From Microbacterium hydrocarbonoxydans (GTDB taxonomy: Bacteria; Actinomycetota; Actinomycetes; Actinomycetales; Microbacteriaceae), in NCBI RefSeq assembly GCF_011752045.1, contig NZ_JAAKXW010000001.1, forward strand, positions 744,001 through 808,000: a stretch of 64,000 nt of DNA, in the 5' to 3' direction. Positions 1 to 64,000 of this stretch are shown piece by piece. Each line of letters begins with the position of its first letter. Positions within the stretch are counted from its first letter, which is position 1. Below the pieces are notes generated by a model. The model was not told where the DNA came from, ran no database searches, and saw only the letters and a list, made by a program, of their open reading frames with translations. The translations under genes were made by a program, and so were the position numbers.

Positions 1-248
1 CCGGATGCCATCTGCAGCGCGACCTCCGGGTGCACCGGTCCGTACGCGGCCAGCAGCTCGGCATCCACCCCGAGGAGAGTGTGCTTCACGGGAGTCGCAT
101 AGGCGACCACGCCGCCGAGCAGCACAGCCGATGCGCCGGGGACCGAGACCAGATCCGCGCTGACCGCGCCGCCGGTCAGCGACTCCGCGACGCCGAGCGT
201 CCAGCCACGGGCCTCGAGCCCGTGGATCACCGCGGCTGCCGCGCTCAC
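1..248 (-). CDS. cinA: CinA-family nicotinamide-nucleotide amidohydrolase, 3' end cut by window
   Basis: Reading the minus strand from a GTG at 248 gives a protein beginning about 15 residues before AESLTGG, the hallmark of the CinA C-terminal (PncC) domain that hydrolyses NMN to nicotinate mononucleotide in pyridine nucleotide salvage. The remainder, including a GxVAYAT-like stretch, also fits this domain. The frame is open to the window edge, so the C-terminus is missing. The start codon overlaps the pgsA stop as GTGA, which indicates translational coupling. The gene starts directly at the C-terminal domain, so this is the short stand-alone form found in actinobacteria and not the two-domain CinA. 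Identification rests on the motif and on the pgsA-cinA order. Confidence 0.85.
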   Translation of the reverse strand, partial: MSAAAAVIHGLEARGWTLGVAESLTGGAVSADLVSVPGASAVLLGGVVAYATPVKHTLLGVDAELLAAYGPVHPEVALQMAS

Positions 249-817
249 GGCCTGCGGGACCCGCGAACCTGGGCCGCGATGTAGTCGATGCCGCTCGCGA
301 CGGTCAGCACGAGCACCGCGATCATGAGGACCGCCGTGATGAGCGTCCACGGCTCCATGCCGATCAGGACGTGCAGCGGCAGCAGCGCCCAGGAGAGCGC
401 GACGCCCTGCACGGCCGTCTTGATCTTGCCCATCCAGGCGGCCGCGACGACGTGCTCCTTCCGGACCATGAGGCGGTGGACCGTGATGCCCCATTCGCGG
501 ACGAGCACGATGGCGACCAGCCACCAGTTCAGCTCTCCGAGCACGGCGAGGCCGATGAAGCCGGCCCCGGTGAGCATCTTGTCGGCGATCGGATCCCACA
601 GCTTCCCGAAGTCGCTCACGATGTCGTGGCGGCGCGCGAGGTATCCGTCGACCCAGTCGGTCGAGATCCCGACGATGAAGATGATCGCGGCGGCCCAGCG
701 CAGCGGCTCGCTCTGCAGTCCGTAGGCGCCGCCGAGGAGGAGCAGCACGAAGAAGACGACGGCGAGCGGGATGCGTGCGACCGTGATCGCGTTCGGAAGC
801 TGCCGTGGGATCGCCAT
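245..817 (-). CDS. pgsA: CDP-diacylglycerol-glycerol-3-phosphate 3-phosphatidyltransferase
   Basis: This 190-residue membrane enzyme makes phosphatidylglycerol phosphate from CDP-diacylglycerol and glycerol 3-phosphate. The full CDP-alcohol phosphotransferase signature is present, with D57-G58, A61-R62, G71, D75 and D79 at the family spacing (DG-x2-AR-x8-G-x3-D-x3-D). Several hydrophobic segments flank it, as expected for an inner-membrane protein. The ATG overlaps the ftsK stop (ATGA) and the stop overlaps cinA, so ftsK-pgsA-cinA form a coupled operon. Within the CDP-alcohol phosphotransferases the substrate is inferred from length and from the conserved actinobacterial order ftsK-pgsA-cinA; a cardiolipin or PI-phosphate synthase is less likely. 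Confidence 0.9.
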   Translation of the reverse strand: MAIPRQLPNAITVARIPLAVVFFVLLLLGGAYGLQSEPLRWAAAIIFIVGISTDWVDGYLARRHDIVSDFGKLWDPIADKMLTGAGFIGLAVLGELNWWLVAIVLVREWGITVHRLMVRKEHVVAAAWMGKIKTAVQGVALSWALLPLHVLIGMEPWTLITAVLMIAVLVLTVASGIDYIAAQVRGSRRP

Positions 818-3537
818 CAGTCGCGCCCCGTCAGGCCCCAGGCGTCCTCGTCGCCCTCGGCCTCGACGACGGGAAGGCCGTCGAACTGCGCCTCGACCGG
901 GTCGCGCTCGGTGGCGCCGGGCGACGGCGCCGACGCAGCCGCCGGGACGTCCTCGCCGCGGAGCTTGGCGAGCACCTGCGGCAGCTGCTCGGGTGTGGCG
1001 AGCACGTCGCGGGCCTTCGACCCCTCCGAGGGTCCGACCACCTCGCGCGATTCGAGCAGGTCCATCAGGCGACCGGCCTTCGCGAAGCCGACGCGCAGCT
1101 TCCGCTGCAGCATCGATGTCGATCCGAACTGCGAGGAGACGATGAGCTCGGCCGCTGCGAGCAGGAGCTCGAGGTCATCGCCGATGTCCTCGTCGACCTC
1201 CTTCTTCCGGCTCGGCTCCATCGCCTCCTGCACGTCGGAGCGGTACTCCGGACGCGCCTGGCGGGTGACGTGCTTGACGACGGCGTCGATCTCCTTCTCG
1301 TCCACCCAGGCTCCCTGCAGGCGGAACGGCTTCGAGGAGCCCATCGGCGAGAAGAGCGCGTCGCCCTGACCGATGAGCTTGTCGGCGCCGGGGCTGTCCA
1401 GGATGACGCGGCTGTCGGTGACGCTGGTCACGGCGAAGGCGAGCCGGGAGGGCACGTTGGCCTTGATCAGGCCGGTGACGACGTCGACGCTCGGACGCTG
1501 CGTCGCGAGCACCAGGTGGATTCCGGACGCGCGGGCGAGCTGGGTGATGCGGACGATCGAGTCCTCCACGTCGCGTGGGGCGACCATCATGAGGTCGGCG
1601 AGCTCGTCGACGACCACGAGCAGGTACGGGTAGGGCTTGAGCACGCGCTCGCTGCCCACCGGCACCTCCACCTCGCCGGCGCGGACGGCGCGGTTGAAGT
1701 CGTCGATGTGACGGAACCCGAACGAGGCGAGGTCGTCGTACCGCATGTCCATCTCCTTCACGACCCACTGCAGCGCCTCGGCCGCCTTCTTCGGGTTCGT
1801 GATGATGGGCGTGATGAGGTGCGGCACGCCCGCGTAGCTGGTCAGCTCGACGCGCTTCGGGTCGATGAGGACCATGCGCACGTCGGACGGCCGGGCGCGC
1901 ATCAGCAGGCTCGTGATCATCGAGTTCACGAAGCTGGACTTTCCGGAGCCGGTGGAGCCGGCGACCAGGAGGTGCGGCATCTTGGCCAGGTTGGCGATCA
2001 CGATGTTGCCGCCCACGTCCTTGCCGACGCCGATGGTCATCGGGTGTGTGCTCTTCTGCGCCGCCGGGGACCGGAGCACGTCGCCGAGCGCGACCATCTC
2101 CTTGTCGGCATTCGGGATCTCGATGCCGATGGCGCTCTTGCCGGGGATCGGCGACAGGATGCGCACGTCGTTCGACGCGACCGCATAGGCGAAGTTGTTG
2201 CTCAGCTGCAGGATCTTCTCGACCTTGACGCCGTGCCCGACCTCGACCTCGTACTGGGTCACCGTCGGACCGCGGGAGAACCCGGTGACCTTCGCGTCGA
2301 CCTTGAACTGCGTCAGCACGCTGGTGATCTGCTCGATGACCTTGTCGGTCGCCTCGGAGCGCGCGACCGGCGGCGGCCCCTCGGTGAGCAGGCCGGGCGA
2401 CGGGAGGATGTAGGGGGCGACCGGAGCCTGCGGGCCCCGCTCCCCCGGCCCCTCGGTGCCGAAGCCGTCGAGTCCCGGGAGCTCCGGCATCTCGCCGGTG
2501 TCGGAGTCGTCGTCGAGAAGCGCGGTGTTCTGCTGCCCCGCCAGCGCGTCCGTGACCGATCGCACGTCGGACAGCACCTCGGTCGCGGCGTCGTACGGGT
2601 CCTCCACCACGACCGCCTTGTCGTACGCGGGAGTGGGGTCGGGCGTGGTGAGGAGCGCGGTGATGTCGTCCGAGCCGAGGGTCCCCTCGTCGGGGTCCTC
2701 CTCCCGGCCGGTCTTGTTGCGGCGCCACCAGGGCAGGACGTCGGGGTCGTCGACCTTGTCCGATTCGTCGATCGCCGCGGCATCCTTCGCCGGCCGCTCC
2801 GGCCGCTCGGCGTCGAACATCCACGCGTAGAGGTCGCCCAGGCGCTGGCCGATGCGGTTCGGCGGCGTCTTCGTGAGGATGAGGACGCTGAGCGCAGCGA
2901 GGAGCGCGAGGACGATGCAGGCGCCGACGGGCGTGAGGTAGGACAGCGGCTCGCCGACCATCCATCCGAACAGGCCGCCCGCCTCGCTGATCGCGCGCAT
3001 GCCCTCCTTCGGCTGCGCGCGTTCGATCACGCCGAGCTTGTCGGGGCGGCCGGCGGCGATGTGGCAGAACCCCGCGAGGGACAGGACGAACAGCCCGAAG
3101 CCGATGCCGATGCGGCCGTTGTCGTGCACGGAGGACGGATGCCGGAACAGCCAGCCCGCGAGCAGCAGGAGCAGCACCGGCATGACGAAGGCGACGCGGC
3201 CGACCAGGGCGCCGACGGAGAAGGCGCTGATGTTCGCGGCGACCTCGTTGCCGATGAAGAACCATTCGTTGACCGCGCCCGCGACGGCAAGGAGCACGAG
3301 CAGGAACGGGAAGCCGTCACGGCGGTCGTCCTTCTCGAGGGTCTCCGGGCCGAACGCGCGGAACAGCCCGCCGACGCCGTGGGCGAGGCCGCCCCAGGCG
3401 CGGACGGCCACGGGGGGCTTCTCGACGTCGTCGATGTACTTCTTCGGCGCAGCCTGAGCCTTCGGAGCGGCCTGCCTCTTCGCGCGAGGCGTGGCGCTCT
3501 CGGACGCGCGCGCGGACTTCGTGGTGCTCCTGGCCAT
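817..3537 (-). CDS. ftsK: DNA translocase FtsK/SpoIIIE
   Basis: This is a 906-residue septal DNA pump that moves chromosome termini during division. The N-terminus is basic and Ala/Lys rich, followed by four or five membrane segments in roughly the first 230 residues and then a long acidic linker. The motor has Walker A (GSTGSGKSS, about residue 528) and a Walker B-like [10 protein letters not shown] (about 645), plus the [13 protein letters not shown] stretch typical of FtsK. The C-terminal winged-helix gamma domain that reads KOPS/SRS polarity signals is present at about 795-860. An in-frame GTG lies at 3543, but ATG 3537 is preferred because TAACGT (3544-3549) lies exactly 6 nt upstream, the spacing of leaderless starts across this window. 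Confidence 0.95.
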
Positions 3538-3543
3538 GCTCAC

Positions 3544-3549
3544 ACGTTA
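3544..3549 (-). promoter_or_regulatory. -10 box (TAACGT) of ftsK, leaderless start
   Basis: TAACGT is followed by 6 nt and then the ATG at 3537. There is no room for a leader, so the transcript probably starts at or next to the start codon. Confidence 0.5.
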
Positions 3550-3618
3550 CGGCCCGGGCCCGACATCGCCCCGTAATGACGCGGCTTTCCGCCGATCCGG
3601 CAGGCGCGGGAGGCGGTC

Positions 3619-4113
3619 TCAGGCGAGGCTGCGGACCATCGTGTCGCGTGCCGGCCCGGTCTGCGCGACGACGAAACCCTCCGAGCGGTAGAGCGCCTGC
3701 GCGAAGTTCCCGCGCTCGACGCTGAGGCTGATCCGCGCATGCCCCTGTTCCCTCGCCTCGGCGAGCAGCCGGCGCAGCAGGGTGCGGCCCATGCCGTGCG
3801 CCCGCCAGATCGGGAGCACGCCGATCACGAGCTCGGGAACCGCGGTGCCGGCGAAGCCGAACCCCGGCTGGTCGCGCGGCAGCATCCGGTACCAGGCCGC
3901 ACCCACCGGCCGGCCGCCGTCGTCGACCGCCACGACTCCGGCATCCGCCGGACGCATCCATCCCGCGAGGTACCGACGGTGCTCGTCGGCCGCGAGGATC
4001 TCGTGCCTCGCCCTGGCCCCGCCCATGCGCCAGTTGGCCGCCTCGACGACCATGTCGCCGAGGAAGCTCCCGTCCGCCTGCACCGCGGGCCGGATCGAGT
4101 ACGCCGCCGTCAT
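3619..4113 (-). CDS. GNAT-family N-acetyltransferase
   Basis: This 164-residue protein has the GNAT acetyl-CoA pyrophosphate-binding loop RAHGMGRTLL (R/Q-x2-G-x-G/A), preceded by a beta-strand with ELVIGVLPIW and followed by the usual helix. It spans one GNAT domain and should transfer an acetyl group to an unknown amine substrate. It is a separate unit between rnj and ftsK: 75 nt separate its stop from ftsK, and it has its own -10 box. Nothing in the sequence identifies the acceptor. Confidence 0.8.
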   Translation of the reverse strand: MTAAYSIRPAVQADGSFLGDMVVEAANWRMGGARARHEILAADEHRRYLAGWMRPADAGVVAVDDGGRPVGAAWYRMLPRDQPGFGFAGTAVPELVIGVLPIWRAHGMGRTLLRRLLAEAREQGHARISLSVERGNFAQALYRSEGFVVAQTGPARDTMVRSLA

Positions 4114-4120
4114 GGCGATC

Positions 4121-4126
4121 AGCGTA
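4121..4126 (-). promoter_or_regulatory. -10 box (TACGCT) of the GNAT gene, leaderless start
   Basis: TACGCT lies 7 nt before the ATG at 4113, with no ribosome binding site in between. Confidence 0.45.
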
Positions 4127-4182
4127 GAGGCCGCGTATTACGGCCGGATGACGGACGTCTGGGAACGGCGCTCGCGCGCGGT

Positions 4183-5859
<1,677 letters not shown>

Positions 5860-5926
5860 GCTGTCTCCTCAGTCGGACGCGTCGAGCGTCCGTTCGTTCA
5901 TGGTGGCGCGGCCGGCCGCGCCGTGC

Positions 5927-6904
5927 TCAGCGCGTCGTGCCGTGCACCTTCGGAAGTGCGCCGCCGGCGGCCGCGTTGCGGTCGGGGCGGAAGTTGGAGA
6001 AGTCGGCGCCGGGGACGTCCTTGACGAGCGCGAGCTCGTCCTCGATGAGGGCGGCCTCCCACTCCTCCGGGCCGACCAGCGGAAGACGCACGCGCGGGCT
6101 CGAGATGCGGCCGAGGCCGTGCAGGATGTACTTCGCCGCCACAGTGCCGGGCACGTGGGTCATGGCCGCCCTGACGAGCGGCTCGAGGCGCTTGTGCTCG
6201 GCGGTCGCGGTCGCGAGGTCTCCGCGGTTCACCGCGTCCACGATCGTCCGGTACGGCGTGGCGGTGATGTTCGCGGTGACGCCGATGAGGCCGGTGGCCC
6301 CGATCGACAGGTGCGGCAGCACGTTCGCGTCGTCGCCCGAGAAGTACATCAGATCGGTCTGGTTGAGCACCCGGCTCACCTCGGAGAAGTCGCCCTTGGC
6401 GTCTTTCACGGCGAGGATGTTCGGGTGCTTGGCGAGGCGCAGGATCGTCTCGTACTTGATCGGCACGCCCGTGCGTCCGGGGATGTCGTACAGGATCACC
6501 GGGAGGTCCGTGGCGTCGGCGACGAGGCGGAAGTGCGTGAGGATTCCGGCCTGGGTCGGCTTGTTGTAGTACGGCGTGACGATCATGATGCCGTCGGCGC
6601 CGAGCTTCTCGCTCGCCTTGTAGAGCTCGATCGCGTGGGCGGTCTCGTTGGACCCGCCGCCGGTGATGATCTTCGCGCGACCCGCGGAGACGGACTTGCC
6701 GACCTCGACGAGCTTGAGCTTCTCGGGGTCCGTCAGGGTCGAGGTCTCGCCGGTCGTCCCCGTCACGACGACGCCGTCAGCACCCGCGGTGATGACGTCG
6801 TCGATGTGCTTCTCGACGGCGGGCCAGTCGACTTCGCCGTCGGCCGTCATCGGAGTGACGAGCGCGACGAGAACCTGTCCGAAAGGATTGCCCGAGTGCG
6901 TCAT
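5927..6904 (-). CDS. dapA: 4-hydroxy-tetrahydrodipicolinate synthase
   Basis: This 325-residue TIM-barrel aldolase condenses pyruvate with aspartate semialdehyde, the first committed step of lysine and diaminopimelate synthesis. GTTGETSTL near residue 50, the Tyr-bearing LYDIPGRTG (about residue 138) and the Schiff-base Lys within ILAVKDAKGD (about residue 166) are all in place. The C-terminal tail after residue 300 extends past the barrel. It precedes rnj and has its own leaderless promoter. dapB is encoded about 5 kb away, so the two diaminopimelate genes are near each other but not in one operon. Confidence 0.95.
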   Translation of the reverse strand: MTHSGNPFGQVLVALVTPMTADGEVDWPAVEKHIDDVITAGADGVVVTGTTGETSTLTDPEKLKLVEVGKSVSAGRAKIITGGGSNETAHAIELYKASEKLGADGIMIVTPYYNKPTQAGILTHFRLVADATDLPVILYDIPGRTGVPIKYETILRLAKHPNILAVKDAKGDFSEVSRVLNQTDLMYFSGDDANVLPHLSIGATGLIGVTANITATPYRTIVDAVNRGDLATATAEHKRLEPLVRAAMTHVPGTVAAKYILHGLGRISSPRVRLPLVGPEEWEAALIEDELALVKDVPGADFSNFRPDRNAAAGGALPKVHGTTR

Positions 6905-6910
6905 GCATCC

Positions 6911-6916
6911 AGCGTA
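6911..6916 (-). promoter_or_regulatory. -10 box (TACGCT) of dapA, leaderless start
   Basis: TACGCT is separated by 6 nt from the ATG at 6904. Confidence 0.5.
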
Positions 6917-6964
6917 TCGGTTCGGATGCCGCTCACGCTGACGGGCGGCCCCGATGGCGTCCGC

Positions 6965-7726
6965 TCAGACGCGTCCGCGCCGCGCGACGCGCGAGGTGAG
7001 CGCCGCGGGGAGGATGCCCGCCATCGCCACGATGACCTTGTAGCGGAACGCGGGGACCGATACGGCCCTCCCGCGCGCGGCGTCGCGCAGCCCCTCGCGC
7101 ACGACGTCCGCGGCGTTGAGCCACATGATCGACGGAACGCCCTCATGTCCGGGGGCGAGGCCCATCCGCTCGTGGAAGCTCGTGTGGGTGAAGCCGGGGC
7201 ACACGGCGGTGACCGTCACGCCGTCACGTGCGTACTCGGCGTTCGCCCAGCGGCTGAAGCCGATGATCCAGCTCTTGCAGGCCGAGTACGTCGAGCGGGA
7301 GATGAAGCCCGCCACCGAGGCGACGTTGACGATCCGCCCGCCTCTGCCCCGCATCGCCCCCAGTGCCGCGTGCATCAGGCGCATCGGCGCCTCGACGTGC
7401 ACGCGCAGGTGATGCACCTCGTCGTCGATGTCGTTGTCCGCGAACCGCAGCGGCAGTCCGAAGCCGGCGTTGTTCACGAGCAGATCGATCGGGTCGGTCG
7501 TGTCACGGAGGCGAACGGCGACCTTCTCCACCCCGCTCTCGGCGGCGAGGTCGGCGGTCAGCACCTCGACGGCCACGCCGTGCGCGCTCCGCAGCTCCGC
7601 GGCGACCTCGTCGAGCGCGGCCGTCGAGCGCGCCACCAGCACGAGGTCGGCGCCGCGGCGGGCGAGCTGGCGCGCGAACTCCGCGCCGAGGCCTGCACTG
7701 GCCCCGGTGATCAGCGCGGTGGGCAT
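6965..7726 (-). CDS. Short-chain dehydrogenase/reductase (SDR)
   Basis: This 253-residue classical SDR has the nucleotide-binding motif TGASAGLG at residues 7-14, NNAG, a catalytic Ser in NVASVAGF and the YSACK (Y-x3-K) pair. VLVARS at the end of beta2 suggests preference for NADPH. The substrate is unknown; the closest familiar relatives are the DltE/YqjQ-type SDRs. It is the last gene of the thyA-dfrA-SDR operon, starting 1 nt after the dfrA stop, but folate-related function does not follow from that alone. Confidence 0.85.
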   Translation of the reverse strand: MPTALITGASAGLGAEFARQLARRGADLVLVARSTAALDEVAAELRSAHGVAVEVLTADLAAESGVEKVAVRLRDTTDPIDLLVNNAGFGLPLRFADNDIDDEVHHLRVHVEAPMRLMHAALGAMRGRGGRIVNVASVAGFISRSTYSACKSWIIGFSRWANAEYARDGVTVTAVCPGFTHTSFHERMGLAPGHEGVPSIMWLNAADVVREGLRDAARGRAVSVPAFRYKVIVAMAGILPAALTSRVARRGRV

Positions 7727-7727
7727 C

Positions 7728-8222
7728 TCAGCGCACGTATCCGAGGAAGCGGTAGCGGATGCCGGTGCGGGAGGTCTGCCACTCCCCCTCGTCGACCAGG
7801 CGCCAGCCCGCCTTCGACGGGGCGTAGGCGTCGCCGGCGACGTCCAGATCGAGCTCGGTCACCTCGAGGCGGTCGGCATCGCCGATCACCTGCCGGAAGA
7901 TCTCGGCGCCGCCGATGATCCACACCCGCTCGAGCCCGCGGACGGCGTCCGCGACCGTGGCGGCGCGCCGTGCACCGTCGGCTGCCCAGTCCTGCTGGCG
8001 GGTGATGACGATGTTCTCCCGGCCGGCGAGGGGACGGAAGCGGTCTGGCAGCGAGTCCCAGGTCTTGCGCCCCATCACGACGGGCGCGCCGAGCGTGACC
8101 TCCTTGAAGTGCGCGAGGTCCTCGGGCACATGCCACGGCATTCCGCCCTCGGCGCCGATGACGCCGCCGTGCGCCTCGGCCCAGATGAGACCGACCGTGG
8201 GCATCCCGGGAGCCGCGCTCAT
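7728..8222 (-). CDS. folA: Dihydrofolate reductase
   Basis: This 164-residue enzyme reduces dihydrofolate to tetrahydrofolate with NADPH and regenerates the cofactor that thymidylate synthase oxidises. It has the DHFR motifs [13 protein letters not shown] (with the active-site Trp and acidic residue), [11 protein letters not shown], and WIIGGAEIF. The frame stays open far upstream into thyA, but the ATG at 8222 overlaps the thyA stop as ATGA and gives the family length. A second ATG at 8204 would cut the N-terminus at MPTVGLIWA and is a possible alternative. Confidence 0.93.
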
Positions 8223-9028
8223 ACTGCCACCGCCGCGCGGATCGGTGCGTGGTGCTGGTAGTCCTCGACGACGAAGTCCTCGTAGCGGTAGTCCAGGATC
8301 GACTCCGGCTTCCGGGCGAAGCGCAGCGTCGGGTAGGGGTACGCCTCGCGGCTCAGCTGCTCCCGCACCTGCTCGACGTGGTTGTCGTAGATGTGGCAGT
8401 CGCCGCCGGTCCAGACGAAGTCGCCGGGTTCGAGACCGACCTGCTGCGCGATCATCAGCGTCAGCAGCGCATACGAGGCGATGTTGAACGGCACGCCGAG
8501 GAAGAGGTCGGCGCTGCGCTGGTAGAGCTGGCAGGAGAGACGGCCGTCGGCGACGTAGAACTGGAACAGCGCGTGGCACGGGGCGAGGGCCATGTCGGGG
8601 ATGTCGGCGGGGTTCCAGGCCGACACGATGAGCCGACGCGAGTCGGGGGTCCGCCGGATCTGGTCGATGACCTGCGAGAGCTGGTCGATGCTCTCGCCGT
8701 CGGGAGTGGGCCAGCTGCGCCACTGCACGCCGTAGACGGGCCCGAGGTCGCCCTCGGCATCCGCCCATTCGTCCCAGATGGTGACACCGTGCTCCTGGAG
8801 CCAGCGCACGTTGGAGTCGCCGCGCAGGAACCAGAGCAGCTCGTAGGCGATCGACTTGAAGTGCACGCGCTTCGTCGTGATGAGGGGGAACCCCTGAGAC
8901 AGGTCGAAGCGGATCTGGCGGCCGAAGACGCTGGTGGTCCCCGTCCCGGTGCGGTCCGACTTGTGCGTGCCGGTCTCCAGCACGTCGCGGAGCAGGTCTT
9001 CATACGGCGTCGGGACGGCTGCGCTCAT
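8219..9028 (-). CDS. thyA: Thymidylate synthase
   Basis: This 269-residue protein converts dUMP to dTMP with methylenetetrahydrofolate. The active-site Cys sits in [12 protein letters not shown], followed by the [16 protein letters not shown] block that binds folate and dUMP. The length matches the short (E. coli type) ThyA. It heads the thyA-folA-SDR operon and has its own leaderless promoter. No flavin-dependent ThyX is seen in this window. Confidence 0.97.
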
Positions 9029-9035
9029 GTCTGCC

Positions 9036-9041
9036 AGACTA
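9036..9041 (-). promoter_or_regulatory. -10 box (TAGTCT) of thyA, leaderless start
   Basis: TAGTCT lies 7 nt before the ATG at 9028 with no ribosome binding site between them. Confidence 0.5.
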
Positions 9042-9112
9042 CCCGCCCCGCCACGCGCCGGCGCTTTCCGTCATGCTCGGAAACATCGGCCCCTCCACCC
9101 CCGGAGCGGACG

Positions 9113-9118
9113 TAACCT
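9113..9118 (+). promoter_or_regulatory. -10 box (TAACCT) of the thioredoxin-like gene, leaderless start
   Basis: TAACCT is followed by 6 nt and the ATG at 9125. Confidence 0.5.
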
Positions 9119-9124
9119 CGTCCC

Positions 9125-9538
9125 ATGTCGCCCGTCCTGGCCCTCTCCATCGCCGGAGCGCTGCTCGCGCTCGCGGTGGTCGTCGGCCTGCTGCTGCGGC
9201 TCCTCGACGGCCGGCGCCGGGGCGGCGGTCACCTCCGGTTCGATCCGGCCGACGCCGACCTGGCGGCCCTGGGCACGAGGGCGACCCTGGTGCAGTTCAG
9301 CACCGAGATGTGCGCGCGCTGCCCGCAGGTGCGGCGGATGCTGAGCGGCTTCGCCGCCGGTCACGACGGGCTCGACCACGTCGAGGTCGACCTCACCCAC
9401 CGCCCCGACCTCTCGGCCCGCTATCACGTGCTGCAGACCCCGACCACCTTCGTCGTCGACGGCACCGGCGCCGTCCGCGCCCGCTTCCACGGCGTGCCGC
9501 ACCGGCACGCGCTCACCGAGGCCCTCGCCGCCGTCTGA
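9125..9538 (+). CDS. Membrane-anchored thioredoxin-like protein
   Basis: This 137-residue protein has one N-terminal membrane helix (about residues 4-26), an Arg-rich stop-transfer patch, and then a thioredoxin fold. The active site is C63-x2-C66 in EMCARCPQV and the cis-Pro is P106 in LQTPTTF. The Ala-Arg between the cysteines differs from the Gly-Pro of thioredoxin. The positive-inside rule would place the fold in the cytoplasm, with the helix as a signal anchor. It is followed after 21 nt by a DUF4395 gene, a pairing common in actinobacteria, which suggests a membrane thiol-redox role. The substrate is unknown. Confidence 0.8.
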   Translation: MSPVLALSIAGALLALAVVVGLLLRLLDGRRRGGGHLRFDPADADLAALGTRATLVQFSTEMCARCPQVRRMLSGFAAGHDGLDHVEVDLTHRPDLSARYHVLQTPTTFVVDGTGAVRARFHGVPHRHALTEALAAV

Positions 9539-9559
9539 GGCGCGAAGACAGGAGCAGAC

Positions 9560-10060
9560 ATGTCCTCTCCCGCCGGAATCGACCCCCGCGGTCCGCGGTT
9601 CGCCGCCGCGATCACGGCCGTCCTCGCACTGGTCGCGACGTTCCTCGGCCTGATCGGCACCGCGCCGGCGGCGGCATCCGCCTCGCTCGCGCAGCGCGTG
9701 GCCGATCCTGCCTTCCTGCTCTCCGTCGTGATCGCGCTGCTGTTCCTCTGGAGCGCGCTCTCCCCGCGCACCGCACCCTGGGGTGCGCTGTTCCGCAGCG
9801 CCGTGCAGCCGCGACTGACTCCCCCGGCCGAGCTCGAGGACCCGCGCCCGCCGCGCTTCTCGCAGGTCGTCGGGCTCGTCGTCGTCGGTGTCGGCCTGGT
9901 GCTGCACCTCCTCGGTGTGCCGTGGGCGCTGCCGATCGCGACCGCCGCCGCATTCCTCGCCGCCTTCCTCAACGCCGCCTTCGCGTTCTGCCTGGGCTGC
10001 CAGCTCTACCTGCTCCTGCAGCGGGCGGGTCTCCTCGGCCGCACAGCCTCCGCGTCCTGA
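9560..10060 (+). CDS. DUF4395 family membrane protein
   Basis: This 166-residue protein has four predicted membrane helices. PRGPRFAAAITAVLAL opens the DUF4395 domain and FCLGCQLYLLL, with its CxxC-like Cys-Leu-Gly-Cys, closes it. The family has no firm function. Its recurring partners are thioredoxin-like and rhodanese proteins, as here, so the conserved Cys pair may exchange disulfides with the upstream thioredoxin-like protein; that is inference. It is probably co-transcribed with the upstream gene. Confidence 0.8.
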   Translation: MSSPAGIDPRGPRFAAAITAVLALVATFLGLIGTAPAAASASLAQRVADPAFLLSVVIALLFLWSALSPRTAPWGALFRSAVQPRLTPPAELEDPRPPRFSQVVGLVVVGVGLVLHLLGVPWALPIATAAAFLAAFLNAAFAFCLGCQLYLLLQRAGLLGRTASAS

Positions 10061-10089
10061 TCGCTGTTCCTTCGCATCCCGCCGCTGGA

Positions 10090-10095
10090 TAGGCT
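10090..10095 (+). promoter_or_regulatory. -10 box (TAGGCT) of the OsmC gene
   Basis: TAGGCT lies about 50 nt before the ATG at 10145. Unlike most promoters here it leaves room for a leader, which carries a ribosome binding site (GGAGGAA). Confidence 0.4.
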
Positions 10096-10144
10096 TGCCA
10101 GGACGCGACGCTGCCGCCAGGGCAGCGCGAGAACCGGAGGAACA

Positions 10145-10567
10145 ATGACTGTCACCAGCGAAGCCCACAGCACCTGGGCAGGCTCGCTCTTCGAGGGCTC
10201 CGGCACCGTCGCCTTCTCCTCCTCCAACCTCGGCACCTTCCCCGTGAACTGGAAGGCGCGCAGCGAGGGCAGCGACACCACCACGACCCCCGAGGAGCTG
10301 ATCGCCGCCGCGCACGCCTCGTGCTTCAACATGGCGTTCTCCCTGGCGCTGGCCGAGAACGGCACCCCGCCGGAGAGCGTGAACACCACCGCGTCCGTGA
10401 CGTTCAAGCCCGGCACCGGGATCACCGGCAGCCACCTCAACGTCAACGCCGTGGTTCCCGGGATCACGCCGGAGAGGTTCCAGGAGATCGCGAACGACGC
10501 CAAGGCCGGCTGCCCGGTGTCTCAGGCGCTGAGCATCGAGATCACCATCGAGGCCACGCTCGCCTGA
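10145..10567 (+). CDS. OsmC/Ohr family peroxiredoxin
   Basis: This 140-residue protein belongs to the OsmC subgroup of thiol-dependent peroxidases that detoxify organic hydroperoxides. The two reactive cysteines are C60 (AHASCFNMA) and C123 (AGCPVS), with TPEELIAAAH before the first. Length and the ending IEITIEATLA agree with the family. A strong ribosome binding site, GGAGGAA, precedes the ATG. It converges on the next gene with no spacer: the TGA and the opposing stop form TGATCA. Confidence 0.93.
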   Translation: MTVTSEAHSTWAGSLFEGSGTVAFSSSNLGTFPVNWKARSEGSDTTTTPEELIAAAHASCFNMAFSLALAENGTPPESVNTTASVTFKPGTGITGSHLNVNAVVPGITPERFQEIANDAKAGCPVSQALSIEITIEATLA

Positions 10568-11005
10568 TCAGCCCTGCGAGAGGCGGATCGCCTCACGGAT
10601 GCTGGCGCGGGCGTCCTTGCGACGCCCCGCCGCATCCTGCACCACACCCAGACGGTAGCGTGCACGCCAGTCCGCGGGCGCCGCATCGGCCTCCTGCGCA
10701 TACCGGGCGATCAGCGGATCGGCGTCGGCCTTGGCGATCCGTCCGCTCGGCGTGAGCTCCGTCTCCGCGACCGGCATGCCGCCCTCCGCGTCGAGAGAGC
10801 GGCCGAGACGATCGGCGGCGAGGCCGAATCTCAGCTCGCGGTAGAGAGCCCAAGCGCCGATGAGCGGCATCACGATGAGCGCCACCCCGATGCCCACGGC
10901 GATCGGCTCGCCCGTCCCGATCATGAGCACGGCCCGCTGCCCGACGACGATGAGGTACAGCGCGAGGCAGGCGCCCATGACGCCGACGCCGATGCGCGAC
11001 ATCAT
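10568..11005 (-). CDS. Two-helix membrane protein with C-terminal TPR-like repeat
   Basis: This 145-residue protein has two membrane segments (about residues 5-27 and 34-56). A soluble domain follows whose end, including YRLGVVQDAAGRRKDARASI, resembles a single tetratricopeptide-like helical pair. No catalytic motif is visible. Its ATG overlaps the dapB stop by 4 nt (ATGA), so it is translationally coupled to dapB. Function is unknown. Confidence 0.75.
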   Translation of the reverse strand: MMSRIGVGVMGACLALYLIVVGQRAVLMIGTGEPIAVGIGVALIVMPLIGAWALYRELRFGLAADRLGRSLDAEGGMPVAETELTPSGRIAKADADPLIARYAQEADAAPADWRARYRLGVVQDAAGRRKDARASIREAIRLSQG

Positions 11006-11742
11006 GCGCGGATGCCGATGTCGATCATGTTCTCCAGGCCGATGACGATGCCCGTCGCGTTCAGAGCGTACGGCACGGCGAGGCGGATGCCGGGCGCGTA
11101 GGCGAGCGCGGGCACGACCGTGTCGTGCGTGAAGGTCAGGGACTCCCCCGGCCCCGACAGGATGACCTCCTGCTTCGCCACCACGCCGGGACGGCGCAGA
11201 GAGTGGATCGGCACGCTGCCGACCTGCTGGCCGCGGGCGCGCTGATCCGCGTGCGGAGCGCTCACCGGCCCCTGCTCCGCGCGCGCCGCGGCGATGAGCT
11301 CGGCGGTGCGCACCGCGGTGCCGCTCGGGGAGTCGATCTTGGTGTCGGTGTGCGCCTCGACGATCTCGGCCGAACCGAAGAACGGCGCAGCGGCGGCCGC
11401 CAGCGCAGACCCCAGGACCGAGCCCAGGGAGAAGTTCGGGATGAAGACCGCGCCGGTGCCGGCCGCTTCGACGAGCGGACGCACGAGCGCGATCCGCTCC
11501 GCCGACCAGCCGGATGTCGCGACGAGCACGTTGATGCCGCGCTCGACTGCCGCGCGGACCACGTCGATGCTGATCTGCGGCGTGCTCGCGTCGACGACGA
11601 GGTCGGCGCCCTCGATCTCGGAGAGGTCGTTCGCAGACCCGAGGACGCGGCTCACCTCGAATCCTTCGAGCTCGTCGATCACCGCGTGGATGATCGTACC
11701 GAGCTTCCCGGTGCCGCCGACGAGTGCTACCTGCGTGGTCAT
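11002..11742 (-). CDS. dapB: 4-hydroxy-tetrahydrodipicolinate reductase
   Basis: This 246-residue enzyme carries out the second step of the diaminopimelate/lysine pathway. The Rossmann motif GGTGKLGTII is at residues 9-18, and the substrate-binding stretch E-x-H-x3-K-x-D-x-PSGTA (EAHTDTKIDSPSGTA) is complete. The C-terminal segment LAYAPGIRLAVPYAL is also typical. It has its own leaderless promoter and is coupled to the downstream TPR-like gene. Confidence 0.93.
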   Translation of the reverse strand: MTTQVALVGGTGKLGTIIHAVIDELEGFEVSRVLGSANDLSEIEGADLVVDASTPQISIDVVRAAVERGINVLVATSGWSAERIALVRPLVEAAGTGAVFIPNFSLGSVLGSALAAAAAPFFGSAEIVEAHTDTKIDSPSGTAVRTAELIAAARAEQGPVSAPHADQRARGQQVGSVPIHSLRRPGVVAKQEVILSGPGESLTFTHDTVVPALAYAPGIRLAVPYALNATGIVIGLENMIDIGIRA

Positions 11743-11748
11743 GGAACC

Positions 11749-11754
11749 AGTCTA
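11749..11754 (-). promoter_or_regulatory. -10 box (TAGACT) of dapB, leaderless start
   Basis: TAGACT is followed by 6 nt and the ATG at 11742. Confidence 0.5.
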
Positions 11755-11793
11755 TTCAGCAGGCGGAGGCCGAGACGCCGCGAGTCGCCCGCC

Positions 11794-12396
11794 TCAGACC
11801 GGCAGCGCGTCGGGCACGCCGGTGCGCAGCTCCACGGGCAGGTGACCGGTGTCGTTGTGGGTGAGCAGCGTCCAGGGACGCCCCTGCTTCTGCGCGATGA
11901 CCGTGAGCCCGCAGTGCGCCTGGTTGAGCGTCATCCAGCGCCACTCCGGTGCGCCGAGCACCTCGCGCACGAACCACGAGATCACGAAGTTGTGCGTGAT
12001 GAGCACCTCGTGCACCTCCCCGGTCTTCCGCACCAGGAACTCGTTCACCGCGTCGGACATCTGCGCCCGCCCTGCCTCGATCTCGGCATCGGTGACGGAG
12101 CCGAAGAACGGCTCGAAGGCGGCCGGCGTCTCCTCGGTCATGCCGGTCGGCACGCAGTCGAACAGCAGCGCCGTCGGCTCGGGGTCGACCGAGGGGAGCC
12201 GCGCCGAGATCGCACGCGCGGTCTCGTTGGCCCGCAGCAGCGGGGAATGCCAGACGGCGTCCAGCGGGAGGCCGGAGAGGCGGTCGGCAATCAGCTCGGC
12301 CTGGCGCTGCCCCCGCGGCGAGAGGGGTCCGTCGGCGAGGCCGTGCTCGGCATCCTGATGTTCACCATGTCTGACCAGATATATGTAGTGCGTCAC
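11794..12396 (-). CDS. Histidine phosphatase family protein
   Basis: This 200-residue protein begins with the phosphohistidine motif LVRHGE at residues 7-12, and LSPRGQRQAE follows at the family position. A second catalytic His is in VLITHNFVISWF. This is the phosphoglycerate-mutase-like superfamily; the substrate cannot be told from sequence. The start is a GTG (12396) with a purine-rich stretch upstream. It lies 79 nt downstream of the aldo/keto-reductase-like gene on the same strand. Confidence 0.85.
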   Translation of the reverse strand: MTHYIYLVRHGEHQDAEHGLADGPLSPRGQRQAELIADRLSGLPLDAVWHSPLLRANETARAISARLPSVDPEPTALLFDCVPTGMTEETPAAFEPFFGSVTDAEIEAGRAQMSDAVNEFLVRKTGEVHEVLITHNFVISWFVREVLGAPEWRWMTLNQAHCGLTVIAQKQGRPWTLLTHNDTGHLPVELRTGVPDALPV

Positions 12397-12475
12397 AACT
12401 CGCTCGCTTCATCGCCAGCATCTGCCGGGCTCCCCTCCACCCTATGACAGGTGGACGGCAGGGATGCGACGACGC

Positions 12476-13504
12476 TCAGTTGCCGGCGCGAGTGAGATCG
12501 GCGATCTGGGCACGCGAGAGCGAGACGCCGGCGCCCTGCATGAGCTCGTCGACATGCTCGGTCGCGAAGGTGTTCACGATCGGCGCGGCGATCGTGCGCT
12601 GCGCCAGCAGCCAGGCGATCGAGACCGCCGCAACCGGCACGGACAGCTCGCTGGCCACATGGTCGAGCGCACGGAGGATCTTGATGCCCCGGCGGTTGAG
12701 GTGTCCGCGGAGCTGCTCGCCGCGCACGCCGGGAGAGGTGAGCGCCTTGCTCCGGTGCCGTCCGGAGAGGAACCCGTGCTCGAGCGCATGCGACGGGGTG
12801 ACGGCGAGGTTCTGCGCACCGGCGACCAGTCGCAGGTCGCCCTCGAACGGCTGACGGCGGATGAGGTTGTACGGCGCATCGATCACCTCGATGCGCGGAT
12901 AGCCCGCGGAGGCGAGGATGCGCGCCTCGACGAGACGCTCCGGGGCGAACCCGAAAGCGCCGACGGAGCGGATCTTCCCGGCCTCGACCAGCCACTCCAC
13001 GGTGGCGAGGGTGTCTTCGAGGTTCGTCGTCGCGTCCAAGGTCGCGTCCAGGTACAGCACGTCGATCCGATCGACGCCGAGTCGCGTGAGCGAGCCCTCG
13101 ACGGCGCGGACGAGATTCACTGAGCCCAGGCCGGGGTTGTCCGCGTGCGCACCGACCCTGACGCTGAGGACCGTGCGGTCGCGGTGCCCGCGGGAGCGCA
13201 GCCACTGGCCGATGATGTGCTCGCTGCGCCCGCCGGAGAAGCCGTCCGCGGTGTGGATGGCGTTGCCGCCGAACTCTACGTAGCGGTCCAGGATGCCATG
13301 GCTCGTCTCGAGGTCGACGTTCCAGCCGAACTCCGCGGCGCCGAGCATCAGCGGGAAGGTCTCGAATCCGGTCTCGCCCAGGGACACTCGGATGCTCTCC
13401 CCCACGCCGGGGCCGACGATGGGGATGGGGGCCGACGGATGCTCCGCAGCCTCGCTCTGCGCACGCTCAGCCGACGCTCCTGCGCCTACGCCGAACAACC
13501 GCAT
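12476..13504 (-). CDS. Aldo/keto reductase-like protein lacking the catalytic tetrad
   Basis: This 342-residue protein aligns along its length with AKR TIM-barrel oxidoreductases (GGNAIHTAD, GGRSEHIIGQ, RAVEGSLTRLGVDRID, LVEAGKIRSVG). All four catalytic positions are changed: the Asp of the usual IDTAD is H84, the Tyr is F89, the Lys of the usual TKVG is R116 and the His of the usual LYxxH is D153. NADPH-dependent carbonyl reduction by the standard mechanism is therefore unlikely. It may bind ligand or cofactor only, or act on something else. The first 45 residues are a poorly conserved extension. A ribosome binding site (GGGTGAAGAG) supports the ATG at 13504. Confidence 0.8.
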   Translation of the reverse strand: MRLFGVGAGASAERAQSEAAEHPSAPIPIVGPGVGESIRVSLGETGFETFPLMLGAAEFGWNVDLETSHGILDRYVEFGGNAIHTADGFSGGRSEHIIGQWLRSRGHRDRTVLSVRVGAHADNPGLGSVNLVRAVEGSLTRLGVDRIDVLYLDATLDATTNLEDTLATVEWLVEAGKIRSVGAFGFAPERLVEARILASAGYPRIEVIDAPYNLIRRQPFEGDLRLVAGAQNLAVTPSHALEHGFLSGRHRSKALTSPGVRGEQLRGHLNRRGIKILRALDHVASELSVPVAAVSIAWLLAQRTIAAPIVNTFATEHVDELMQGAGVSLSRAQIADLTRAGN

Positions 13505-13667
13505 CTCTTCACCCCCGCGTCGATCGGTGCGTCCCGATCCGCGTCACTGCTGCCAACTGCACCCCCCGGTGCGTACTTCGAGGGTAAGGGACATCCGCGA
13601 ACGGTCCGGCCAATACCGGGAACGGCGCGGAAACTTCCCGTAACAGTTTGGTCACATCGGATACGAC

Positions 13668-13706
13668 GGAACCCGGGCCCGTCCAGTGCGGACGGACCCG
13701 GGTTCC
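13668..13706 (-). terminator. Hairpin terminator after pnp
   Basis: A 10-bp outer stem (GGAACCCGGG with CCCGGGTTCC) and a 6-bp inner stem (CCGTCC/GGACGG) enclose a 5-nt loop, 17 nt after the pnp stop. No strong U-tract follows, as is usual in actinobacteria. Confidence 0.7.
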
Positions 13707-13722
13707 GGTGCGAGAGCGCTGA

Positions 13723-15999
13723 TTACTCGGCGACGACTTCCTCGACGGGAGCTGCGTCGGCAGCCGGTGCGTCATCGAGCACGGGCTCGAGCGACAGCTT
13801 GCCGCGGTCGTCGATCTTCGTGATCTTCACGAGGATCTTCTGGCCGACCGAGAGCACGTCCTCGACGTTCTCGACGCGCTTGCCACCGGCGAGCTTGCGC
13901 ACCTCGGTGACGTGCAGCAGACCGTCCTTGCCGGGCAGCAGCGAGATGAACGCACCGAAGGTGGCGATCTTCACGACGGTGCCGAGGAACTGCTCGCCGA
14001 CCTCGGGGTTGGTCGGGTTGGCGATCGCGTTGACCTGGGCGCGGGCGGCCTCGGCCGACGGACCGTCGGTCGCGCCGATGTAGACGGTGCCGTCCTCCTC
14101 GATGGAGATCTGCGCGCCGGTCTCGTCCTGGATCGCGTTGATCGTCTTGCCCTTCGGGCCGATCAGCTCGCCGATCTTGTCGACCGGGATCTGCACGCTG
14201 ATGACGCGCGGCGCGGTCGGCGCCATCTCGTCGGGAGCGTCGATCGCGGCGTTCAGCACGTTGAGGATCGTCAGACGGGCGTCGCGGGCCTGGGTCAGCG
14301 CGCCGGCGAGCACCGACGACGGGATGCCGTCGAGCTTCGTGTCGAGCTGGATGGCCGTGACGAACTCGCTCGTGCCGGCGACCTTGAAGTCCATGTCGCC
14401 CAGCGCGTCCTCGGCGCCGAGGATGTCGGTGAGCGCCGCGTAGCGGGTCTCGCCGTCGACCTCGTCGGACACCAGGCCCATCGCGATGCCGGCGACGGGT
14501 GCGCGCAGCGGCACACCGGCGTTCAGCAGCGACAGGGTGGATGCGCAGACGGAGCCCATCGAGGTCGAGCCGTTGGAGCCGAGCGCCTCGGACACCTGAC
14601 GGATCGCGTAGGGGAACTCCTCGCGGCTCGGCAGCACCGGCACGAGGGCGCGCTCGGCGAGGAAGCCGTGCCCGATCTCGCGACGCTTCGGCGAACCGAC
14701 ACGACCGGTCTCACCGGTCGAGTAGGGCGGGAAGTTGTAGTGGTGCATGTAGCGCTTGCTCGTGGTCGGAGACAGCGAGTCGATCTGCTGCTCCATCTTG
14801 AGCATGTTCAGCGTGGTGACGCCCATGATCTGGGTCTCGCCGCGCTGGAAGATCGCGGAGCCGTGCACGCGCGGGATGACCTGCACCTCGGCGTCGAGCG
14901 GGCGGATGTCCGCCAGGCCGCGTCCGTCGATGCGAGCGCCCTCGGTGAGGATGCGTCCGCGGACGATCTTCTTGGTGACCGACTTGTAGGCGGCGGAGAA
15001 CTCGATCGGCGCGCCGGCGGGCAGCTCGCCGGCCTCGACGGCGGCGATGAGCTCGGCCTTGACGCGGTCCTTGATCGCGTCGTCGGCGTTCTGGCGCTCG
15101 GCCTTGTCGGCGATCTGGTAGACGCCGACGAGCTCGTCGTACGCGCGCCCGGCGACGAAGTCGTAGACCTCTTCGCTGTAGGGCAGGAAGACCGGGTACA
15201 CGCCCGGCTCCTTCGACGCGGTGGCCGCGAGCTCGGCCTGAGCCTTGACGAGCTGGGCGATGAACGGCTTCGAGGCCTCGAGGCCCTGGGCCACGATCTC
15301 CTCGTTCGGCTTGGTGGCGCCGGCCTTGATCAGGTTCCAGCTGCCCTCGGTCGCCTCGGCCTCGACCATCATGATCGCGACGTCCTCGGTGCCGTCGGCC
15401 TTGGTCACGACGCGACCGGCGACGACGAGGTCGAAGACGGCCTGCTCGACCTGCTCCACGTTCGGGAACGCGACCCACTGGTCGGCGTGCTCGCCGTGAC
15501 CCGGGATGAACGCCAGGCGGACGCCGGCGATCGGGCCGGAGAACGGCAGACCCGAGATCTGGGTGGAGGCGGAGGCCGCGTTGATCGCGAGGGCGTCGTA
15601 GAACTCGCCCGGAGCGATCGACAGGACGGTGATGACGATCTGGACCTCGTTGCGCAGGCCGTCGACGAACGACGGGCGCAGCGGACGGTCGATCAGGCGG
15701 CAGACGAGGATGGCCTCCGTGGAGGGGCGGCCCTCGCGACGGAAGAACGAACCGGGGATCTTGCCGGCGGCGTAGGAGCGCTCCTCGACGTCGACGGTCA
15801 GCGGGAAGAAGTCGAAGCCTTCGCGCGGGCTCTTGCTCGCGCTCGTGGCCGAGAGAAGCATGGTCTCGCCGTCCAGGTAGGCGGCGACGGCGCCCTGAGC
15901 CTGCTGCGCGAGGCGGCCGGTCTCGAAGCGGACGGTGCGGGTGCCGAAGCGGCCGTTGTCGAGAACGGCCTCGGTGGCGGTGATTTCAGGACCTTCCAA
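13723..15999 (-). CDS. pnp: Polyribonucleotide nucleotidyltransferase (PNPase)
   Basis: This 758-residue 3'-5' phosphorolytic exoribonuclease is a core part of RNA decay and RNA tailing. Two RNase PH-like domains flank a helical linker. A KH domain ([12 protein letters not shown], about residue 605) and an S1 domain ([20 protein letters not shown], about 665-735) follow, with a short acidic tail. The start is a TTG: no ATG lies at the N-terminus, and GGAGAG sits about 7 nt upstream of TTG 15999. The gene lies behind a roughly 235-nt leader with the character of an Actino-pnp element. rpsO, often its upstream neighbour in bacteria, is 24 kb away. Confidence 0.95.
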
Positions 16000-16009
16000 G
16001 AGGTCTCTC

Positions 16010-16233
16010 CTTCTTTGTTTAGACTCGCGAGTCCGTATGACGCGCGAGCGTGTTCAGAAGGAGCGGGACGGCAGGGTTCGGGCGCGCGGGCACTCCCGCG
16101 AATCTCGCCTGCGCTGGCCACCAGTAGAAAGCCACCCGACATCGCCTGCCGAGGAACCCACCACAGGGGACCAGCTTCTCCGCCGATCGCTCCGTGAGTC
16201 GATGTGAAATTGTCAGGTCGGCACAGGCCGACC
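16010..16233 (-). ncRNA. Structured pnp 5' leader, candidate Actino-pnp RNA
   Basis: Between the putative start site near 16233 and the pnp ribosome binding site lies about 225 nt with no gene. It has at least two clear hairpins: GGTCGGC/GCCGACC around a 4-nt loop (16216-16233) and CGCGGG/CCCGCG around a 4-nt loop (16085-16100). A GC-rich central part with GGTGGGTTCC and GGTGGCC segments lies between them. Rfam describes a conserved Actino-pnp RNA in exactly this position before actinobacterial pnp genes. I infer membership from position and structure only. It probably mediates autoregulation by PNPase. Confidence 0.6.
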
Positions 16234-16239
16234 CGGATC

Positions 16240-16245
16240 AGCCTA
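16240..16245 (-). promoter_or_regulatory. -10 box (TAGGCT) of pnp
   Basis: TAGGCT on the minus strand would start a transcript near 16233, just at the first leader hairpin. No good -35 element is visible at 17 nt. Confidence 0.4.
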
Positions 16246-16287
16246 CCAGCGCACCCCGATTACGAGGAGCGGAAGCGGCATCGGGTC

Positions 16288-18228
16288 TCACCGCACCTCG
16301 GCGCCGCTCCGGCTGGGCGTGCGTCCCAGGTAGACGTAGTCCTCGTGCTTGGCGGCGCGGCCGTCGCCGGCGGTGCGTCCGTGCAGACGACGCCAGACCC
16401 ACGGGAGGGCGTGGCGCCGCCACCAGAGCCCGGCGCTGATCTGCTCGTGCTCGTGCAGAGCCGCATCCAGCGCGCCGAGGGCGTCCGCGTGCGGCACGCC
16501 GAGGACCTCCCCGGCCCGGTACGCGAGGAACCGGTGCCCTCGGCTGCTGAGGTGCACGAGATCCTCGCCCCAGTTCGCCCGCTCCCGCAGCGACGGATGC
16601 AGGTCGGTGTCGATGAGGATCGCTCCGGTGCGCTCTGCCACGCCGGCGAGCGCCGTCGCGAACTCCGAGAAGCGACGCGTGTAGATCCAGGCCGCGCGAC
16701 GTCCCGGGAGGAAGGGCGTGACCAGCACGACGTCGGCGCCGATCCCGCGCAGCCGCACGACGGCCTCCTCCACGCGGGCAGCCAGCGACGGGACGTCGAC
16801 ACGGCGCTTCACCAGATCGTTCGCGCCGATGAGGATCGAGGCGAGGTCCGGTCGCAGCTCCAGCGCACGATCCAGCTGGGTTCCGCAGACGTCCGAGACC
16901 CGCTTGGAGCGGATCGCGAGGTTGGCGTAACGGAGGCCTCCCCTGGCCGCGAGGAGGAGCGCGAGACGATCTGCCCATCCCCGGAGAGCCCCGTCCGGAG
17001 CCGGGTCGCACAGCCCCTCAGTGAGGGAGTCCCCGAGGGCGACGTAACGGTGCCAGCGCCGCGGCCCGACGGCGACGGAGGGCTCGGGGCGGATGCCGCG
17101 GCGAGCGCGGAGCATCCCGTCGACGCCGCGGAGCGCCCTGGCCTCCTCGAAATGCTCCAGGAGCTGATCGCAGACGCTCGCCCAGCTCCGCCCCTGCACG
17201 GCTTCCCGTCCCGCCTCGCCGAGGGCGCGGCGCTTGCGGGCGTCGCCGGCGAGGTCGGCGACGCGCATCCGGAGATCCTGGAGGTCGCCCGGCCGGTACA
17301 GCCAGCCGTCGATCCCCATGCGCACGAGGTCGAGCGGGCCGCCGCGTCCGGTGGCGACGACCGGCACTCCGCTCGCGTGCGCCTCCTGCAGGGTCTGACC
17401 GAACGTCTCGCTCTCCCCCGGATGCACGAACAGATCGAACGAGGCCATGGCTGCGGCGAGCGCGTCGCCGTCGAGATGGCCGAGGAACAGCGCGCGCGGC
17501 AGCAGCGCCTCCAGGCGTGCTCTGCTCGGACCGCCCCCGACGATCACCAGGCGCGTTCCGGGGATGTCCTGCAGGACGGAGAGGTCCTCCACCTGCTTCT
17601 CGGGCGCCAGCCGGCCGACGTAGCCGATCACGACATCGCCGCCCCAGGTCGCGCGGAGCTCCGCACTGCGCCGCGCCGGCTGGAAGCGCTCGGCATCCAC
17701 GCCCCTGCCCCATCTGCGCAGCCGGTCGACGCCGAGCGCCCGCAGCTGCTGCTCGGACTCGGCGGACGGTGCGAGGGTGAGGGTGGCGCGGCGGTGCAGC
17801 CGGGCGATGTGGGCCTGTGCGATCCCCGTCGTCGCCGCGACCCGGTATCGCTCCGTGTACGCGGCGACGTCGGTCTGGTAGGCGGCGACAGACGCCACGC
17901 CGAGGCGGTCCGCGGCGAGCACCCCGCGCCACCCGAGTGCGAACGGCGAGGCGAGGTGCACGACGTCGGGGCGGAACCGGCGCATCCCGGCGGCGACGCG
18001 ATGCGCCGGCGAGGTGCCCACGCGCACGTTCCGGTACCCGGGGAGCGCGATGCTGGGGATCGCCTCGATCGCGGACCCGTGGATCCGCTCGGGGATGCCG
18101 GCGGCGTCGGGGGCGATCACGTGCGCCTCGTGACCGCGGCGTTCGAGGTGCCGCAGGATCTGCAAGACGGATCCGGTGACGCCGTTCATGTGCGGAAGGA
18201 AGGATTCGGTCACGATCGCGACTCTCAC
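16288..18228 (-). CDS. Fusion of GT4 glycosyltransferase and SGNH/GDSL hydrolase
   Basis: This is one 646-residue frame with two enzymes. Residues 1 to about 375 form a GT-B glycosyltransferase of family 4: VAIVTESFLPHMNGV at the N-terminus, the donor-side IGYVGRLAPEKQV, and the E-x7-E motif in ESETFGQTLQEAHASG. It resembles actinobacterial mannosyltransferases. From about residue 395 an SGNH hydrolase follows, with ALGDSLTEG (catalytic Ser), LIGANDL (block III) and D-x2-H in DLVHLSSRGH. The frame could begin at 18294, but GTG 18228 has a ribosome binding site (GAGGGG) and begins at the Rossmann strand. An esterase acting on the glycan made by the first half is plausible. The two halves are usually separate genes. 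Confidence 0.8.
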   Translation of the reverse strand: MRVAIVTESFLPHMNGVTGSVLQILRHLERRGHEAHVIAPDAAGIPERIHGSAIEAIPSIALPGYRNVRVGTSPAHRVAAGMRRFRPDVVHLASPFALGWRGVLAADRLGVASVAAYQTDVAAYTERYRVAATTGIAQAHIARLHRRATLTLAPSAESEQQLRALGVDRLRRWGRGVDAERFQPARRSAELRATWGGDVVIGYVGRLAPEKQVEDLSVLQDIPGTRLVIVGGGPSRARLEALLPRALFLGHLDGDALAAAMASFDLFVHPGESETFGQTLQEAHASGVPVVATGRGGPLDLVRMGIDGWLYRPGDLQDLRMRVADLAGDARKRRALGEAGREAVQGRSWASVCDQLLEHFEEARALRGVDGMLRARRGIRPEPSVAVGPRRWHRYVALGDSLTEGLCDPAPDGALRGWADRLALLLAARGGLRYANLAIRSKRVSDVCGTQLDRALELRPDLASILIGANDLVKRRVDVPSLAARVEEAVVRLRGIGADVVLVTPFLPGRRAAWIYTRRFSEFATALAGVAERTGAILIDTDLHPSLRERANWGEDLVHLSSRGHRFLAYRAGEVLGVPHADALGALDAALHEHEQISAGLWWRRHALPWVWRRLHGRTAGDGRAAKHEDYVYLGRTPSRSGAEVR

Positions 18229-18367
18229 CCCCTCAGGATGACGGCGCCGCGTCACGCCGATCACCGGAATCGGCCGGGTCAACCAGATGTTCACCGGATG
18301 CTGGAGTGCCGGTCACCGGCTATCCGTTCTTTGGTTGCCGTTCACCTCCGGCGCGCATGCTGGAGCC

Positions 18368-18940
18368 GTGCTGACCGACGTGCTCGCCACGCCATGGGCT
18401 CTCGCCGTGATGAGCCTCCTGGTGCTCGGCGACGCCTTCTTCGTGGTCGTCCCCGGCGAGATCGCGGTGACGGCGCTGGGGGCGCTGGCGGTCTCCTCCG
18501 GCGCTCCCCCGCTCTGGGCCGTGATCGCGTGCGCCGGTGCCGCCGCGGCAGCGGGGGACGCGGCCTGCTACCTGGTCGGGAGGACGGTGGGCACCGAACG
18601 CTGGCGCTGGATGCGGACCGCCGCGGTGCGCCGGGCCCTGGAGTGGGCGCGCGGCCGGCTGGACACCGGGACGGCGACCGTGCTGTTCACGGCGCGCTTC
18701 GTCCCCTTCGCCCGGCTCGCGATCAATCTCGTCGCCGGTGCATCCAGGATCCATCCGCCGCGCTATCTGGCGCTCGTCTCGGCCGCCGCCGTCGGATGGG
18801 CCGCGTACCAGGCCTCGCTCGGCGCGCTCATCGCGGCGATCCTGCCCGGCGGTCCTGCGGTGGCGGTCATCGTGTCGATCGGCGTCGCGCTCGCCCTCGG
18901 GGCGTGCATCGACCTGCTGACACGCAGGAGCCGAGGGTGA
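18368..18940 (+). CDS. DedA family membrane protein
   Basis: This 190-residue polytopic protein has about five membrane segments and the DedA/SNARE-associated features: an early acidic VVPGE, a central GDAACYLVGR, and FTARFVPFARLAINLVAG (the F-x-R-F-x-P-x-x-R box). DedA proteins are implicated in lipid-carrier flipping and envelope homeostasis. The frame is open from 18287, but GTG 18368 begins just before the first helix, and a CATGCT hexamer sits 6 nt upstream, matching leaderless spacing. It is divergent from the glycosyltransferase-hydrolase gene. Confidence 0.85.
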   Translation: MLTDVLATPWALAVMSLLVLGDAFFVVVPGEIAVTALGALAVSSGAPPLWAVIACAGAAAAAGDAACYLVGRTVGTERWRWMRTAAVRRALEWARGRLDTGTATVLFTARFVPFARLAINLVAGASRIHPPRYLALVSAAAVGWAAYQASLGALIAAILPGGPAVAVIVSIGVALALGACIDLLTRRSRG

Positions 18941-18965
18941 CCGTCCGGCCGCAGTGAGCGTGCCA

Positions 18966-18971
18966 TAGGCT
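18966..18971 (+). promoter_or_regulatory. -10 box (TAGGCT) of the DUF5302 gene, leaderless start
   Basis: TAGGCT is followed by 7 nt and the ATG at 18979. Confidence 0.5.
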
Positions 18972-18978
18972 GACGGTC

Positions 18979-19155
18979 ATGAGCACCGAAGAAGGCGCCG
19001 CCTCCGCCGAGGAGATGAAGCGCAAGTTCAAGGAAGCGCTCGAGAAGAAGAACGCGCACCACCGCACGGGCGAGGCCCACCTGGACGGCGATTCCGCCGT
19101 CCACGGCACGCACGCCCCGCAGACGCGACGCGAGTTCCGACGCAAGAGCGGTTGA
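18979..19155 (+). CDS. DUF5302 small protein
   Basis: This 58-residue highly charged protein contains EEMKRKFKEALEKKNAHH followed by a Gly/His/Asp stretch and an Arg-rich end (RREFRRKSG). It matches my recollection of the DUF5302 family of short actinobacterial proteins. It is likely soluble and helical in its first half. Function is unknown. It was found by reading the plus strand after the TAGGCT box; a strong terminator follows 6 nt after the stop. Confidence 0.75.
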   Translation: MSTEEGAASAEEMKRKFKEALEKKNAHHRTGEAHLDGDSAVHGTHAPQTRREFRRKSG

Positions 19156-19161
19156 CCGCAC

Positions 19162-19196
19162 GGATGCGGGGGCCTGTCGCGCCGGCCCCCGCATCC
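19162..19196. terminator. Bidirectional terminator between DUF5302 and dctA-like genes
   Basis: Perfect 13-bp inverted repeat (GGATGCGGGGGCC and its complement) around a 9-nt loop, placed between two convergent genes, so it can serve both. Confidence 0.8.
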
Positions 19197-19209
19197 CTCA
19201 GCATCCCGC

Positions 19210-20649
19210 TCAGATCATGCCGGCGCGCTCTCGCGCCCGCTCCTGCTTCGCCGACATCTCGGCGAGGGCGGCGTCCCCCAGCTCCTGGACGCCCTCGACC
19301 TGGGGCGCGCTGCCGCCGTGGTCGTCGACGCCGTCGAGCTGCGACTCGTCGAACGGCAGCCGACCGCCGAGCACCTCGCGCACACGGTCCCGGTCGATCT
19401 GCCGGGTCCAGGTGCCGATCAGGAGCGTGGCCACGGCGTTCCCGGTGAAGTTGGTCAGCGCGCGCCCCTCGGACATGAACCGGTCGATGCCGACGATCAC
19501 GCCGACGCCGTCGACGAGGTCGGGACGATAGGCCTGCAGGCCGCCGGCCAGGGTCGCGAGACCGGCGCCGGTGACCCCGGCCGCGCCCTTGCTCGCGATG
19601 ATCATGAAGACGAGGAGGCCGATCTGCTCGCCGATCGACATCGGCTGCCCCATGCCGGTGGCGATGAACAGCGAGGCCATGGTCAGGTAGATCGCGGTCC
19701 CGTCCAGGTTGAAGGAGTATCCGGTGGGGACGGTGATGCCGACGACCGGCTTGGAGACGCCGACATGCTCCATCTTCGCGATGAGCCGGGGCAGCGCGGA
19801 CTCGGAGGACGAGGTGCCGACGATGAGCAGGTACTCCCGGCCGAGGTAGCGCATCAGGCTGAAGATGTTCACCCGGGTCACCGCCCAGAGCAGACCGCCC
19901 AGGACCAGGACGATGAAGACGATGCAGGTGATGTAGAAAGCGACCATGAGGATGCCGAGGCTCCAAATCGCGGCGACGCCCGTCTTCCCGACGACGGCGG
20001 CGATGGCGCCGAACGCTCCCAGCGGAGCGAGCCAGAGGATCATGCCGAGGATGCGGAAGACCAGCTTCTGGAGATGCTTGACGGCCTCCATGATGGGCGC
20101 GCCGCGCTCGCCGAGCCCCTGCAGCGCGAAGCCGACCAGCAGCGCGATGAACAGCACCTGGAGGACGCTCTCACCGGTGAACGCCGAGAAGAAGGTCGCC
20201 GGGATGATGCCCAGCACGAACTCCTGGGTGGTCTTCGCCTCGCCGGCGGCGCTGGTGTCGTAGGTCGCGCCGGCCATGTCGAGCCCGGACCCCGGGTGGA
20301 TGACGTTCCCCACGAGGAGGCCGATCGCGAGGGCGAAGGTCGACATGATCATGAAGTAGAGCAGCGCGAGCCCGCCGATCCGGCCGACCGTCGCCGCCTT
20401 CGCGATCGAGCCGACCCCGACCACGATGGTGCAGAAGATGATCGGGGCGATCATCATCTTGATGAGGGCGACGAAGCCCTTTCCGAGCGCCTCGAAGCCC
20501 TGGCCGACCTCGGGCCAGATCAGCCCGACCGCGGCGCCGAGCACCACGGCGATGAGCACCGAGACGTAGAGCCAGGTGTGCCGGTCCCAGGCCTGCTTGC
20601 CCCGCCGCCAGTGGAACCCCGGAAGTGTGAACCCTGTCGTGATGGCCAT
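19210..20649 (-). CDS. dctA: Dicarboxylate/amino acid:cation symporter (DctA-like)
   Basis: This 479-residue SDF-family secondary carrier has the serine-rich re-entrant loop GTSSSESALPRL, the substrate/cation site FNLDGTAIYLTMASLFIA, and about eight membrane helices plus two hairpins. The C-terminal 50 residues are hydrophilic. It probably imports succinate, fumarate, malate or aspartate with protons. The divergent DcuS/DcuR-type pair right next to it is the usual regulator of such carriers and favours dicarboxylate over glutamate. A strong ribosome binding site (AAGGAGGAA) precedes the ATG. Confidence 0.88.
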   Translation of the reverse strand: MAITTGFTLPGFHWRRGKQAWDRHTWLYVSVLIAVVLGAAVGLIWPEVGQGFEALGKGFVALIKMMIAPIIFCTIVVGVGSIAKAATVGRIGGLALLYFMIMSTFALAIGLLVGNVIHPGSGLDMAGATYDTSAAGEAKTTQEFVLGIIPATFFSAFTGESVLQVLFIALLVGFALQGLGERGAPIMEAVKHLQKLVFRILGMILWLAPLGAFGAIAAVVGKTGVAAIWSLGILMVAFYITCIVFIVLVLGGLLWAVTRVNIFSLMRYLGREYLLIVGTSSSESALPRLIAKMEHVGVSKPVVGITVPTGYSFNLDGTAIYLTMASLFIATGMGQPMSIGEQIGLLVFMIIASKGAAGVTGAGLATLAGGLQAYRPDLVDGVGVIVGIDRFMSEGRALTNFTGNAVATLLIGTWTRQIDRDRVREVLGGRLPFDESQLDGVDDHGGSAPQVEGVQELGDAALAEMSAKQERARERAGMI

Positions 20650-20833
20650 CGTTCCTCCTTGTACATGAACGTCGTCGTGTCATGACGGGCGGCTGCCTCG
20701 CCGCCGATGGATCCACGCTCCCCGACTTCCCGGACGGGCGCGATTTGTGGTCGTATTGGTCGTCGGCCCGGTGAGCGCCGGCGCTTGCCTCCGCCGGCGG
20801 AGCTTCCGGCGCACGAGAGAGGACCCGGACGCC
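20650..20833. promoter_or_regulatory. Divergent control region of dctA and its two-component system
   Basis: These 184 bases separate the divergent carrier and kinase genes. They contain a GTCATGAC palindrome at 20679-20686 and an A/T-richer TGTGGTCGTATTGG segment near 20745-20760. A binding site for the response regulator should lie here, but I cannot define it. Confidence 0.35.
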
Positions 20834-22111
20834 ATGACCAGCACTCCCCGCGCGCGCAGCACCGCCTCGCGCGTCTTCGTGGTGCTGATCGCCGCCTCAC
20901 TGATGATCGCCGCACTGGTCGCCGCGTTCCTCGTCGTCGAGGCGCAGCGGGCGGTGCGTGCCGAAGCGGAGCGCGTCACGTCGGCCGCCGCCGTGGCGAT
21001 CGCGAGCGCTCCCGGCGTGGCATCCGCTCTGTCCACAGGGGATCGGGATGCGGCGACCCTGACTCTCGAGCCGTACGCCCTCTCGGTCATCGAGGATGCC
21101 GGTCTCGACTTCGTGACGATCATGACGCTCGACGGCATCCGCGTCACGCATCCGGACGGGTCGCAGATCGGTGAGAGGTACCTCGGGACCATCCCCGACG
21201 AGCCGCGTCCGCTCACCGAGGTGTTCACCGGCACGCTCGGGCCCTCGGTGCGCACCATCGTGCCGGTGCCGGATGCCGCGGGCGCCGCGGTCGGCTGGGT
21301 CGCGGCCGGCGTCACCACGGAGTCCATCACCGACACCCTGCTGCGGCGGCTGCCGCTGTCGCTCGTCATCACCGCGGTGCTCGTGGCGCTCGGGGCGCTC
21401 GGCGCCTGGTTCGCCGGCCGGATCACGCGGCGCATCGCGGGAGATCTCCCGCCCGGCCAGGTGCGTGACGCGGTCTCCTCCTACGAATCGATCCGCACGC
21501 TCGGCGAGGCTCTGCGCGCCCAGACCCACGAACACGGGAATCGGATGCACACCGCCGTCGCCCTGCTGGAGCTCGGCCGCACGCCGGAGGCCATCGAGAT
21601 CCTCACCGAGACCTCGCGGCAGAGCCAGTCGCTCGTCGACCAGGTCACCGCCCGGCGCCACGGCGATCCGGCCGTCGGGGCGCTGCTGCTCGGGAAGTCC
21701 GCTCAGGCGAAGGAGCGCGGCATCGACTGGCGCCTGCGGATCGATCCGGAGGCCCCGCGCTCCGCGCTCTCGGCGGTCGACAGCGTTTCGGTGCTCGGCA
21801 ACCTCATCGACAACGCGATGGACGCCGCCGGCGCGGTCGAGGACCGCTGGGTCGAGGTCGTGCTGCGGCGGTCGCCGAGCGGCGGCGTGATCCTGGACGT
21901 CGCGGACAGCGGCGCCGGCGTCCCCGCGGCGCTCAGGGAGAAGATCTTCGAGCACGGCTTCTCCACCAAGCCGGCCGGGGCGCAGGGCCGCGGCGTGGGG
22001 CTCGCCCTGGTGCGCTCGGTCGTCGCCGAGGCGGGAGGGTCCGTGGAGATCCTCGACGATCCCACGACGTTCCGCGTCACGCTCCCGGCCGCGGGAAGGG
22101 GGCGACCGTGA
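20834..22111 (+). CDS. Sensor histidine kinase, DcuS/CitA type
   Basis: This 425-residue protein has an N-terminal membrane helix (about residues 14-36), an extracytoplasmic Cache-like domain to about residue 165 and a second helix (about 170-190). The H-box follows with the phosphorylatable His (about H232) in QTHEHGNRMH, the form typical of DcuS/CitA kinases. The ATPase domain has NLIDNAMDA (N box), DSGAGV (G1) and GRGVGLALV (G2). No clear cytoplasmic PAS domain is seen between helix and H-box. ATG 20834 has GAGAGAGGA upstream; the frame is open further back. It likely senses a C4-dicarboxylate outside the cell. Its stop overlaps the regulator start (GTGA). Confidence 0.88.
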   Translation: MTSTPRARSTASRVFVVLIAASLMIAALVAAFLVVEAQRAVRAEAERVTSAAAVAIASAPGVASALSTGDRDAATLTLEPYALSVIEDAGLDFVTIMTLDGIRVTHPDGSQIGERYLGTIPDEPRPLTEVFTGTLGPSVRTIVPVPDAAGAAVGWVAAGVTTESITDTLLRRLPLSLVITAVLVALGALGAWFAGRITRRIAGDLPPGQVRDAVSSYESIRTLGEALRAQTHEHGNRMHTAVALLELGRTPEAIEILTETSRQSQSLVDQVTARRHGDPAVGALLLGKSAQAKERGIDWRLRIDPEAPRSALSAVDSVSVLGNLIDNAMDAAGAVEDRWVEVVLRRSPSGGVILDVADSGAGVPAALREKIFEHGFSTKPAGAQGRGVGLALVRSVVAEAGGSVEILDDPTTFRVTLPAAGRGRP

Positions 22112-22800
22112 TCCGCACGCTGCTCGTCGACGACGACGCGCTGACACTGGAGCTGCACCGCTCGTACCTGGAGCGGCTGGACGGCTTCGAGGTCGCCGGC
22201 GAGTGCACCGGCGCCCGCGCCGCCGTCGCCGCCGTGCTGGACCAGCCCGCGACGCGGGCGTTCGACCTCGTGCTGCTGGACATCACGATGCCCGACGGCT
22301 CCGGCATCGACGTGCTGCGCACGCTGCGCGCCCGCGCTGCGGCGGTGGACGTCATCGCGATCACCGGCGTGCGCGACGCGGACACCGTCCGCCAGATGGC
22401 CGCGCTCGGGGTGTACCAGTACCTCGTCAAGCCGTTCCCGTTCGCGGTGTTCCGGGACCGCCTCACCGCGTACCGGGAGCACAGGGAACAGGCCCGTGCC
22501 ACCGACGGCGAGGCGACGCAGGCCGAGATCGACGCCCTGCTCGGCCGCGCGACCGGCAGCATCCCGCTCCCGAAGGGGCTGTCCGCCGCCTCGCTCGACC
22601 GGGTGGCCGCCGCACTGCGCGCCGCCGGGCCCCTGTCGGCGAGCGAGGCGGCGGAGCATCTGGGCATGTCCCGCGTGGCGGTCCGCCGCTACCTCGAGCA
22701 TCTCGCCGCCGACGGTGTCATCACCCGGGGCGCCCGCTACGGCGCCCGCGGCCGGCCGGAGACGGAGTACAGCTGGAACCGGCAGACCCCGGCGGGTTGA
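22108..22800 (+). CDS. Response regulator, DcuR/CitB type
   Basis: This 230-residue protein has a receiver domain with acidic D8-D9-D10, phospho-acceptor D58 (LLDITMPD), T86 and K108 (LVKPF). A winged or helix-turn-helix domain follows (LSASEAAEHLGMSRVAVRRYLEHL, about residues 176-200) of the kind found in CitB/DcuR regulators. It starts at a GTG overlapping the kinase stop, so the two are made together. The likely target is the divergent dctA-like gene. It ends 2 nt before the stop of the next, convergent gene. Confidence 0.9.
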   Translation: MIRTLLVDDDALTLELHRSYLERLDGFEVAGECTGARAAVAAVLDQPATRAFDLVLLDITMPDGSGIDVLRTLRARAAAVDVIAITGVRDADTVRQMAALGVYQYLVKPFPFAVFRDRLTAYREHREQARATDGEATQAEIDALLGRATGSIPLPKGLSAASLDRVAAALRAAGPLSASEAAEHLGMSRVAVRRYLEHLAADGVITRGARYGARGRPETEYSWNRQTPAG

Positions 22801-22802
22801 GT

Positions 22803-23552
22803 TCAACCGCGCGGCTGGGCGTTCAGCCAATCGGAGAACGCCACGGTGCCGAGATCGGCGTCAGGCTCCGGCAGGACGCTGCCGTCGCGGAGCGCCCGTC
22901 CGAACGCGCCGGGCAGCGAGATCTCCGGCATCCAGCCCCGATGCCCTGAATGCACCGCCCACGCCCGCACCATGTCCGCGAGCTGCTCCTCACGCGGCCC
23001 AGCGATGTCGCGGACCCGGCCTGCTGGACCGGACTCGGCGAGGTCGACGAGCCGCGTGGCGACCTCGACGATGGAGATCGGCTGTGTGCGCATCCGCGGT
23101 GCGAGGTGGATCGGCCCCACAGCCGCATTGCGGAACATCTGTGCGGCGAAGTCGTGGAACTGAGTCGCCCGCTGGATGGTCCACTCCACCTGCCCCGACT
23201 GCACGGCCTGCTCCTGCGCGAGCTTGCCCGCGTAGTACCCGTGCGGGGCGCGGTCGACGCCGACGATCGAGAGGGCGAGGTGATGCCCGACGCCGACCCG
23301 GCGGCCGGCTGCGAGAAGGTGCGAGGTGGTGCCCGTGAAGAACTCGGTCGACACCCGTGCGCTCTGCGTGGACGTGCTGAGCACGTCGATCACGACATCC
23401 GTGCCGTCCAGGGCGTCGTCGAGTCCCTCACCGGAGCGGACGTCCACGCCGTTCCCCCGGCTGAGCACGCGCACCCGGTGCCCGCGCTGCTGCGCGACGC
23501 GGACCACCTCCGTTCCGGCGATGCCGGTTCCGCCTGCGACTGCGATCTCCAT
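22803..23552 (-). CDS. NAD(P)-binding atypical SDR (NmrA-like)
   Basis: This 249-residue protein opens with the atypical SDR motif VAGGTGIAGTEVVR and continues with VIDVLST and SIVGVDRAPHGYYAGKLAQE, where the Tyr-x3-Lys pair (YYAGK) is kept. It resembles NmrA/YwnB-like NAD(P)H-binding proteins, which may be reductases or redox sensors. A ribosome binding site GGAGAG precedes the ATG, and a TAGCGT -10-like box lies about 40 nt upstream. It stands alone between convergent neighbours. Confidence 0.8.
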   Translation of the reverse strand: MEIAVAGGTGIAGTEVVRVAQQRGHRVRVLSRGNGVDVRSGEGLDDALDGTDVVIDVLSTSTQSARVSTEFFTGTTSHLLAAGRRVGVGHHLALSIVGVDRAPHGYYAGKLAQEQAVQSGQVEWTIQRATQFHDFAAQMFRNAAVGPIHLAPRMRTQPISIVEVATRLVDLAESGPAGRVRDIAGPREEQLADMVRAWAVHSGHRGWMPEISLPGAFGRALRDGSVLPEPDADLGTVAFSDWLNAQPRG

Positions 23553-23611
23553 GACTCTCCATCCGGGACGGTGGGCGTGTGCTGTCGACGCTACCGTGGT
23601 CGCCCTGCGGT

Positions 23612-24964
23612 TCAGCGGGGCAATCGGCCCTCATGCAGAACGCCGTCGGGATCGACGACCGCCCGCAGCGCCCGCAGTCGCCCGAGGTCGTCCGTCGATC
23701 CGCAGTCCTCCAGCGTCTTCCCGGGACCGAGGAACGTCGGGATCGTCCGTGCGGCCCTGGCCGGGGTCAGCAGCGCCCGGAATCCGGCCAGGCTCGCATC
23801 GCCGAGCTCGACGGGTGCGCCGGGGATCATCGGGGAGAGAGCGTGCAGCAGCCAGCCCGCAGACCGCAGAGAGGCGAGTCCCTGGCGACGGGGCGCGTCC
23901 AGTGCGCCGCCGAGCATCCGGATGTCGATGCCCACGATCGGCCACTGCTCGGGAGCGTCGCGGAAGCCGACGAGCGCGTCGATCGTGGCGTCGTCGAGAG
24001 CGGAGAGCGCCATCGATGCGCCGCGTCCAGCGGTCGGCTCGGTCGGCTCGTTCGACGCCGCGGCGAGAGCAGCGGGCGAAGTGGCGCCGGCGATCTCCCT
24101 GCGCACGGCGCCGGCGCGCCGCACCCGGTCCACGAGTGCGTCTGCGGAGCCGTCGACGGAGAGCGCCTGTACGGTGAGGAAGCTGCGCCCGCGGATCTCC
24201 TCGGGCAGCTGCGGCGCGTCGGGCATCCGCATCGAGTTCATGAAGACGTTCAGCGACGAGGGCGCGTCCGCTGCGAGATCGCGCACGGCGCGGATCACCG
24301 CCGTCGCGTCGGCCACGTCGAAGGTGAGCCCCCAGCCGTGCAGCGAGGGCGTGCGGACCAGATCGATCTCCAGCGCGGTGACGATGCCGACGATGCCGCC
24401 GGCGCCGCGCAGCGCCCACATCAGCTCCGGGTCGCTGTCGTCGTCGACGCGCTCGTGGGTGCCGTCGGCGCGCAGCAGCCAGGCCGCGCGGAGGTTGTCG
24501 GAGCCGAGGCCGGCCGTCCGGCTGAACCACGAGTGGCCGCCGCCCAGGGTGTAGCCGGCGACGCTGACCACCGGGCTGGTTCCGGCCGGCGCCGCCCACC
24601 CCGTCCCCTCCAGGGCCTGGACGACGGCGCCCCAGCGGACGCCGCTGCCCACGCGCAGGATGCCGGCCTCGGTGTCCACTGCGAGCTCGTCGAACGCCGT
24701 CATGCGGATGAGCACGGCACCGGTCAGGTCACCCGAAGCCCCGTGCCCTGAGGGCTGGACGGCGAGGGTCGCACCGGTGTCGCGAGCGGCGTCGAGAAGG
24801 ACGCGCAGATCGCCGACGCCCGCCGGCGCCGCCACGGCGGCAGGCTGCTGCTCGACGGCGAGGTTCCACGGTCGGCGCGCCCCGTCGAAGGCGTCGTCGG
24901 CGGGCAGCAGGAGAGAGCCGGCGAGGGTGGCGCGGGCAGAGTCGAGCGCAGAGACAGGGGGCAT
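23612..24964 (-). CDS. FAD-binding oxidoreductase (BBE-like, VAO fold)
   Basis: This 450-residue flavoprotein has the PCMH FAD-binding domain: VQPSGHGASGD at about residue 75, whose His is at the position that carries covalent FAD in 6-hydroxynicotine oxidase and berberine-bridge enzymes, and SVAGYTLGGGHSWFSR (about 145). The C-terminal substrate domain is variable, and the usual BBE end (NxxRLxxxKxxxDP) is reduced to LRALRAVVDPDGVL. It probably oxidises an alcohol, sugar or amine with oxygen. The substrate is unknown. It has its own leaderless promoter. Confidence 0.82.
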   Translation of the reverse strand: MPPVSALDSARATLAGSLLLPADDAFDGARRPWNLAVEQQPAAVAAPAGVGDLRVLLDAARDTGATLAVQPSGHGASGDLTGAVLIRMTAFDELAVDTEAGILRVGSGVRWGAVVQALEGTGWAAPAGTSPVVSVAGYTLGGGHSWFSRTAGLGSDNLRAAWLLRADGTHERVDDDSDPELMWALRGAGGIVGIVTALEIDLVRTPSLHGWGLTFDVADATAVIRAVRDLAADAPSSLNVFMNSMRMPDAPQLPEEIRGRSFLTVQALSVDGSADALVDRVRRAGAVRREIAGATSPAALAAASNEPTEPTAGRGASMALSALDDATIDALVGFRDAPEQWPIVGIDIRMLGGALDAPRRQGLASLRSAGWLLHALSPMIPGAPVELGDASLAGFRALLTPARAARTIPTFLGPGKTLEDCGSTDDLGRLRALRAVVDPDGVLHEGRLPR

Positions 24965-24970
24965 GACGCC

Positions 24971-24976
24971 ACCGTA
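24971..24976 (-). promoter_or_regulatory. -10 box (TACGGT) of the FAD oxidoreductase, leaderless start
   Basis: TACGGT is followed by 6 nt and the ATG at 24964. Confidence 0.45.
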
Positions 24977-25032
24977 CGATGCCCCGCGGACATTGTCGAT
25001 GGAGTCATGCCCCCTGGTGGGACGGTCTCAGC

Positions 25033-25677
25033 TCACTCTCCGGCGAGTCCTCCGAGGAGGTGCCCGAACGACTTCCCCTTGCCGAGGTAGGTGTCGGGGT
25101 CGAACGGATCTGCGTCCGACACGGGCTCGCGGCGGGCGACGGCCTCGGCGAGCTCGCGAGCGCCGCGCTCGACGCGGGCGCTCAGCGGTGCGACGTCGTC
25201 GGCGTTCGCGCCCCAGTCGCTCGACGCCGCGAACACCCCGGTGGACACCGGCTCGGCATGCAGATAGGTGAACAGCGGGCGGATCGCGTAGTCGATCGCC
25301 AGCGAGTGCCGTGCCGTGCCGGCGTTGGCGCCGATGAGCACCGGCTTGCCGGTGAGGGCGTCGGGGTCGAGCACGTCGATGAAGGACTTGAAGAGCCCGG
25401 CGTAGCTGGTGGAGAAGATCGGCGTCACCGCGATGACCGCGTCGGCGGAGACGACCCTGTTGATCGCCTCCTCCAGCGGCGCCGGCGCGAAGCCGGTGAG
25501 CAGGTTGTTCGTGATGTCGTGCGCGAGATCACGCAGCTCGATCACGTCCGCCTGCACGCGGATGCCGCGCTCGAGCAGCGCCTTCGCGGTCTCGGCGACC
25601 AGGCGGTCGGCGAGCATCCGGGTGGACGACGGGTTGGACAGGCCGGAGGAGATCACGGCAATGCGGCGCTCGCTCAT
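25033..25677 (-). CDS. FMN reductase, CE1759-type partner of a luciferase-like monooxygenase
   Basis: This 214-residue flavodoxin-like reductase has the FMN phosphate loop SGLSNPSSTR near the N-terminus, TPIFSTSYAGLFKSFID and LIGANAGTARHSL. It should reduce FMN with NAD(P)H and pass it to the upstream-encoded monooxygenase. The family pairing is the CE1758/CE1759 duo described in protein family models. ATG 25677 lies 1 nt from the monooxygenase stop. The frame is open further upstream, but that part overlaps the monooxygenase. Confidence 0.85.
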   Translation of the reverse strand: MSERRIAVISSGLSNPSSTRMLADRLVAETAKALLERGIRVQADVIELRDLAHDITNNLLTGFAPAPLEEAINRVVSADAVIAVTPIFSTSYAGLFKSFIDVLDPDALTGKPVLIGANAGTARHSLAIDYAIRPLFTYLHAEPVSTGVFAASSDWGANADDVAPLSARVERGARELAEAVARREPVSDADPFDPDTYLGKGKSFGHLLGGLAGE

Positions 25678-25678
25678 G

Positions 25679-26905
25679 TCACGCCTCCTGACGGCCGAGG
25701 CCGAACGCGGCGCCGGCCGGGGCCGGTGCATCCTGATACGGGGAGCCCGCGGTGAGGTTGTCGCCGCGGTTCGCACCGGGACGGGCCTCGCGGGCGGGAC
25801 CGTCGCCGTAGACCGCCTTGACGCGGGCCGCGTGCGTCGGGCCGTCGGGGACGTTCGCCGGTCGACCCTTCGCGAGCTCCTTGCGGAGCACCGGAACGAC
25901 CTCACCGCCGAGGATGTCGAGCTGCTCGAGCACCGTCTTCAGCGGGAGACCGGCGTGGTCGATGAGGAACAGCTGACGCTGGAAGTCGCCGAAGGTCTCG
26001 CGCATCGACGCGTACCGGTCGATGACCTGCTGCGGAGAGCCGACGGTGAGCGGCGTCATCTCGGTGAAGTCCTCCATGCTCGGACCGTGGCCGTACACGG
26101 GGGCGTTGTCGAAGTACGGGCGGAACTGCGTGACGGCATCCTGCGACTTCGCCGCCATGAAGACCTGCCCGCCGATGCCGACGACGGCCTCCTCGGGAGT
26201 GCCGTGCCCGTAGTGGGCGTAGCGCTGGCGGTACAGCTCGATGAGGCGCTGGTAGTGCTCCTTCGGCCAGAAGATGTTGTTCGCGAAGAATCCGTCGCCG
26301 TAGTAGGCGGCCTGCTCCGCGATCTCCGGCGTGCGGATGGAGCCGTGCCAGACGAACGGCGCGACGCCGTCCAGGGGGCGCGGAGTGGCGGTGAAGCCCT
26401 GCAGCGGAGTGCGGAACTTGCCCTCCCAGTCCACGACGTCCTCGGTCCAGAGCTTGCGCAGGAGGGCGTAGTTCTCGATCGCGAGAGGGAGTCCCTGGCG
26501 GATGTCCTGGCCGAACCAGGGGTACACGGGGCCGGTGTTGCCGCGGCCCAGCATGAGGTCCATCCGGCCGCCGGAGACGTGCTGCAGCATCGCGTACTCC
26601 TCGGCGATGCGGACAGGGTCGTTGGTGGTGATCAGCGTCGTCGAGGTCGAGACGATGAGGCGCTCGGTCTGCGCGGCGATGTACGCGAGGAAGGTGGTGG
26701 GGCTGGACGACCAGAACGGCGGGTTGTGGTGCTCGCCGATGGCGAAGACGTCGAGACCGACCTCTTCGGCGTGCCTGGCGATCTCGGCGGTGGCCTGGAT
26801 GCGCTCGCGCTCGCTCGGCGTGATGCCGGTGGTGGGGTCCTGCGTGATGTCGCTGACCGACATGATTCCGAACTGAATGGCCGGCGCGCCTGACTGCTCG
26901 CTCAT
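25679..26905 (-). CDS. LLM-class flavin-dependent oxidoreductase, CE1758-type
   Basis: This 408-residue bacterial-luciferase-like TIM-barrel monooxygenase has DVFAIGEHHNPPFWSSS, LITTNDPVRIAEEYAMLQ and GRMDLMLGRGNTGPVYPWFG, and its C-terminal 70 residues are hydrophilic. It uses reduced FMN and oxygen on an unknown substrate. The ATG at 26905 has a ribosome binding site (GGAGAATC); an ATG 12 codons upstream has none. It forms a tight operon with the FMN reductase. The upstream region contains palindromic ATTCATTTGAAT and TGAATGTAT, possibly a MarR-type operator. Confidence 0.87.
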   Translation of the reverse strand: MSEQSGAPAIQFGIMSVSDITQDPTTGITPSERERIQATAEIARHAEEVGLDVFAIGEHHNPPFWSSSPTTFLAYIAAQTERLIVSTSTTLITTNDPVRIAEEYAMLQHVSGGRMDLMLGRGNTGPVYPWFGQDIRQGLPLAIENYALLRKLWTEDVVDWEGKFRTPLQGFTATPRPLDGVAPFVWHGSIRTPEIAEQAAYYGDGFFANNIFWPKEHYQRLIELYRQRYAHYGHGTPEEAVVGIGGQVFMAAKSQDAVTQFRPYFDNAPVYGHGPSMEDFTEMTPLTVGSPQQVIDRYASMRETFGDFQRQLFLIDHAGLPLKTVLEQLDILGGEVVPVLRKELAKGRPANVPDGPTHAARVKAVYGDGPAREARPGANRGDNLTAGSPYQDAPAPAGAAFGLGRQEA

Positions 26906-26947
26906 GATTCTCCGTGCTTTCCGAACCGGACGACTCGGCATCCGTTT

Positions 26948-26968
26948 CTATTCATTTGAATGTATCTG
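26948..26968. promoter_or_regulatory. Candidate operator upstream of the monooxygenase operon
   Basis: An AT-rich island in GC-rich DNA contains the inverted repeat ATTCA-TT-TGAAT followed by TGAATGTAT. The same 9-mer TGAATGTAT occurs upstream of the yceI-like gene near 42423. A MarR-like repressor site is possible. Confidence 0.35.
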
Positions 26969-27003
26969 AGTCAACGCGGCGGGAGCAACTTTATTCCCCG
27001 GAG

Positions 27004-27009
27004 TAGCCT
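27004..27009 (+). promoter_or_regulatory. -10 box (TAGCCT) of the acyltransferase gene, leaderless start
   Basis: TAGCCT is followed by 6 nt and the ATG at 27016. Confidence 0.5.
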
Positions 27010-27015
27010 GACAGG

Positions 27016-28146
27016 ATGAACAGCGCCGGAGCCGATGCGACGTCCCCCGCCACCGGAGCCGTCGCGCGGCCTCGACGGCGGGTCCCCTTCTGGGACAACG
27101 CGCGCTACGCCTGCATCGTCCTCGTGGTCCTCGGCCATGCGATCCAGCGGCTCATCTACGACTCGGACATCTCGTTCGCCTTCTACCTCGCCCTGTACGC
27201 GTTCCACATGCCGGCGTTCGCGATCATCTCCGGCTACTTCTCCAAGTCCTCGTCGCCGACGAAGACCCAGATGGCCCGCGTGATCACCGACATCCTGCTG
27301 CCCTATGTGATCTTCGAGATCCTCTGGACGCTCACCAAGTGGCTGGTCGAAGGGCAGGCGAACCCGAACATCACCAAGCCGTCGTGGACGCTCTGGTTCC
27401 TGCTCGCCCTCGGCATCTTCCGCCTGGTGCTCCCCTACCTCGCTCTCCTGCGATGGCCGCTGCTGTGGACCGTCGCGATCTCGATCGGCGCCGGCTACCT
27501 GCCGAACGTCGACAGCACGTTCTCACTCTCGCGCACCCTGGGCCTGCTTCCGTTCTTCACCCTGGGCTGGTGGCTTCGCGAGCACGACATCGTCGCCCGC
27601 CTGCGGCTCCTCGACTTCCGCCCCTGGTGGCTCCGCGTGATCGCGGTGGCCGTCCTGGGCGCCGCCGGGTGGGCCGCCTGGAACTGGCTGGAGCTGTGGA
27701 AGGCGATCGATCTGCGTCACTGGCTGTTCTACGAGGACTCCTATGCCGACCTCGGCGGCGAGGAGTGGTGGGCCGGCGGGGTGCGCATCGCGCTGATGCT
27801 GCTCGCCGTCGTGCTGGCCGCCGCGTTCTTCGCGCTCATCCCGCGCGGGACGCACTGGTGGACCGTCTTCGGCCAGTACACGATGTACGTCTTCCTGCTG
27901 CACTCGTTCGTGTTGTACCCCTTCCGTGAGACCGGCATCCTGCGGGACGCGGAGCCGACCTGGATCTGGCTGCCGCTGGTGACGGTCCTCTCGGTGGTCG
28001 TCGCGCTCGCGCTCGCGACGAAACCCGTGCGGACCCTGTTCCGGCCACTGGTCGAGCCGCGGCCGAAGTGGCTGTTCGCCGACCCGCAGCTCGCCGGCCG
28101 CGAAGGACATCGCAGCGACCCCACCGGATCGCGGCGGCCCCGCTGA
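27016..28146 (+). CDS. Membrane acyltransferase family 3 protein
   Basis: This 376-residue protein has about ten membrane helices and the acyltransferase-3 opening FWDNARYACIVLVVLGHA, where the Asn/Asp and His are the conserved catalytic region, followed by FHMPAFAIISGYF. It probably acylates a sugar or other envelope component. It resembles the actinobacterial fucose-4-O-acetylase-like branch. The C-terminal 50 residues are basic and cytoplasmic. No glycan genes are adjacent, so the acceptor is unknown. Confidence 0.85.
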   Translation: MNSAGADATSPATGAVARPRRRVPFWDNARYACIVLVVLGHAIQRLIYDSDISFAFYLALYAFHMPAFAIISGYFSKSSSPTKTQMARVITDILLPYVIFEILWTLTKWLVEGQANPNITKPSWTLWFLLALGIFRLVLPYLALLRWPLLWTVAISIGAGYLPNVDSTFSLSRTLGLLPFFTLGWWLREHDIVARLRLLDFRPWWLRVIAVAVLGAAGWAAWNWLELWKAIDLRHWLFYEDSYADLGGEEWWAGGVRIALMLLAVVLAAAFFALIPRGTHWWTVFGQYTMYVFLLHSFVLYPFRETGILRDAEPTWIWLPLVTVLSVVVALALATKPVRTLFRPLVEPRPKWLFADPQLAGREGHRSDPTGSRRPR

Positions 28147-28224
28147 CTCAGGCCCACCCGCGCCATCTTCATGCACCCGGGGTAACCCTGCGCAACACTC
28201 GACCGCGCCGCCGGGATGCCGATC

Positions 28225-28230
28225 TACCCT
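28225..28230 (+). promoter_or_regulatory. -10 box (TACCCT) of the 2OG oxygenase gene, leaderless start
   Basis: TACCCT is followed by 6 nt and the ATG at 28237, which decides this start over an ATG at 28216. Confidence 0.5.
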
Positions 28231-28236
28231 CGGGGC

Positions 28237-29235
28237 ATGGCTGAACTCTCGCTCCCCATCCTCGACCTGTCCCAGCTCGACGCCGGCCCCGAGGCCGCCG
28301 CACGATTCCGCGAGGACCTCAGGGCGGCGACGCACGACGTGGGGTTCTTCTACCTCACCGGCACCGGCGTCTCCGCTGATCTCGAGGCCCGCCTGCACCG
28401 CGCCGCGCTCGACTTCTTCGCCCTCCCCGAGGCCGAGAAGCTGGCGATCGAGAACGTCAACAGCCCGCACTTCCGCGGCTACACGCGCATCGGGGGCGAG
28501 CGCACGCAGGGCGAGGTCGACTGGCGCGAGCAGATCGACATCGGCCCGGAGCGCGCGCCGGTCGAGGGCGGACCGGCGTTCAACCGTCTCATCGGGCCGA
28601 ATCTCTGGCCCGCGGCCCAGCCGGAGCTGCAGGAGATCGTCGCCGAGTGGCACGCCACGCTCTCGGACGTCGCCCGACGGCTGCTCCGGGCGTGGGCCCT
28701 CGCGCTCGGAGCCGAGGAGTCGTACTTCGACGAGCACTTCGGTGAGCCGTCGACCCTCATCAAGATCGTGCGCTACCCCGGGACCAGCGCCCCCGAGCCG
28801 CAGCAGGGCGTCGGCGCGCACAAGGACTCCGGCGTGCTCACCCTGCTCTGGGTCGAACCGGGCAAGGGCGGCCTCCAGGTCGAGCGGGACGGCAGCTGGG
28901 TGGACGCCCCACCCGTCCCCGGCGCGTTCGTCGTGAACATCGGCGAGCTGCTCGAGTACGCGACCGGCGGCTACCTCAAGGCGACAAATCACAGGGTCGT
29001 CTCGCCCAAGGCGCCGGACGAGCGCATCTCGATCCCGTTCTTCTTCAACCCCGCCCTCGACAAGCGGCTGCCGCTCATCGACCTGCCCGCGGAGCTGGCG
29101 GCCGCGGCGACCGGGGTCACCGAGGACCCGCGCAATCCGATCCACGCCCTCTACGGAGAGAACGCGCTCAAGTCGCGGCTGCGGGCGCACCCGGACGTCG
29201 CCGCCATCCACCACCCCGACCTGGTCGGCGCCTGA
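28237..29235 (+). CDS. Isopenicillin N synthase-like 2-oxoglutarate/Fe(II) oxygenase
   Basis: This 332-residue protein has the DIOX_N domain (LDLSQLDAGP to FYLTGTG) and then the double-stranded beta-helix. The iron ligands are HxD in GAHKDSG and a distal His in KATNHRVVSPK, and the R-x-S of ERISIPFFFNP binds 2-oxoglutarate. It is a soluble oxygenase or hydroxylase of unknown substrate. It is convergent with the GntR gene (7 nt between stops) that neighbours two amidohydrolases and an importer, so it may act in the same catabolic pathway, though it is transcribed from its own promoter. Confidence 0.87.
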   Translation: MAELSLPILDLSQLDAGPEAAARFREDLRAATHDVGFFYLTGTGVSADLEARLHRAALDFFALPEAEKLAIENVNSPHFRGYTRIGGERTQGEVDWREQIDIGPERAPVEGGPAFNRLIGPNLWPAAQPELQEIVAEWHATLSDVARRLLRAWALALGAEESYFDEHFGEPSTLIKIVRYPGTSAPEPQQGVGAHKDSGVLTLLWVEPGKGGLQVERDGSWVDAPPVPGAFVVNIGELLEYATGGYLKATNHRVVSPKAPDERISIPFFFNPALDKRLPLIDLPAELAAAATGVTEDPRNPIHALYGENALKSRLRAHPDVAAIHHPDLVGA

Positions 29236-29242
29236 TCGGGGG

Positions 29243-29911
29243 CTAGTCCCAGGCGAACTCGGCCGCCAGCGCCTCGAGGATCGAGATGCGGGCCTGATCG
29301 ATGTGGGCGTAGGACTGCGCAGCGGCGACCTCGCCGCGACCGGCGAAGATGGCATCGAGCAGCTGCTGGTGCTCCTCGGCGTGCTCGGTCGCCCTCGTGC
29401 TCTGCGTCAGGTGGAAGATCCACTCCATGCGGCCCAGCATCGGCCGGAGGCTCCGCTCCAGGATGCGGTTGCCCGACAGCCGCACGATCTCCAGGTGGAA
29501 GGCGAGGTTGGACTCGCCGAGCTCGCCGGCGATCGGCGGCTCGAGCACGCGGTCGAGGATGTCGCGGAGTCGGCCTGGGTCCTCCAGTCCGCCGTGCACG
29601 CGCTGCGCCGCCCTTCGCGCCGCGTACGGCTCGATGCAGAGCCGGGCGTCGAAGATCTCCTCGACGTCGGCACGCGTGATCGGCGTCAGCGTGGCCCCGC
29701 GGTTCCGAGAGATGAGCACGAACCCCTCGACCTCGAGGCGCTGGAGCGCCTGACGCACCGGGACGCGCGAGACCTCGAAGCGCTCGGAGAGCTCGCGCTC
29801 CTTGAGCCACTCCCCCGGCTTGAGATCGCCCGCGATGATCGTGCGCAGCAGATCGCGGTACACGCGATCCGCGACGGGAGCCCCGTCCGCGGTCGTCGTC
29901 ATCGCGCCCAT
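29243..29911 (-). CDS. GntR family transcriptional regulator, FCD (FadR) subfamily
   Basis: This 222-residue protein has an N-terminal winged helix (ERELSERFEVSRVPVRQALQRLEVEG, about residues 40-65) and an all-helical FCD ligand domain. The FCD domain shows LCIEPYAARRAA and a His in AFHLEIVRLSGN that would be one of the metal ligands of FCD proteins. A ribosome binding site AAGGAG precedes ATG 29911. It lies 29 nt downstream of the amidohydrolase and is probably co-transcribed with it. The TGG-N4-CCA palindromes between the amidohydrolase and the ABC operon are the likely operators. Confidence 0.9.
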   Translation of the reverse strand: MGAMTTTADGAPVADRVYRDLLRTIIAGDLKPGEWLKERELSERFEVSRVPVRQALQRLEVEGFVLISRNRGATLTPITRADVEEIFDARLCIEPYAARRAAQRVHGGLEDPGRLRDILDRVLEPPIAGELGESNLAFHLEIVRLSGNRILERSLRPMLGRMEWIFHLTQSTRATEHAEEHQQLLDAIFAGRGEVAAAQSYAHIDQARISILEALAAEFAWD

Positions 29912-29940
29912 CGGGGCTCCTTCCTCGGTTCCGGCCGTCG

Positions 29941-31413
29941 TCAGACGCGCTCCCGCACCGGGAACACCGGCGGGAACAGCTCGTCGGCCGTGCTCTCACG
30001 ATAGGCGCGACGCGGGTAGGCGGCGCGCATCTTCGCGAACAGCTCCTGGGTGTCGGCACGGACGGCGTCGAGGTCGATGCCGTCGATCAGGCCGTCGCGC
30101 ATCACGACGCGGCCGGAGACCATGGTCAGGCAGGCGTCACGCGCGGTGCCGTTGAGCACCAGGGTGCGCAGAGGGTCGTCGACCGCCCCGGTGCGGACAT
30201 CGTCCAGACGGAACGCGGTGAGGTCGGCCTGAGCACCGACCTGGATGCGGCCGAGATCCGGCCGGTGGAGAGCCTTGGCGCCGCCGAGCGTGACCGCGTC
30301 GATGTATCCGGCCAGGTCGCCGGCGGAGAGGTCCCGATTCTGCACCTTCGCCACGGACACCCCGGTGTCGATGCCGCGGATGAGGTCCGGCGGGAACGAG
30401 TCCGTGCCGAGGGAGATGTTCAGCCCGGCGTCCTTGTACAGCTTGAAGGTCTCCAGCTCCGAGCCGTAGCGCGCGTTGGTGAGCGGACAGTGCACGATCG
30501 ACACCCCGGCGGCGATGAGACGCGCGAGGTCGCCGCGGTCCTCGCCGTGGACACGGGGGTTGACATCGAGGAAGACGCCATGGGGCACGATGAGACGGTC
30601 GTTCAGCAGATCCTGGGACTCGATGAGGTCGAGCGGCGTGCGACCGTGGACGGCGAGGATGTGGTCGCGCTCGAAGTCACCCTGCAGCGCGTGCAGGCGC
30701 ACGAGCGCATCGCGCTCGGTCGCCGCGGCGGCGGTCGCGGCGAGCAGCTCCGGCGTCAGGGTCTCGATCCGGCCGGGCAGGAACACGGGTGTGAGCAGCG
30801 GGTCGCCGAGGGCGGCGAGCTCATCGTGGAAGGCGATGGCGTCGGCGAGGCCGGCTTCCCCCTCCGCCTCATCGAATCGGACGGTCCGCTCGCCCGCGTC
30901 CGTGACGACGTTGACGCCCGATCGGTACGACGGGCCGAGGAAGCCCCGCAGGCCTAGCCGGCTCGAGAAGGCGGCCATGGCACGGAAGTCATCGGCGGTC
31001 TCGGCCCATCGGGAGTGCACCTCGGAGGCGATCGGCATGTAGCTCGTGATGCCGTGCAGGGCGAGCTGGACGAGGGAGACCTCGCGGATGCGCGCGCGCT
31101 CCTCGGCGGTGAACACGTGCTCGCGGCGGTCGAACCAGTCGGCCGACCACTGCAGACGGCGACCGTGCTCGGCGCCCCACCACGAATCCAGGATCAGGTG
31201 GTCGACGTCCGTGAGCGCATCGAGGTCGATGAGTCCGGGCATGAGGAGGCTCTCGCCCAGCTCGATGCGGTCGTCGACGTCTGCCGGAGCCTCGGATGCG
31301 GGGCCGACGTAGGCGATGACGCCGTCGGCGACGAGGACGGCCGCGTCACGGAGCTCGACGTGCGCGGCGCCGTCGTAGGCGAGCACGTGGTCAGCGGTCA
31401 GGAGTGTGCGCAA
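29941..31413 (-). CDS. Amidohydrolase-superfamily protein, ATZ/TRZ-like, with altered HxH motif
   Basis: This 490-residue protein has the amidohydrolase layout: beta-sandwich strand VLVADGVIAYVGP, then the barrel with LMPGLID, a His in VRLHALQG, a His in LIVPHGVFLDV, IVHCPLTNARYG and GTDSFPPDLI (metal-binding Asp), ending in the return beta strands. The first metal motif, normally H-x-H after PGLID, reads D-L-D here (about residues 63-65). It is probably a deaminase or hydrolase of a nitrogen heterocycle. The frame opens at TTG 31452, but that lies within the promoter/operator. TTG 31413 with GAGG upstream is preferred. Confidence 0.78.
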   Translation of the reverse strand: MRTLLTADHVLAYDGAAHVELRDAAVLVADGVIAYVGPASEAPADVDDRIELGESLLMPGLIDLDALTDVDHLILDSWWGAEHGRRLQWSADWFDRREHVFTAEERARIREVSLVQLALHGITSYMPIASEVHSRWAETADDFRAMAAFSSRLGLRGFLGPSYRSGVNVVTDAGERTVRFDEAEGEAGLADAIAFHDELAALGDPLLTPVFLPGRIETLTPELLAATAAAATERDALVRLHALQGDFERDHILAVHGRTPLDLIESQDLLNDRLIVPHGVFLDVNPRVHGEDRGDLARLIAAGVSIVHCPLTNARYGSELETFKLYKDAGLNISLGTDSFPPDLIRGIDTGVSVAKVQNRDLSAGDLAGYIDAVTLGGAKALHRPDLGRIQVGAQADLTAFRLDDVRTGAVDDPLRTLVLNGTARDACLTMVSGRVVMRDGLIDGIDLDAVRADTQELFAKMRAAYPRRAYRESTADELFPPVFPVRERV

Positions 31414-31440
31414 GAGAGCCTCGATGATCTCGGAACAGTG

Positions 31441-31454
31441 TTTGGTATCCAAAA
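31441..31454. promoter_or_regulatory. GntR-type operator O1 over the amidohydrolase promoter
   Basis: TTTGGTATCCAAAA is a near-perfect palindrome (TTTGG-N4-CCAAA). It sits at the predicted start site of the amidohydrolase-gntR transcript, where a bound GntR would block initiation. Confidence 0.6.
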
Positions 31455-31483
31455 TCTAGCGAGGTCGGATGCCGGGGGCAAGC
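31455..31483 (-). promoter_or_regulatory. Promoter of the amidohydrolase-gntR operon
   Basis: On the minus strand TTGCCC and TAGATT (31455-31460) are separated by exactly 17 nt. Initiation would fall about 7 nt downstream, inside operator O1, so the mRNA would begin near 31448 and exclude the TTG at 31452. Confidence 0.55.
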
Positions 31484-31561
31484 GCGTCACCCGCGACAGA
31501 TCGCCGGAAGATCGCGGAAAAGCAGCGCGATCATCCACGGACACGCTGGCGTGGGCCCGTG

Positions 31562-31618
31562 TTTGGCAGACCATTTGACATTTCGGTACACCAAACGCGA
31601 TGAGCTGGTATACAATTC
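31562..31618. promoter_or_regulatory. Operator cluster O2-O4 and promoter of the ABC importer operon
   Basis: Three further variants of the palindrome lie here: TTTGGCAGACCATTT (31562-31576), TTTCGGTACACCAAA (31581-31595) and GCTGGTATACAATTC (31604-31618). The last overlaps a good -10 element, TACAAT (31611-31616). TTGACA at 31575 is 30 nt from this -10 and cannot be its -35. Repression by the neighbouring GntR protein is the simplest reading. Confidence 0.55.
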
Positions 31619-31653
31619 TGAGCACCTGCCGACCCGAACCATCAAGGAAGATC

Positions 31654-32664
31654 GTGACGGACACCCAGACGCTCCCACCCAAGACCGAGGCGGTCGCCGC
31701 AGTGCCGAAGATCGCCACCGGCCGATCGCTGCTCGGCACCGCATGGCTCCGCATCAGGCGGAGCCCCGTCGCCCTCGTCTCGTTCGGCGTCGTGGTCGCG
31801 ATCATCCTGTTCGCGCTGCTCGCTCCGGTCCTCGTCGCGATCGAGGGGCAGGACCCGTACACGACGAACACCGGCCCCGAGGTCCTGGACAACTTCATGA
31901 CCCCTGGCCTCCCGCTCCCGGCGTACATGTTCCCCTCTCAGGAGCACTGGCTGGGCGTGGAGCCGGGCCTGGGCCGCGACATCTTCGCACGCATCGCCTA
32001 CGGCGCCCAGGTCTCCCTGCTGATCGCTCTGCTCTCCACCGTCGTCTCCGTCGTCCTCGGCACGGTGCTGGGAGCCGCCGCCGGGTACTTCGGCGGCAAG
32101 GTCGACATGGTGATCAGCCGCATCATCGACCTGTTCCTCGCCTTCCCGCACCTGCTGCTGGTGCTGTCGCTCACGCCGATCCTGCAGTCGCGTCTCCGCG
32201 ACACCCCGCTCGGGCAGGGCAGCTTCGTCCCCATCGCGTCGCTCGTGCTGATCCTCGGCTTCTTCGGCTGGGCGTACCTCGCCCGGGTCGTTCGCGGGCA
32301 GGTGCTCAGCATCCGCGAGCAGGAGTACATCGAGGCGGCGAAGTCGTACGGCGCCTCGCACGCCACGATCATCTTCCGCCAGGTGATCCCGAACGTGCTC
32401 GGCGTGGTGCTGGTCTACGGCACCATGATGATCCCCGCGAACATCTCCGCCGAAGCCGCCCTGTCCTTCCTCGGCGTCGGCGTCAAGGACCCCACGCCGT
32501 CGTGGGGGCAGATGCTCAACGCCGCGCAGGCCGGCAACTGGTACCTCAGCGACCCGTGGTTCCTGATCGTCCCCGGCACCGCGCTCATCATCACCGTGCT
32601 CGCCTTCAACCTCCTCGGCGACGCCGTCCGCGATGCCCTCGACCCCAAGGCATCGCGCCACTGA
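31654..32664 (+). CDS. ABC transporter permease, DppC-like
   Basis: This 336-residue permease of the peptide/nickel importer class has an N-terminal OppC_N helix (SPVALVSFGVVVAIILFALL) and five further helices. The cytoplasmic EAA loop EYIEAAKSYGASHATIIFRQVIPN docks the ATPases. GTG 31654 is chosen for its ribosome binding site (AAGGAAG); the frame is open from 31600, but that start lies in the promoter. It is the first gene of the importer operon, whereas Dpp/Opp operons usually begin with the binding protein. Confidence 0.88.
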   Translation: MTDTQTLPPKTEAVAAVPKIATGRSLLGTAWLRIRRSPVALVSFGVVVAIILFALLAPVLVAIEGQDPYTTNTGPEVLDNFMTPGLPLPAYMFPSQEHWLGVEPGLGRDIFARIAYGAQVSLLIALLSTVVSVVLGTVLGAAAGYFGGKVDMVISRIIDLFLAFPHLLLVLSLTPILQSRLRDTPLGQGSFVPIASLVLILGFFGWAYLARVVRGQVLSIREQEYIEAAKSYGASHATIIFRQVIPNVLGVVLVYGTMMIPANISAEAALSFLGVGVKDPTPSWGQMLNAAQAGNWYLSDPWFLIVPGTALIITVLAFNLLGDAVRDALDPKASRH

Positions 32665-32707
32665 CCCTCCCTTCCGAACACCCACCCTCACCGAAAGAGA
32701 ACGAGTA

Positions 32708-34429
32708 ATGAGACACCGCAGTCCCCTGCTCGCCGTCGCGACCGTGGCCATCGCCGCCCTGGTCGTCACCGGCTGCACGAGCACCGCCGCACCCGACGGC
32801 TCCAAGCCCCAGCCGTCGAACGACCCGTACGCCGCCCACGTCGTCGCACCCGACTTCGACGAGCCCGGCGGCAACGTCAACGTCCTGATGTCGAGCGACT
32901 TCCAGACGCTCGACCCGGGCAACAGCAACTACGTGCAGACCGCGAACGTCGGCCAGCTCTACTACCGCACGCTGACCATGGCGAAGGAGACCGCGGGCCA
33001 GCCGCCCGAGATCGTCCCCGACCTCGCCACGGACCTCGGCAAGGTCTCCGAGGACGGCCTCACCTGGACCTACACGCTCAAGGACGGCCTCAAGTACGAG
33101 GACGGCACCCCGATCGTCGCCGCCGACATCAAGTACGGCATCGAGCGCACGTTCGCCCGCGACGTCTACACTCAGGCTCCGCAGGAGCTGAACGCGGTGC
33201 TGGACGCCGACACCTACAAGGGCCCGTACTCGGGCGGCGAACTCGCCGCCGTGGAGGCACCGGACGACAAGACCGTCGTCTTCCACCTCAAGCAGCCGTA
33301 CCCCGACTTCCCCGCGTTGGCGTCCCGGTCGAACTCGGCCCCGGTGCCCGCCGCCAAGGACACGAAGCTCGACTACACGAACCACCCGATCTCCTCGGGC
33401 CCGTACATGATCGAGAGCTACGAGCGCGGCCGCGAGCTGAAGCTCGTCCGCAACCCGCACTGGGATCCGGCGACGGACGAGAACCGTACGGCGCTTCCCG
33501 ACACCTTCACGTTCTCCCTGTCGACCGCTCAGGCGACGATCTCCCAGCAGCTGCTGAGCGACTCCGACCCGACCGCGATCACGCTGGACACGAACGGTGC
33601 GCTGCAGGCGTCCGACACCTCGCGTCTCACCGACCCCGCGATCGCCGAGCGCACGGCATCCGGCCTGCTGGGCTGCACCGACGTGCTGAACTTCAACACC
33701 GAGTCGCTCACCGACCCGGACGTGCGCCACGCTCTCGCACTCGCGATCGACCGCGCGGCCATCCAGGTGCAGTACGGCGGCCAGCGCTTCGGCAAGCTCA
33801 CCAACTCGTACCTCAACGACCAGCAGGTCGGCTGGATCGAGCCGACGATCGACCTCGACCCGGCAGGCAAGCCGAACCTCGACGAGGCCAAGAAGCTGCT
33901 CGAGGGCAAGGACGTCCCGGCGACCCTGACCTACGGCTACGCGAACGCCACCGAGCGCTTCAAGAACCTCGGCACCGTGCTGCAGCAGAACTTCAAGGAG
34001 CTCGGCATCGAGCTCGAGCTCATCGCGATCCCTTCGCCGAACTACTACACGACGCTCGCCACCGACCAGATGCCCGACATCGCCCGCTCCGGCTGGTGCG
34101 GCGGCGCCGCATCCGGTTCGACTCGCACGACGGTCGACCCCAACCTCGGCCCGAGCCTGGACGGCACGACATACGGCTTCAGCAACATCCCGCGGTTCCA
34201 CGACCCGGAGATCTCCACCGCGATGTACGAGCTGCGCGACACCAACGGCACGTCCGAGGAGCTCAACACCAAGTGGACCGAGCTCTACAACAAGGCGCTG
34301 GAGCAGTACCCGATGGTTCCGCTGATCCGCACCTTCACCAACAGCGTCGTCGGCTCGCAGATCCGCAACGCGCAGGTCGGCTACTTCTTCGGAGCGATCG
34401 ACCTGTCCACCGTCGGCGTCGAGCAGTGA
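32708..34429 (+). CDS. ABC transporter substrate-binding lipoprotein, family 5
   Basis: This 573-residue secreted binding protein has a lipoprotein signal peptide (MRHRSPLLAVATVAIAALVV) with lipobox VTGC and Cys at about residue 22. SBP_bac_5 features follow, including FQTLDPGNSNYVQTANVG, LATDLGKVSEDGLTWTYTLK and ISSGPYMIESYERGRELKL. It should deliver the operon's substrate to the permeases. Family 5 proteins bind peptides but also many non-peptide solutes, so the substrate stays open; the amidohydrolases suggest a small nitrogenous compound. ATG 32708 is preceded by AAAGAGAACGAG. Confidence 0.92.
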   Translation: MRHRSPLLAVATVAIAALVVTGCTSTAAPDGSKPQPSNDPYAAHVVAPDFDEPGGNVNVLMSSDFQTLDPGNSNYVQTANVGQLYYRTLTMAKETAGQPPEIVPDLATDLGKVSEDGLTWTYTLKDGLKYEDGTPIVAADIKYGIERTFARDVYTQAPQELNAVLDADTYKGPYSGGELAAVEAPDDKTVVFHLKQPYPDFPALASRSNSAPVPAAKDTKLDYTNHPISSGPYMIESYERGRELKLVRNPHWDPATDENRTALPDTFTFSLSTAQATISQQLLSDSDPTAITLDTNGALQASDTSRLTDPAIAERTASGLLGCTDVLNFNTESLTDPDVRHALALAIDRAAIQVQYGGQRFGKLTNSYLNDQQVGWIEPTIDLDPAGKPNLDEAKKLLEGKDVPATLTYGYANATERFKNLGTVLQQNFKELGIELELIAIPSPNYYTTLATDQMPDIARSGWCGGAASGSTRTTVDPNLGPSLDGTTYGFSNIPRFHDPEISTAMYELRDTNGTSEELNTKWTELYNKALEQYPMVPLIRTFTNSVVGSQIRNAQVGYFFGAIDLSTVGVEQ

Positions 34430-34458
34430 CGACTCCGACACACCACTCCTGAAAGGAT

Positions 34459-34484
34459 GGGGCCGGCCGGGAACGGCCGGCCCC
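34459..34484 (+). terminator. Intercistronic hairpin between binding protein and permease
   Basis: Perfect 11-bp stem (GGGGCCGGCCG and its complement) with a GGAA loop, between the lipoprotein stop and the DppB-like start. Such structures usually cause partial termination or protect the upstream message, so the binding protein exceeds the downstream components. Confidence 0.65.
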
Positions 34485-34497
34485 AGACGGGACAGCA

Positions 34498-35499
34498 ATG
34501 CTCGGATTCATCGTCCGCCGACTGGCCGCCCTGGTCGTCCTCCTCCTCGTCGTCAGCTTCGTGACCTTCGCCCTCTTCCAGGTGGGTCCTGCGGACCCCG
34601 CGGCCGCCGCCTGCGGCCAGGAGTGCACGCCGGAGCGCATCGCGGAGGCCAGGGTCGCCCTCGGCATGGACAAGCCCTTCTTCGTGCAGTACTTCACCTA
34701 CCTGAGCGGCTTCTTCGCCGACCGGCTCATCGGAGCGCCCGGCGCGGAGCAGCTGTGCTCCTGGCCGTGCCTCGGCAAGTCGTTCCAGACCAACGAGAAT
34801 GTCGCCGACGTGATCGCCCGCGCGCTTCCCTACACGGTCTCGCTCGCCGTCGGCGCCGTCGTCCTCTGGACCATCGCCGGCGTCGGACTCGGACTGTTCG
34901 CCGCTCTCCGCAAGGGGAAGGCCGCCGACAAGATCATCGTCGGCATCGCCTCCGTCGGCGTCTCCCTGCCGATCCCGGTCACCGGCCTCATGCTCCTGCT
35001 GATCTTCGTGAGCACGCTGCACTGGCTGCCGTTCACCAGCAACCAGATCTACACGCCGTTCGGCCCGGCCGGACCCGCCGCCTGGTTCACGAACTACCTC
35101 CTCCCCTGGATCGCGCTGGCCGTGCTGTTCAGCGCCCAGTACATCCGGATCACGCGCAACAACATGATCGAGACCTTCGGCGAGGACTTCATGCGGACCG
35201 CCCGCGCGAAGGGGCTCGGCCGGCGCCAGATCACGTTCACGCACGGCGTCCGCGCCGGCATCACCCCGATCATCACGATGCTCGGCCTCGACATCGGCGC
35301 ACTGCTCGGCGGCGCCGTGCTCACCGAGCAGATCTTCTCGGTGCCGGGACTCGGCTTCACCGCCGTCCGCGCCGCCACATCCGGCGACCTGCCGGTGACC
35401 ATGGCGATCACGATGCTGGCTGCGTTCTTCATCATCACCGCGAACGTCATCGTCGACCTCGTGTACGCGGCGGTCGACCCGAGAGTGAGGGTCAACTGA
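34498..35499 (+). CDS. ABC transporter permease, DppB-like
   Basis: This 333-residue permease starts with LGFIVRRLAALVVLLLVVSFVTFALF, the usual DppB first helix. Six helices are predicted, and the EAA loop DFMRTARAKGLGRRQITFTHGVRAG contacts the ATPases. A Cys-containing insert (CGQECTPERI and later CSWPCLGKSF) lies in the extracytoplasmic part and could form disulfides. The stop overlaps the next start as TGATG. Confidence 0.92.
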   Translation: MLGFIVRRLAALVVLLLVVSFVTFALFQVGPADPAAAACGQECTPERIAEARVALGMDKPFFVQYFTYLSGFFADRLIGAPGAEQLCSWPCLGKSFQTNENVADVIARALPYTVSLAVGAVVLWTIAGVGLGLFAALRKGKAADKIIVGIASVGVSLPIPVTGLMLLLIFVSTLHWLPFTSNQIYTPFGPAGPAAWFTNYLLPWIALAVLFSAQYIRITRNNMIETFGEDFMRTARAKGLGRRQITFTHGVRAGITPIITMLGLDIGALLGGAVLTEQIFSVPGLGFTAVRAATSGDLPVTMAITMLAAFFIITANVIVDLVYAAVDPRVRVN

Positions 35500-36512
35500 T
35501 GACCACCCCTATCCTCGACATCCGCGACCTGCGAGTGACCTTCCCCACCGACGACGGCCTCGTCCACGCCGTGAACGGCATGGACCTCACCGTGCAGCGC
35601 GGAGAGACCGTCGGCATCGTCGGCGAGTCCGGTTCCGGCAAGACCGTCACCAGCCAGACCCTGATGGGGCTGCTCAAGGGCACCAGCGCGAAGGTCTCCG
35701 GCCGGATCCTCTTCGAGGGCACCGACCTGGTGCCCCTCAGCGAGAGCGAGATGCGCCCCTACCGCGGTCGGAAGATCGGCATGATCTTCCAGGACCCGCT
35801 GTCCGCGATGCACCCGTTCTACACGGTCGGAAAGCAGATCTCCGAGGCATACCGCGTCCACAACAGGGTGAGCGCGAAGGCCGCCAAGGCGCAGGCGATC
35901 GAGATGCTCAACCGCGTCGGCATCCCCGACCCGGTGTCGCGATACGACGCCTACCCGCACGAGTTCTCCGGCGGAATGCGTCAGCGCGCGATGATCGCCA
36001 TGGCGCTCATCTGCGAGCCGGAGCTGCTCATCGCGGACGAGCCGACCACCGCACTGGACGTGACCGTGCAGGCGCAGATCCTGGATCTGATCTCCTCGCT
36101 GCAGGCTGAGACCGGCTCAGCGGTGATCTTCGTGACGCACGACCTCGGCGTGGTCGCAGAGGTGTGCAAGCGCGTGGTCGTCATGTACGGCGGGCAGTGC
36201 GTGGAGGAGGCCGACGTGCAGGACGCGTTCTTCCGCACCGGCCATCCGTACACCAAGGGCCTGCTCGCCTCGATGCCGTCGATGGCCGATGAGGTGGGGC
36301 GACTCACTCCGATCCCCGGATTCCCGCCCTCCCTGCTGAACCTTCCGACCGGATGCCTCTTCGCGGACCGGTGCCCGGTGTCGCACCTCGTCCCCGGAGA
36401 CCGCTGCCGCACCGAACGGCCGGAGCTCCACAGCGACGGCACCCACCGTTCCCGCTGCCATCTCGCGGAACTTCCCGCCACTCTTCCCACCCCCGTGGAG
36501 GCCACCCGATGA
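35499..36512 (+). CDS. ABC transporter ATP-binding protein, DppD-like
   Basis: This 337-residue ATPase has Walker A GESGSGKT, a Q-loop in [11 protein letters not shown], signature [14 protein letters not shown], Walker [14 protein letters not shown] and the switch His in FVTHDLG. The C-terminal oligopeptide/dipeptide extension carries the conserved cysteines (GCLFADRCP) found in the Fe-S-binding OppD/DppD family. It starts at ATG 35499 within the permease stop and overlaps the next gene by 4 nt. Confidence 0.93.
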
Positions 36513-37534
36513 GCGCGCCGCTGCTGAGCGTCCAGGACCTCACCAAGCACTTCGCCGTCAGCAAGGGATTCCTCCGGGGCCACTCCCACGTGAAGGCCGT
36601 CGACGGCGTCTCCTTCACGCTCGAGCGAGGTTCGACCCTGGGACTGGTCGGTGAGTCCGGGTGCGGCAAGTCGACCACCGGGCGGCTGCTCATGCGCCTG
36701 CTGACGCCGACCTCCGGCCGCATCGAGCTCGACGGCGCCGACGTCTCCACGCTGCGCGGCAAGGAGCTCCAGGAGTTCCGCCGCCGCGTGCAGATGGTGT
36801 TCCAGAACCCGTCGTCCTCTCTCAACCCCCGCCAGAGCGTCGGCGCCGCGATCGCGGCCCCGATGCAGGCTCAGGGGATCAAGCCGAAGGAGGGCATGAA
36901 GAACCGCGTGGCCTCGCTGATGGACCGCGTGGGCCTGCGCCCCGAGCACTACAACCGCTTCCCGCACGAGTTCTCCGGCGGCCAGAAGCAGCGCGTGGGC
37001 ATCGCCCGCGCACTGGCTCTGGAACCGGATGTCGTCATCTGCGACGAGCCTGTGTCGGCGCTCGACGTGTCGGTGCAGGCGCAGGTCATCAACCTGCTCC
37101 AGGACATCCAGGCGGACACCGGGATCTCCTACGTGTTCATCGCGCACGACCTCTCGGTCGTGAAGCACTTCGCGAACGACGTCGCCGTCATGTACCTCGG
37201 GAAGATCATGGAGCTCGGCACGCGTGATCAGGTGTTCGGCGATCCGCGTCATCCGTACACCCGGTCGCTGCTGTCCTCGGTGCCCTCCCCCGACCCGAAC
37301 GCCGACCGCAGCGGGCGGATCCGCCTGACCGGCGACCTTCCGCACCCGTCGAACCCGCCCAGCGGCTGTGTGTTCCGCACACGCTGCCCCGTCCGTCCTC
37401 TTCTCAGCGAGGAGAAGCAGAGGATGTGCGTGGAGCGGGTGCCCTCGGGCGCCGTCGCCTGCCACCACCCGTCCGACGCGGCCGCATTCGCGGCCCGCGC
37501 CCCCGAAGAGAGGAACTCCCATGCTCATCCGTAA
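36509..37534 (+). CDS. ABC transporter ATP-binding protein, DppF-like
   Basis: This 341-residue ATPase is the partner of the DppD-like protein, with Walker [24 protein letters not shown], signature [14 protein letters not shown], Walker [13 protein letters not shown] and switch [11 protein letters not shown]. The C-terminal [13 protein letters not shown] Cys motif is present. ATG 36509 overlaps the preceding stop (ATGA). Its end overlaps the start of the next gene by 14 nt, which ties the importer to the amidohydrolase. Confidence 0.93.
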
Positions 37535-38732
37535 CGCCCGCCCGTGGGGTGCCGCCGCCGCCGATGTCGTGATCGCCGACGGTCGCATCTCCGAGATCCG
37601 GCCGCACGATGAGTCCGCCGCGCTCCTGGACGGCGATGTCGACGGTCGCGGCCGGCTTCTCCTCCCGTCGTTCAGCGACGTGCACGTGCACCTGGACTCG
37701 TCCCGCATCGGGCTGCCGTTCCGCGAGCACACGGGCGCCCCCGGCGTGTGGGCGATGATGATGAACGACCGCCGCAACTGGCGCAACACCGACGTTCCGC
37801 ACGCCGACATCGTCGCCGGCACCCTCGAGCGGATGATCGCCAGGGGCACGACGCGCGTGCGCTCCTACGCCCAGGTCGACGTCGACTGCAGGCTCGAGAA
37901 GTTCGACTCCGTGGTGGCAGCCAAGGAGAGGTTCGCCGATCACGCCGACGTGCAGATCATGACCTTCCCGCAGGCTGGCATCCTCCGCGAGGAGGGCACG
38001 GTGGAACTCCTCGAGGAATCCCTTAAGCAGGGCGCCGACGTGATGGGCGGCATCGATCCGTGCATGCTCGACCGCGACCCGGTGAAGCACCTCGACATCG
38101 TGTTCGGGCTGGCCGAGAAGTATCAGGTGGAGATCGACATCCACCTCCACGAGCCCGGGGAGCTCGGCGTGTTCAGCACGGATCTCGTCATCGAGCGCAC
38201 CCGCGCGCTCGGCATGCAGGGCAAGGTCACGATGTCGCACGCCTACGACCTCGGGGCCGTCGACGAGGCGACCAGCCGCCGGCTGATCGACACGTTCGCG
38301 GAGCTCGACATCTCGATGGCCACGGTCGCCCCGTCCACCAGCGACCATCTCTCCCTCGTGCAGCTGACTGAGGCCGGAGTCCGGGTGGGACTCGGCGAGG
38401 ACGGGCAGCGCGACTACTGGAGCCCGTACGGCAACTGCGACATGCTCGACCGCACCTGGCAGCTGGCCTTCGTGAACGGCTTCCGCCGCGACGACCTCGT
38501 CGAGCTCGCACTCGCCGTGGGGACGATGGGCGGCGCCAGCATCATGTCCCACTCGTCCCCGCGGCTCACCCGCGTGGGTGACCGACCCGGGGTCGCGGTG
38601 GGCGACCGCGCCGATCTCCTCCTCGTCGACGGCGAGACGCCGACGAGCGCCGTCATGGACCGCGGCGATGATCGCACCGTCATCCACGACGGAAGAGTCG
38701 TCGCCGACGGTCTCCGTGTCGTCGGGTTCTGA
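37521..38732 (+). CDS. Cytosine-deaminase-like amidohydrolase
   Basis: This 403-residue enzyme has a complete metal site: H-V-H in FSDVHVHLD, a His in [10 protein letters not shown], a His in SHAYDL and the Asp of [18 protein letters not shown]. The last motif is the form seen in cytosine deaminase and N-isopropylammelide amidohydrolase relatives. It should hydrolyse an amino group or amide from a pyrimidine- or triazine-like ring. ATG 37521 has AGAGAGGAA upstream and lies inside the end of the dppF-like gene. It probably acts on the compound brought in by the ABC importer, or on a product of it. Confidence 0.88.
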
Positions 38733-39927
38733 TCGGATCGGAGGCGCCGCCCGGGCTCTCGCGCTCGGCGCGGCCCTCCTGGTCGGAGTCAACCTCCGCC
38801 CGGCGATCACCTCGGTCTCCGCTCTGCTCGACCAGGCCGCCTCGTCGTTCCACCTGGACGGCGCCGAGCGGAGCCTGCTCGCGACGCTGCCGATCATCGC
38901 GTTCGGCCTGACCGCCCCGGTGGGACCGATCCTGGCGCGGCGGCTCGGGACCGCCCGCGCGCTGCTGCTGGCGATGTCGACCCTGGCCGCCGCCCTCATC
39001 GCGCGCGTGCTGGCGGACTGGATGCTGCTGCCGGGCACCTTCGTCGTCGGCGCGGCGATCATGATGGCAGCCACCCTGCTGCCGCCCTATCTGAAGTCGC
39101 ACCAGGCGAGCGGTCTCTGGATCGGCCTGAGCAGCATGTCGTTCGGCGTCGGCGCCGCCCTCGGCGCGAGCCTCGCGGTTCCGCTCGAGAGCATCCTCGG
39201 CGGCACCGGTCCCGCTCTGGCGAGCTGGGTCCTGCTCACCGTGCTCGCCGTCGCGGCGCTGCTTCCCGTGGCGCCGCGGGCCGGCGCACAGGGCGGGCGG
39301 GCGCCCCGGTTGGGCATCGGACCGAAAGCCCGCGTCACGGTGGGCCTGATGACGGCCGTGTTCTCACTGCAGGCGCTGCTGTACTTCGCGGTGACGACCT
39401 GGCTGCCCCTGATGCTCGCCTCGCACGGGGCGGACGCCGCCGAGGCCGGGTGGCTGCTGGCGTGGTTCAGCCTGATCGGCCTGGTCCCCACCCTCGTCGC
39501 ACCGGTGCTCGCACGTCGCCGGCGCATCCTCACCTGGTTCGGCCCCGGCCTGGGGCTCGCGATGGCCGTCGGCTTCGCCTGGCTCGCGCTGGACCACGGC
39601 TCCGACCCGCTCGTCGTGACGCTGCTGGGGGTCGTCCAGAACGCGGGGTTCGGCCTCGCGATGGGACTCCTGGTCAGCCTGGCGGCGGATGAGGCGTCGG
39701 CAGGCCTGCTCTCCGCCCTGGCCCAGGGCGTCGGCTACGCCGTCGCCGGCGGCGGAAGCCTCATCCTCGGCGCGATGCGCGAGCTCACCGGAGACTGGAC
39801 AGCCAGCCTGCTCCTCATGGCGGCCTGCGGGGTCGCGCTCAGCGCCTGCGTCGCGCTGGCGATCCGTCGCCGGCCCGTCTCCCTCGTGGCGTCTGCGCGG
39901 CCGACTCCGGAACTGCTGACGGAATGA
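38716..39927 (+). CDS. MFS transporter, CynX/NimT family
   Basis: This 403-residue protein has about twelve membrane helices. ALLVGVNLRPAITSVSALL is the N-terminal block of the CynX/NimT (cyanate and 2-nitroimidazole) branch. The start is uncertain: GTG 38716 is in frame, overlaps the amidohydrolase stop by 17 nt and leaves a short N-terminus before helix 1; the frame is open much further back. As last gene of the importer operon it may export a product or toxic intermediate, or import a second substrate. A strong terminator follows. Confidence 0.85.
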   Translation: MSSGSDRIGGAARALALGAALLVGVNLRPAITSVSALLDQAASSFHLDGAERSLLATLPIIAFGLTAPVGPILARRLGTARALLLAMSTLAAALIARVLADWMLLPGTFVVGAAIMMAATLLPPYLKSHQASGLWIGLSSMSFGVGAALGASLAVPLESILGGTGPALASWVLLTVLAVAALLPVAPRAGAQGGRAPRLGIGPKARVTVGLMTAVFSLQALLYFAVTTWLPLMLASHGADAAEAGWLLAWFSLIGLVPTLVAPVLARRRRILTWFGPGLGLAMAVGFAWLALDHGSDPLVVTLLGVVQNAGFGLAMGLLVSLAADEASAGLLSALAQGVGYAVAGGGSLILGAMRELTGDWTASLLLMAACGVALSACVALAIRRRPVSLVASARPTPELLTE

Positions 39928-39928
39928 C

Positions 39929-39959
39929 GAAGGCCGCCCTACACCGTAGGGCGGCCTTC
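39929..39959. terminator. Bidirectional terminator between the importer operon and rpsO
   Basis: Perfect 14-bp inverted repeat (GAAGGCCGCCCTAC and its complement) with a 3-nt loop, starting just after the MFS stop and 43 nt beyond the rpsO stop on the other strand. Confidence 0.85.
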
Positions 39960-40001
39960 TCAAGAATGTTCTGCGCGATTGAACGCTGGGTTCGCTCTGC
40001 C

Positions 40002-40271
40002 TTATCGGCGAAGTCCGAGGCGCTCGATCAGCGAGCGGTAGCGCTCGATGTCGATGTCCTGGAGGTAGCCGAGCAGACGACGGCGCTGACCGACGAGCAG
40101 GAACAGGCCACGACGCGAGTGGTGGTCGTGCTTGTGCTCCTTGAGGTGCTCGGTGAGGTCCTTGATGCGCTGCGTCAGCATTGCGACCTGCACCTCGGGG
40201 GATCCGGTGTCACCGGGGTGCGTCGCGTACTCTTCGATGATCGCCTTCTTGACGTCTGCTTCCAGTGCCAT
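40002..40271 (-). CDS. rpsO: 30S ribosomal protein S15
   Basis: This 89-residue protein matches S15 throughout: [20 protein letters not shown], the RI[19 protein letters not shown] segment that binds the 16S rRNA three-way junction, and RRRLLGYLQ. The length equals the family norm. GAGAGGGG lies about 10 nt before the ATG. It is monocistronic here, bounded by a terminator, and is not next to pnp. A much longer overlapping open frame upstream is an artefact. Confidence 0.98.
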
Positions 40272-40362
40272 AGATTCGATCCCCTCTCTGCTTGTTGCGC
40301 GGCGCCCGACGCCTGATGCGTGGGCTCTCTTTATCCGCGGCCGATCGAACGGCAACCTGAAG

Positions 40363-40368
40363 AGTCTA
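40363..40368 (-). promoter_or_regulatory. -10 box (TAGACT) of rpsO
   Basis: TAGACT on the minus strand predicts a leader of about 85 nt before rpsO, enough to hold an S15-binding autoregulatory structure. I did not resolve such a structure. Confidence 0.4.
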
Positions 40369-40428
40369 CCAGCCCCCGCACGCCCCGAGCGACACGGCAG
40401 GGCGGCCCCTCGGCACCTCGCGCTCCGA

Positions 40429-40434
40429 TACGCT
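40429..40434 (+). promoter_or_regulatory. -10 box (TACGCT) before the micro-ORF and MFS gene
   Basis: TACGCT is followed by 6 nt and GTG 40441, the spacing used by the leaderless genes of this window. Confidence 0.5.
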
Positions 40435-40440
40435 CGAAGG

Positions 40441-40464
40441 GTGCAGGACAGGGCCCTCGAGTGA
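40441..40464 (+). CDS. Putative leaderless 7-codon leader peptide
   Basis: GTG 40441 opens a seven-codon frame (MQDRALE) ending in TGA at 40462-40464. That stop overlaps the GTG start of the MFS gene as GTGA. It begins exactly where a leaderless transcript from TACGCT would start. It could couple translation of the MFS gene, or be chance, with AGGACAGGG inside it acting as a ribosome binding site for the MFS start. Confidence 0.35.
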
Positions 40465-41753
40465 ACGCGGCGCGCGGCCACCTGATCGATCTCAGCCCTC
40501 TCCGGACAAGCCCGGCCTTCGCTCGCATGTGGGTGGGATCGACTCTCGCCGGGATCGGCGGACAGCTCACGATCGTCACGGTCATGCTGCACGTCTTCGC
40601 CCTCACCGGCAGCACGTTCGCGGTCTCGATGATCGCAGTGGCCGGCCTCGTCCCCATGATCCTCGCCGGCCTGTACGGCGGCATGCTGGCCGACGCGTTC
40701 GACCGCCGGCGCGTCGCGCTGATCGCCGCGACCGTCGCGTTCGTCTCGACCGCCCTCCTGGCCACGCTCACCTGGACGGGACTGGAGACGATCTGGTGGC
40801 TGTACGCGCTGAGCATGATCAACTCCGCCGCGAACTCGGTGGGGATGGCCACTCGCACCGCGATCGTGCCGCGGCTCATCCCGCGCGACATGCTGGCCGC
40901 GGCATCCGCGCTGAACGGCGTCGCGTTCGGCCTGACCGTCATGGCCGGGCCGGCACTGGCAGGTCTGCTCGTCGCGCTGACCGGGTACGGCTGGACGTAC
41001 ACCATCGACGTGGTGCTCATGCTGTCGATGTTCCTCGGCCTGTGGACGCTGCCGTCGCTTCGCCCGGAGGGCGAGACCGTGCGCCCTGGGCTCGCCTCCC
41101 TCACCGACGGGTGGCGCTTCCTGCGCCACGCGGGGAACATCCGGATGCAGTACGTCATCGACGTGATCGCGATGACCTTCGGACAGCCGCTCGCTCTGTT
41201 CCCCGCGCTGGGCACCGTGCTGCTGGGTGGCGGCGCCGTCACCACCGGCATCCTGACCGCCGCCGTCGCCGTCGGCACCGTCGGCTCGAGCCTGCTCTCC
41301 GGCCGCGTGGTGCAGTACCGGTGGCACGGACGCGGGATCGCCCGCGCAGTGGAGGGCTACGGCGCGACGATCGCGGCGTTCGGGGTCGTCCTGCTGATCG
41401 GGGCGCTCTCGAGACCTGCGACGGAGCACACGCCGAACGTCGGTCTCATCGTCGCCGCGTGCATCGCGCTCGCCCTCTCGGGCGCCGCGGACAACGTCAG
41501 TTCCATCTACCGCAACACGATGATGCAGGCAGCGGTGCCGGATGCCATGCGCGGGCGGCTGCAGGGGGTCTTCATCGTCGTCGTCGCCGGCGGCCCCCGG
41601 GTCGGCGCGCTCTACGCCGGCACCCTGGCCACGCTCACCGCGCTCTGGTTCCCGCCGCTGCTCGGCGGCATCCTCGTGATCGCGCTCGTGGCGGTCCTCG
41701 CCAGGCGGAGCCCGCGATTCCACGACTACGACGCGGAGAACCCCGAGCCCTGA
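40461..41753 (+). CDS. MFS transporter, EntS-like (MFS_3)
   Basis: This 430-residue polytopic protein has about twelve helices. [23 protein letters not shown] opens the enterobactin-exporter-like MFS_3 family, and [16 protein letters not shown] is the loop 2-3 signature (G-x-LAD-x-x-x-RR). It may export a siderophore or drug. No siderophore gene or iron box is visible nearby. GTG 40461 follows the family N-terminus and overlaps the micro-ORF stop. Confidence 0.83.
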
Positions 41754-41783
41754 CGGACCCGGGGTTCTCGAAGACGGAGGGCC

Positions 41784-42335
41784 TCAGGCCTGCAGAGCGC
41801 CCTGCAGGTCGAGGCTGATGGTGACGTCCTTGCCGACGAGCACACCGCCGGTCTCGAGCGCGGCGTTCCACGTCAGCCCGAAGTCCTCGCGGTTGATGAC
41901 GGTCTTCGCCGAGGCGCCGGCCTTGTAGTTGCCCCACGGATCGGCGCCGAAGCCGCCGAAGTCGAACTCGAAGCTCACCGGCTTGGTGATGCCGCGGATG
42001 GTGAGGTCTCCGTCGACGTAGAAGTCGCCTCCCTCGACCCGGGCGCCCGTGGAGACGAACTCCATGGTCGGGAAGTTCTCCGTGTCGAAGAAGTCGGCGG
42101 AGCGCAGGTGGTTGTCGCGGCCCTCGTCGTTGGTGTCGATCGAGGTGACGTCGACGCTCGCCTCGACCTTCGCCTCGAGCGGGTTCTCCGGCGCGATGAG
42201 GGTGGCGCTCTTGATGCCGAAGGAACCGCGCACCTTCGAGATCATCATGTGGCGGACGCTGAAGGTGACCTCGCTGTGCGAGGGGTCCAGGACCCAGGTG
42301 CCGGGACGGTAGCCGGGGATGTCGATGCTGGTCAT
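41784..42335 (-). CDS. YceI family protein
   Basis: This 183-residue lipocalin-like beta-barrel of the YceI family binds polyisoprenoids. WVLDPSHSEVTFSVRHMMISKVRG is the diagnostic N-terminal block, and FYVDGDLTIRGITKPVSF and WNAALETGGVLVG complete the domain. It has no signal peptide, so it is probably cytoplasmic, unlike periplasmic E. coli YceI. A ribosome binding site GGAGAG precedes the ATG. Confidence 0.92.
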   Translation of the reverse strand: MTSIDIPGYRPGTWVLDPSHSEVTFSVRHMMISKVRGSFGIKSATLIAPENPLEAKVEASVDVTSIDTNDEGRDNHLRSADFFDTENFPTMEFVSTGARVEGGDFYVDGDLTIRGITKPVSFEFDFGGFGADPWGNYKAGASAKTVINREDFGLTWNAALETGGVLVGKDVTISLDLQGALQA

Positions 42336-42394
42336 GTTCTCTCCTCAGAGATCAGGGGGCCGCGGGCTGCGGCTGGCCGTGGCCGCGAGTGCGG

Positions 42395-42450
42395 CATCAG
42401 AGGATCAAACTTACATGCGCCTGAATGTATTCCCAAGAATGAATCATGTG
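42395..42450. promoter_or_regulatory. AT-rich control region upstream of the yceI-like gene
   Basis: An AT-rich stretch holds GAATGTATTC (palindromic ends) and GAATGAATC. TGAATGTAT is shared with the monooxygenase upstream region near 26955. It may be a promoter with a MarR-type operator. Confidence 0.3.
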
Positions 42451-42464
42451 ACCGGGATGCAGAA

Positions 42465-42494
42465 GGCGCCCCGTTCCCGGAGGAACGGGGCGCC
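42465..42494 (-). terminator. Terminator after the FKBP gene
   Basis: Perfect 13-bp stem (GGCGCCCCGTTCC and its complement) with a CGGA loop, 19 nt beyond the FKBP stop. Confidence 0.8.
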
Positions 42495-42513
42495 CCGCGG
42501 CCTGCGGATCGCG

Positions 42514-42882
42514 TCAGCCGACGGCGACCAGGTCGATGATGAAGATCAGCGTCTTGCCGGAGAGGAAGTGGCCTCCGCCGGCCGGGCCGTACGCGAGGTG
42601 CGGCGGGATGACGAGCTCACGGCGGCCGCCGACCTTCATGCCGGGGATGCCGTCCTGCCAGCCCTGGATCAGGCCGCGCAGCGGGAACTGGATGGTCTCG
42701 CCGCGTCCCCAGGAGGAGTCGAACTCCTCGCCGGACTCGAACTCGACACCGGCGTAGTGCACGGTCACGGTGTCGCCGGGCTTCGCCTCGGCGCCGTCAC
42801 CTTCGATGATGTCGCGGATCACGAGCTCCGCGGGAGCGGGGCCGGTCGGGGCGTCGAACTCAGGCTTCGTACGATCAGTCAT
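42514..42882 (-). CDS. FKBP-type peptidyl-prolyl cis-trans isomerase
   Basis: This 122-residue single-domain FKBP is a cytoplasmic folding helper. It shows VTVHYAGVEFESGEEFDSSW, RGLIQGWQDGIPGMKVGGRRELVIPPHLAYG and LIFIIDLVAV, containing the Tyr, Phe and Trp residues that line the isomerase pocket. There is no signal peptide or lipobox. ATG 42882 gives the short cytosolic form; the frame is open to 43029, but the extension has no FKBP character. Confidence 0.93.
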   Translation of the reverse strand: MTDRTKPEFDAPTGPAPAELVIRDIIEGDGAEAKPGDTVTVHYAGVEFESGEEFDSSWGRGETIQFPLRGLIQGWQDGIPGMKVGGRRELVIPPHLAYGPAGGGHFLSGKTLIFIIDLVAVG

Positions 42883-43035
42883 GACTCCATACAACCCGAG
42901 CCCCGCGCCGCGGTCAACGCGGCAGGACCTGCTCACAGCGAACACCTCGCCGCGCATGCGCCGTCGGGTCGGGAGAGCGAGGTCCGGAAAAGTCTTGACA
43001 CCCGCGGGGGCCTGGTGCACCCTGTTCATAGATCA

Positions 43036-43086
43036 ACTCAGCGCCCGGTAGACTCGCAGGCATCGCCGCAGCACCGGGCGCTGAGT
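43036..43086. repeat. 14-bp perfect inverted repeat between prsW-like and FKBP genes
   Basis: ACTCAGCGCCCGGT and its exact complement are separated by 23 nt, and TAGACT (43048-43053, plus strand) lies at the loop edge. It starts 20 nt past the PrsW stop, so it may terminate that gene, but the long loop is atypical. The rest of the 42883-43105 gap shows nothing I can name. Confidence 0.5.
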
Positions 43087-43105
43087 CTTGTTCGTGATGC
43101 GGTTC

Positions 43106-44464
43106 TCAGTAGGCCAGCAGAGCGGCCCGCGCGGCCCGCGTGCGCGCGAGCAGCGCCTGCTCGTCCGCCCCCGCCATCGGGTCGCGACCGGTGATCGCCC
43201 GCTGCCGCACGGCCGCGAGCGTCGTCGCGTCCTTGATGAACTCGCGCATCAGCGGGCGGCGGTCTCCGCGAAGCTGCGACGCCCAGTTGAGACCGACCTT
43301 GCGGCCGGCGGGAGTGGCCAGCATCGTGACCTCCTCCGGCGTGAACCAGCCTGCTGCGGCGTACTCGCCGAGTCGTGCCCTGGTCAGACGGGCCTCCTCT
43401 CGGCGGAGAGCGATGATGCCCAGGATGAAGCCGATGAACAGAGGGACCTGCACCGTGATGTAGAGCTGGAAGAAGTCGGCGAACGTCGCGGACCCGTTCC
43501 ACAGCGCGTGCAGCAGCATCGCCCCGAGCATCCCGAGGACGCCGTAGCCGAGCGCCGCACCTGCTGAGGAGTGGCGGCGCGCTGCCAGGCCGATGGCGAG
43601 TCCGGTGAGCGAGGTGAACATCGCGTGCGCGAACGGCGACAGCAGCGCCCGGACGATGAAGGTCACGGTGAGCTGCGCTCCTCCGCCCTCGATGAGGCTG
43701 ATCGCGAAGTACTGGATGTTCTCCGTGAACGCGAAACCCGCGCCGACCAGTGCGCCGTACACGACCCCGTCGACGGGGCCGTCGAAGGAGCGTCGTGCGA
43801 TGAGGAAGACGAGGAAGACGCCGAAGCCCTTCCAGAACTCCTCGACGATCGGCGCCTGCACGACCGCGCCCGCCGCGTCGCCGAGCGGCCCGAAGAGCCA
43901 GGTCAGCCCGAGGTCGACGAGCAGGGTGAGGCCGATCGCCGCGATCGCACCCCAGGCCACCGCGAAGAAGACCAGGCTCTTCGGCTCCGGCTCCCAGCGG
44001 TCGATCATCCGCACGACGAAGAACACGATCGCGAGCGGGATGAGCGCGAGCACGAGGCCGATGACGGAGGCGAGCGGCCCGAGGAAGAGGCCGAAGTAGG
44101 CGATCAGCGCGAAGAGCAGGAAGCCGAGGAAGCCGAAGAGCCAGATCATCGCGACCCGCCCGGTGCGCTTCGGCACCGGCAGCGCCGGGAGTCCCGGTGC
44201 GGGAGCGGGCGCAGGCGGGGCCGGGGGCGCATAGCGGGCCGGCTGGGCGAGGACTGACGCGTACGGCTGCTGCGTGAACTGCGCCGGCATGTACGCGGAC
44301 TGCGCATACTGCTGGGCCGAGTACTGCGGTGCCGGAGGCTGCAATGCCGGCGGATGCTGCGCGGCATGGTGCGGATGCGGAGCGGTCGCCGGCGGGGCCT
44401 GATGCTGCGGCGGCGCCGGCGGCGGCGTGTACGGCGATGGCTGGGACGGTCCTCCGGAACTCAT
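43106..44464 (-). CDS. PrsW family intramembrane metalloprotease-like protein
   Basis: This 452-residue protein has about 100 residues of Pro/Gln/His/Ala-rich disordered N-terminus and then eight or nine membrane helices with PrsW motifs: RMIDRWEPEPKSL, APIVEEFWKG (the Glu-Glu pair, about residue 205), GAGFAFTENIQYF and FAHAMFTSLTG. The C-terminal 100 residues are cytoplasmic and basic. In Bacillus, PrsW cleaves an anti-sigma factor at site 1; no anti-sigma gene is adjacent here. ATG 44464 is fixed by a TATGCT box 6 nt upstream. Confidence 0.88.
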   Translation of the reverse strand: MSSGGPSQPSPYTPPPAPPQHQAPPATAPHPHHAAQHPPALQPPAPQYSAQQYAQSAYMPAQFTQQPYASVLAQPARYAPPAPPAPAPAPGLPALPVPKRTGRVAMIWLFGFLGFLLFALIAYFGLFLGPLASVIGLVLALIPLAIVFFVVRMIDRWEPEPKSLVFFAVAWGAIAAIGLTLLVDLGLTWLFGPLGDAAGAVVQAPIVEEFWKGFGVFLVFLIARRSFDGPVDGVVYGALVGAGFAFTENIQYFAISLIEGGGAQLTVTFIVRALLSPFAHAMFTSLTGLAIGLAARRHSSAGAALGYGVLGMLGAMLLHALWNGSATFADFFQLYITVQVPLFIGFILGIIALRREEARLTRARLGEYAAAGWFTPEEVTMLATPAGRKVGLNWASQLRGDRRPLMREFIKDATTLAAVRQRAITGRDPMAGADEQALLARTRAARAALLAY

Positions 44465-44470
44465 AGCGAC

Positions 44471-44476
44471 AGCATA
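44471..44476 (-). promoter_or_regulatory. -10 box (TATGCT) of the prsW-like gene, leaderless start
   Basis: TATGCT is followed by 6 nt and the ATG at 44464. Confidence 0.5.
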
Positions 44477-44540
44477 TGCGGCACAATCGCGTCGACCGGG
44501 CTCTGGCGACTTCCTCCAGCCTTTCGCCCGCGCCACCGGC

Positions 44541-44546
44541 TACCGT
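44541..44546 (+). promoter_or_regulatory. -10 box (TACCGT) of the FAH-family gene, leaderless start
   Basis: TACCGT is followed by 6 nt and the ATG at 44553. With the divergent prsW-like promoter it packs both starts within 90 bases. Confidence 0.5.
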
Positions 44547-44552
44547 AGAGGT

Positions 44553-45422
44553 ATGCGGTTCGCTCATCTGCGCCGTGCTGACTCACCTGTTGCGAATCTC
44601 GCCGTGGTGGAGCATGCCGACGCCATCCTCGTCTCTGATCTCCTGTCCGACGCCCCTGCCAGCCTTCAGCAGCTCATCGAGGGCGGTGACGAGCTCCTCG
44701 CAGAGCTGCGCGCGGCCCTCTCCGAGGGCTCCGCGCCGCGGCATCCCCTGGGCGACTGGGAGTACTCCTCCGCCGTCATCGCCCCACCCGCGGTACTCGC
44801 CGTCGGCCTCAACTACGCAGCGCACTCGAGCGAGCTGGGCCTGAAGACGGACGCGGCGCCGACCGTCTTCACGCTGTGGCCGAACTCGCTCACCGGGCAC
44901 GGACAGACGACGTCGTGGCCGCGGGCACTCAGCGAGGCCGTCGACTACGAGGCCGAACTGGGCGTGCTGATCGGCACGCACGCGAAGGACGTCGACGAGG
45001 CGGACGCCCTCGGCCACGTGTGGGGCTACACCGTCGTGAACGACATTACCGCCCGCAACATCCAGTTCGCCGAGGCGCAGTGGTCGCGCTGCAAGTCGTT
45101 CGACGGCTTCACCCCGACCGGGCCGTTCGCCGTCACCGCCGATGAGATCCCCGACCCGCAGGACCTCCACATCTGGACCGTCGTCGACGGGCACACCGTG
45201 CAGGACTCGACCACCGGTCAGATGGTGCGCTCGGTCGCGAAGCTCATCGCCCACCTCTCGCAGTCGCTGACGCTGCTCCCCGGAACGCTGATCTCGACCG
45301 GCAGCCCGGGCGGCGCCGGCTACTCCCGCGACCCGCAGATCTTCCTCCGCGACCACTCGACCGTCACGGTCGGCATCGACGGCATCGGCGAGCTCACCAC
45401 GCACTGCCGCATCCTCGGCTGA
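44553..45422 (+). CDS. Fumarylacetoacetate hydrolase family protein
   Basis: This 289-residue protein has an N-terminal DUF2437-like region and the FAH domain: VGLNYAAHSSELG, PTVFTLWPNSLTGHG and VDYEAELGVLIG (metal-binding Glu residues), then VVNDITARNIQ, and PGTLISTGSPGGAG. These enzymes cleave C-C bonds or decarboxylate or isomerise 2-oxo acids in aromatic catabolism, or act as acylpyruvases. The exact substrate is unknown. It is a single-gene unit ending at a shared terminator. Confidence 0.88.
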   Translation: MRFAHLRRADSPVANLAVVEHADAILVSDLLSDAPASLQQLIEGGDELLAELRAALSEGSAPRHPLGDWEYSSAVIAPPAVLAVGLNYAAHSSELGLKTDAAPTVFTLWPNSLTGHGQTTSWPRALSEAVDYEAELGVLIGTHAKDVDEADALGHVWGYTVVNDITARNIQFAEAQWSRCKSFDGFTPTGPFAVTADEIPDPQDLHIWTVVDGHTVQDSTTGQMVRSVAKLIAHLSQSLTLLPGTLISTGSPGGAGYSRDPQIFLRDHSTVTVGIDGIGELTTHCRILG

Positions 45423-45444
45423 GCGCCCGCGGCCCGGACGCGGA

Positions 45445-45477
45445 AAGAGGCGGATACTGCGACAGCATCCGCCTCTT
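45445..45477. terminator. Bidirectional terminator between FAH-family gene and aspA
   Basis: An 11-bp stem (AAGAGGCGGAT with ATCCGCCTCTT) with an inner CTG/CAG pairing lies between two convergent genes. Confidence 0.75.
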
Positions 45478-45492
45478 CCCGCGTTCTGAGAC

Positions 45493-46953
45493 TCAGACCT
45501 GCGGCAGGTCCTCGGCCGCCACGACCGGGATCGCCGCGGTGATCGTCTCCAGTCCCGAGAGGCGGGCCGGCGAGAGCTGCTTGGTGACCTCTTCGCGCGA
45601 CATCAGCCCGGCCTCGACGACGAGGTCGGCGACGTTGCGGTTGGTCAGCAGGGCCGTCTTCGCCAGCGCCGCCGCGGCCGCGTAGCCGATGAACGGGGTC
45701 AGGGCGGTGATCACGCCGACCGAGGCGCCGACCATCGCGCCCAGGCGGTCGCGGTTGGCGGTGATGCCGTCGACGCAGTTGACGCGCAGCGTCCACATGG
45801 CCTGGCGCATCCACGTGATCGACTGGAAGATCGAGTGCGCGATGACCGGCTCGAAGGCGTTCAGCTGGAGCTGTCCGCCCTCGACGGCCATGGTCACCGT
45901 CATGTCCGCGCCGACGACGGCGAACGCCACCTGGTTGACGACCTCGGGAATGACCGGGTTCACCTTGCCCGGCATGATGCTGGAGCCGGCCTGCATGGCG
46001 GGCAGGTTGATCTCACCGAGACCCGCCTGCGGACCCGACGAGAGCAGACGCAGGTCGTTGCAGATCTTCGAGAGCTTGATCGCGTTGCGCTTGAGCGACG
46101 AGGAGAACGACATGAACGAGCCGGTGTCGCTGGTGGCCTCGACGAGGTCGGTGGCGGTGGCGAGGTCGAGTCCGGAGATCTCGCGCAGGTGCTTGAGCAC
46201 CGCCGGCGCGTAGTCCGGGTGCGTGGTGATGCCGGTGCCGATCGCGGTCGCGCCCATGTTGATCTCGTACATGAGCCACGCGTTCTCGGTCAGGCGCGTG
46301 TGGTCGTAGCCGAGCGTGCTCGCGAAGCCGTGGAACTCCTGGCCGAGGGTCATCGGCACGGCGTCCTGCAGCTGGGTGCGGCCGACCTTGAGGACGTCGT
46401 GGAACTCGGCGGCCTTGCGGAGGAACGACTGGCGCAGCAGGTCGAGCTCCTCGAGGAGCGAGCGCAGCGTGAGCGACAGGCCGATCTTCACGGCCGTCGG
46501 GTACACGTCGTTCGTGGACTGGCTCCGGTTGGTGTGGTCGATCGGCGAGAGGTACTCGTAGTCGCCCTTCTCGCGGCCGGCCATCTCGAGCGCGATGTTG
46601 GTGATGACCTCGTTCGCGTTCATGTTCGTCGAGGTGCCGGCGCCGCCCTGGATGACGCCGACCGTGAACTGGTCGTGGAACTCGCCGTCGATCACGCGCT
46701 GCGCGGCGCGGTCGATGAGGTCGGCGCGCTCGGCGTCGAGGACGCCGATCTCCCTGTTGGCGCGGGCGCTGGCCTGCTTGACCATCGCGAGCGCGATGAC
46801 GAGGTCGGGGTAGACCGAGATGGGTCGCTTCGTGATCGGGAAGTTCGCATCGGCGCGAGCGGTGTGGATCCCCCAGTACGCGTCGGCGGGAATCTCCATG
46901 CTCCCCAGGGAATCGGTCTCGGTACGGGTGAGGGCGGGCGCGGCAGAAGCCAT
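45493..46953 (-). CDS. aspA: Aspartate ammonia-lyase
   Basis: This 486-residue enzyme deaminates aspartate to fumarate. The fumarase/aspartase signature GSSIMPGKVNP is at about residue 327, with the flexible loop carrying the catalytic Ser. TSTNMNANEVI and NRSQSTNDVYPTAVKIGL are also present. The sequence after the signature (VIPEVVNQVAFAVVGAD) is the aspartase form, distinguishing it from fumarase C. AAGGATGTG serves as ribosome binding site, and a TAGACT box (47003-47008) lies about 50 nt upstream. It could feed fumarate into the TCA cycle. Confidence 0.9.
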   Translation of the reverse strand: MASAAPALTRTETDSLGSMEIPADAYWGIHTARADANFPITKRPISVYPDLVIALAMVKQASARANREIGVLDAERADLIDRAAQRVIDGEFHDQFTVGVIQGGAGTSTNMNANEVITNIALEMAGREKGDYEYLSPIDHTNRSQSTNDVYPTAVKIGLSLTLRSLLEELDLLRQSFLRKAAEFHDVLKVGRTQLQDAVPMTLGQEFHGFASTLGYDHTRLTENAWLMYEINMGATAIGTGITTHPDYAPAVLKHLREISGLDLATATDLVEATSDTGSFMSFSSSLKRNAIKLSKICNDLRLLSSGPQAGLGEINLPAMQAGSSIMPGKVNPVIPEVVNQVAFAVVGADMTVTMAVEGGQLQLNAFEPVIAHSIFQSITWMRQAMWTLRVNCVDGITANRDRLGAMVGASVGVITALTPFIGYAAAAALAKTALLTNRNVADLVVEAGLMSREEVTKQLSPARLSGLETITAAIPVVAAEDLPQV

Positions 46954-47034
46954 GTCACATCCTTGTGGGTGGTGGCGAGTGAGTGGAATGGGGGATGTGA
47001 ACAGTCTACGCCGTGCGGACTGCGCGTTCTGATC

Positions 47035-47958
47035 TCAGCGCCCAGGTTTGCGCGAGAACGCCTCGAGCCGCTCCTCCGGAGTGAGCGCCGCCATGCGCCG
47101 CAGCCACGCTTCGGAGAAGTAGTCCCCTGTCTCCGCCCCGGTCACAGGGACGACGGTGTGGGTGATGGTGTCAGGATGCACGTGCACGAGCTGGAACGCC
47201 TGCGCCGCGTCCATGCCGTTGACCTCGGCCGCCGGGCGCGCGACGTTCATCGTGTAGCAGGTGGCCGAGGCCACGCTCACCGGGATGCCGGCGAAGGTGC
47301 CGTGGGCGGAGTAGTGCAGGTGCCCGGCGAGGATGCCGCGGACGTCGGAGCCCCGGACGATCTCCGCCAGCTCGTCCTGATGCCGGAGTTCGAGGATGTC
47401 GAACAGGGGCAGGTGGCTCGGCAGCGGAGGATGATGCATCGCGAGGAGCGTCCCGTGCGGCGCCGGCTCGGCCAGCACGCCGGCGAGCCACTCGAGCTGG
47501 GCGTCGTCGAGGTCGCCGTGGTGCCAGCCGGGAACGCTCGTGTCCAGAGCGATCAGGCGCAGACCGTGGAGGTCCCACACACCGGTCACCGGATCCTCGG
47601 TCGGGGCGAGCCCGAGGAGCTCCGCACGCAGCGCCGGCCGTTCATCGTGGTTCCCCGCGACCCAGACCACCCTGGTGCGCAGCTCCTCCGCCACGGGCTC
47701 CAGCGCCTCGCGGAGCCGACGATAGGCGTCCGGCTCCCCGAGGTCCGCGAGGTCGCCCGTCACCACGATCGCGGCCGGGTGCGGATGGACGGCGCGGATC
47801 GCCTCGAGCGTGCGCGCGAAGCTGGCCTGCACGTCGTACCGGCCTCCGAGCTTCGCGCCGGCGGCGAGGAAGTGCGGGTCGCTGACGTGGACGAGCACGT
47901 GCGAGGCGGGCTGGTGCCGGCCGAAGACGTGTTCTCCGGCGGCGGAGGGCACGGACAT
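47035..47958 (-). CDS. Metallophosphoesterase, CpdA-like
   Basis: This 307-residue calcineurin-like phosphoesterase has all metal motifs: D27-x-H29 in VSDPHF, VVTGDLADLG, WVAGNHDE, AMHHPPLP and LAGHLHYSAHG. It is closest to the class III cyclic nucleotide phosphodiesterases (CpdA/Rv0805-like), so cAMP or another phosphodiester is the likely substrate. It is divergent from a TetR gene with a 71-nt shared control region, and both starts look leaderless. Confidence 0.88.
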   Translation of the reverse strand: MSVPSAAGEHVFGRHQPASHVLVHVSDPHFLAAGAKLGGRYDVQASFARTLEAIRAVHPHPAAIVVTGDLADLGEPDAYRRLREALEPVAEELRTRVVWVAGNHDERPALRAELLGLAPTEDPVTGVWDLHGLRLIALDTSVPGWHHGDLDDAQLEWLAGVLAEPAPHGTLLAMHHPPLPSHLPLFDILELRHQDELAEIVRGSDVRGILAGHLHYSAHGTFAGIPVSVASATCYTMNVARPAAEVNGMDAAQAFQLVHVHPDTITHTVVPVTGAETGDYFSEAWLRRMAALTPEERLEAFSRKPGR

Positions 47959-47964
47959 GCCCCC

Positions 47965-47970
47965 AGCCTA
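47965..47970 (-). promoter_or_regulatory. -10 box (TAGGCT) of the metallophosphoesterase, leaderless start
   Basis: TAGGCT is followed by 6 nt and the ATG at 47958. Confidence 0.5.
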
Positions 47971-48017
47971 GGGGTCACCCCGGACACCGGCCAGCACGTC
48001 ACCTGTAGTGATGCCGA

Positions 48018-48023
48018 TAGAGT
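48018..48023 (+). promoter_or_regulatory. -10 box (TAGAGT) of the TetR gene, leaderless start
   Basis: TAGAGT is followed by 6 nt and the ATG at 48030. Confidence 0.5.
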
Positions 48024-48029
48024 GCGCAC

Positions 48030-48596
48030 ATGGCGAAGAACGAGACGAGGAGACGGGCGATCGCGGACGCGGGGCTCGCCGTGCTCGCACGGGAGGGCTC
48101 CCGCGGCCTCACCCACCGCGCGGTCGACGAGGCCGCCGGCGTGCCGACCGGGACGACCTCGAACTACTTCCGCAGCCGCGACGCCCTGGTGGCGGGCCTG
48201 GTCGACCGCATCGGCGAACGCCTCGCCCCCACCCCCGACGATCTCGAGCGGCGGGCGCAGGGCGATCCCGGCCCCGGGCTCTTCGCCGACTACGTGCGCG
48301 ACATCGTCCGGCGCCTCACCGATGACCGCGAGGTGACCATCGCGCTCTTCGAGCTCCGGCTGGAGAGCAGCCGGCGTCCCGAGGTCGCCGCGGTGCTCGG
48401 CGCATGGCAGCGCGCCGGCCTGGATGCGGATGTCGCCTTCAACGCCGAGGCGGGGCTGCCCGGAGGACGCCGCGAGATCGCGCTGTTCCACTACGCGATC
48501 GACGGACTGCTGCTCGATCGGCTGACGACGCCGATCGACCCCGCCACCTCCACCGACGCGGTGATCGACGACCTCGTCGCCGGGCTCCTGCGCTGA
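48030..48596 (+). CDS. TetR family transcriptional regulator
   Basis: This 188-residue protein has a TetR helix-turn-helix at about residues 10-55 (RAIADAGLAVLAREGSRGLT, then AAGVPTGTTSNYFRSRDALV). The C-terminal helical ligand domain ends with a YAIDGLLLDRL dimerisation segment. The likely targets are itself and the divergent phosphodiesterase gene. No clear operator palindrome was found in the short intergenic region. Confidence 0.9.
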   Translation: MAKNETRRRAIADAGLAVLAREGSRGLTHRAVDEAAGVPTGTTSNYFRSRDALVAGLVDRIGERLAPTPDDLERRAQGDPGPGLFADYVRDIVRRLTDDREVTIALFELRLESSRRPEVAAVLGAWQRAGLDADVAFNAEAGLPGGRREIALFHYAIDGLLLDRLTTPIDPATSTDAVIDDLVAGLLR

Positions 48597-48616
48597 ATCC
48601 CTCGGCCGCCCGGCGG

Positions 48617-48644
48617 CGGTCACCGCCGAAACGGCGGATGACCG
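48617..48644. terminator. Bidirectional terminator between tetR and the pit-linked gene
   Basis: CGGTCACCGCCG pairs with CGGCGG-TGACCG around an AAA loop with one bulged base, exactly filling the space between two convergent stops. Confidence 0.65.
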
Positions 48645-48980
48645 TCAGTGGCCGACGACGATGATGAGGATGCCGGCGATCACAGCGGCGGCGCAGAGCA
48701 CGAAGCATCCGTAAGCCCCGACCAGCGCCAGGTTCTTCTCCCCCTGGGTGAGGGGGCTCTTCTTGGCCGCTTTCGCCGCCTGCTTCGCCGCTCGCTTGAG
48801 CTCCTTCTCGGAGATCACCGTGATCGCGTCGGTGAACTCGGCCGGGCTCACGACGGGGGCCCGCCCGCTGCGCACGAGCAGCCGGAGCCCGAGCGCGTAG
48901 AAGGTGACGATGGCGCTCGCGCCGATCAGCGCGGCGAGGAACACCTGGCCGAAGGCGACCCAGTCGATGACGACGTTCAC
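48645..48980 (-). CDS. Small two-helix membrane protein encoded with the phosphate transporter
   Basis: This 111-residue protein has one N-terminal helix (about 9-31), a basic cytoplasmic middle (KELKRAAKQAAKAAKKSPL) and a C-terminal helix (about 84-108). No family is recognised. Its GTG start overlaps the pit stop as GTGA, so it is translationally coupled and may be a subunit or accessory of the phosphate transporter. Confidence 0.75.
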   Translation of the reverse strand: MNVVIDWVAFGQVFLAALIGASAIVTFYALGLRLLVRSGRAPVVSPAEFTDAITVISEKELKRAAKQAAKAAKKSPLTQGEKNLALVGAYGCFVLCAAAVIAGILIIVVGH

Positions 48981-50350
48981 TTCGACTCCTCGCTGCTCTG
49001 CACGGCGGCCTCCTGAGCCTTCGCCGGCTTCGACGCCTTGCCTTCGGCCTTCTTCTTCTTCGCCTCGGCCTTCTTCTTCGCTTCGGCCTTCGCCTTCGCC
49101 TTGGCCTTCTCGCGCGCCTCCGCCCGGGCCTTCGCCTCGGCCTTTGCCTGTTCGATGCGCTGCTGACGACGTGTGGGCGGCGGGGTGTCCGGAAGCTCCA
49201 CGGCGAGGCCCGACTCTGCCACGTCGCTCATCGCATTGGCGTGGGTGACCTCGTCGCGTCGCGAGCGCAGGAACAGGCCGATGATCACGGCGAGAGCGAG
49301 GACGGCGTCGATCGCGACGCCCCAGTTGCCCAGCCACTGGACGAGCAGGGCGGCGACGGCGCCGACCGCCCCGGCGGCCGGAAGAGTCAGCAGCCAGCCG
49401 ATCGCGATGCGCCCGGCGGTCGCCCAGCGCACCATCGAGCCGCGGCGGCCGAGACCGGAGCCGATGACGGAGCCGGAGGCGACCTGGGTGGTCGACAGCG
49501 CGAAACCGAGGGCGCTGGAGGCGAGGATGGTCGCGGCCGTGGAGCTCTCGGCGGCGAAGCCCTGAGCGGGCTTGACGTCGGTCAGGCCCTTGCCGAGGGT
49601 GCGGATGATCCGCCAGCCGCCGAGGTACGTGCCCAGCGCGATGGTGAACGCGCAGGCGACGATCACCCAGAACTCGGGCTCGTGGTGCGCGTCGGACTGC
49701 CAGCCGATCGTGATGAGGGCGAGGGTGATGATGCCCATCGTCTTCTGGGCGTCGTTCGTCCCGTGCGCCAGGGCGACCAGGGATGAGGTGAAGATCTGGC
49801 CCCACCGGAAGCCGTCGCGGCCGTCCGGCTTGCCGTCATAGCGGCGGGTGATCGAGTACGCGATCTTCGTCGCGACGAATGCGATGATCCCGGCGGTGAG
49901 CGGCGCGATGAGCGCGGGAAGGATGATCTTCGACAGCACGACGCCGAAGTCGATCCCCATGAAGCCGACGCCCACGAGCGTGGCGCCGATGAGACCGCCG
50001 AACAGCGCGTGCGAGGAGCTCGAGGGCAGGCCGAGCAGCCAGGTGAGCATGTTCCAGGTGATCGCGCCGATGAGTCCGGCGAAGATCAGCGGCAGGAACA
50101 CCTCGGCGCCCATCTCCCTGATGGCGTCCTCGCGGACGATGCCGCCGGAGACGGTCTTCGCGACCTCGGTCGACAGGAAGGCGCCGACGAGGTTCAGGAC
50201 GGCGGCGAGGAGCACCGCGGTCTTGGGCTTCAGCGCGCCGGTGGCGATGGGCGTCGCCATCGCGTTCGCGGTGTCGTGAAATCCGTTGGTGAAGTCGAAG
50301 AAGAGTGCCAGCGCGATCACCAGCACGACGATGAGGGCTGCGGTTTCCAC
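48977..50350 (-). CDS. pit: Inorganic phosphate transporter, Pit family, with Lys/Ala-rich tail
   Basis: This 457-residue low-affinity phosphate/metal carrier has the duplicated Pit signature: FDFTNGFHDTANAMATPIATGAL at the N-terminus and LVALAHGTNDAQKTMGIITLAL in the middle. About ten membrane helices are predicted. After about residue 395 a hydrophilic tail of some 60 residues begins that is nearly all Ala, Lys, Glu and Arg, which is unusual for Pit. GTG 50350 just before helix 1 is preferred; the frame runs further upstream without Pit character. A Pho-box-like repeat lies 64-92 nt upstream. Confidence 0.88.
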   Translation of the reverse strand: METAALIVVLVIALALFFDFTNGFHDTANAMATPIATGALKPKTAVLLAAVLNLVGAFLSTEVAKTVSGGIVREDAIREMGAEVFLPLIFAGLIGAITWNMLTWLLGLPSSSSHALFGGLIGATLVGVGFMGIDFGVVLSKIILPALIAPLTAGIIAFVATKIAYSITRRYDGKPDGRDGFRWGQIFTSSLVALAHGTNDAQKTMGIITLALITIGWQSDAHHEPEFWVIVACAFTIALGTYLGGWRIIRTLGKGLTDVKPAQGFAAESSTAATILASSALGFALSTTQVASGSVIGSGLGRRGSMVRWATAGRIAIGWLLTLPAAGAVGAVAALLVQWLGNWGVAIDAVLALAVIIGLFLRSRRDEVTHANAMSDVAESGLAVELPDTPPPTRRQQRIEQAKAEAKARAEAREKAKAKAKAEAKKKAEAKKKKAEGKASKPAKAQEAAVQSSEESK

Positions 50351-50413
50351 CGTTCGCTTTCGGTCGTTGAGGAAGAGGGTGAGTGTCGACGTGATCGACG
50401 TGATGAACGAAGA

Positions 50414-50442
50414 GTTCACCGTGGGTTTGACTTCCGTTAACC
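50414..50442. promoter_or_regulatory. Candidate PHO box (three 11-nt spaced repeats)
   Basis: GTTCACC (50414), GTTTGAC (50425) and GTTAACC (50436) recur at exact 11-nt spacing. Actinobacterial PhoP sites described in Streptomyces are 11-nt direct repeats whose conserved part is GTTCAYY-like. It lies between the divergent pit and oligopeptidase genes, so phosphate control of pit is plausible. Confidence 0.55.
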
Positions 50443-50494
50443 GGCCCCGGTAAATCCTCCCATCCTCCCGGGAACCGGTCAACTCGACCTGGGC

Positions 50495-50500
50495 TAGCGT
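50495..50500 (+). promoter_or_regulatory. -10 box (TAGCGT) of the oligopeptidase gene, leaderless start
   Basis: TAGCGT is followed by 7 nt and GTG 50508, which is therefore preferred to the in-frame GTG at 50499. Confidence 0.45.
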
Positions 50501-50507
50501 GGAGCGC

Positions 50508-52604
50508 GTGACTGATGCTCCTCGCGCCGCCCGCCGCTCGACCCTCCGCACGCACCATGGCGACACGTTCGACGATCCCTACGAGTGGCTGCGTGAGAAG
50601 GAGTCCCCCGAGGTCGTCGCGCATCTCGAGGCGGAGAACGCCCACACGGATGCCGCGACAGCCCATCTCGAGGGCCTGCGCGAGCAGCTCTTCCAGGAGA
50701 TCAAGGGCCGCGTGCAGGAGACGGACCTGTCCGTGCCGACCCGGCGCGGCGACTGGTGGTATTACAGCCGCACCGAAGAGGGGTCGCAGTACGGCATCCA
50801 CTGCCGCACTGCGGCCGCCGCGGGCGACTGGACGCCGCCGGTGCTCCAGCCCGGTGTCCCGGTGCCCGGCGAGATCGTGCTGCTGGACGGCAATGCGGAG
50901 GCGGAGGGGCACGAGTTCTTCTCCCTGGGCGCCTTCGACACGTCCGACGACGCGACGCGGCTGCTGTGGTCGACCGACTTCGAAGGCGACGAGCTCTACA
51001 CGGTGCACGTGCGCGACCTCGTGACGGGCGAGACGCTGGCCGACGAGATCCCGGACACGAGCGGCGCGTTCTTCACACCGGACGGCACCGGCGTCGTCTA
51101 CACCACCCGCGACGAGGCGTGGAGGCCGGACACGCTGTGGCTGCACCGCATCGGCACCCCCGTCGCCGAGGACGTGAAGCTCTTCCACGAACCCGACGAG
51201 CGCTTCTGGCTCGGCGCAGGCATCACCCGGAGCCGGAAGTACCTCGTGATCGGCGTCGGCTCGAGCATCACGAGCGAGGAGTACATCGTCGATCTCGACG
51301 GTGACCTCACCGCGGAGCCCCGGCTGGTCTGGCCCCGGCAGGAGGGAGTGGAGTACTCGTTCGAGCATGCGGTGGTCGACGGCGAGGACCGGCTGTACAT
51401 CCTGCACAACCGCGATGCGCTCGACTTCGAGCTCGTGTCGGTGGCCGCCGCCGACCCGCAGGGCGAGCAGCGCGTGGTGCTGGCCCACGAGCCGGGACGG
51501 CGACTGCTCGGCATGGATGCCTTCCGGGACTTCGGCACCGTCGAGTACCGCAGAGAGGGCCTCGAGCGCGTCGCATTGCTCGACTACGCCACGGACTCCC
51601 TGGAGGATGTCGCGTTCGACGAGCCGCTCTACTCCGCCGGGGTCAGCGGGAACCCGGAGTGGCACTCCCCCTTCCTCCGCCTCGGCTACGCCTCCTTCGT
51701 CACCCCCGGCACGGTCTACGAGCTCGAGCTCGCCACGCGCCGGCTCGTGCTGCGAAAGCAGGTGCCCGTGCTCGGCGGCTACGATCCGGCCGACTACGGG
51801 CAGCGACGCGACTGGGCGACGGCGACCGACGGAACCCTGGTGCCGATCTCGCTGGTCTGGAAGCGGTCGTTCGGGGAGCCGGGCTCCGAGGTGCGCCCTC
51901 TCCACCTGTACGGGTACGGGTCGTACGAGCACTCGATCGACCCCGGCTTCTCCGTGGCCCGGCTCTCCGAGCTCGACCGCGGCGTCATCTTCGCCGTCGC
52001 GCACGTCCGCGGTGGCGGCGAGATGGGCCGGCAGTGGTACGAGGACGGCAAGCTGCTGAAGAAGAGGAACACCTTCACCGACTTCGTGGCCTGCGCCGAG
52101 CATCTGGTCGCCGCCGGGGTGACCTCTCCGGACCGCCTCGTCGCCGAAGGCGCCAGCGCGGGCGGACTGCTGATGGGCGCGGTGACGAATCTCGCGCCGT
52201 CGCTGTTCGCGGGAGTGCTCGCCGGCGTGCCGTTCGTGGACGCGCTCACGACGATCCTCGACCCCTCGCTGCCGCTCACGGTCATCGAGTGGGACGAATG
52301 GGGCGACCCGCTGCACGGCGCGGACGTCTACGAGTACATGAAGTCGTACACGCCGTACGAGAACGTCCGCGACGGCATCCGCTACCCGCGCATCCTCGCG
52401 GTCACCTCCCTCAACGACTCGCGCGTGATGTACGTCGAGCCCGCGAAATGGGTCGCGCGGCTGCGCGACGCGGGAGCATCCGACGTCCTGCTGAAGTGCG
52501 AGATGGTCGCCGGGCACGGCGGCGTGAGCGGGCGCTACAACTCCTGGAAGGAGCGCGCCTTCGAGCTGGCCTGGATCCTCGACGTCCTCGGACTCGCGGG
52601 CTGA
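50508..52604 (+). CDS. ptrB: Oligopeptidase B (S9A prolyl oligopeptidase family)
   Basis: This 698-residue cytoplasmic serine peptidase has an N-terminal seven-bladed propeller (HGDTFDDPYEWLREKESPEV at the start) and a C-terminal alpha/beta hydrolase. The catalytic Ser550 is in EGASAGGLLMG, the Asp is about D637 in SLNDSRV and His670 in GHGGVSGRY. GYGSYEHSIDPGF and RGGGEMGRQWYEDGKLL are typical of oligopeptidase B, which cuts after Lys or Arg in short peptides. Length fits. It is transcribed alone. Confidence 0.93.
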   Translation: MTDAPRAARRSTLRTHHGDTFDDPYEWLREKESPEVVAHLEAENAHTDAATAHLEGLREQLFQEIKGRVQETDLSVPTRRGDWWYYSRTEEGSQYGIHCRTAAAAGDWTPPVLQPGVPVPGEIVLLDGNAEAEGHEFFSLGAFDTSDDATRLLWSTDFEGDELYTVHVRDLVTGETLADEIPDTSGAFFTPDGTGVVYTTRDEAWRPDTLWLHRIGTPVAEDVKLFHEPDERFWLGAGITRSRKYLVIGVGSSITSEEYIVDLDGDLTAEPRLVWPRQEGVEYSFEHAVVDGEDRLYILHNRDALDFELVSVAAADPQGEQRVVLAHEPGRRLLGMDAFRDFGTVEYRREGLERVALLDYATDSLEDVAFDEPLYSAGVSGNPEWHSPFLRLGYASFVTPGTVYELELATRRLVLRKQVPVLGGYDPADYGQRRDWATATDGTLVPISLVWKRSFGEPGSEVRPLHLYGYGSYEHSIDPGFSVARLSELDRGVIFAVAHVRGGGEMGRQWYEDGKLLKKRNTFTDFVACAEHLVAAGVTSPDRLVAEGASAGGLLMGAVTNLAPSLFAGVLAGVPFVDALTTILDPSLPLTVIEWDEWGDPLHGADVYEYMKSYTPYENVRDGIRYPRILAVTSLNDSRVMYVEPAKWVARLRDAGASDVLLKCEMVAGHGGVSGRYNSWKERAFELAWILDVLGLAG

Positions 52605-52624
52605 GGGCGGAGGCCGCGGCGGGT

Positions 52625-52652
52625 CTGCGCCTCTGCAGCCCTGCGCCTCTGC
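52625..52652. repeat. Tandem 12-bp direct repeat
   Basis: CTGCGCCTCTGC occurs at 52625-52636 and 52641-52652, a 16-nt period, just after the oligopeptidase gene and next to the palindromic element. Confidence 0.7.
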
Positions 52653-52654
52653 GG

Positions 52655-52739
52655 CTCGCGGGAACAGGCGATCACGCCGCGGCAGGCCTTCCGCGACCAC
52701 ATCCGCCTGCTCGCGCATGATCGCCTGTCCCGGCGCGAG
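52655..52739. repeat. Palindromic extragenic element, upstream copy
   Basis: CTCGCGGGAACAGGCGATCA is mirrored by TGATCGCCTGTCCC and CGCGAG, with a nested GCAGGC/GCCTGC pair, making an imperfect hairpin of 85 nt. It shares GCAGGCCTTC, TCCGCCTG, CTCGCG and TCGCCTG in the same order with the element at 53689-53759 on the other side of the AbiEi/DUF559 gene. The rest of the 52605-52834 gap shows nothing else I can name. Confidence 0.7.
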
Positions 52740-52834
52740 CGGACTCCTTCTGCACCGATGCCCGATCGGAGCGAGTTCGTCGATCTGACGTGCACCGCGT
52801 CAGCGCAACCGAAGATACGGGCCATCATCGCGGG

Positions 52835-53674
52835 ATGAAGTCTTTGCGACAGTGGATGCACGAGCACGGCGACGTGGCTCATTCCTCGGTCCTCCGCAGC
52901 GCCGGCTACACCGACCATCAGATCCGGGATGCCGTGCAGAAGGGGACGCTGCTCCGGGTGCGCCGTTCGTGGCTCGTGACGCCTGCCTGCTCCCCCGCCG
53001 CGTTCGCCGCCGCATCGGTCGGCGGGCGCGTCACATGCGTGACCGCGGCTCGCGAGCTCGGGCTGTGGACGCCGGCGTCGGATGCAAAGCCCGTTCATGT
53101 GGCGCTCCCGCACTCGGCGTCGCGCATCCCGCCGATCGGCGTGCTCGTCCATCGCGCCACGGGCCCTGTGCCGACAGCGCGGCGGGCGAGCCGCGAGCCG
53201 CTGTTGAACACTCTCTTCCACGTCGCCCGCTGCCTCGCCCCGGTGCAGGCTCTCGCCGTCTGGGAGTCGGCGATCAGGACCGGGCTGACCGACGCGGAGC
53301 ACCTGCGACGCACCGAGTGGTGCAGCCGCCCTGCGCGTCGGCTCGCGGAGCGCTCGGAGCACTTGTCGGACTCGGGCCTGGAGACCCACTTCGTCGAGCT
53401 GATGCGGCAGGTCGGGGTCGCCGTACGACAGCAGGTCTGGATCGACGGTCGGCCCGTCGACGCGCTCATCGGCGACCGGTTGATCGTCCAGCTCGACGGC
53501 TTCGCGCATCACCAGGGCAGGGACCGCCGCCGAGACATCGCCGCGGATGCCCGGCTCGTCCTGCTCGGCTTCACCGTGCTGCGGTTCGACTACCACCAGC
53601 TCCTGTTCCAGCCGGAGTTCGTGACGCACACCGTGCTCACCGCGATCGCCCAGGGCCTGCACCGCATCCGGTGA
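52835..53674 (+). CDS. AbiEi-type wHTH plus DUF559 (Vsr-like) endonuclease-domain protein
   Basis: This 279-residue protein has an N-terminal winged-helix, AbiEi-antitoxin-like domain (HGDVAHSSVLRSAGYTDHQIRDAV then GTLLRVRRSWL). The C-terminal DUF559/Vsr-like PD-(D/E)xK domain shows LETHFVELM (Glu), VDALIGDRLIVQLDGFAHH (Asp and Glu/Gln-type positions), RDRRRDIAADARLVLLGFTVLRF. The usual catalytic E-x-Q/K reads V-Q-L here. It might nick or bind DNA. No toxin gene is adjacent, and it is flanked by two related palindromic elements. ATG 52835 begins at the wHTH. Confidence 0.8.
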   Translation: MKSLRQWMHEHGDVAHSSVLRSAGYTDHQIRDAVQKGTLLRVRRSWLVTPACSPAAFAAASVGGRVTCVTAARELGLWTPASDAKPVHVALPHSASRIPPIGVLVHRATGPVPTARRASREPLLNTLFHVARCLAPVQALAVWESAIRTGLTDAEHLRRTEWCSRPARRLAERSEHLSDSGLETHFVELMRQVGVAVRQQVWIDGRPVDALIGDRLIVQLDGFAHHQGRDRRRDIAADARLVLLGFTVLRFDYHQLLFQPEFVTHTVLTAIAQGLHRIR

Positions 53675-53688
53675 GCCGTGCCGCCGAC

Positions 53689-53759
53689 GCAGGCCTTCGA
53701 GCAAGAACAGGCGAATGCCTGCGCATTCCGCCTGTTCTCGCGTGGTCGCCTGATGCGAG
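53689..53759. repeat. Palindromic extragenic element, downstream copy
   Basis: GAACAGGCGAATGC (53705-53718) pairs with GCATTCCGCCTGTTC (53723-53737) around a 4-nt loop with one bulged C. GCAGGCCTTC (53689) and CTCGCG...TCGCCTG are shared with the copy upstream of the gene, in the same orientation. Confidence 0.7.
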
Positions 53760-53780
53760 GCGGCGCAGGTGGCTCCGAAC

Positions 53781-54809
53781 TCAGCCGAAGAGCGTGGCCG
53801 CGGCGTCGTAGCGGTAGCGCGGCACCGTGTTCAGCTCGCCGAGCGCCTCCGCGAACGGGACCCGCACGATCTCGGTGCCCTGCATCGCGACCATCTGGCC
53901 CCAGGCCCCGTCGACGACGGCATCCGCCGCATGCATGCCGAGGCGCGTGGCGAGCACCCGGTCGAACGCCGACGGCGCACCGCCGCGCTGGATGTGGCCG
54001 AGAATGGTCGCCCGCGTCTCGATCCCCGTGATCCGCTCGATCTCGGGGGCGAGCTGGTCGCCGATGCCTCCCAGCCGAGGGCGGTTGAAGGCGTCCAGGC
54101 CCTTGTCGCTGTACGCCTCATCCATGCCGAGCAGCTTGAAGCCCTCCGAGACGACGACGAGCGGCGCGCGACCGCGGTCGTGCGCGCTGGTGACGAGTTC
54201 GGCGATCTCCTCGAGGGACATCGGCACTTCAGGGATGCAGATGGCGTGCGCTCCGGCAGCCATTCCGGCATGCAGGGCGATCCAGCCGACGTGACGTCCC
54301 ATGACCTCGGCCACCATGCAGCGCTTGTGCGAGTCGCCGGTGGTGCGCAGGCGGTCCATGGCCTCGGTGGCGATGTTCACCGCGGTGTCGAAGCCGAACG
54401 AGTAGTCGGTCGCACGCAGGTCGTTGTCGATCGTCTTCGGGACGCCGACGACGTTGATGCCGTCCTTCGCGAGGCGGTCGGCGGCGGCCAGAGTGCCCTC
54501 GCCGCCGATCGCGATGATGCCGTCGATCTTGTGGCCGTACAGCGTCTTGGCGATGTTCTCCGCACCGCCGCGCTCACCCTCGTAGGGGTTGGTCCGGCTG
54601 GTGCCGAGGATCGTGCCGCCGACCTTCGAGAGCCCCTTGACCTCGTGCCGGGTGAGCGGGAAGAAGTCGCCGTCGACGACGCCGCGCCAGCCGTCTCGGA
54701 TGCCGACGAACTCGAGGTCGTAGACCTGGGTGCCTTTCAGCACGATCGCACGGATGACCGCATTGAGTCCGGGACAGTCGCCACCGCTCGTCAGGATGCC
54801 GATCTTCAT
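53781..54809 (-). CDS. pfkA: 6-phosphofructokinase, group III type
   Basis: This 342-residue enzyme phosphorylates fructose 6-phosphate in glycolysis. The N-terminal GILTSGGDCPGLNAVIR, AIGGEGTLAAA, VPKTIDNDLR (catalytic Asp in T-I-D-N-D) and VAEVMGRHVGWIAL are characteristic. The phosphoryl-donor position after GGE is Gly, as in ATP-dependent enzymes, while the residue before TIDND is Lys, as in PPi-dependent ones; this mix is that of actinobacterial group III Pfk, usually ATP-dependent. A -10-like TAGTGT lies about 60 nt upstream. Confidence 0.92.
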   Translation of the reverse strand: MKIGILTSGGDCPGLNAVIRAIVLKGTQVYDLEFVGIRDGWRGVVDGDFFPLTRHEVKGLSKVGGTILGTSRTNPYEGERGGAENIAKTLYGHKIDGIIAIGGEGTLAAADRLAKDGINVVGVPKTIDNDLRATDYSFGFDTAVNIATEAMDRLRTTGDSHKRCMVAEVMGRHVGWIALHAGMAAGAHAICIPEVPMSLEEIAELVTSAHDRGRAPLVVVSEGFKLLGMDEAYSDKGLDAFNRPRLGGIGDQLAPEIERITGIETRATILGHIQRGGAPSAFDRVLATRLGMHAADAVVDGAWGQMVAMQGTEIVRVPFAEALGELNTVPRYRYDAAATLFG

Positions 54810-54974
54810 GCTGCCGCCTTCGGTTGTTCGGGTGATGGGGGGATGAGGCGACGCTGCCTGCGATCGACACTAGCGCCCCGACGCCGCACAGCGCCATTCG
54901 TGACGCCGAAAACCCGGAATCTTGCGGCCGTTTCGCGACGAATCGGCAGAACTTCGAGAAGCTGGGCCGATCGC

Positions 54975-55005
54975 CGCGAAAACAGCGGCAAGAACCACGG
55001 TTCTT
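54975..55005 (-). terminator. Candidate terminator after the SNF2 helicase gene
   Basis: AAGAACC-AC-GGTTCTT (54990-55005) and, further on, GCCGC/GCGGC flanking an A-rich loop follow the helicase stop on the minus strand. The first stem has only 2 nt in its loop, so real folding would open one pair. Confidence 0.4.
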
Positions 55006-55013
55006 AACGACTG

Positions 55014-57158
55014 TCAGGAGCCGCTGAGCGCCTCGCGCAGCAGATGCATGAGCGCGGCGAGCTGCACCGGCTCCCCCGCCGTGTCGTCGATCGCCTCGCC
55101 GTCGAGCGCACGGGCCGCGAGCCCCTGCTTCTGGTCGATGAGCTCGGCGATCTTGGTGTCGATCGTGTGCGCGGCGATGATCCGCCACGCGGTGACCGGT
55201 TCGTCCTGACCGATGCGGTGGACGCGGTCGATCGCCTGCGTCTGCTCCGCAGCGGTCCACGAGAGCTCGGCGAGCACGACGTTCGACGCCGCCTGCATGT
55301 TCAGGCCCACGCCCGCCGCGGTGAGCGAGCACACCGCGATGCCGACCGAGGGGTCGCCGTTGAAGGCGTCGATCGCCTGCTGGCGGGCGGTGGAGGTCTG
55401 GTCGCCGCGGATCGAGACGGCGCGGATGCCGGCCGAGGCGAAATGCGCCTCCGCCTGGTCCATCACGTCGATGTGCTTCGCGAAGAACACGACCTTGCCG
55501 ACGGAGCGCTGGAGCTGAGCCGCGTAGTCCGCCGCGAGCTGGGCCTTGGCCTGGCCGATGCGCCGCACCATGGTGAAGACGTTGTCTCCCCCGGTACCCG
55601 CGGCCTTCGACTCCTCGAGCTCGTTCTGCGCGACGAGACGGACGATGTCCTCGTCGATCTCGCCGGGGGCGAGTCCGCGATCACCGCGGGCGTCGATGAT
55701 GCGGCGGTAGCGGGTTGCGAGGCGCTCGCCGAGCTCCCGCTCGGCCTGGCGGATGCTGCGCCCGAACTCGTCGTCCAGCTGCACCGGCAGATCGGCGATG
55801 AGCTTGTCCGGCAGATCGGCGGCGACATCCTTCTTCTTGCGGCGCACGATGCCCATCGAGATCACGGCGTCGCGCGCCTCCGGATAGAAGGCCTTGTCCG
55901 CCGGAGTGAACCCGGTGGCGTCGAGCTTCTCCATGAGCTCGGGTCCGGGCTTCTCCCCCGTCGTCCAGCCCAGGAAGCGCCAGATCGCGTCGAAGTCCTC
56001 GACGTCGTTGATCAGCGGGGTGCCCGTGAGCGCCAGCATCAGCGGCTTGCCTCCGGGGGTGCGCTCGCGCATCCGGGTGGCGAGGGACAGCACGTTCTGC
56101 GACCGCTGCGAGTTCAGGTTCTTGATGAAGTGCGCCTCGTCGACGACCATGCCGCGCAGGCCGATCGACGCGAGCCAGGACAGGTGGCGATCGAGGATCT
56201 CGTAGTTGACGATGAAGACGTCGGCGAAGGCATCGATGTCGTCGCCGTCGCCCTGGATGACGGTGGCCCGTCGCTGCGGGGTCCACCGCTCGACCTCGCG
56301 CGCCCAGTTCATCTTCACGACGTTGGGGACGACCGCGAGCAGCGGGTAGGCGCCCGCTACGGAGGCGGCGAGCACGGACTGGGCCGTCTTGCCGAGGCCG
56401 GGCTCGTCGGCGAGGAGGAAGCTGCGGTGACCGCCGCGGACCGCCTCCAGGAAGCGCGACTGGTGCACCATGACCTCGAGGCCCTTGGGCGACACGTGGT
56501 CGAACTCGGGCGCGGGCGGCAGGTCCATCGTCGCGGCACCGCCGCCGGCGCCGATCTCGAAGGACTTGTACAGCGGCCCCATCAGCTCCCAGCCGTCCAG
56601 GCGGCGACGCGGCGTGCTGGTCGCCCGCGGGGTCAGGTCGGGTGCGAGGAACGGGTTCGCGAGCTGGCGCGCCTCGACGGAGGGCGGGGTCACCTGGCGC
56701 TCGGCGATGGCCGCCGGGACGACGGGCGCCTGCACCGGCGCCACGTCGGCGATGATGAGCTCCTCGGGGGCGAGCTCCGCACCGGACTCCAGGAGCCAGT
56801 CGCGCCGCATCCGCTTGGCGACGGGAGACGTCGCCTGATCCGCCTCGAGCAGCTGGATCAGGGAGGTGTCGCGCGCCGCCGTCTTGGCGAGGATCGTCGC
56901 CACGCCGTCGAGCCGCTTGAGCAGCTCTGCGCGTGCGGCGTCGCCGAGCCCGGCATCCGCCTTCACCCTGGCGCGCTCCTCGCGCACCAGGAAGGCGATC
57001 ACCTGGAACTTGACCCGGTTGGTCGGGCCGAGCTTCCCCCGCTGGGACTTCGCCTCGATCTCGCGCACCTTGCGCGCGAGGATCGGGATGAGGGGGGCCT
57101 CGTCGTCGCGACGAGTCGTCTTCTTGCGCCGCGTGGCGGCGGTTGCCGTGGTCGGCAT
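55014..57158 (-). CDS. SNF2-family DEAD/DEAH box helicase
   Basis: This 714-residue protein has a basic N-terminus and a roughly 250-residue N-terminal region of unknown fold. The SNF2 motor follows: LADEPGLGKTAQSVLAA (motif I), VVDEAHFIKN (motif II), ALTGTPLIND (motif III), VVFFAKHIDVMDQA (motif IV region), LTAAGVGLNMQAASNV (motif V) and QAIDRVHRIGQ (motif VI). Such proteins remodel protein-DNA complexes in repair. ATG 57158 has AGGAGGAG upstream. A LexA-type box about 115 nt upstream suggests SOS induction. Confidence 0.9.
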   Translation of the reverse strand: MPTTATAATRRKKTTRRDDEAPLIPILARKVREIEAKSQRGKLGPTNRVKFQVIAFLVREERARVKADAGLGDAARAELLKRLDGVATILAKTAARDTSLIQLLEADQATSPVAKRMRRDWLLESGAELAPEELIIADVAPVQAPVVPAAIAERQVTPPSVEARQLANPFLAPDLTPRATSTPRRRLDGWELMGPLYKSFEIGAGGGAATMDLPPAPEFDHVSPKGLEVMVHQSRFLEAVRGGHRSFLLADEPGLGKTAQSVLAASVAGAYPLLAVVPNVVKMNWAREVERWTPQRRATVIQGDGDDIDAFADVFIVNYEILDRHLSWLASIGLRGMVVDEAHFIKNLNSQRSQNVLSLATRMRERTPGGKPLMLALTGTPLINDVEDFDAIWRFLGWTTGEKPGPELMEKLDATGFTPADKAFYPEARDAVISMGIVRRKKKDVAADLPDKLIADLPVQLDDEFGRSIRQAERELGERLATRYRRIIDARGDRGLAPGEIDEDIVRLVAQNELEESKAAGTGGDNVFTMVRRIGQAKAQLAADYAAQLQRSVGKVVFFAKHIDVMDQAEAHFASAGIRAVSIRGDQTSTARQQAIDAFNGDPSVGIAVCSLTAAGVGLNMQAASNVVLAELSWTAAEQTQAIDRVHRIGQDEPVTAWRIIAAHTIDTKIAELIDQKQGLAARALDGEAIDDTAGEPVQLAALMHLLREALSGS

Positions 57159-57270
57159 GCTCCTCCTGAGCGTGAGGGCCGACGCATCCGGCCGGATGCG
57201 GTGGCCGTCTCGGTGTCCGCAGGTGGCGTGAGATCGCTCCGAAGTGTCGGTGGCGTCACCAGGACTGTAC

Positions 57271-57282
57271 GAACAGTAGTTC
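57271..57282. promoter_or_regulatory. Candidate LexA (SOS) box upstream of the SNF2 helicase
   Basis: GAAC-AGTA-GTTC, flanked as CGAAC...GTTCCG, matches the actinobacterial/Gram-positive SOS core GAAC-N4-GTTC. It lies 113 nt upstream of the helicase ATG and just beyond a -10-like TACAGT (57264-57269, minus strand). Confidence 0.6.
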
Positions 57283-57393
57283 CGGTTGCGGACGATGCGC
57301 GATGCACGCACGGGAATCCTCTGCAACCGCTGGCAAGTCTACGCCATCCCCCCGGCAGGACGTCGAGAGTGACACGGAGAGTTCCTCCGGCCT

Positions 57394-58344
57394 TCAGCCC
57401 CGCGCGTCGAGGACGCGGCGCGCGTCGAGGACATCGGCTGCGATCTGGTCCTTGAGCTTCTCGATGCCCTCGAAGGCCACCATGCCCCGCAGGCGCTCTG
57501 CGAACTCGACGGTCACATCGTGACCGTACAGCTCCAGTCCGCTCTCACCGAGCACGTGCGCCTCGACCTGGCGCTCCAGCACATCGTCGAACGTCGGATT
57601 GGTCCCGACCGAGATGGCTGCCGGATGCCGGATGCCGGTGTCGTGATCGACGAGCCACCCCGCGTAGATGCCGTCGGCGGGGACGAAGGAGTCGACGACG
57701 GCCGACAGGTTCGCGGTCGGGAAACCCAGCTCCCGTCCGCGCTTGAGGCCGTGCACGACCTCGCCGCGCACGTCGACAGGCCTGCCGAGCACCTCCGCCG
57801 CCGTCGCGACGTCACCCTCCATGAGGAGTTCGCGGATCCAGGTCGAGGAGACCCTGCGATCCGAGCCGGGGAGGAAGACGTCCTCGACGACCTCCACTGT
57901 GAAGCCGTGCTGCGATCCCATCTCGCGCAGGAGCTCGGGGGTGCCCGACCCCCCGCGCCCGAAGCGGAAGTCCTCGCCGACCAGCACGCTCGAGACCTCG
58001 AGCGCTTCCACGAGGATGTCCACGACGAACTCCTGTGCGCTGCGCGAGGCCAGCTCGGCGTCGAAGGTGAGCAGGAGCGTCGCGTCCAGCTCGAGCTCTC
58101 CGAGGAGCTCGAGCTTGCGGTCGGTGGTCACGACGTTCTCCGGGCACCGATCCGGGCGCAGGACGGCCAGCGGATTGCGGTCGAACGTGACGGCGACGGC
58201 CCGGGAGCCGGATGCCGCCGCGCGCTCCTTGAGCCGGCGGATGACGGCGCGGTGGCCGGCGTGCACGCCGTCGAACTTGCCGATGGCGACGGCCGAGGGG
58301 CCGAAGCCGGCCGGGACCTCCCCTGGGCCGCGGAAGACGATCAT
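57394..58344 (-). CDS. ribF: Bifunctional riboflavin kinase/FAD synthetase
   Basis: This 316-residue enzyme makes FMN and then FAD. The N-terminal adenylyltransferase domain has AIGKFDGVHAGHRAVI (G-x-FDGVH-x-GH) and STWIRELLMEGDV. The C-terminal flavokinase domain has the GRELGFPTANL motif that binds ATP and metal. Length fits bacterial RibF. It overlaps the preceding gene by ATGA (58341-58344). It belongs to the truB-membrane protein-membrane protein-ribF series; truB-ribF proximity is a widespread bacterial order. Confidence 0.95.
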   Translation of the reverse strand: MIVFRGPGEVPAGFGPSAVAIGKFDGVHAGHRAVIRRLKERAAASGSRAVAVTFDRNPLAVLRPDRCPENVVTTDRKLELLGELELDATLLLTFDAELASRSAQEFVVDILVEALEVSSVLVGEDFRFGRGGSGTPELLREMGSQHGFTVEVVEDVFLPGSDRRVSSTWIRELLMEGDVATAAEVLGRPVDVRGEVVHGLKRGRELGFPTANLSAVVDSFVPADGIYAGWLVDHDTGIRHPAAISVGTNPTFDDVLERQVEAHVLGESGLELYGHDVTVEFAERLRGMVAFEGIEKLKDQIAADVLDARRVLDARG

Positions 58345-58781
58345 GCGGTCACCTCGACGGGTTCGGCCGGAACGTCGGACGGGCGATGAGTGCGAAGCCA
58401 CCAGATGCCGAACACCGGCAGCACCAGCGGGATGAACAGATAGCCCCGCCCGAACACCGACCACACGGTGTCATGGGAGAACAGCTCGGGCAGCACGAGA
58501 CTGAGCGCACCGATGACGATCACGCCGGTGAGCTCGAACACGATCGCGACCCAGGCGACCGTGTACCAGCCCCGTCGACGCGCCAGCACGAGGGCCAGCG
58601 TCGCGAGGATGTACACGACCGCAGCCACGGCAGACAGCGAGTAGGCGAGCGGGGCCTCGTCGAAGCGACGGACGATCTGCACGAAGCTGCGCCCGGTCGC
58701 CGCCAGCGCCATCACCGCGTACACGACGACGAGGACGCGACCGATGCCGGTCATCCGGGAGGAGGGGACGGGAGTGCTCAT
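58341..58781 (-). CDS. Four-helix membrane protein of unknown function
   Basis: This 146-residue protein has four hydrophobic segments (about residues 13-31, 45-64, 72-96 and 110-130), with Arg-rich loops on one side and a short acidic tail. No family or catalytic motif is recognised. ATG 58781 is supported by GGAGGA 4 nt upstream; another ATG 12 nt earlier is possible. It is coupled to ribF. Confidence 0.75.
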   Translation of the reverse strand: MSTPVPSSRMTGIGRVLVVVYAVMALAATGRSFVQIVRRFDEAPLAYSLSAVAAVVYILATLALVLARRRGWYTVAWVAIVFELTGVIVIGALSLVLPELFSHDTVWSVFGRGYLFIPLVLPVFGIWWLRTHRPSDVPAEPVEVTA

Positions 58782-58837
58782 AGCGTCCTCCATCCTAGTT
58801 GCGGCTCGCCGGTCACCGGCCCGCGGTGCGGGCCCGC

Positions 58838-59206
58838 TCACGCGATCTGGACGGTCCAGATCACCTGCATCCGCCACAGCATGATCGCGATCGCCAGGGC
58901 TGCCACGCCCAGGACGACGGTGCTCCAGCGGCTGCGCTCCATGAGCGCCCACAGCACCGCGCCGACGGGCAGCAGCACCGCGGAGACCAGGTACACCCAG
59001 AACTCCAGAAGGTCCCCGGTGGGCGGGTTCCCGGTGAGAGGCGCGAGGATCGAGACGATCACCTGCACGAGGAGCAGCGCTTCGACGAGTGCGAGCGCGC
59101 CGACCGTGAAATCGCTCGGTCGGCGGCCGAGGAGCCCTGCGGCGAGGCAGAACAGACCCGCCGCCACCGCGACCGCGATCTGCGCGACGGTGAGCCAGAG
59201 GATCAT
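58838..59206 (-). CDS. Small four-helix membrane protein of unknown function
   Basis: This 122-residue protein is almost entirely hydrophobic, with segments at about 1-25, 33-55, 68-88 and 95-118. A short loop with NPPTGDLLEFW lies between the second and third. No family was recognised. Its ATG overlaps the truB stop (ATGA), so it is in the truB-ribF operon. Confidence 0.75.
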   Translation of the reverse strand: MILWLTVAQIAVAVAAGLFCLAAGLLGRRPSDFTVGALALVEALLLVQVIVSILAPLTGNPPTGDLLEFWVYLVSAVLLPVGAVLWALMERSRWSTVVLGVAALAIAIMLWRMQVIWTVQIA

Positions 59207-60096
59207 CGGACCGCCTCCGGCATGTTCATCGCGCTCTTCAGATCGGATCCGCGCTTCTCGACGATCCCGACGAGGACGCCGTCCTCGTCGATCGCGGCGG
59301 CGAGGGCGCCGGCGAGCCGGGCGGCCTGACCGACGAGCCGCTTGCCGTGGCGGAGGTCTCGCGCCTCCTCGGCGGAGACGTCGAGCCGGTCGAGGACCCG
59401 CACGGCGGCCTCCGCCGGAGTGAGCACGGTCGCGTCGTCGAGTGCGTCGATGCCGACGGCATCCGCCACGTCGAAGTCGCCCACCCTGGTGCGCCGAAGG
59501 GAGGTCAGGTGACCGCCGACCCCGAGACCGGCGCCGAGATCCCGCGCCAGCGACCGGATGTACGTGCCGGAGGAGCAGTCGACGACGACGTCGAGGTCGA
59601 GGAAGCCGTCGCCCTGTCGCTGCGCGAGGACGTCGAAGCGCGAGACCGTCACCTCTCTGGCGGCGAGAACGACCTCCTCGCCGGCACGGACGAGATCGTA
59701 GGCGCGCTTTCCGTCGACCTTGATCGCGGACACGGAGCTCGGCACCTGTGAGATAGATCCGGTGAGGGCGCGGACGCCGTCCGCGACGCCCTCCGCAGTG
59801 ACACCGGCCCAGTCCTGCGTCGAGGCGCGGGTGAGGATCGCCCCGTCCGCGTCGTCGGTGCCGGTCGTCTGCCCGAGCCGGATCGTCGCCTCATACGTCT
59901 TGTCGGCGCCCACGATGTAGGTGAGCAGGCGCGTCGCTCCCTCGATGCCGATCACGAGAAGTCCCGTCGCCATCGGGTCGAGCGTGCCGGCGTGGCCGAC
60001 CTTGCGCGTGCCGAACGCGCGACGCGTGCGCGCGACGACGTCATGGCTGGTCAGTCCAGCGGGCTTGTCGACGAGGAGGATGCCGGGCGAGACCAT
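59203..60096 (-). CDS. truB: tRNA pseudouridine(55) synthase
   Basis: This 297-residue enzyme forms pseudouridine 55 in the T loop of tRNAs. LLVDKPAGLTSHDVVARTRR and RKVGHAGTLDPMATGLL (catalytic Asp in GTLDP) are diagnostic, and VDCSSGTYIRSLARDLG follows. The C-terminal 60 residues are a short actinobacterial-type PUA-like end. It heads the truB-membrane proteins-ribF operon behind its own leaderless promoter. Confidence 0.95.
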   Translation of the reverse strand: MVSPGILLVDKPAGLTSHDVVARTRRAFGTRKVGHAGTLDPMATGLLVIGIEGATRLLTYIVGADKTYEATIRLGQTTGTDDADGAILTRASTQDWAGVTAEGVADGVRALTGSISQVPSSVSAIKVDGKRAYDLVRAGEEVVLAAREVTVSRFDVLAQRQGDGFLDLDVVVDCSSGTYIRSLARDLGAGLGVGGHLTSLRRTRVGDFDVADAVGIDALDDATVLTPAEAAVRVLDRLDVSAEEARDLRHGKRLVGQAARLAGALAAAIDEDGVLVGIVEKRGSDLKSAMNMPEAVR

Positions 60097-60102
60097 CCCT
60101 CA

Positions 60103-60108
60103 AGCCTA
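60103..60108 (-). promoter_or_regulatory. -10 box (TAGGCT) of truB, leaderless start
   Basis: TAGGCT is followed by 6 nt and the ATG at 60096. Confidence 0.5.
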
Positions 60109-60124
60109 CGATGCGGGCGGATGC

Positions 60125-60775
60125 TCAGCCGCACACCTCGTACGAGGGCTCGCTGCGGGTCGTCACGGTGACATCGGACGCGGTGACGACCCCTTCGCGG
60201 AACTCGAAGAACACATGGGCCTCATCGTCGCCGGGGAGCATGATCCAGGTGCCGCCGCCGATCTGAGCAGTGCCCTCCTGGGCGCCCGGGTAGGCGGCGA
60301 GAACCTCTTCCTTCGTCGCGCCGAGTCCGAGCCCCTCCGCCGTGACCGGCGCGTCCGCGACCATCGGGATCTCGGCGGTCGTGTACACGGTGATCTCGCT
60401 GATCGGCGCGGTGTCGCTCTCCGTGCCCCGAACGAAGAAGATCCCGTGGCTGGCGTCATCCGCGTTCCACCACGCCGTCCACGAGCAGTTGGCCGTGTCG
60501 TGCTCCCAGGTGTCGGGCAGCCCGTCGAGCGTCGCCGCGAGATCTCCGCCGATCTCGATCGGCCCCACTCCCTCCGGGCTGATGATCCAGGTGGACGTGT
60601 CGTCCGGATCGGGCTCGGGCGCCGTGGTCGGCTTCTCGGTGGGTGTCGCGCTCGGCGACGGGGCCGGCGTCGGGCTCGACGACGGTGCGCCGCCCGTCGA
60701 GGCCGGCGCGCAGCCGGCGAGTGCTGCGACGAGGAAACCCGTCGCGATGATGGCGCTGCCTGTCCTGATGTTCAT
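60125..60775 (-). CDS. Secreted lipoprotein of unknown function
   Basis: This 216-residue protein has a lipoprotein signal (about 20 residues) with lipobox LAGC and Cys at about residue 22. A Ser/Pro/Thr-rich linker of about 40 residues and a soluble domain with two Cys follow. The domain starts WIISPEGVGPIEIGGDL, a pattern seen in actinobacterial surface lipoproteins of unknown role. AAGGGG serves as ribosome binding site. It is divergent from mutY and sits upstream of truB on the same strand, but truB has its own promoter. Confidence 0.8.
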   Translation of the reverse strand: MNIRTGSAIIATGFLVAALAGCAPASTGGAPSSSPTPAPSPSATPTEKPTTAPEPDPDDTSTWIISPEGVGPIEIGGDLAATLDGLPDTWEHDTANCSWTAWWNADDASHGIFFVRGTESDTAPISEITVYTTAEIPMVADAPVTAEGLGLGATKEEVLAAYPGAQEGTAQIGGGTWIMLPGDDEAHVFFEFREGVVTASDVTVTTRSEPSYEVCG

Positions 60776-60812
60776 GCGATGCCCCTTGCTCTCCGGTCGG
60801 GCGGCATTCGCT

Positions 60813-60818
60813 TAGGCT
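60813..60818 (+). promoter_or_regulatory. -10 box (TAGGCT) of mutY, leaderless start
   Basis: TAGGCT is followed by 6 nt and GTG 60825, which fixes the start of the mutY gene. Confidence 0.55.
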
Positions 60819-60824
60819 GACGAG

Positions 60825-61724
60825 GTGTCTCCCTCGTCGCCCCCCGCCCCCGCGGGAATGCCGCCTCTCGCGGAATGGTACCGAGGTAACGCCCGGGATC
60901 TGCCGTGGAGAAGGGCGACATTCCGTAACGATTTCGGGGCCTGGGGCACGCTGGTCAGCGAATTCATGCTGCAGCAGACGCCGGTGAACCGCGTCATCCC
61001 CCATCTGGAGGCGTGGCTGACGCGCTGGCCGACGCCCCGCGCGCTCGCGGCGGCGACCCCGGCCGAGGTGCTCCAGCAGTGGGCGAACCTCGGCTACCCC
61101 CGCCGGGCGCTCTGGCTGCACAGGGCTGCCGTGGAGATCACCGAGCTCCACGACGGCATCGTTCCCCGGGACGTCGACGCCCTGCTCGCGCTGTCCGGCA
61201 TCGGCGACTATACGGCCAGGGCCGTCGCGGTGTTCGCGTACGGAGACCGGCATCCGGTCGTCGACACGAACACTCGCCGGGTGCTGGCGCGCGCAGTGCA
61301 GGGTCTGGCCCAGCCCGCCCCGCCGTCGAGGCGCGACCTCGCGCTGATGGAGTCGCTGCTGCCAGCATCCGACGACGAGTCCGCGGTCTTCAACGCCGCG
61401 GCGATGGAGCTCGGCGCGACGGTGTGCACGGCACGCGCGCCCCGTTGCGAGGAATGCCCGCTGGTCGCGAGCTGCGCCTGGGTCGCCGAGGGACGCCCTG
61501 ACACCGGAGACACCCGCCGCCGTCAGGCGGCATACGAGGGCTCGGATCGTCAGGCGCGCGGCGCCGCACTGCGGATGCTTCGCCACGCCGCACCCTCCGG
61601 CGTCCCGCTCGCCGCCGTCCTCGCGGACTGGCCGGATCCGCTCCAGCGCGACCGCGCCATCGACTCGCTGATCGCCGACGGACTGGCAGAGGCTGACGGC
61701 GAGATGCTGGCGCTCCCCCGCTGA
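60825..61724 (+). CDS. mutY: A/G-specific adenine glycosylase
   Basis: This 299-residue DNA repair glycosylase removes adenine opposite 8-oxoguanine. It shows WRRATFRNDFGAWGTLVSEFMLQQTPVNRV (catalytic Glu in SEFMLQQT), the helix-hairpin-helix LSGIGDYTARAV (Tyr where endonuclease III has Lys, as in MutY), and VDTNTRRVL with the catalytic Asp. The [4Fe-4S] cysteines are C201, C208, C211 and C217 at C-x6-C-x2-C-x5-C spacing. The C-terminal NUDIX-like 8-oxoG reader of longer MutY is missing or much reduced, replaced by a small helical tail. Confidence 0.93.
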   Translation: MSPSSPPAPAGMPPLAEWYRGNARDLPWRRATFRNDFGAWGTLVSEFMLQQTPVNRVIPHLEAWLTRWPTPRALAAATPAEVLQQWANLGYPRRALWLHRAAVEITELHDGIVPRDVDALLALSGIGDYTARAVAVFAYGDRHPVVDTNTRRVLARAVQGLAQPAPPSRRDLALMESLLPASDDESAVFNAAAMELGATVCTARAPRCEECPLVASCAWVAEGRPDTGDTRRRQAAYEGSDRQARGAALRMLRHAAPSGVPLAAVLADWPDPLQRDRAIDSLIADGLAEADGEMLALPR

Positions 61725-61731
61725 CCGGCCG

Positions 61732-63894
61732 TCACAGATACTGAGCCGTGCGGTGCGCCAGCACCGTGAGCTCGACGCGGCTGCGCACGTCGAGCTTGGC
61801 GAACGCACGACCGAGGTGCACCTCGACCGTCCGTACCGAGACGTTCAGCGCCTCGCCGATCTCCCGGTTCGGCGCCCCTCTGGCGGCGAGCATCGCCACC
61901 TCCAGCTCGCGCGCGGTCAGCACCGCCTCCCAGGCGCGACGACACGACGTCAAGGGGCTCGCGCTCCGCTCCGTCCCTCCCGCCGCGTCCTCGAGCTTCT
62001 CCAGCCGTGCGGAGATCGCGGACGCCCAGGCGTCGGCGCCCGCGACCTCGAACAGACGACGCGCGGTCCGCAGGTGCTCCGCGCCCAGCGCGTGCTCCTC
62101 CCGGATCACGGATCGGATGCCGAGCATCGCCTCGACGCGCCCCCGCGCGAAGGGTGACGCGAGCGCGCGTGCGGCCTCGCCGATGCCGGGGCCCTCCACG
62201 CGCCACCGCGCATCCGGCGTCGTGGCGACGCGCGCACAGAGCCGCTGGGCGAGGGCGATCTCGGGCGGTCCGATCCGCCGCACCGGCTCCGGGTCGCCGG
62301 ACATCACGGCGACCTCGTCGAGGTCGGGCACGGCGAAGGCCGGCTGCGGCGCACCGCGATCGGTCCAGAGCTGCAGGAACGAGGACGCCTCGTCGAAAGA
62401 TCCGCCGAGATACGCCTCGATGCCCCGATCGACGAGCTGGTCGATCCTCGCGGGCGCGGGGAGCGCGGCGGTGAGGGCGAGCGCGAAGGGGCCGAGGCGA
62501 CCCAGCACGGCCAGGTCCAGCCTGCGGACGAGGACGACGCCGAGTCCGTCGAACGGGAGAGCGATGGGCAGGGAGACCGCGGCGCGCAGCAGGCACCTCC
62601 GCGCCTCCCCCAGGTCGCCGCGCCAGACCAGCAGGAGGGCCTCGGCGATCGCGCGGTACGCCTTCACGAGCGGGCTGAACTCGAAGCCGGCCACGAACGG
62701 GTCGCTCTCGGACTCGATCCCCGAGTCCGCCAGGGCCAGGTGACGGAGTCCCCGATCGACGTCCCCGCCCATCGCGGCGCGCAGCGCCTGGAGCATCCCG
62801 CCGGTCAGCGGCCCCGTGCCAGTGGCATCCTCCTGCTCGCTCTCCCCGGCGATCAGCCAGGCCAGCGCGACGACGGGATCGCGCAGCTCGCGCTCGGCGC
62901 CGACCCTGGCACACCCCTCGCGGAGAGCCTCGAGCCACGTGCGCATGCCGCGCCGCTCGCCGCGTTCGGCGCAGAGGACCGCGCCGAACGCCGCAGCGCG
63001 CGCCCACGAGTACCAGTCCTCAGGGTCGTCGCTGCGGGGGCGAAGCGATCCCGGTTCGATGTCGGGAACCGCGCCCTGCAGATGCGCTTGAGCGACGATC
63101 AGGCCGCCCAGCCCCTGGAGGCGGTAGCGCTCGGCGCCCTCAGGGAACAGGCTGCCGAGCCAGGCCACGGCCTCCGCGGCGTACCCGGCGGCGATCGACG
63201 TCACGCCTGCCACCAGCCTCGCCTCGTCGCGGTCGACTCCTGCCGCATGCGCGGCCGCCTCGGCCGAGAGGAGGAGCGCCCGGTCCTGATGCCCCGCCTC
63301 CGACAGCTCCCGGGCGATCCTGGTGAGCTCCGGCGCCGCGGCCGGCAGGCCGTGCAGCGACGCCCTGGCTCGATGCCAGTCGGCGCTGACGCGGTCATCG
63401 CGGTCGGCGAAGACGGCGGCCAGCCGCCTGTGGACGGCGGACTCGTCGGCCGCAGGCGCCTCGGCACGGAGCCACACGGCGAGGAGCGGGTCGCGGAACC
63501 GCACGCGGCCGGCCCTGACCACGAGATGCTCACCGGCGCCGCTCGCGACGATCTCTGCGGCCACCCGCCCGTCGAACGCGATCAGCGGGTCGAGGTCGTC
63601 GTCGAGGCGCACCGCCACGGCGAGCAGCAGGTCACGGTCGCGGACGGACAGCTCGAGGCTGTCGTAGCGAACCTCGATCGAGGCGACCATCGGCAGCGGT
63701 GAGGGCAGCGGACGCAGCCCCTGACGCTGCGCGAAATCGAGCCGTGCGGCGACGTCGCGGATGGTGATCGGGTCGCCGTTCAGCTCCGCGTGCAGTCGGG
63801 CGACCACGTGCGGCGCACAGCTCACGTCCTGCGCGAGCAGTGCTTCCACCGTCGAGGCGAGCACCTCCGGTGCCGCTGCCTGCGCTCCGTGCAC
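61732..63894 (-). CDS. LuxR-family regulator lacking the P-loop half of its STAND ATPase
   Basis: This protein of about 720 residues ends in a LuxR helix-turn-helix (LTARELEVAMLAARGAPNREIG, then VSVRTVEVHLGRAFAKLDVRSR). The long helical middle is TPR-like. The first 80 residues correspond to the end of the ATPase of large LuxR/STAND regulators (LDFAQRQGLRPLPSPLPM), but there is no Walker A or B. In-frame sequence runs back only to a TAA at 63952-63954, so the nucleotide-binding part is absent. The start (GTG 63894) is uncertain, with no good ribosome binding site. It is convergent with mutY (7 nt between stops). Confidence 0.75.
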   Translation of the reverse strand: MHGAQAAAPEVLASTVEALLAQDVSCAPHVVARLHAELNGDPITIRDVAARLDFAQRQGLRPLPSPLPMVASIEVRYDSLELSVRDRDLLLAVAVRLDDDLDPLIAFDGRVAAEIVASGAGEHLVVRAGRVRFRDPLLAVWLRAEAPAADESAVHRRLAAVFADRDDRVSADWHRARASLHGLPAAAPELTRIARELSEAGHQDRALLLSAEAAAHAAGVDRDEARLVAGVTSIAAGYAAEAVAWLGSLFPEGAERYRLQGLGGLIVAQAHLQGAVPDIEPGSLRPRSDDPEDWYSWARAAAFGAVLCAERGERRGMRTWLEALREGCARVGAERELRDPVVALAWLIAGESEQEDATGTGPLTGGMLQALRAAMGGDVDRGLRHLALADSGIESESDPFVAGFEFSPLVKAYRAIAEALLLVWRGDLGEARRCLLRAAVSLPIALPFDGLGVVLVRRLDLAVLGRLGPFALALTAALPAPARIDQLVDRGIEAYLGGSFDEASSFLQLWTDRGAPQPAFAVPDLDEVAVMSGDPEPVRRIGPPEIALAQRLCARVATTPDARWRVEGPGIGEAARALASPFARGRVEAMLGIRSVIREEHALGAEHLRTARRLFEVAGADAWASAISARLEKLEDAAGGTERSASPLTSCRRAWEAVLTARELEVAMLAARGAPNREIGEALNVSVRTVEVHLGRAFAKLDVRSRVELTVLAHRTAQYL

Positions 63895-63976
63895 ACTCCA
63901 GACGTCGATGCTGATCCCCCCAGCCGCGAGACGCTTCTCGCTGTGCAGAGATTAGCAAACGGCGACCTCGGAGGGT

Positions 63977-64000
63977 TCAGTCCTCGATGTCGTCGTCGTG
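63977..64000 (-). CDS. C-terminal end of an acidic protein, cut by window
   Basis: The last 24 bases read on the minus strand as HDDDIED followed by TGA. This could be the end of a gene entering the window; in other actinobacteria clpC is found near mutY, but seven residues cannot identify it. Low confidence. Confidence 0.3.
   Translation of the reverse strand, partial: HDDDIED

Follow-up and report, generated by a model that had tools for sequence, protein, structure and literature searches.

The DNA described here is a window of 64,000 nucleotides from Microbacterium hydrocarbonoxydans, whose genome measures 3.65 Mb. A gene of the DUF559 family lies in it between two short palindromic elements, E1 and E2, in the gap between an S9 peptidase gene and the phosphofructokinase gene. 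The features of the locus are as follows:

50499..52604, + strand: prolyl oligopeptidase (S9) gene (Pfam); left end of the insertion site
52659..52732, + strand: element E1, a 74-nt palindrome with two left units and inverted copies (sequence; inverted repeat I3; model R1; fold)
52835 (ATG)..53674 (TGA), + strand: DUF559 gene, 279 aa (Pfam DUF559, 3.8e-9; AlphaFold2 model, pLDDT 91)
52835..53365, + strand: AbiEi-like N-terminal part, about residues 1-177, a putative DNA-reading head (Foldseek match to 6y8q_A; weak profiles)
53366..53671, + strand: Vsr/EDxHD-like nuclease domain, about residues 178-279 (structure matches; alignments A3 and A5)
53685..53757, + strand: element E2, a 73-nt palindrome whose left outer unit is degenerate (sequence; inverted repeat I6; BLAST; fold)
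53781..54809, - strand: phosphofructokinase gene (pfk; Pfam/NCBIfam), whose 3' end is the right end of the site

The DUF559 gene and pfk are convergent, and the S9 gene lies on the other side. S9 and pfk are neighbours in relatives whether the cassette is present or not, wherever the fetched locus extends that far, and pfk is present in all 79 genomes of our genus sample. Three identities were rejected: that of a known RNA for the element, because no Rfam family reaches its gathering score within the window; a phage origin, because there is no PHROG match at E 0.1; and that of an AbiE toxin-antitoxin system, because no AbiEii toxin gene adjoins the DUF559 gene, its neighbours being the S9 peptidase gene and pfk.

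Structure of the elements

E1 ends 102 nt before the ATG and E2 begins 10 nt after the stop codon, in agreement with an earlier note on this DNA, which had placed two related hairpins within about 200 bases upstream and 15 bases downstream of the gene. Both are imperfect palindromes with BLAST copies elsewhere in the genome, and when folded as single strands of DNA together with a few bases of flank, both do better than their shuffles (E1, z -3.5, with 1 of 200 shuffles as good; E2, z -4.4, with 0 of 200). The word GAACAGGCG occurs three times in the window, against 0.75 expected, and always within E1 or E2. In E1 it is found at 52662, while the second left unit, near 52682, is degenerate; in E2 the inner GAACAGGCG is at 53705 and the outer left unit is degenerate. 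The observation in the earlier note stands in all points save one, namely that the common words follow in the same order: E1 has GAACAGGCG before GCAGGCCTTC, whereas E2 has GCAGGCCTTC before GAACAGGCG. The reason is that each has a pair of left-hand units, of which the degenerate member is not the same in E1 as in E2.

In an alignment of E1, E2, and five other copies from the same genome (A2), the element unit consists of two direct GAACAGGCG-like words 18 nt apart, a variable loop, and two inverted copies; the copy at C1:1026388 is without the outer left unit. Because RNA-style covariation over the seven own-genome copies was unconvincing against shuffles, we treat the structure as a DNA palindrome.

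The predicted enzyme

In the AlphaFold2 model of the 279-aa protein, the C-terminal domain has its closest solved nuclease fold in I-Bth0305I (3r3p; Z 13.3 over 96 residues, rmsd 2.4), and it also matches NGO0050 (3hrl; Z 12.2) and Vsr (1cw0, Z 10.5; 1vsr, Z 10.1). The N-terminal part matches the AbiEi antitoxin chain 6y8q_A in Foldseek (E 5.7e-5), and residues 1-178 align with 6y8q at Z 6.3, a middling score that is not decisive by itself; the AbiEi profile matches are weak (best 0.0033). On this model, the protein would join an AbiEi-like part to a Vsr/I-Bth0305I-like nuclease. Residues D209, D221, H226, R231, and D234 are invariant in two alignments (A3, 19 sequences; A5, 51 sequences), and E183 is near-invariant in A5. 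D209, D221, H226, and D234, together with E183, look compatible with an EDxHD motif. Where E/Q-x-D usually has E, this subfamily has Q (Q219), a point that counts against the reading proposed below; four of the five paralogues from the same genome have E there.

Flanking repeats of relatives and paralogues

In the genus sample, 33 relatives of the DUF559 gene were found at E<=1e-60 in 28 of the 79 genomes, and 30 loci, including that of the window, were fetched. They were searched with R1, a covariance model built from seven own-genome copies, E1 and E2 included. At E<=0.05, R1 matches on both sides of the gene in 25 loci, on one side in two (L127 and L146), and on neither side in three (L151, L153, and L154). 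These five exceptions, and the five own-genome paralogues recovered by protein search, are bordered on either side by repeats of other kinds, most of them palindromic; at L151, for example, the gene of genome G011 has a 79-bp repeat, 97% identical, on each side. Orthologous genes without such flanks, which the earlier note had named as contrary evidence, are thus not the rule, and the comparison of paralogue flanks that it had suggested finds repeats there too, if weakly at one locus (L071). An early view that the paralogues had no repeats came from a search with R1 words, which gave no inverted pair, and it was overturned when the other repeats were found.

When the best match between the upstream and downstream flanks was scored, 34 of the 35 loci (30 relatives and five paralogues) exceeded the 95th percentile (30.0 bits) of 88 window controls, and the five R1 exceptions reached 36 to 119 bits. 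The locus below that percentile, L140, yet has R1 on both sides. L071 is the weakest paralogue, with 36.3 bits over 34 nt, and the 30 pfk control loci do not rise above 30 bits. One window control, at 36200, scored 61.4 bits; it was dropped as a counter-example because its flanks look by eye like tandem genes, presumably for ABC-transporter ATPases. The six DUF559 paralogues of this one genome have six different flank families (that of L071 weak), and each of the elements of the five other paralogues is found at two or three further places in the genome at E<1e-3. A seventh PF04480 match, a weak one, lies at C2:73515. Judging from the outer flanks of 13 loci, the gene clade occupies at least three different chromosomal neighbourhoods.

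A second collection, the best 80 of 108 relatives in public bacterial genomes, overlaps the genus sample, with several assemblies in common, and consists of Microbacterium and other Microbacteriaceae. Here, 66 of the 80 loci are above the 99th percentile (34.7 bits) and 68 above the 95th percentile of 308 within-locus controls, and 14 fail the test at the former level; one of the 66, L222, scores through the duplicated target described below. The test is passed by 35 of 40 loci beside pfk and by 31 of 40 elsewhere. The repeated words vary widely among these loci, and a few passing loci (L253 and L261, for example) have a matching segment that does not score as self-complementary on the measure applied. 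In a phylum-wide sample of PF04480 genes (25 usable of 29 loci considered, that of the window left out), eight of the 25 exceed the 99th percentile of 300 cross-locus controls, five of them with palindromic repeats, and for this reason we do not extend the arrangement to DUF559 proteins in general. The strongest PF04480 matches in that sample (L297-L301) lie in short open frames of 90-254 aa, and in the four of these loci that could be tested no flank match exceeds the 99th percentile.

Dispersed copies

In BLAST searches, E1 alone finds two other sites in the genome at 1.5e-5, and E2 alone finds one, C1:637281, at 2e-6. R1, which matches E1 at 67 bits (E1 being among its building sequences), has eight separate sites at E<1e-3 in the 3.65-Mb genome: E1, E2, and six others, of which one, C1:93117, is outside the model-building set. 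Within the window, a hairpin at 45438-45484 matches only the inner part of R1 (2e-5 for the window, 0.001 for the genome) and may be an ordinary terminator.

Across the genus, R1 matches occur in 59 of the 79 genomes. The dispersed copies that the earlier note had proposed to look for exist, and the paralogue elements are dispersed too. The counts per genome cover both strands among the matches listed and are meaningful as relative values only. On these counts, the median is 24 in genomes with the gene versus 2 in genomes without it (Mann-Whitney p 1.3e-7, uncorrected for phylogeny), and at least one match is found in 27 of the 28 genomes with a close gene relative versus 32 of the 51 without. 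The earlier note would have abandoned the cassette had the element occurred widely with no link to this gene family; occurrence without the gene is real, in those 32 genomes, but the matches there are few. In one genome, four R1 elements stand in a row, about 200-235 nt apart (G057:C9:88431-89163).

Empty sites and a duplicated target

Comparison with relatives identifies sites where an element is present in one genome and absent in another. At C1:637275, between genes that are convergent by eye, the flanks are joined without the element in seven of eight relatives (seven aligned), and in the eighth, G033, they are split by about 140 bp; the 74-nt unit is thus missing from the orthologous site in seven of the eight. 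At C1:1169646, between divergent genes, the junction is spanned without added length in all eight relatives (three aligned). An element of another family, at C2:514579, is absent from G001; no other relative has a match across the junction. At C3:271908, an R1 element (G000:C3:271908-271981) lies in frame within a reading frame, and the stretch is 23 residues longer than in G002. The GGDGTL motif of this frame suggests a diacylglycerol-kinase-like protein, and a further repeat that resembles a palindrome is close by. The relatives are too diverged for exact insertion ends or short target duplications to be made out at these sites.

The S9-pfk gap itself was followed through 30 pfk loci. Depending on the relative, it holds the cassette, a solo element (L158, L163, L170, and L175), or just a short gap (for example, L161, L162, L164, L165, and L169). 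Empty versions of the site, for which the earlier note had suggested a search, therefore exist alongside solo versions, and empty versions of other sites are found too. Two loci from two genomes, L160 and L174, were initially counted as gaps without a DUF559 gene, and that count was dropped because a different Vsr-like clade (MTES_1575/DUF559) sits there between pfk and S9, with its own palindromic repeats on each side, read by eye.

In Microbacterium ginsengisoli (L222), the cassette with both of its elements lies between two 128-bp copies, 96% identical, of the S9-pfk junction, at -341..-217 upstream and +132..+256 downstream of the gene. The duplication takes in the last 16 codons of pfk. 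This repeat is a duplicated target, and it is a single case: in a scan of 114 loci, none of the others among the 45 strongest flank matches looked like a target duplication.

A common architecture that diversifies with the protein

What the elements have in common was counted over 138 elements from 69 loci: 65 of the 80 in the second collection, chosen for a flank match of more than 34.7 bits and at least 45 nt, and four of the five paralogues, with L222 and L071 left out. The two copies at a locus, and loci that are orthologous, cannot be taken as independent in the counts that follow. Direct 6-mer repeats occur at a lag of 18 nt in 56 of the 138 elements and at 19 nt in 52, against about three expected for each, and the next highest lag in the 8-59-nt range is seen in nine elements. 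A 7-bp inverted pair is found in 131 of the 138 (28.5 expected). In other words, one architecture recurs across the families: two tandem units 18-19 nt apart and their inverted copies.

Element similarity follows protein similarity (Spearman rho 0.42; 0 of 2000 permutations reach it), and it does so off synteny as well. Of 2346 pairs, 1690 have no detected nucleotide match beyond the cassette, a filter through which diverged shared neighbours could slip, and for these rho is 0.25 (again 0 of 2000 permutations).

A nuclease and its proposed cognate palindromes

We consider it likely that the DUF559 nuclease and its cognate palindromes of about 74 nt form a selfish pair, in which the gene with two copies is the autonomous version. 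The palindromes themselves would be short non-autonomous elements. In each half of the palindrome, the tandem GAACAGGCG-like units, which lie 18-19 nt from one another, may be read by the AbiEi-like N-terminal part, and the Vsr/I-Bth0305I-like domain would nick or cut at the palindrome, probably as a dimer. New copies elsewhere could then arise when the palindrome, cut or extruded, is repaired or inserted, and the gene flanked by two copies may move as a cassette now and then. What the analysis shows is the bracket, the dispersed copies, the co-diversification, the empty sites, one duplicated target, and the predicted fold, and from there on we infer binding, cutting, dimerisation, and the copying route. 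The earlier note had likened the locus to a mobile cassette, or to a REP-type element with a resident nuclease, and the dispersed copies, the empty sites, and the paralogue flanks all speak for that comparison.

Gene-element association alone gives no direction, and the protein could bind the repeats just for self-regulation. Antitoxins of the AbiEi type bind to inverted repeats in their own promoters, and a protein that uses the palindromes mainly as operators, for its own gene and a few others, would suit the AbiEi-like fold of residues 1-178, the position of E1 102 nt before the ATG, and the dispersed copies that lie between divergent genes. We regard such a regulon as improbable, because copies also occur downstream of the gene, between convergent 3' ends, and within a reading frame, and because it needs no invariant nuclease residues, no solo copies at a site without the gene, and no target duplication.

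The chance seems slimmer still that another enzyme spreads the palindromes and that DUF559 genes merely sit in palindrome-rich regions. Three genomes without a close gene relative (G052, G064, and G069) have 40, 34, and 39 R1 matches among those listed, as such a passenger gene would predict; they would also be explained by loss of the gene or by a paralogue that is further removed. A passenger would not be expected to show six different flank families around six paralogues of one genome (one of them weak), nor element and protein diversity that co-vary even off synteny, and the pfk control loci have no flank match above 30 bits. Among possible spreading enzymes, the sole transposase type searched was the RAYT-type Y1 (PF01797), which is nearly absent: at E<=0.001 it is found in just one of the 79 genomes, G040, which has no R1 match, and RAYT-driven REPs were rejected on this ground. 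That the elements are ordinary terminators or insulators around an unrelated gene is very improbable, even with E2 between convergent genes and one weak terminator-like match inside it, because elements also sit between divergent genes and within a reading frame, the 18-19-nt tandem period is no terminator feature, and the families are dispersed and matched to the gene clade.

A selfish pair of nuclease and palindrome would matter in several ways. DUF559 genes are common (of 119 genomes in a phylum-wide sample, 49 have PF04480) and largely unexplained, and partner palindromes for many of them make them a system open to testing. Should the palindromes be moved by the nuclease, interspersed palindromic repeats of bacteria would have had at least two origins, with unrelated enzymes, and a new DNA-mobility chemistry would serve a non-autonomous element. 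Matched nuclease heads and target units within one genome also pose a code-breaking problem: which residues read which unit.

No earlier description of DUF559 genes with such palindromes was found in a search of open-access literature, most subscription papers being outside it. In that literature, DUF559 together with AbiEi gave nothing, and neither did the combination of extragenic palindromic, Actinobacteria, RAYT, and nuclease. Judged by title and abstract opening, the entries for DUF559 announce no such repeats, those for DUF559 with palindromic concern other subjects only, and nothing relevant appeared among the open-access entries listed for palindromic or dispersed repeats with Vsr in actinobacteria or for REP in Microbacterium.

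Comparison with known systems

The system shares parts with several known ones. With AbiE it shares the AbiEi fold of residues 1-178; unlike in AbiE, that part is fused to a nuclease domain and has no adjacent AbiEii nucleotidyltransferase toxin. With the Vsr repair endonuclease and the DUF559 protein VsrA of Caulobacter it shares the nuclease fold (Z 10.5 to Vsr), and it differs from them in the extra AbiEi-like N-terminal part, in the bracket of palindromes, and in having no methyltransferase among the two genes that flank it.

The nearest catalytic fold is that of the EDxHD homing endonuclease I-Bth0305I (Z 13.3), in which, as we propose for our protein, the nuclease is tied to a DNA-reading part. 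I-Bth0305I is reported to dimerise on a target of nearly 60 bp (PMC3943268), which makes it plausible that a dimer of the DUF559 protein could read the four units of a 74-nt palindrome. Unlike I-Bth0305I, the DUF559 gene has no intron or intein to be seen at it, and its elements are many, dispersed, and non-identical, inserted at unrelated sites and not at one allele. PMC3116915 describes MITEs as short and non-autonomous, with inverted arms. Our elements are likewise short, with inverted arms, and we propose that they are non-autonomous; unlike MITEs, they are palindromic through most of their length, a search for Y1 as the parent transposase type identified no parent transposon, and no short target duplication could be made out.

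The closest likeness in organisation is to the RAYT/REP system, with its REPtrons and REPINs. According to PMC8266576 and PMC3116915, a RAYT gene is mostly single-copy and is bordered by palindromes with cognates throughout the genome, a genome may contain two or more specificities, and element abundance often goes with the gene. The DUF559 gene is likewise bordered by palindromes with dispersed cognates. Unlike in a REPtron, the enzyme is Vsr/EDxHD-like with an AbiEi-like part and not an HUH Y1 (PF01797), the element consists of a doubled tandem unit (period, 18-19 nt), and the GTAG tag is not enriched: GTAG/CTAC occurs in the outer 15 nt of eight of the 138 elements, against 10.7 expected from shuffles, element ends being rough because they are taken from flank alignments. 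For tnpA-REP, no mobility is reported (PMC8266576), whereas the DUF559 clade is found in at least three neighbourhoods and with one target duplication. On organisation alone, the system could be filed under REPtron; we rate it as categorically new, because the Y1 enzyme and the GTAG tag are two defining REPtron features and both were tested and found wanting here. We lean, with some reserve, towards a class of mobile DNA in which a Vsr/EDxHD nuclease with an AbiEi reading head, and no transposase, would spread its own palindromes. Such a class would be the convergent equivalent of RAYT/REP, common throughout Microbacteriaceae and thinner in other Actinomycetota, with several mutually specific pairs per genome.
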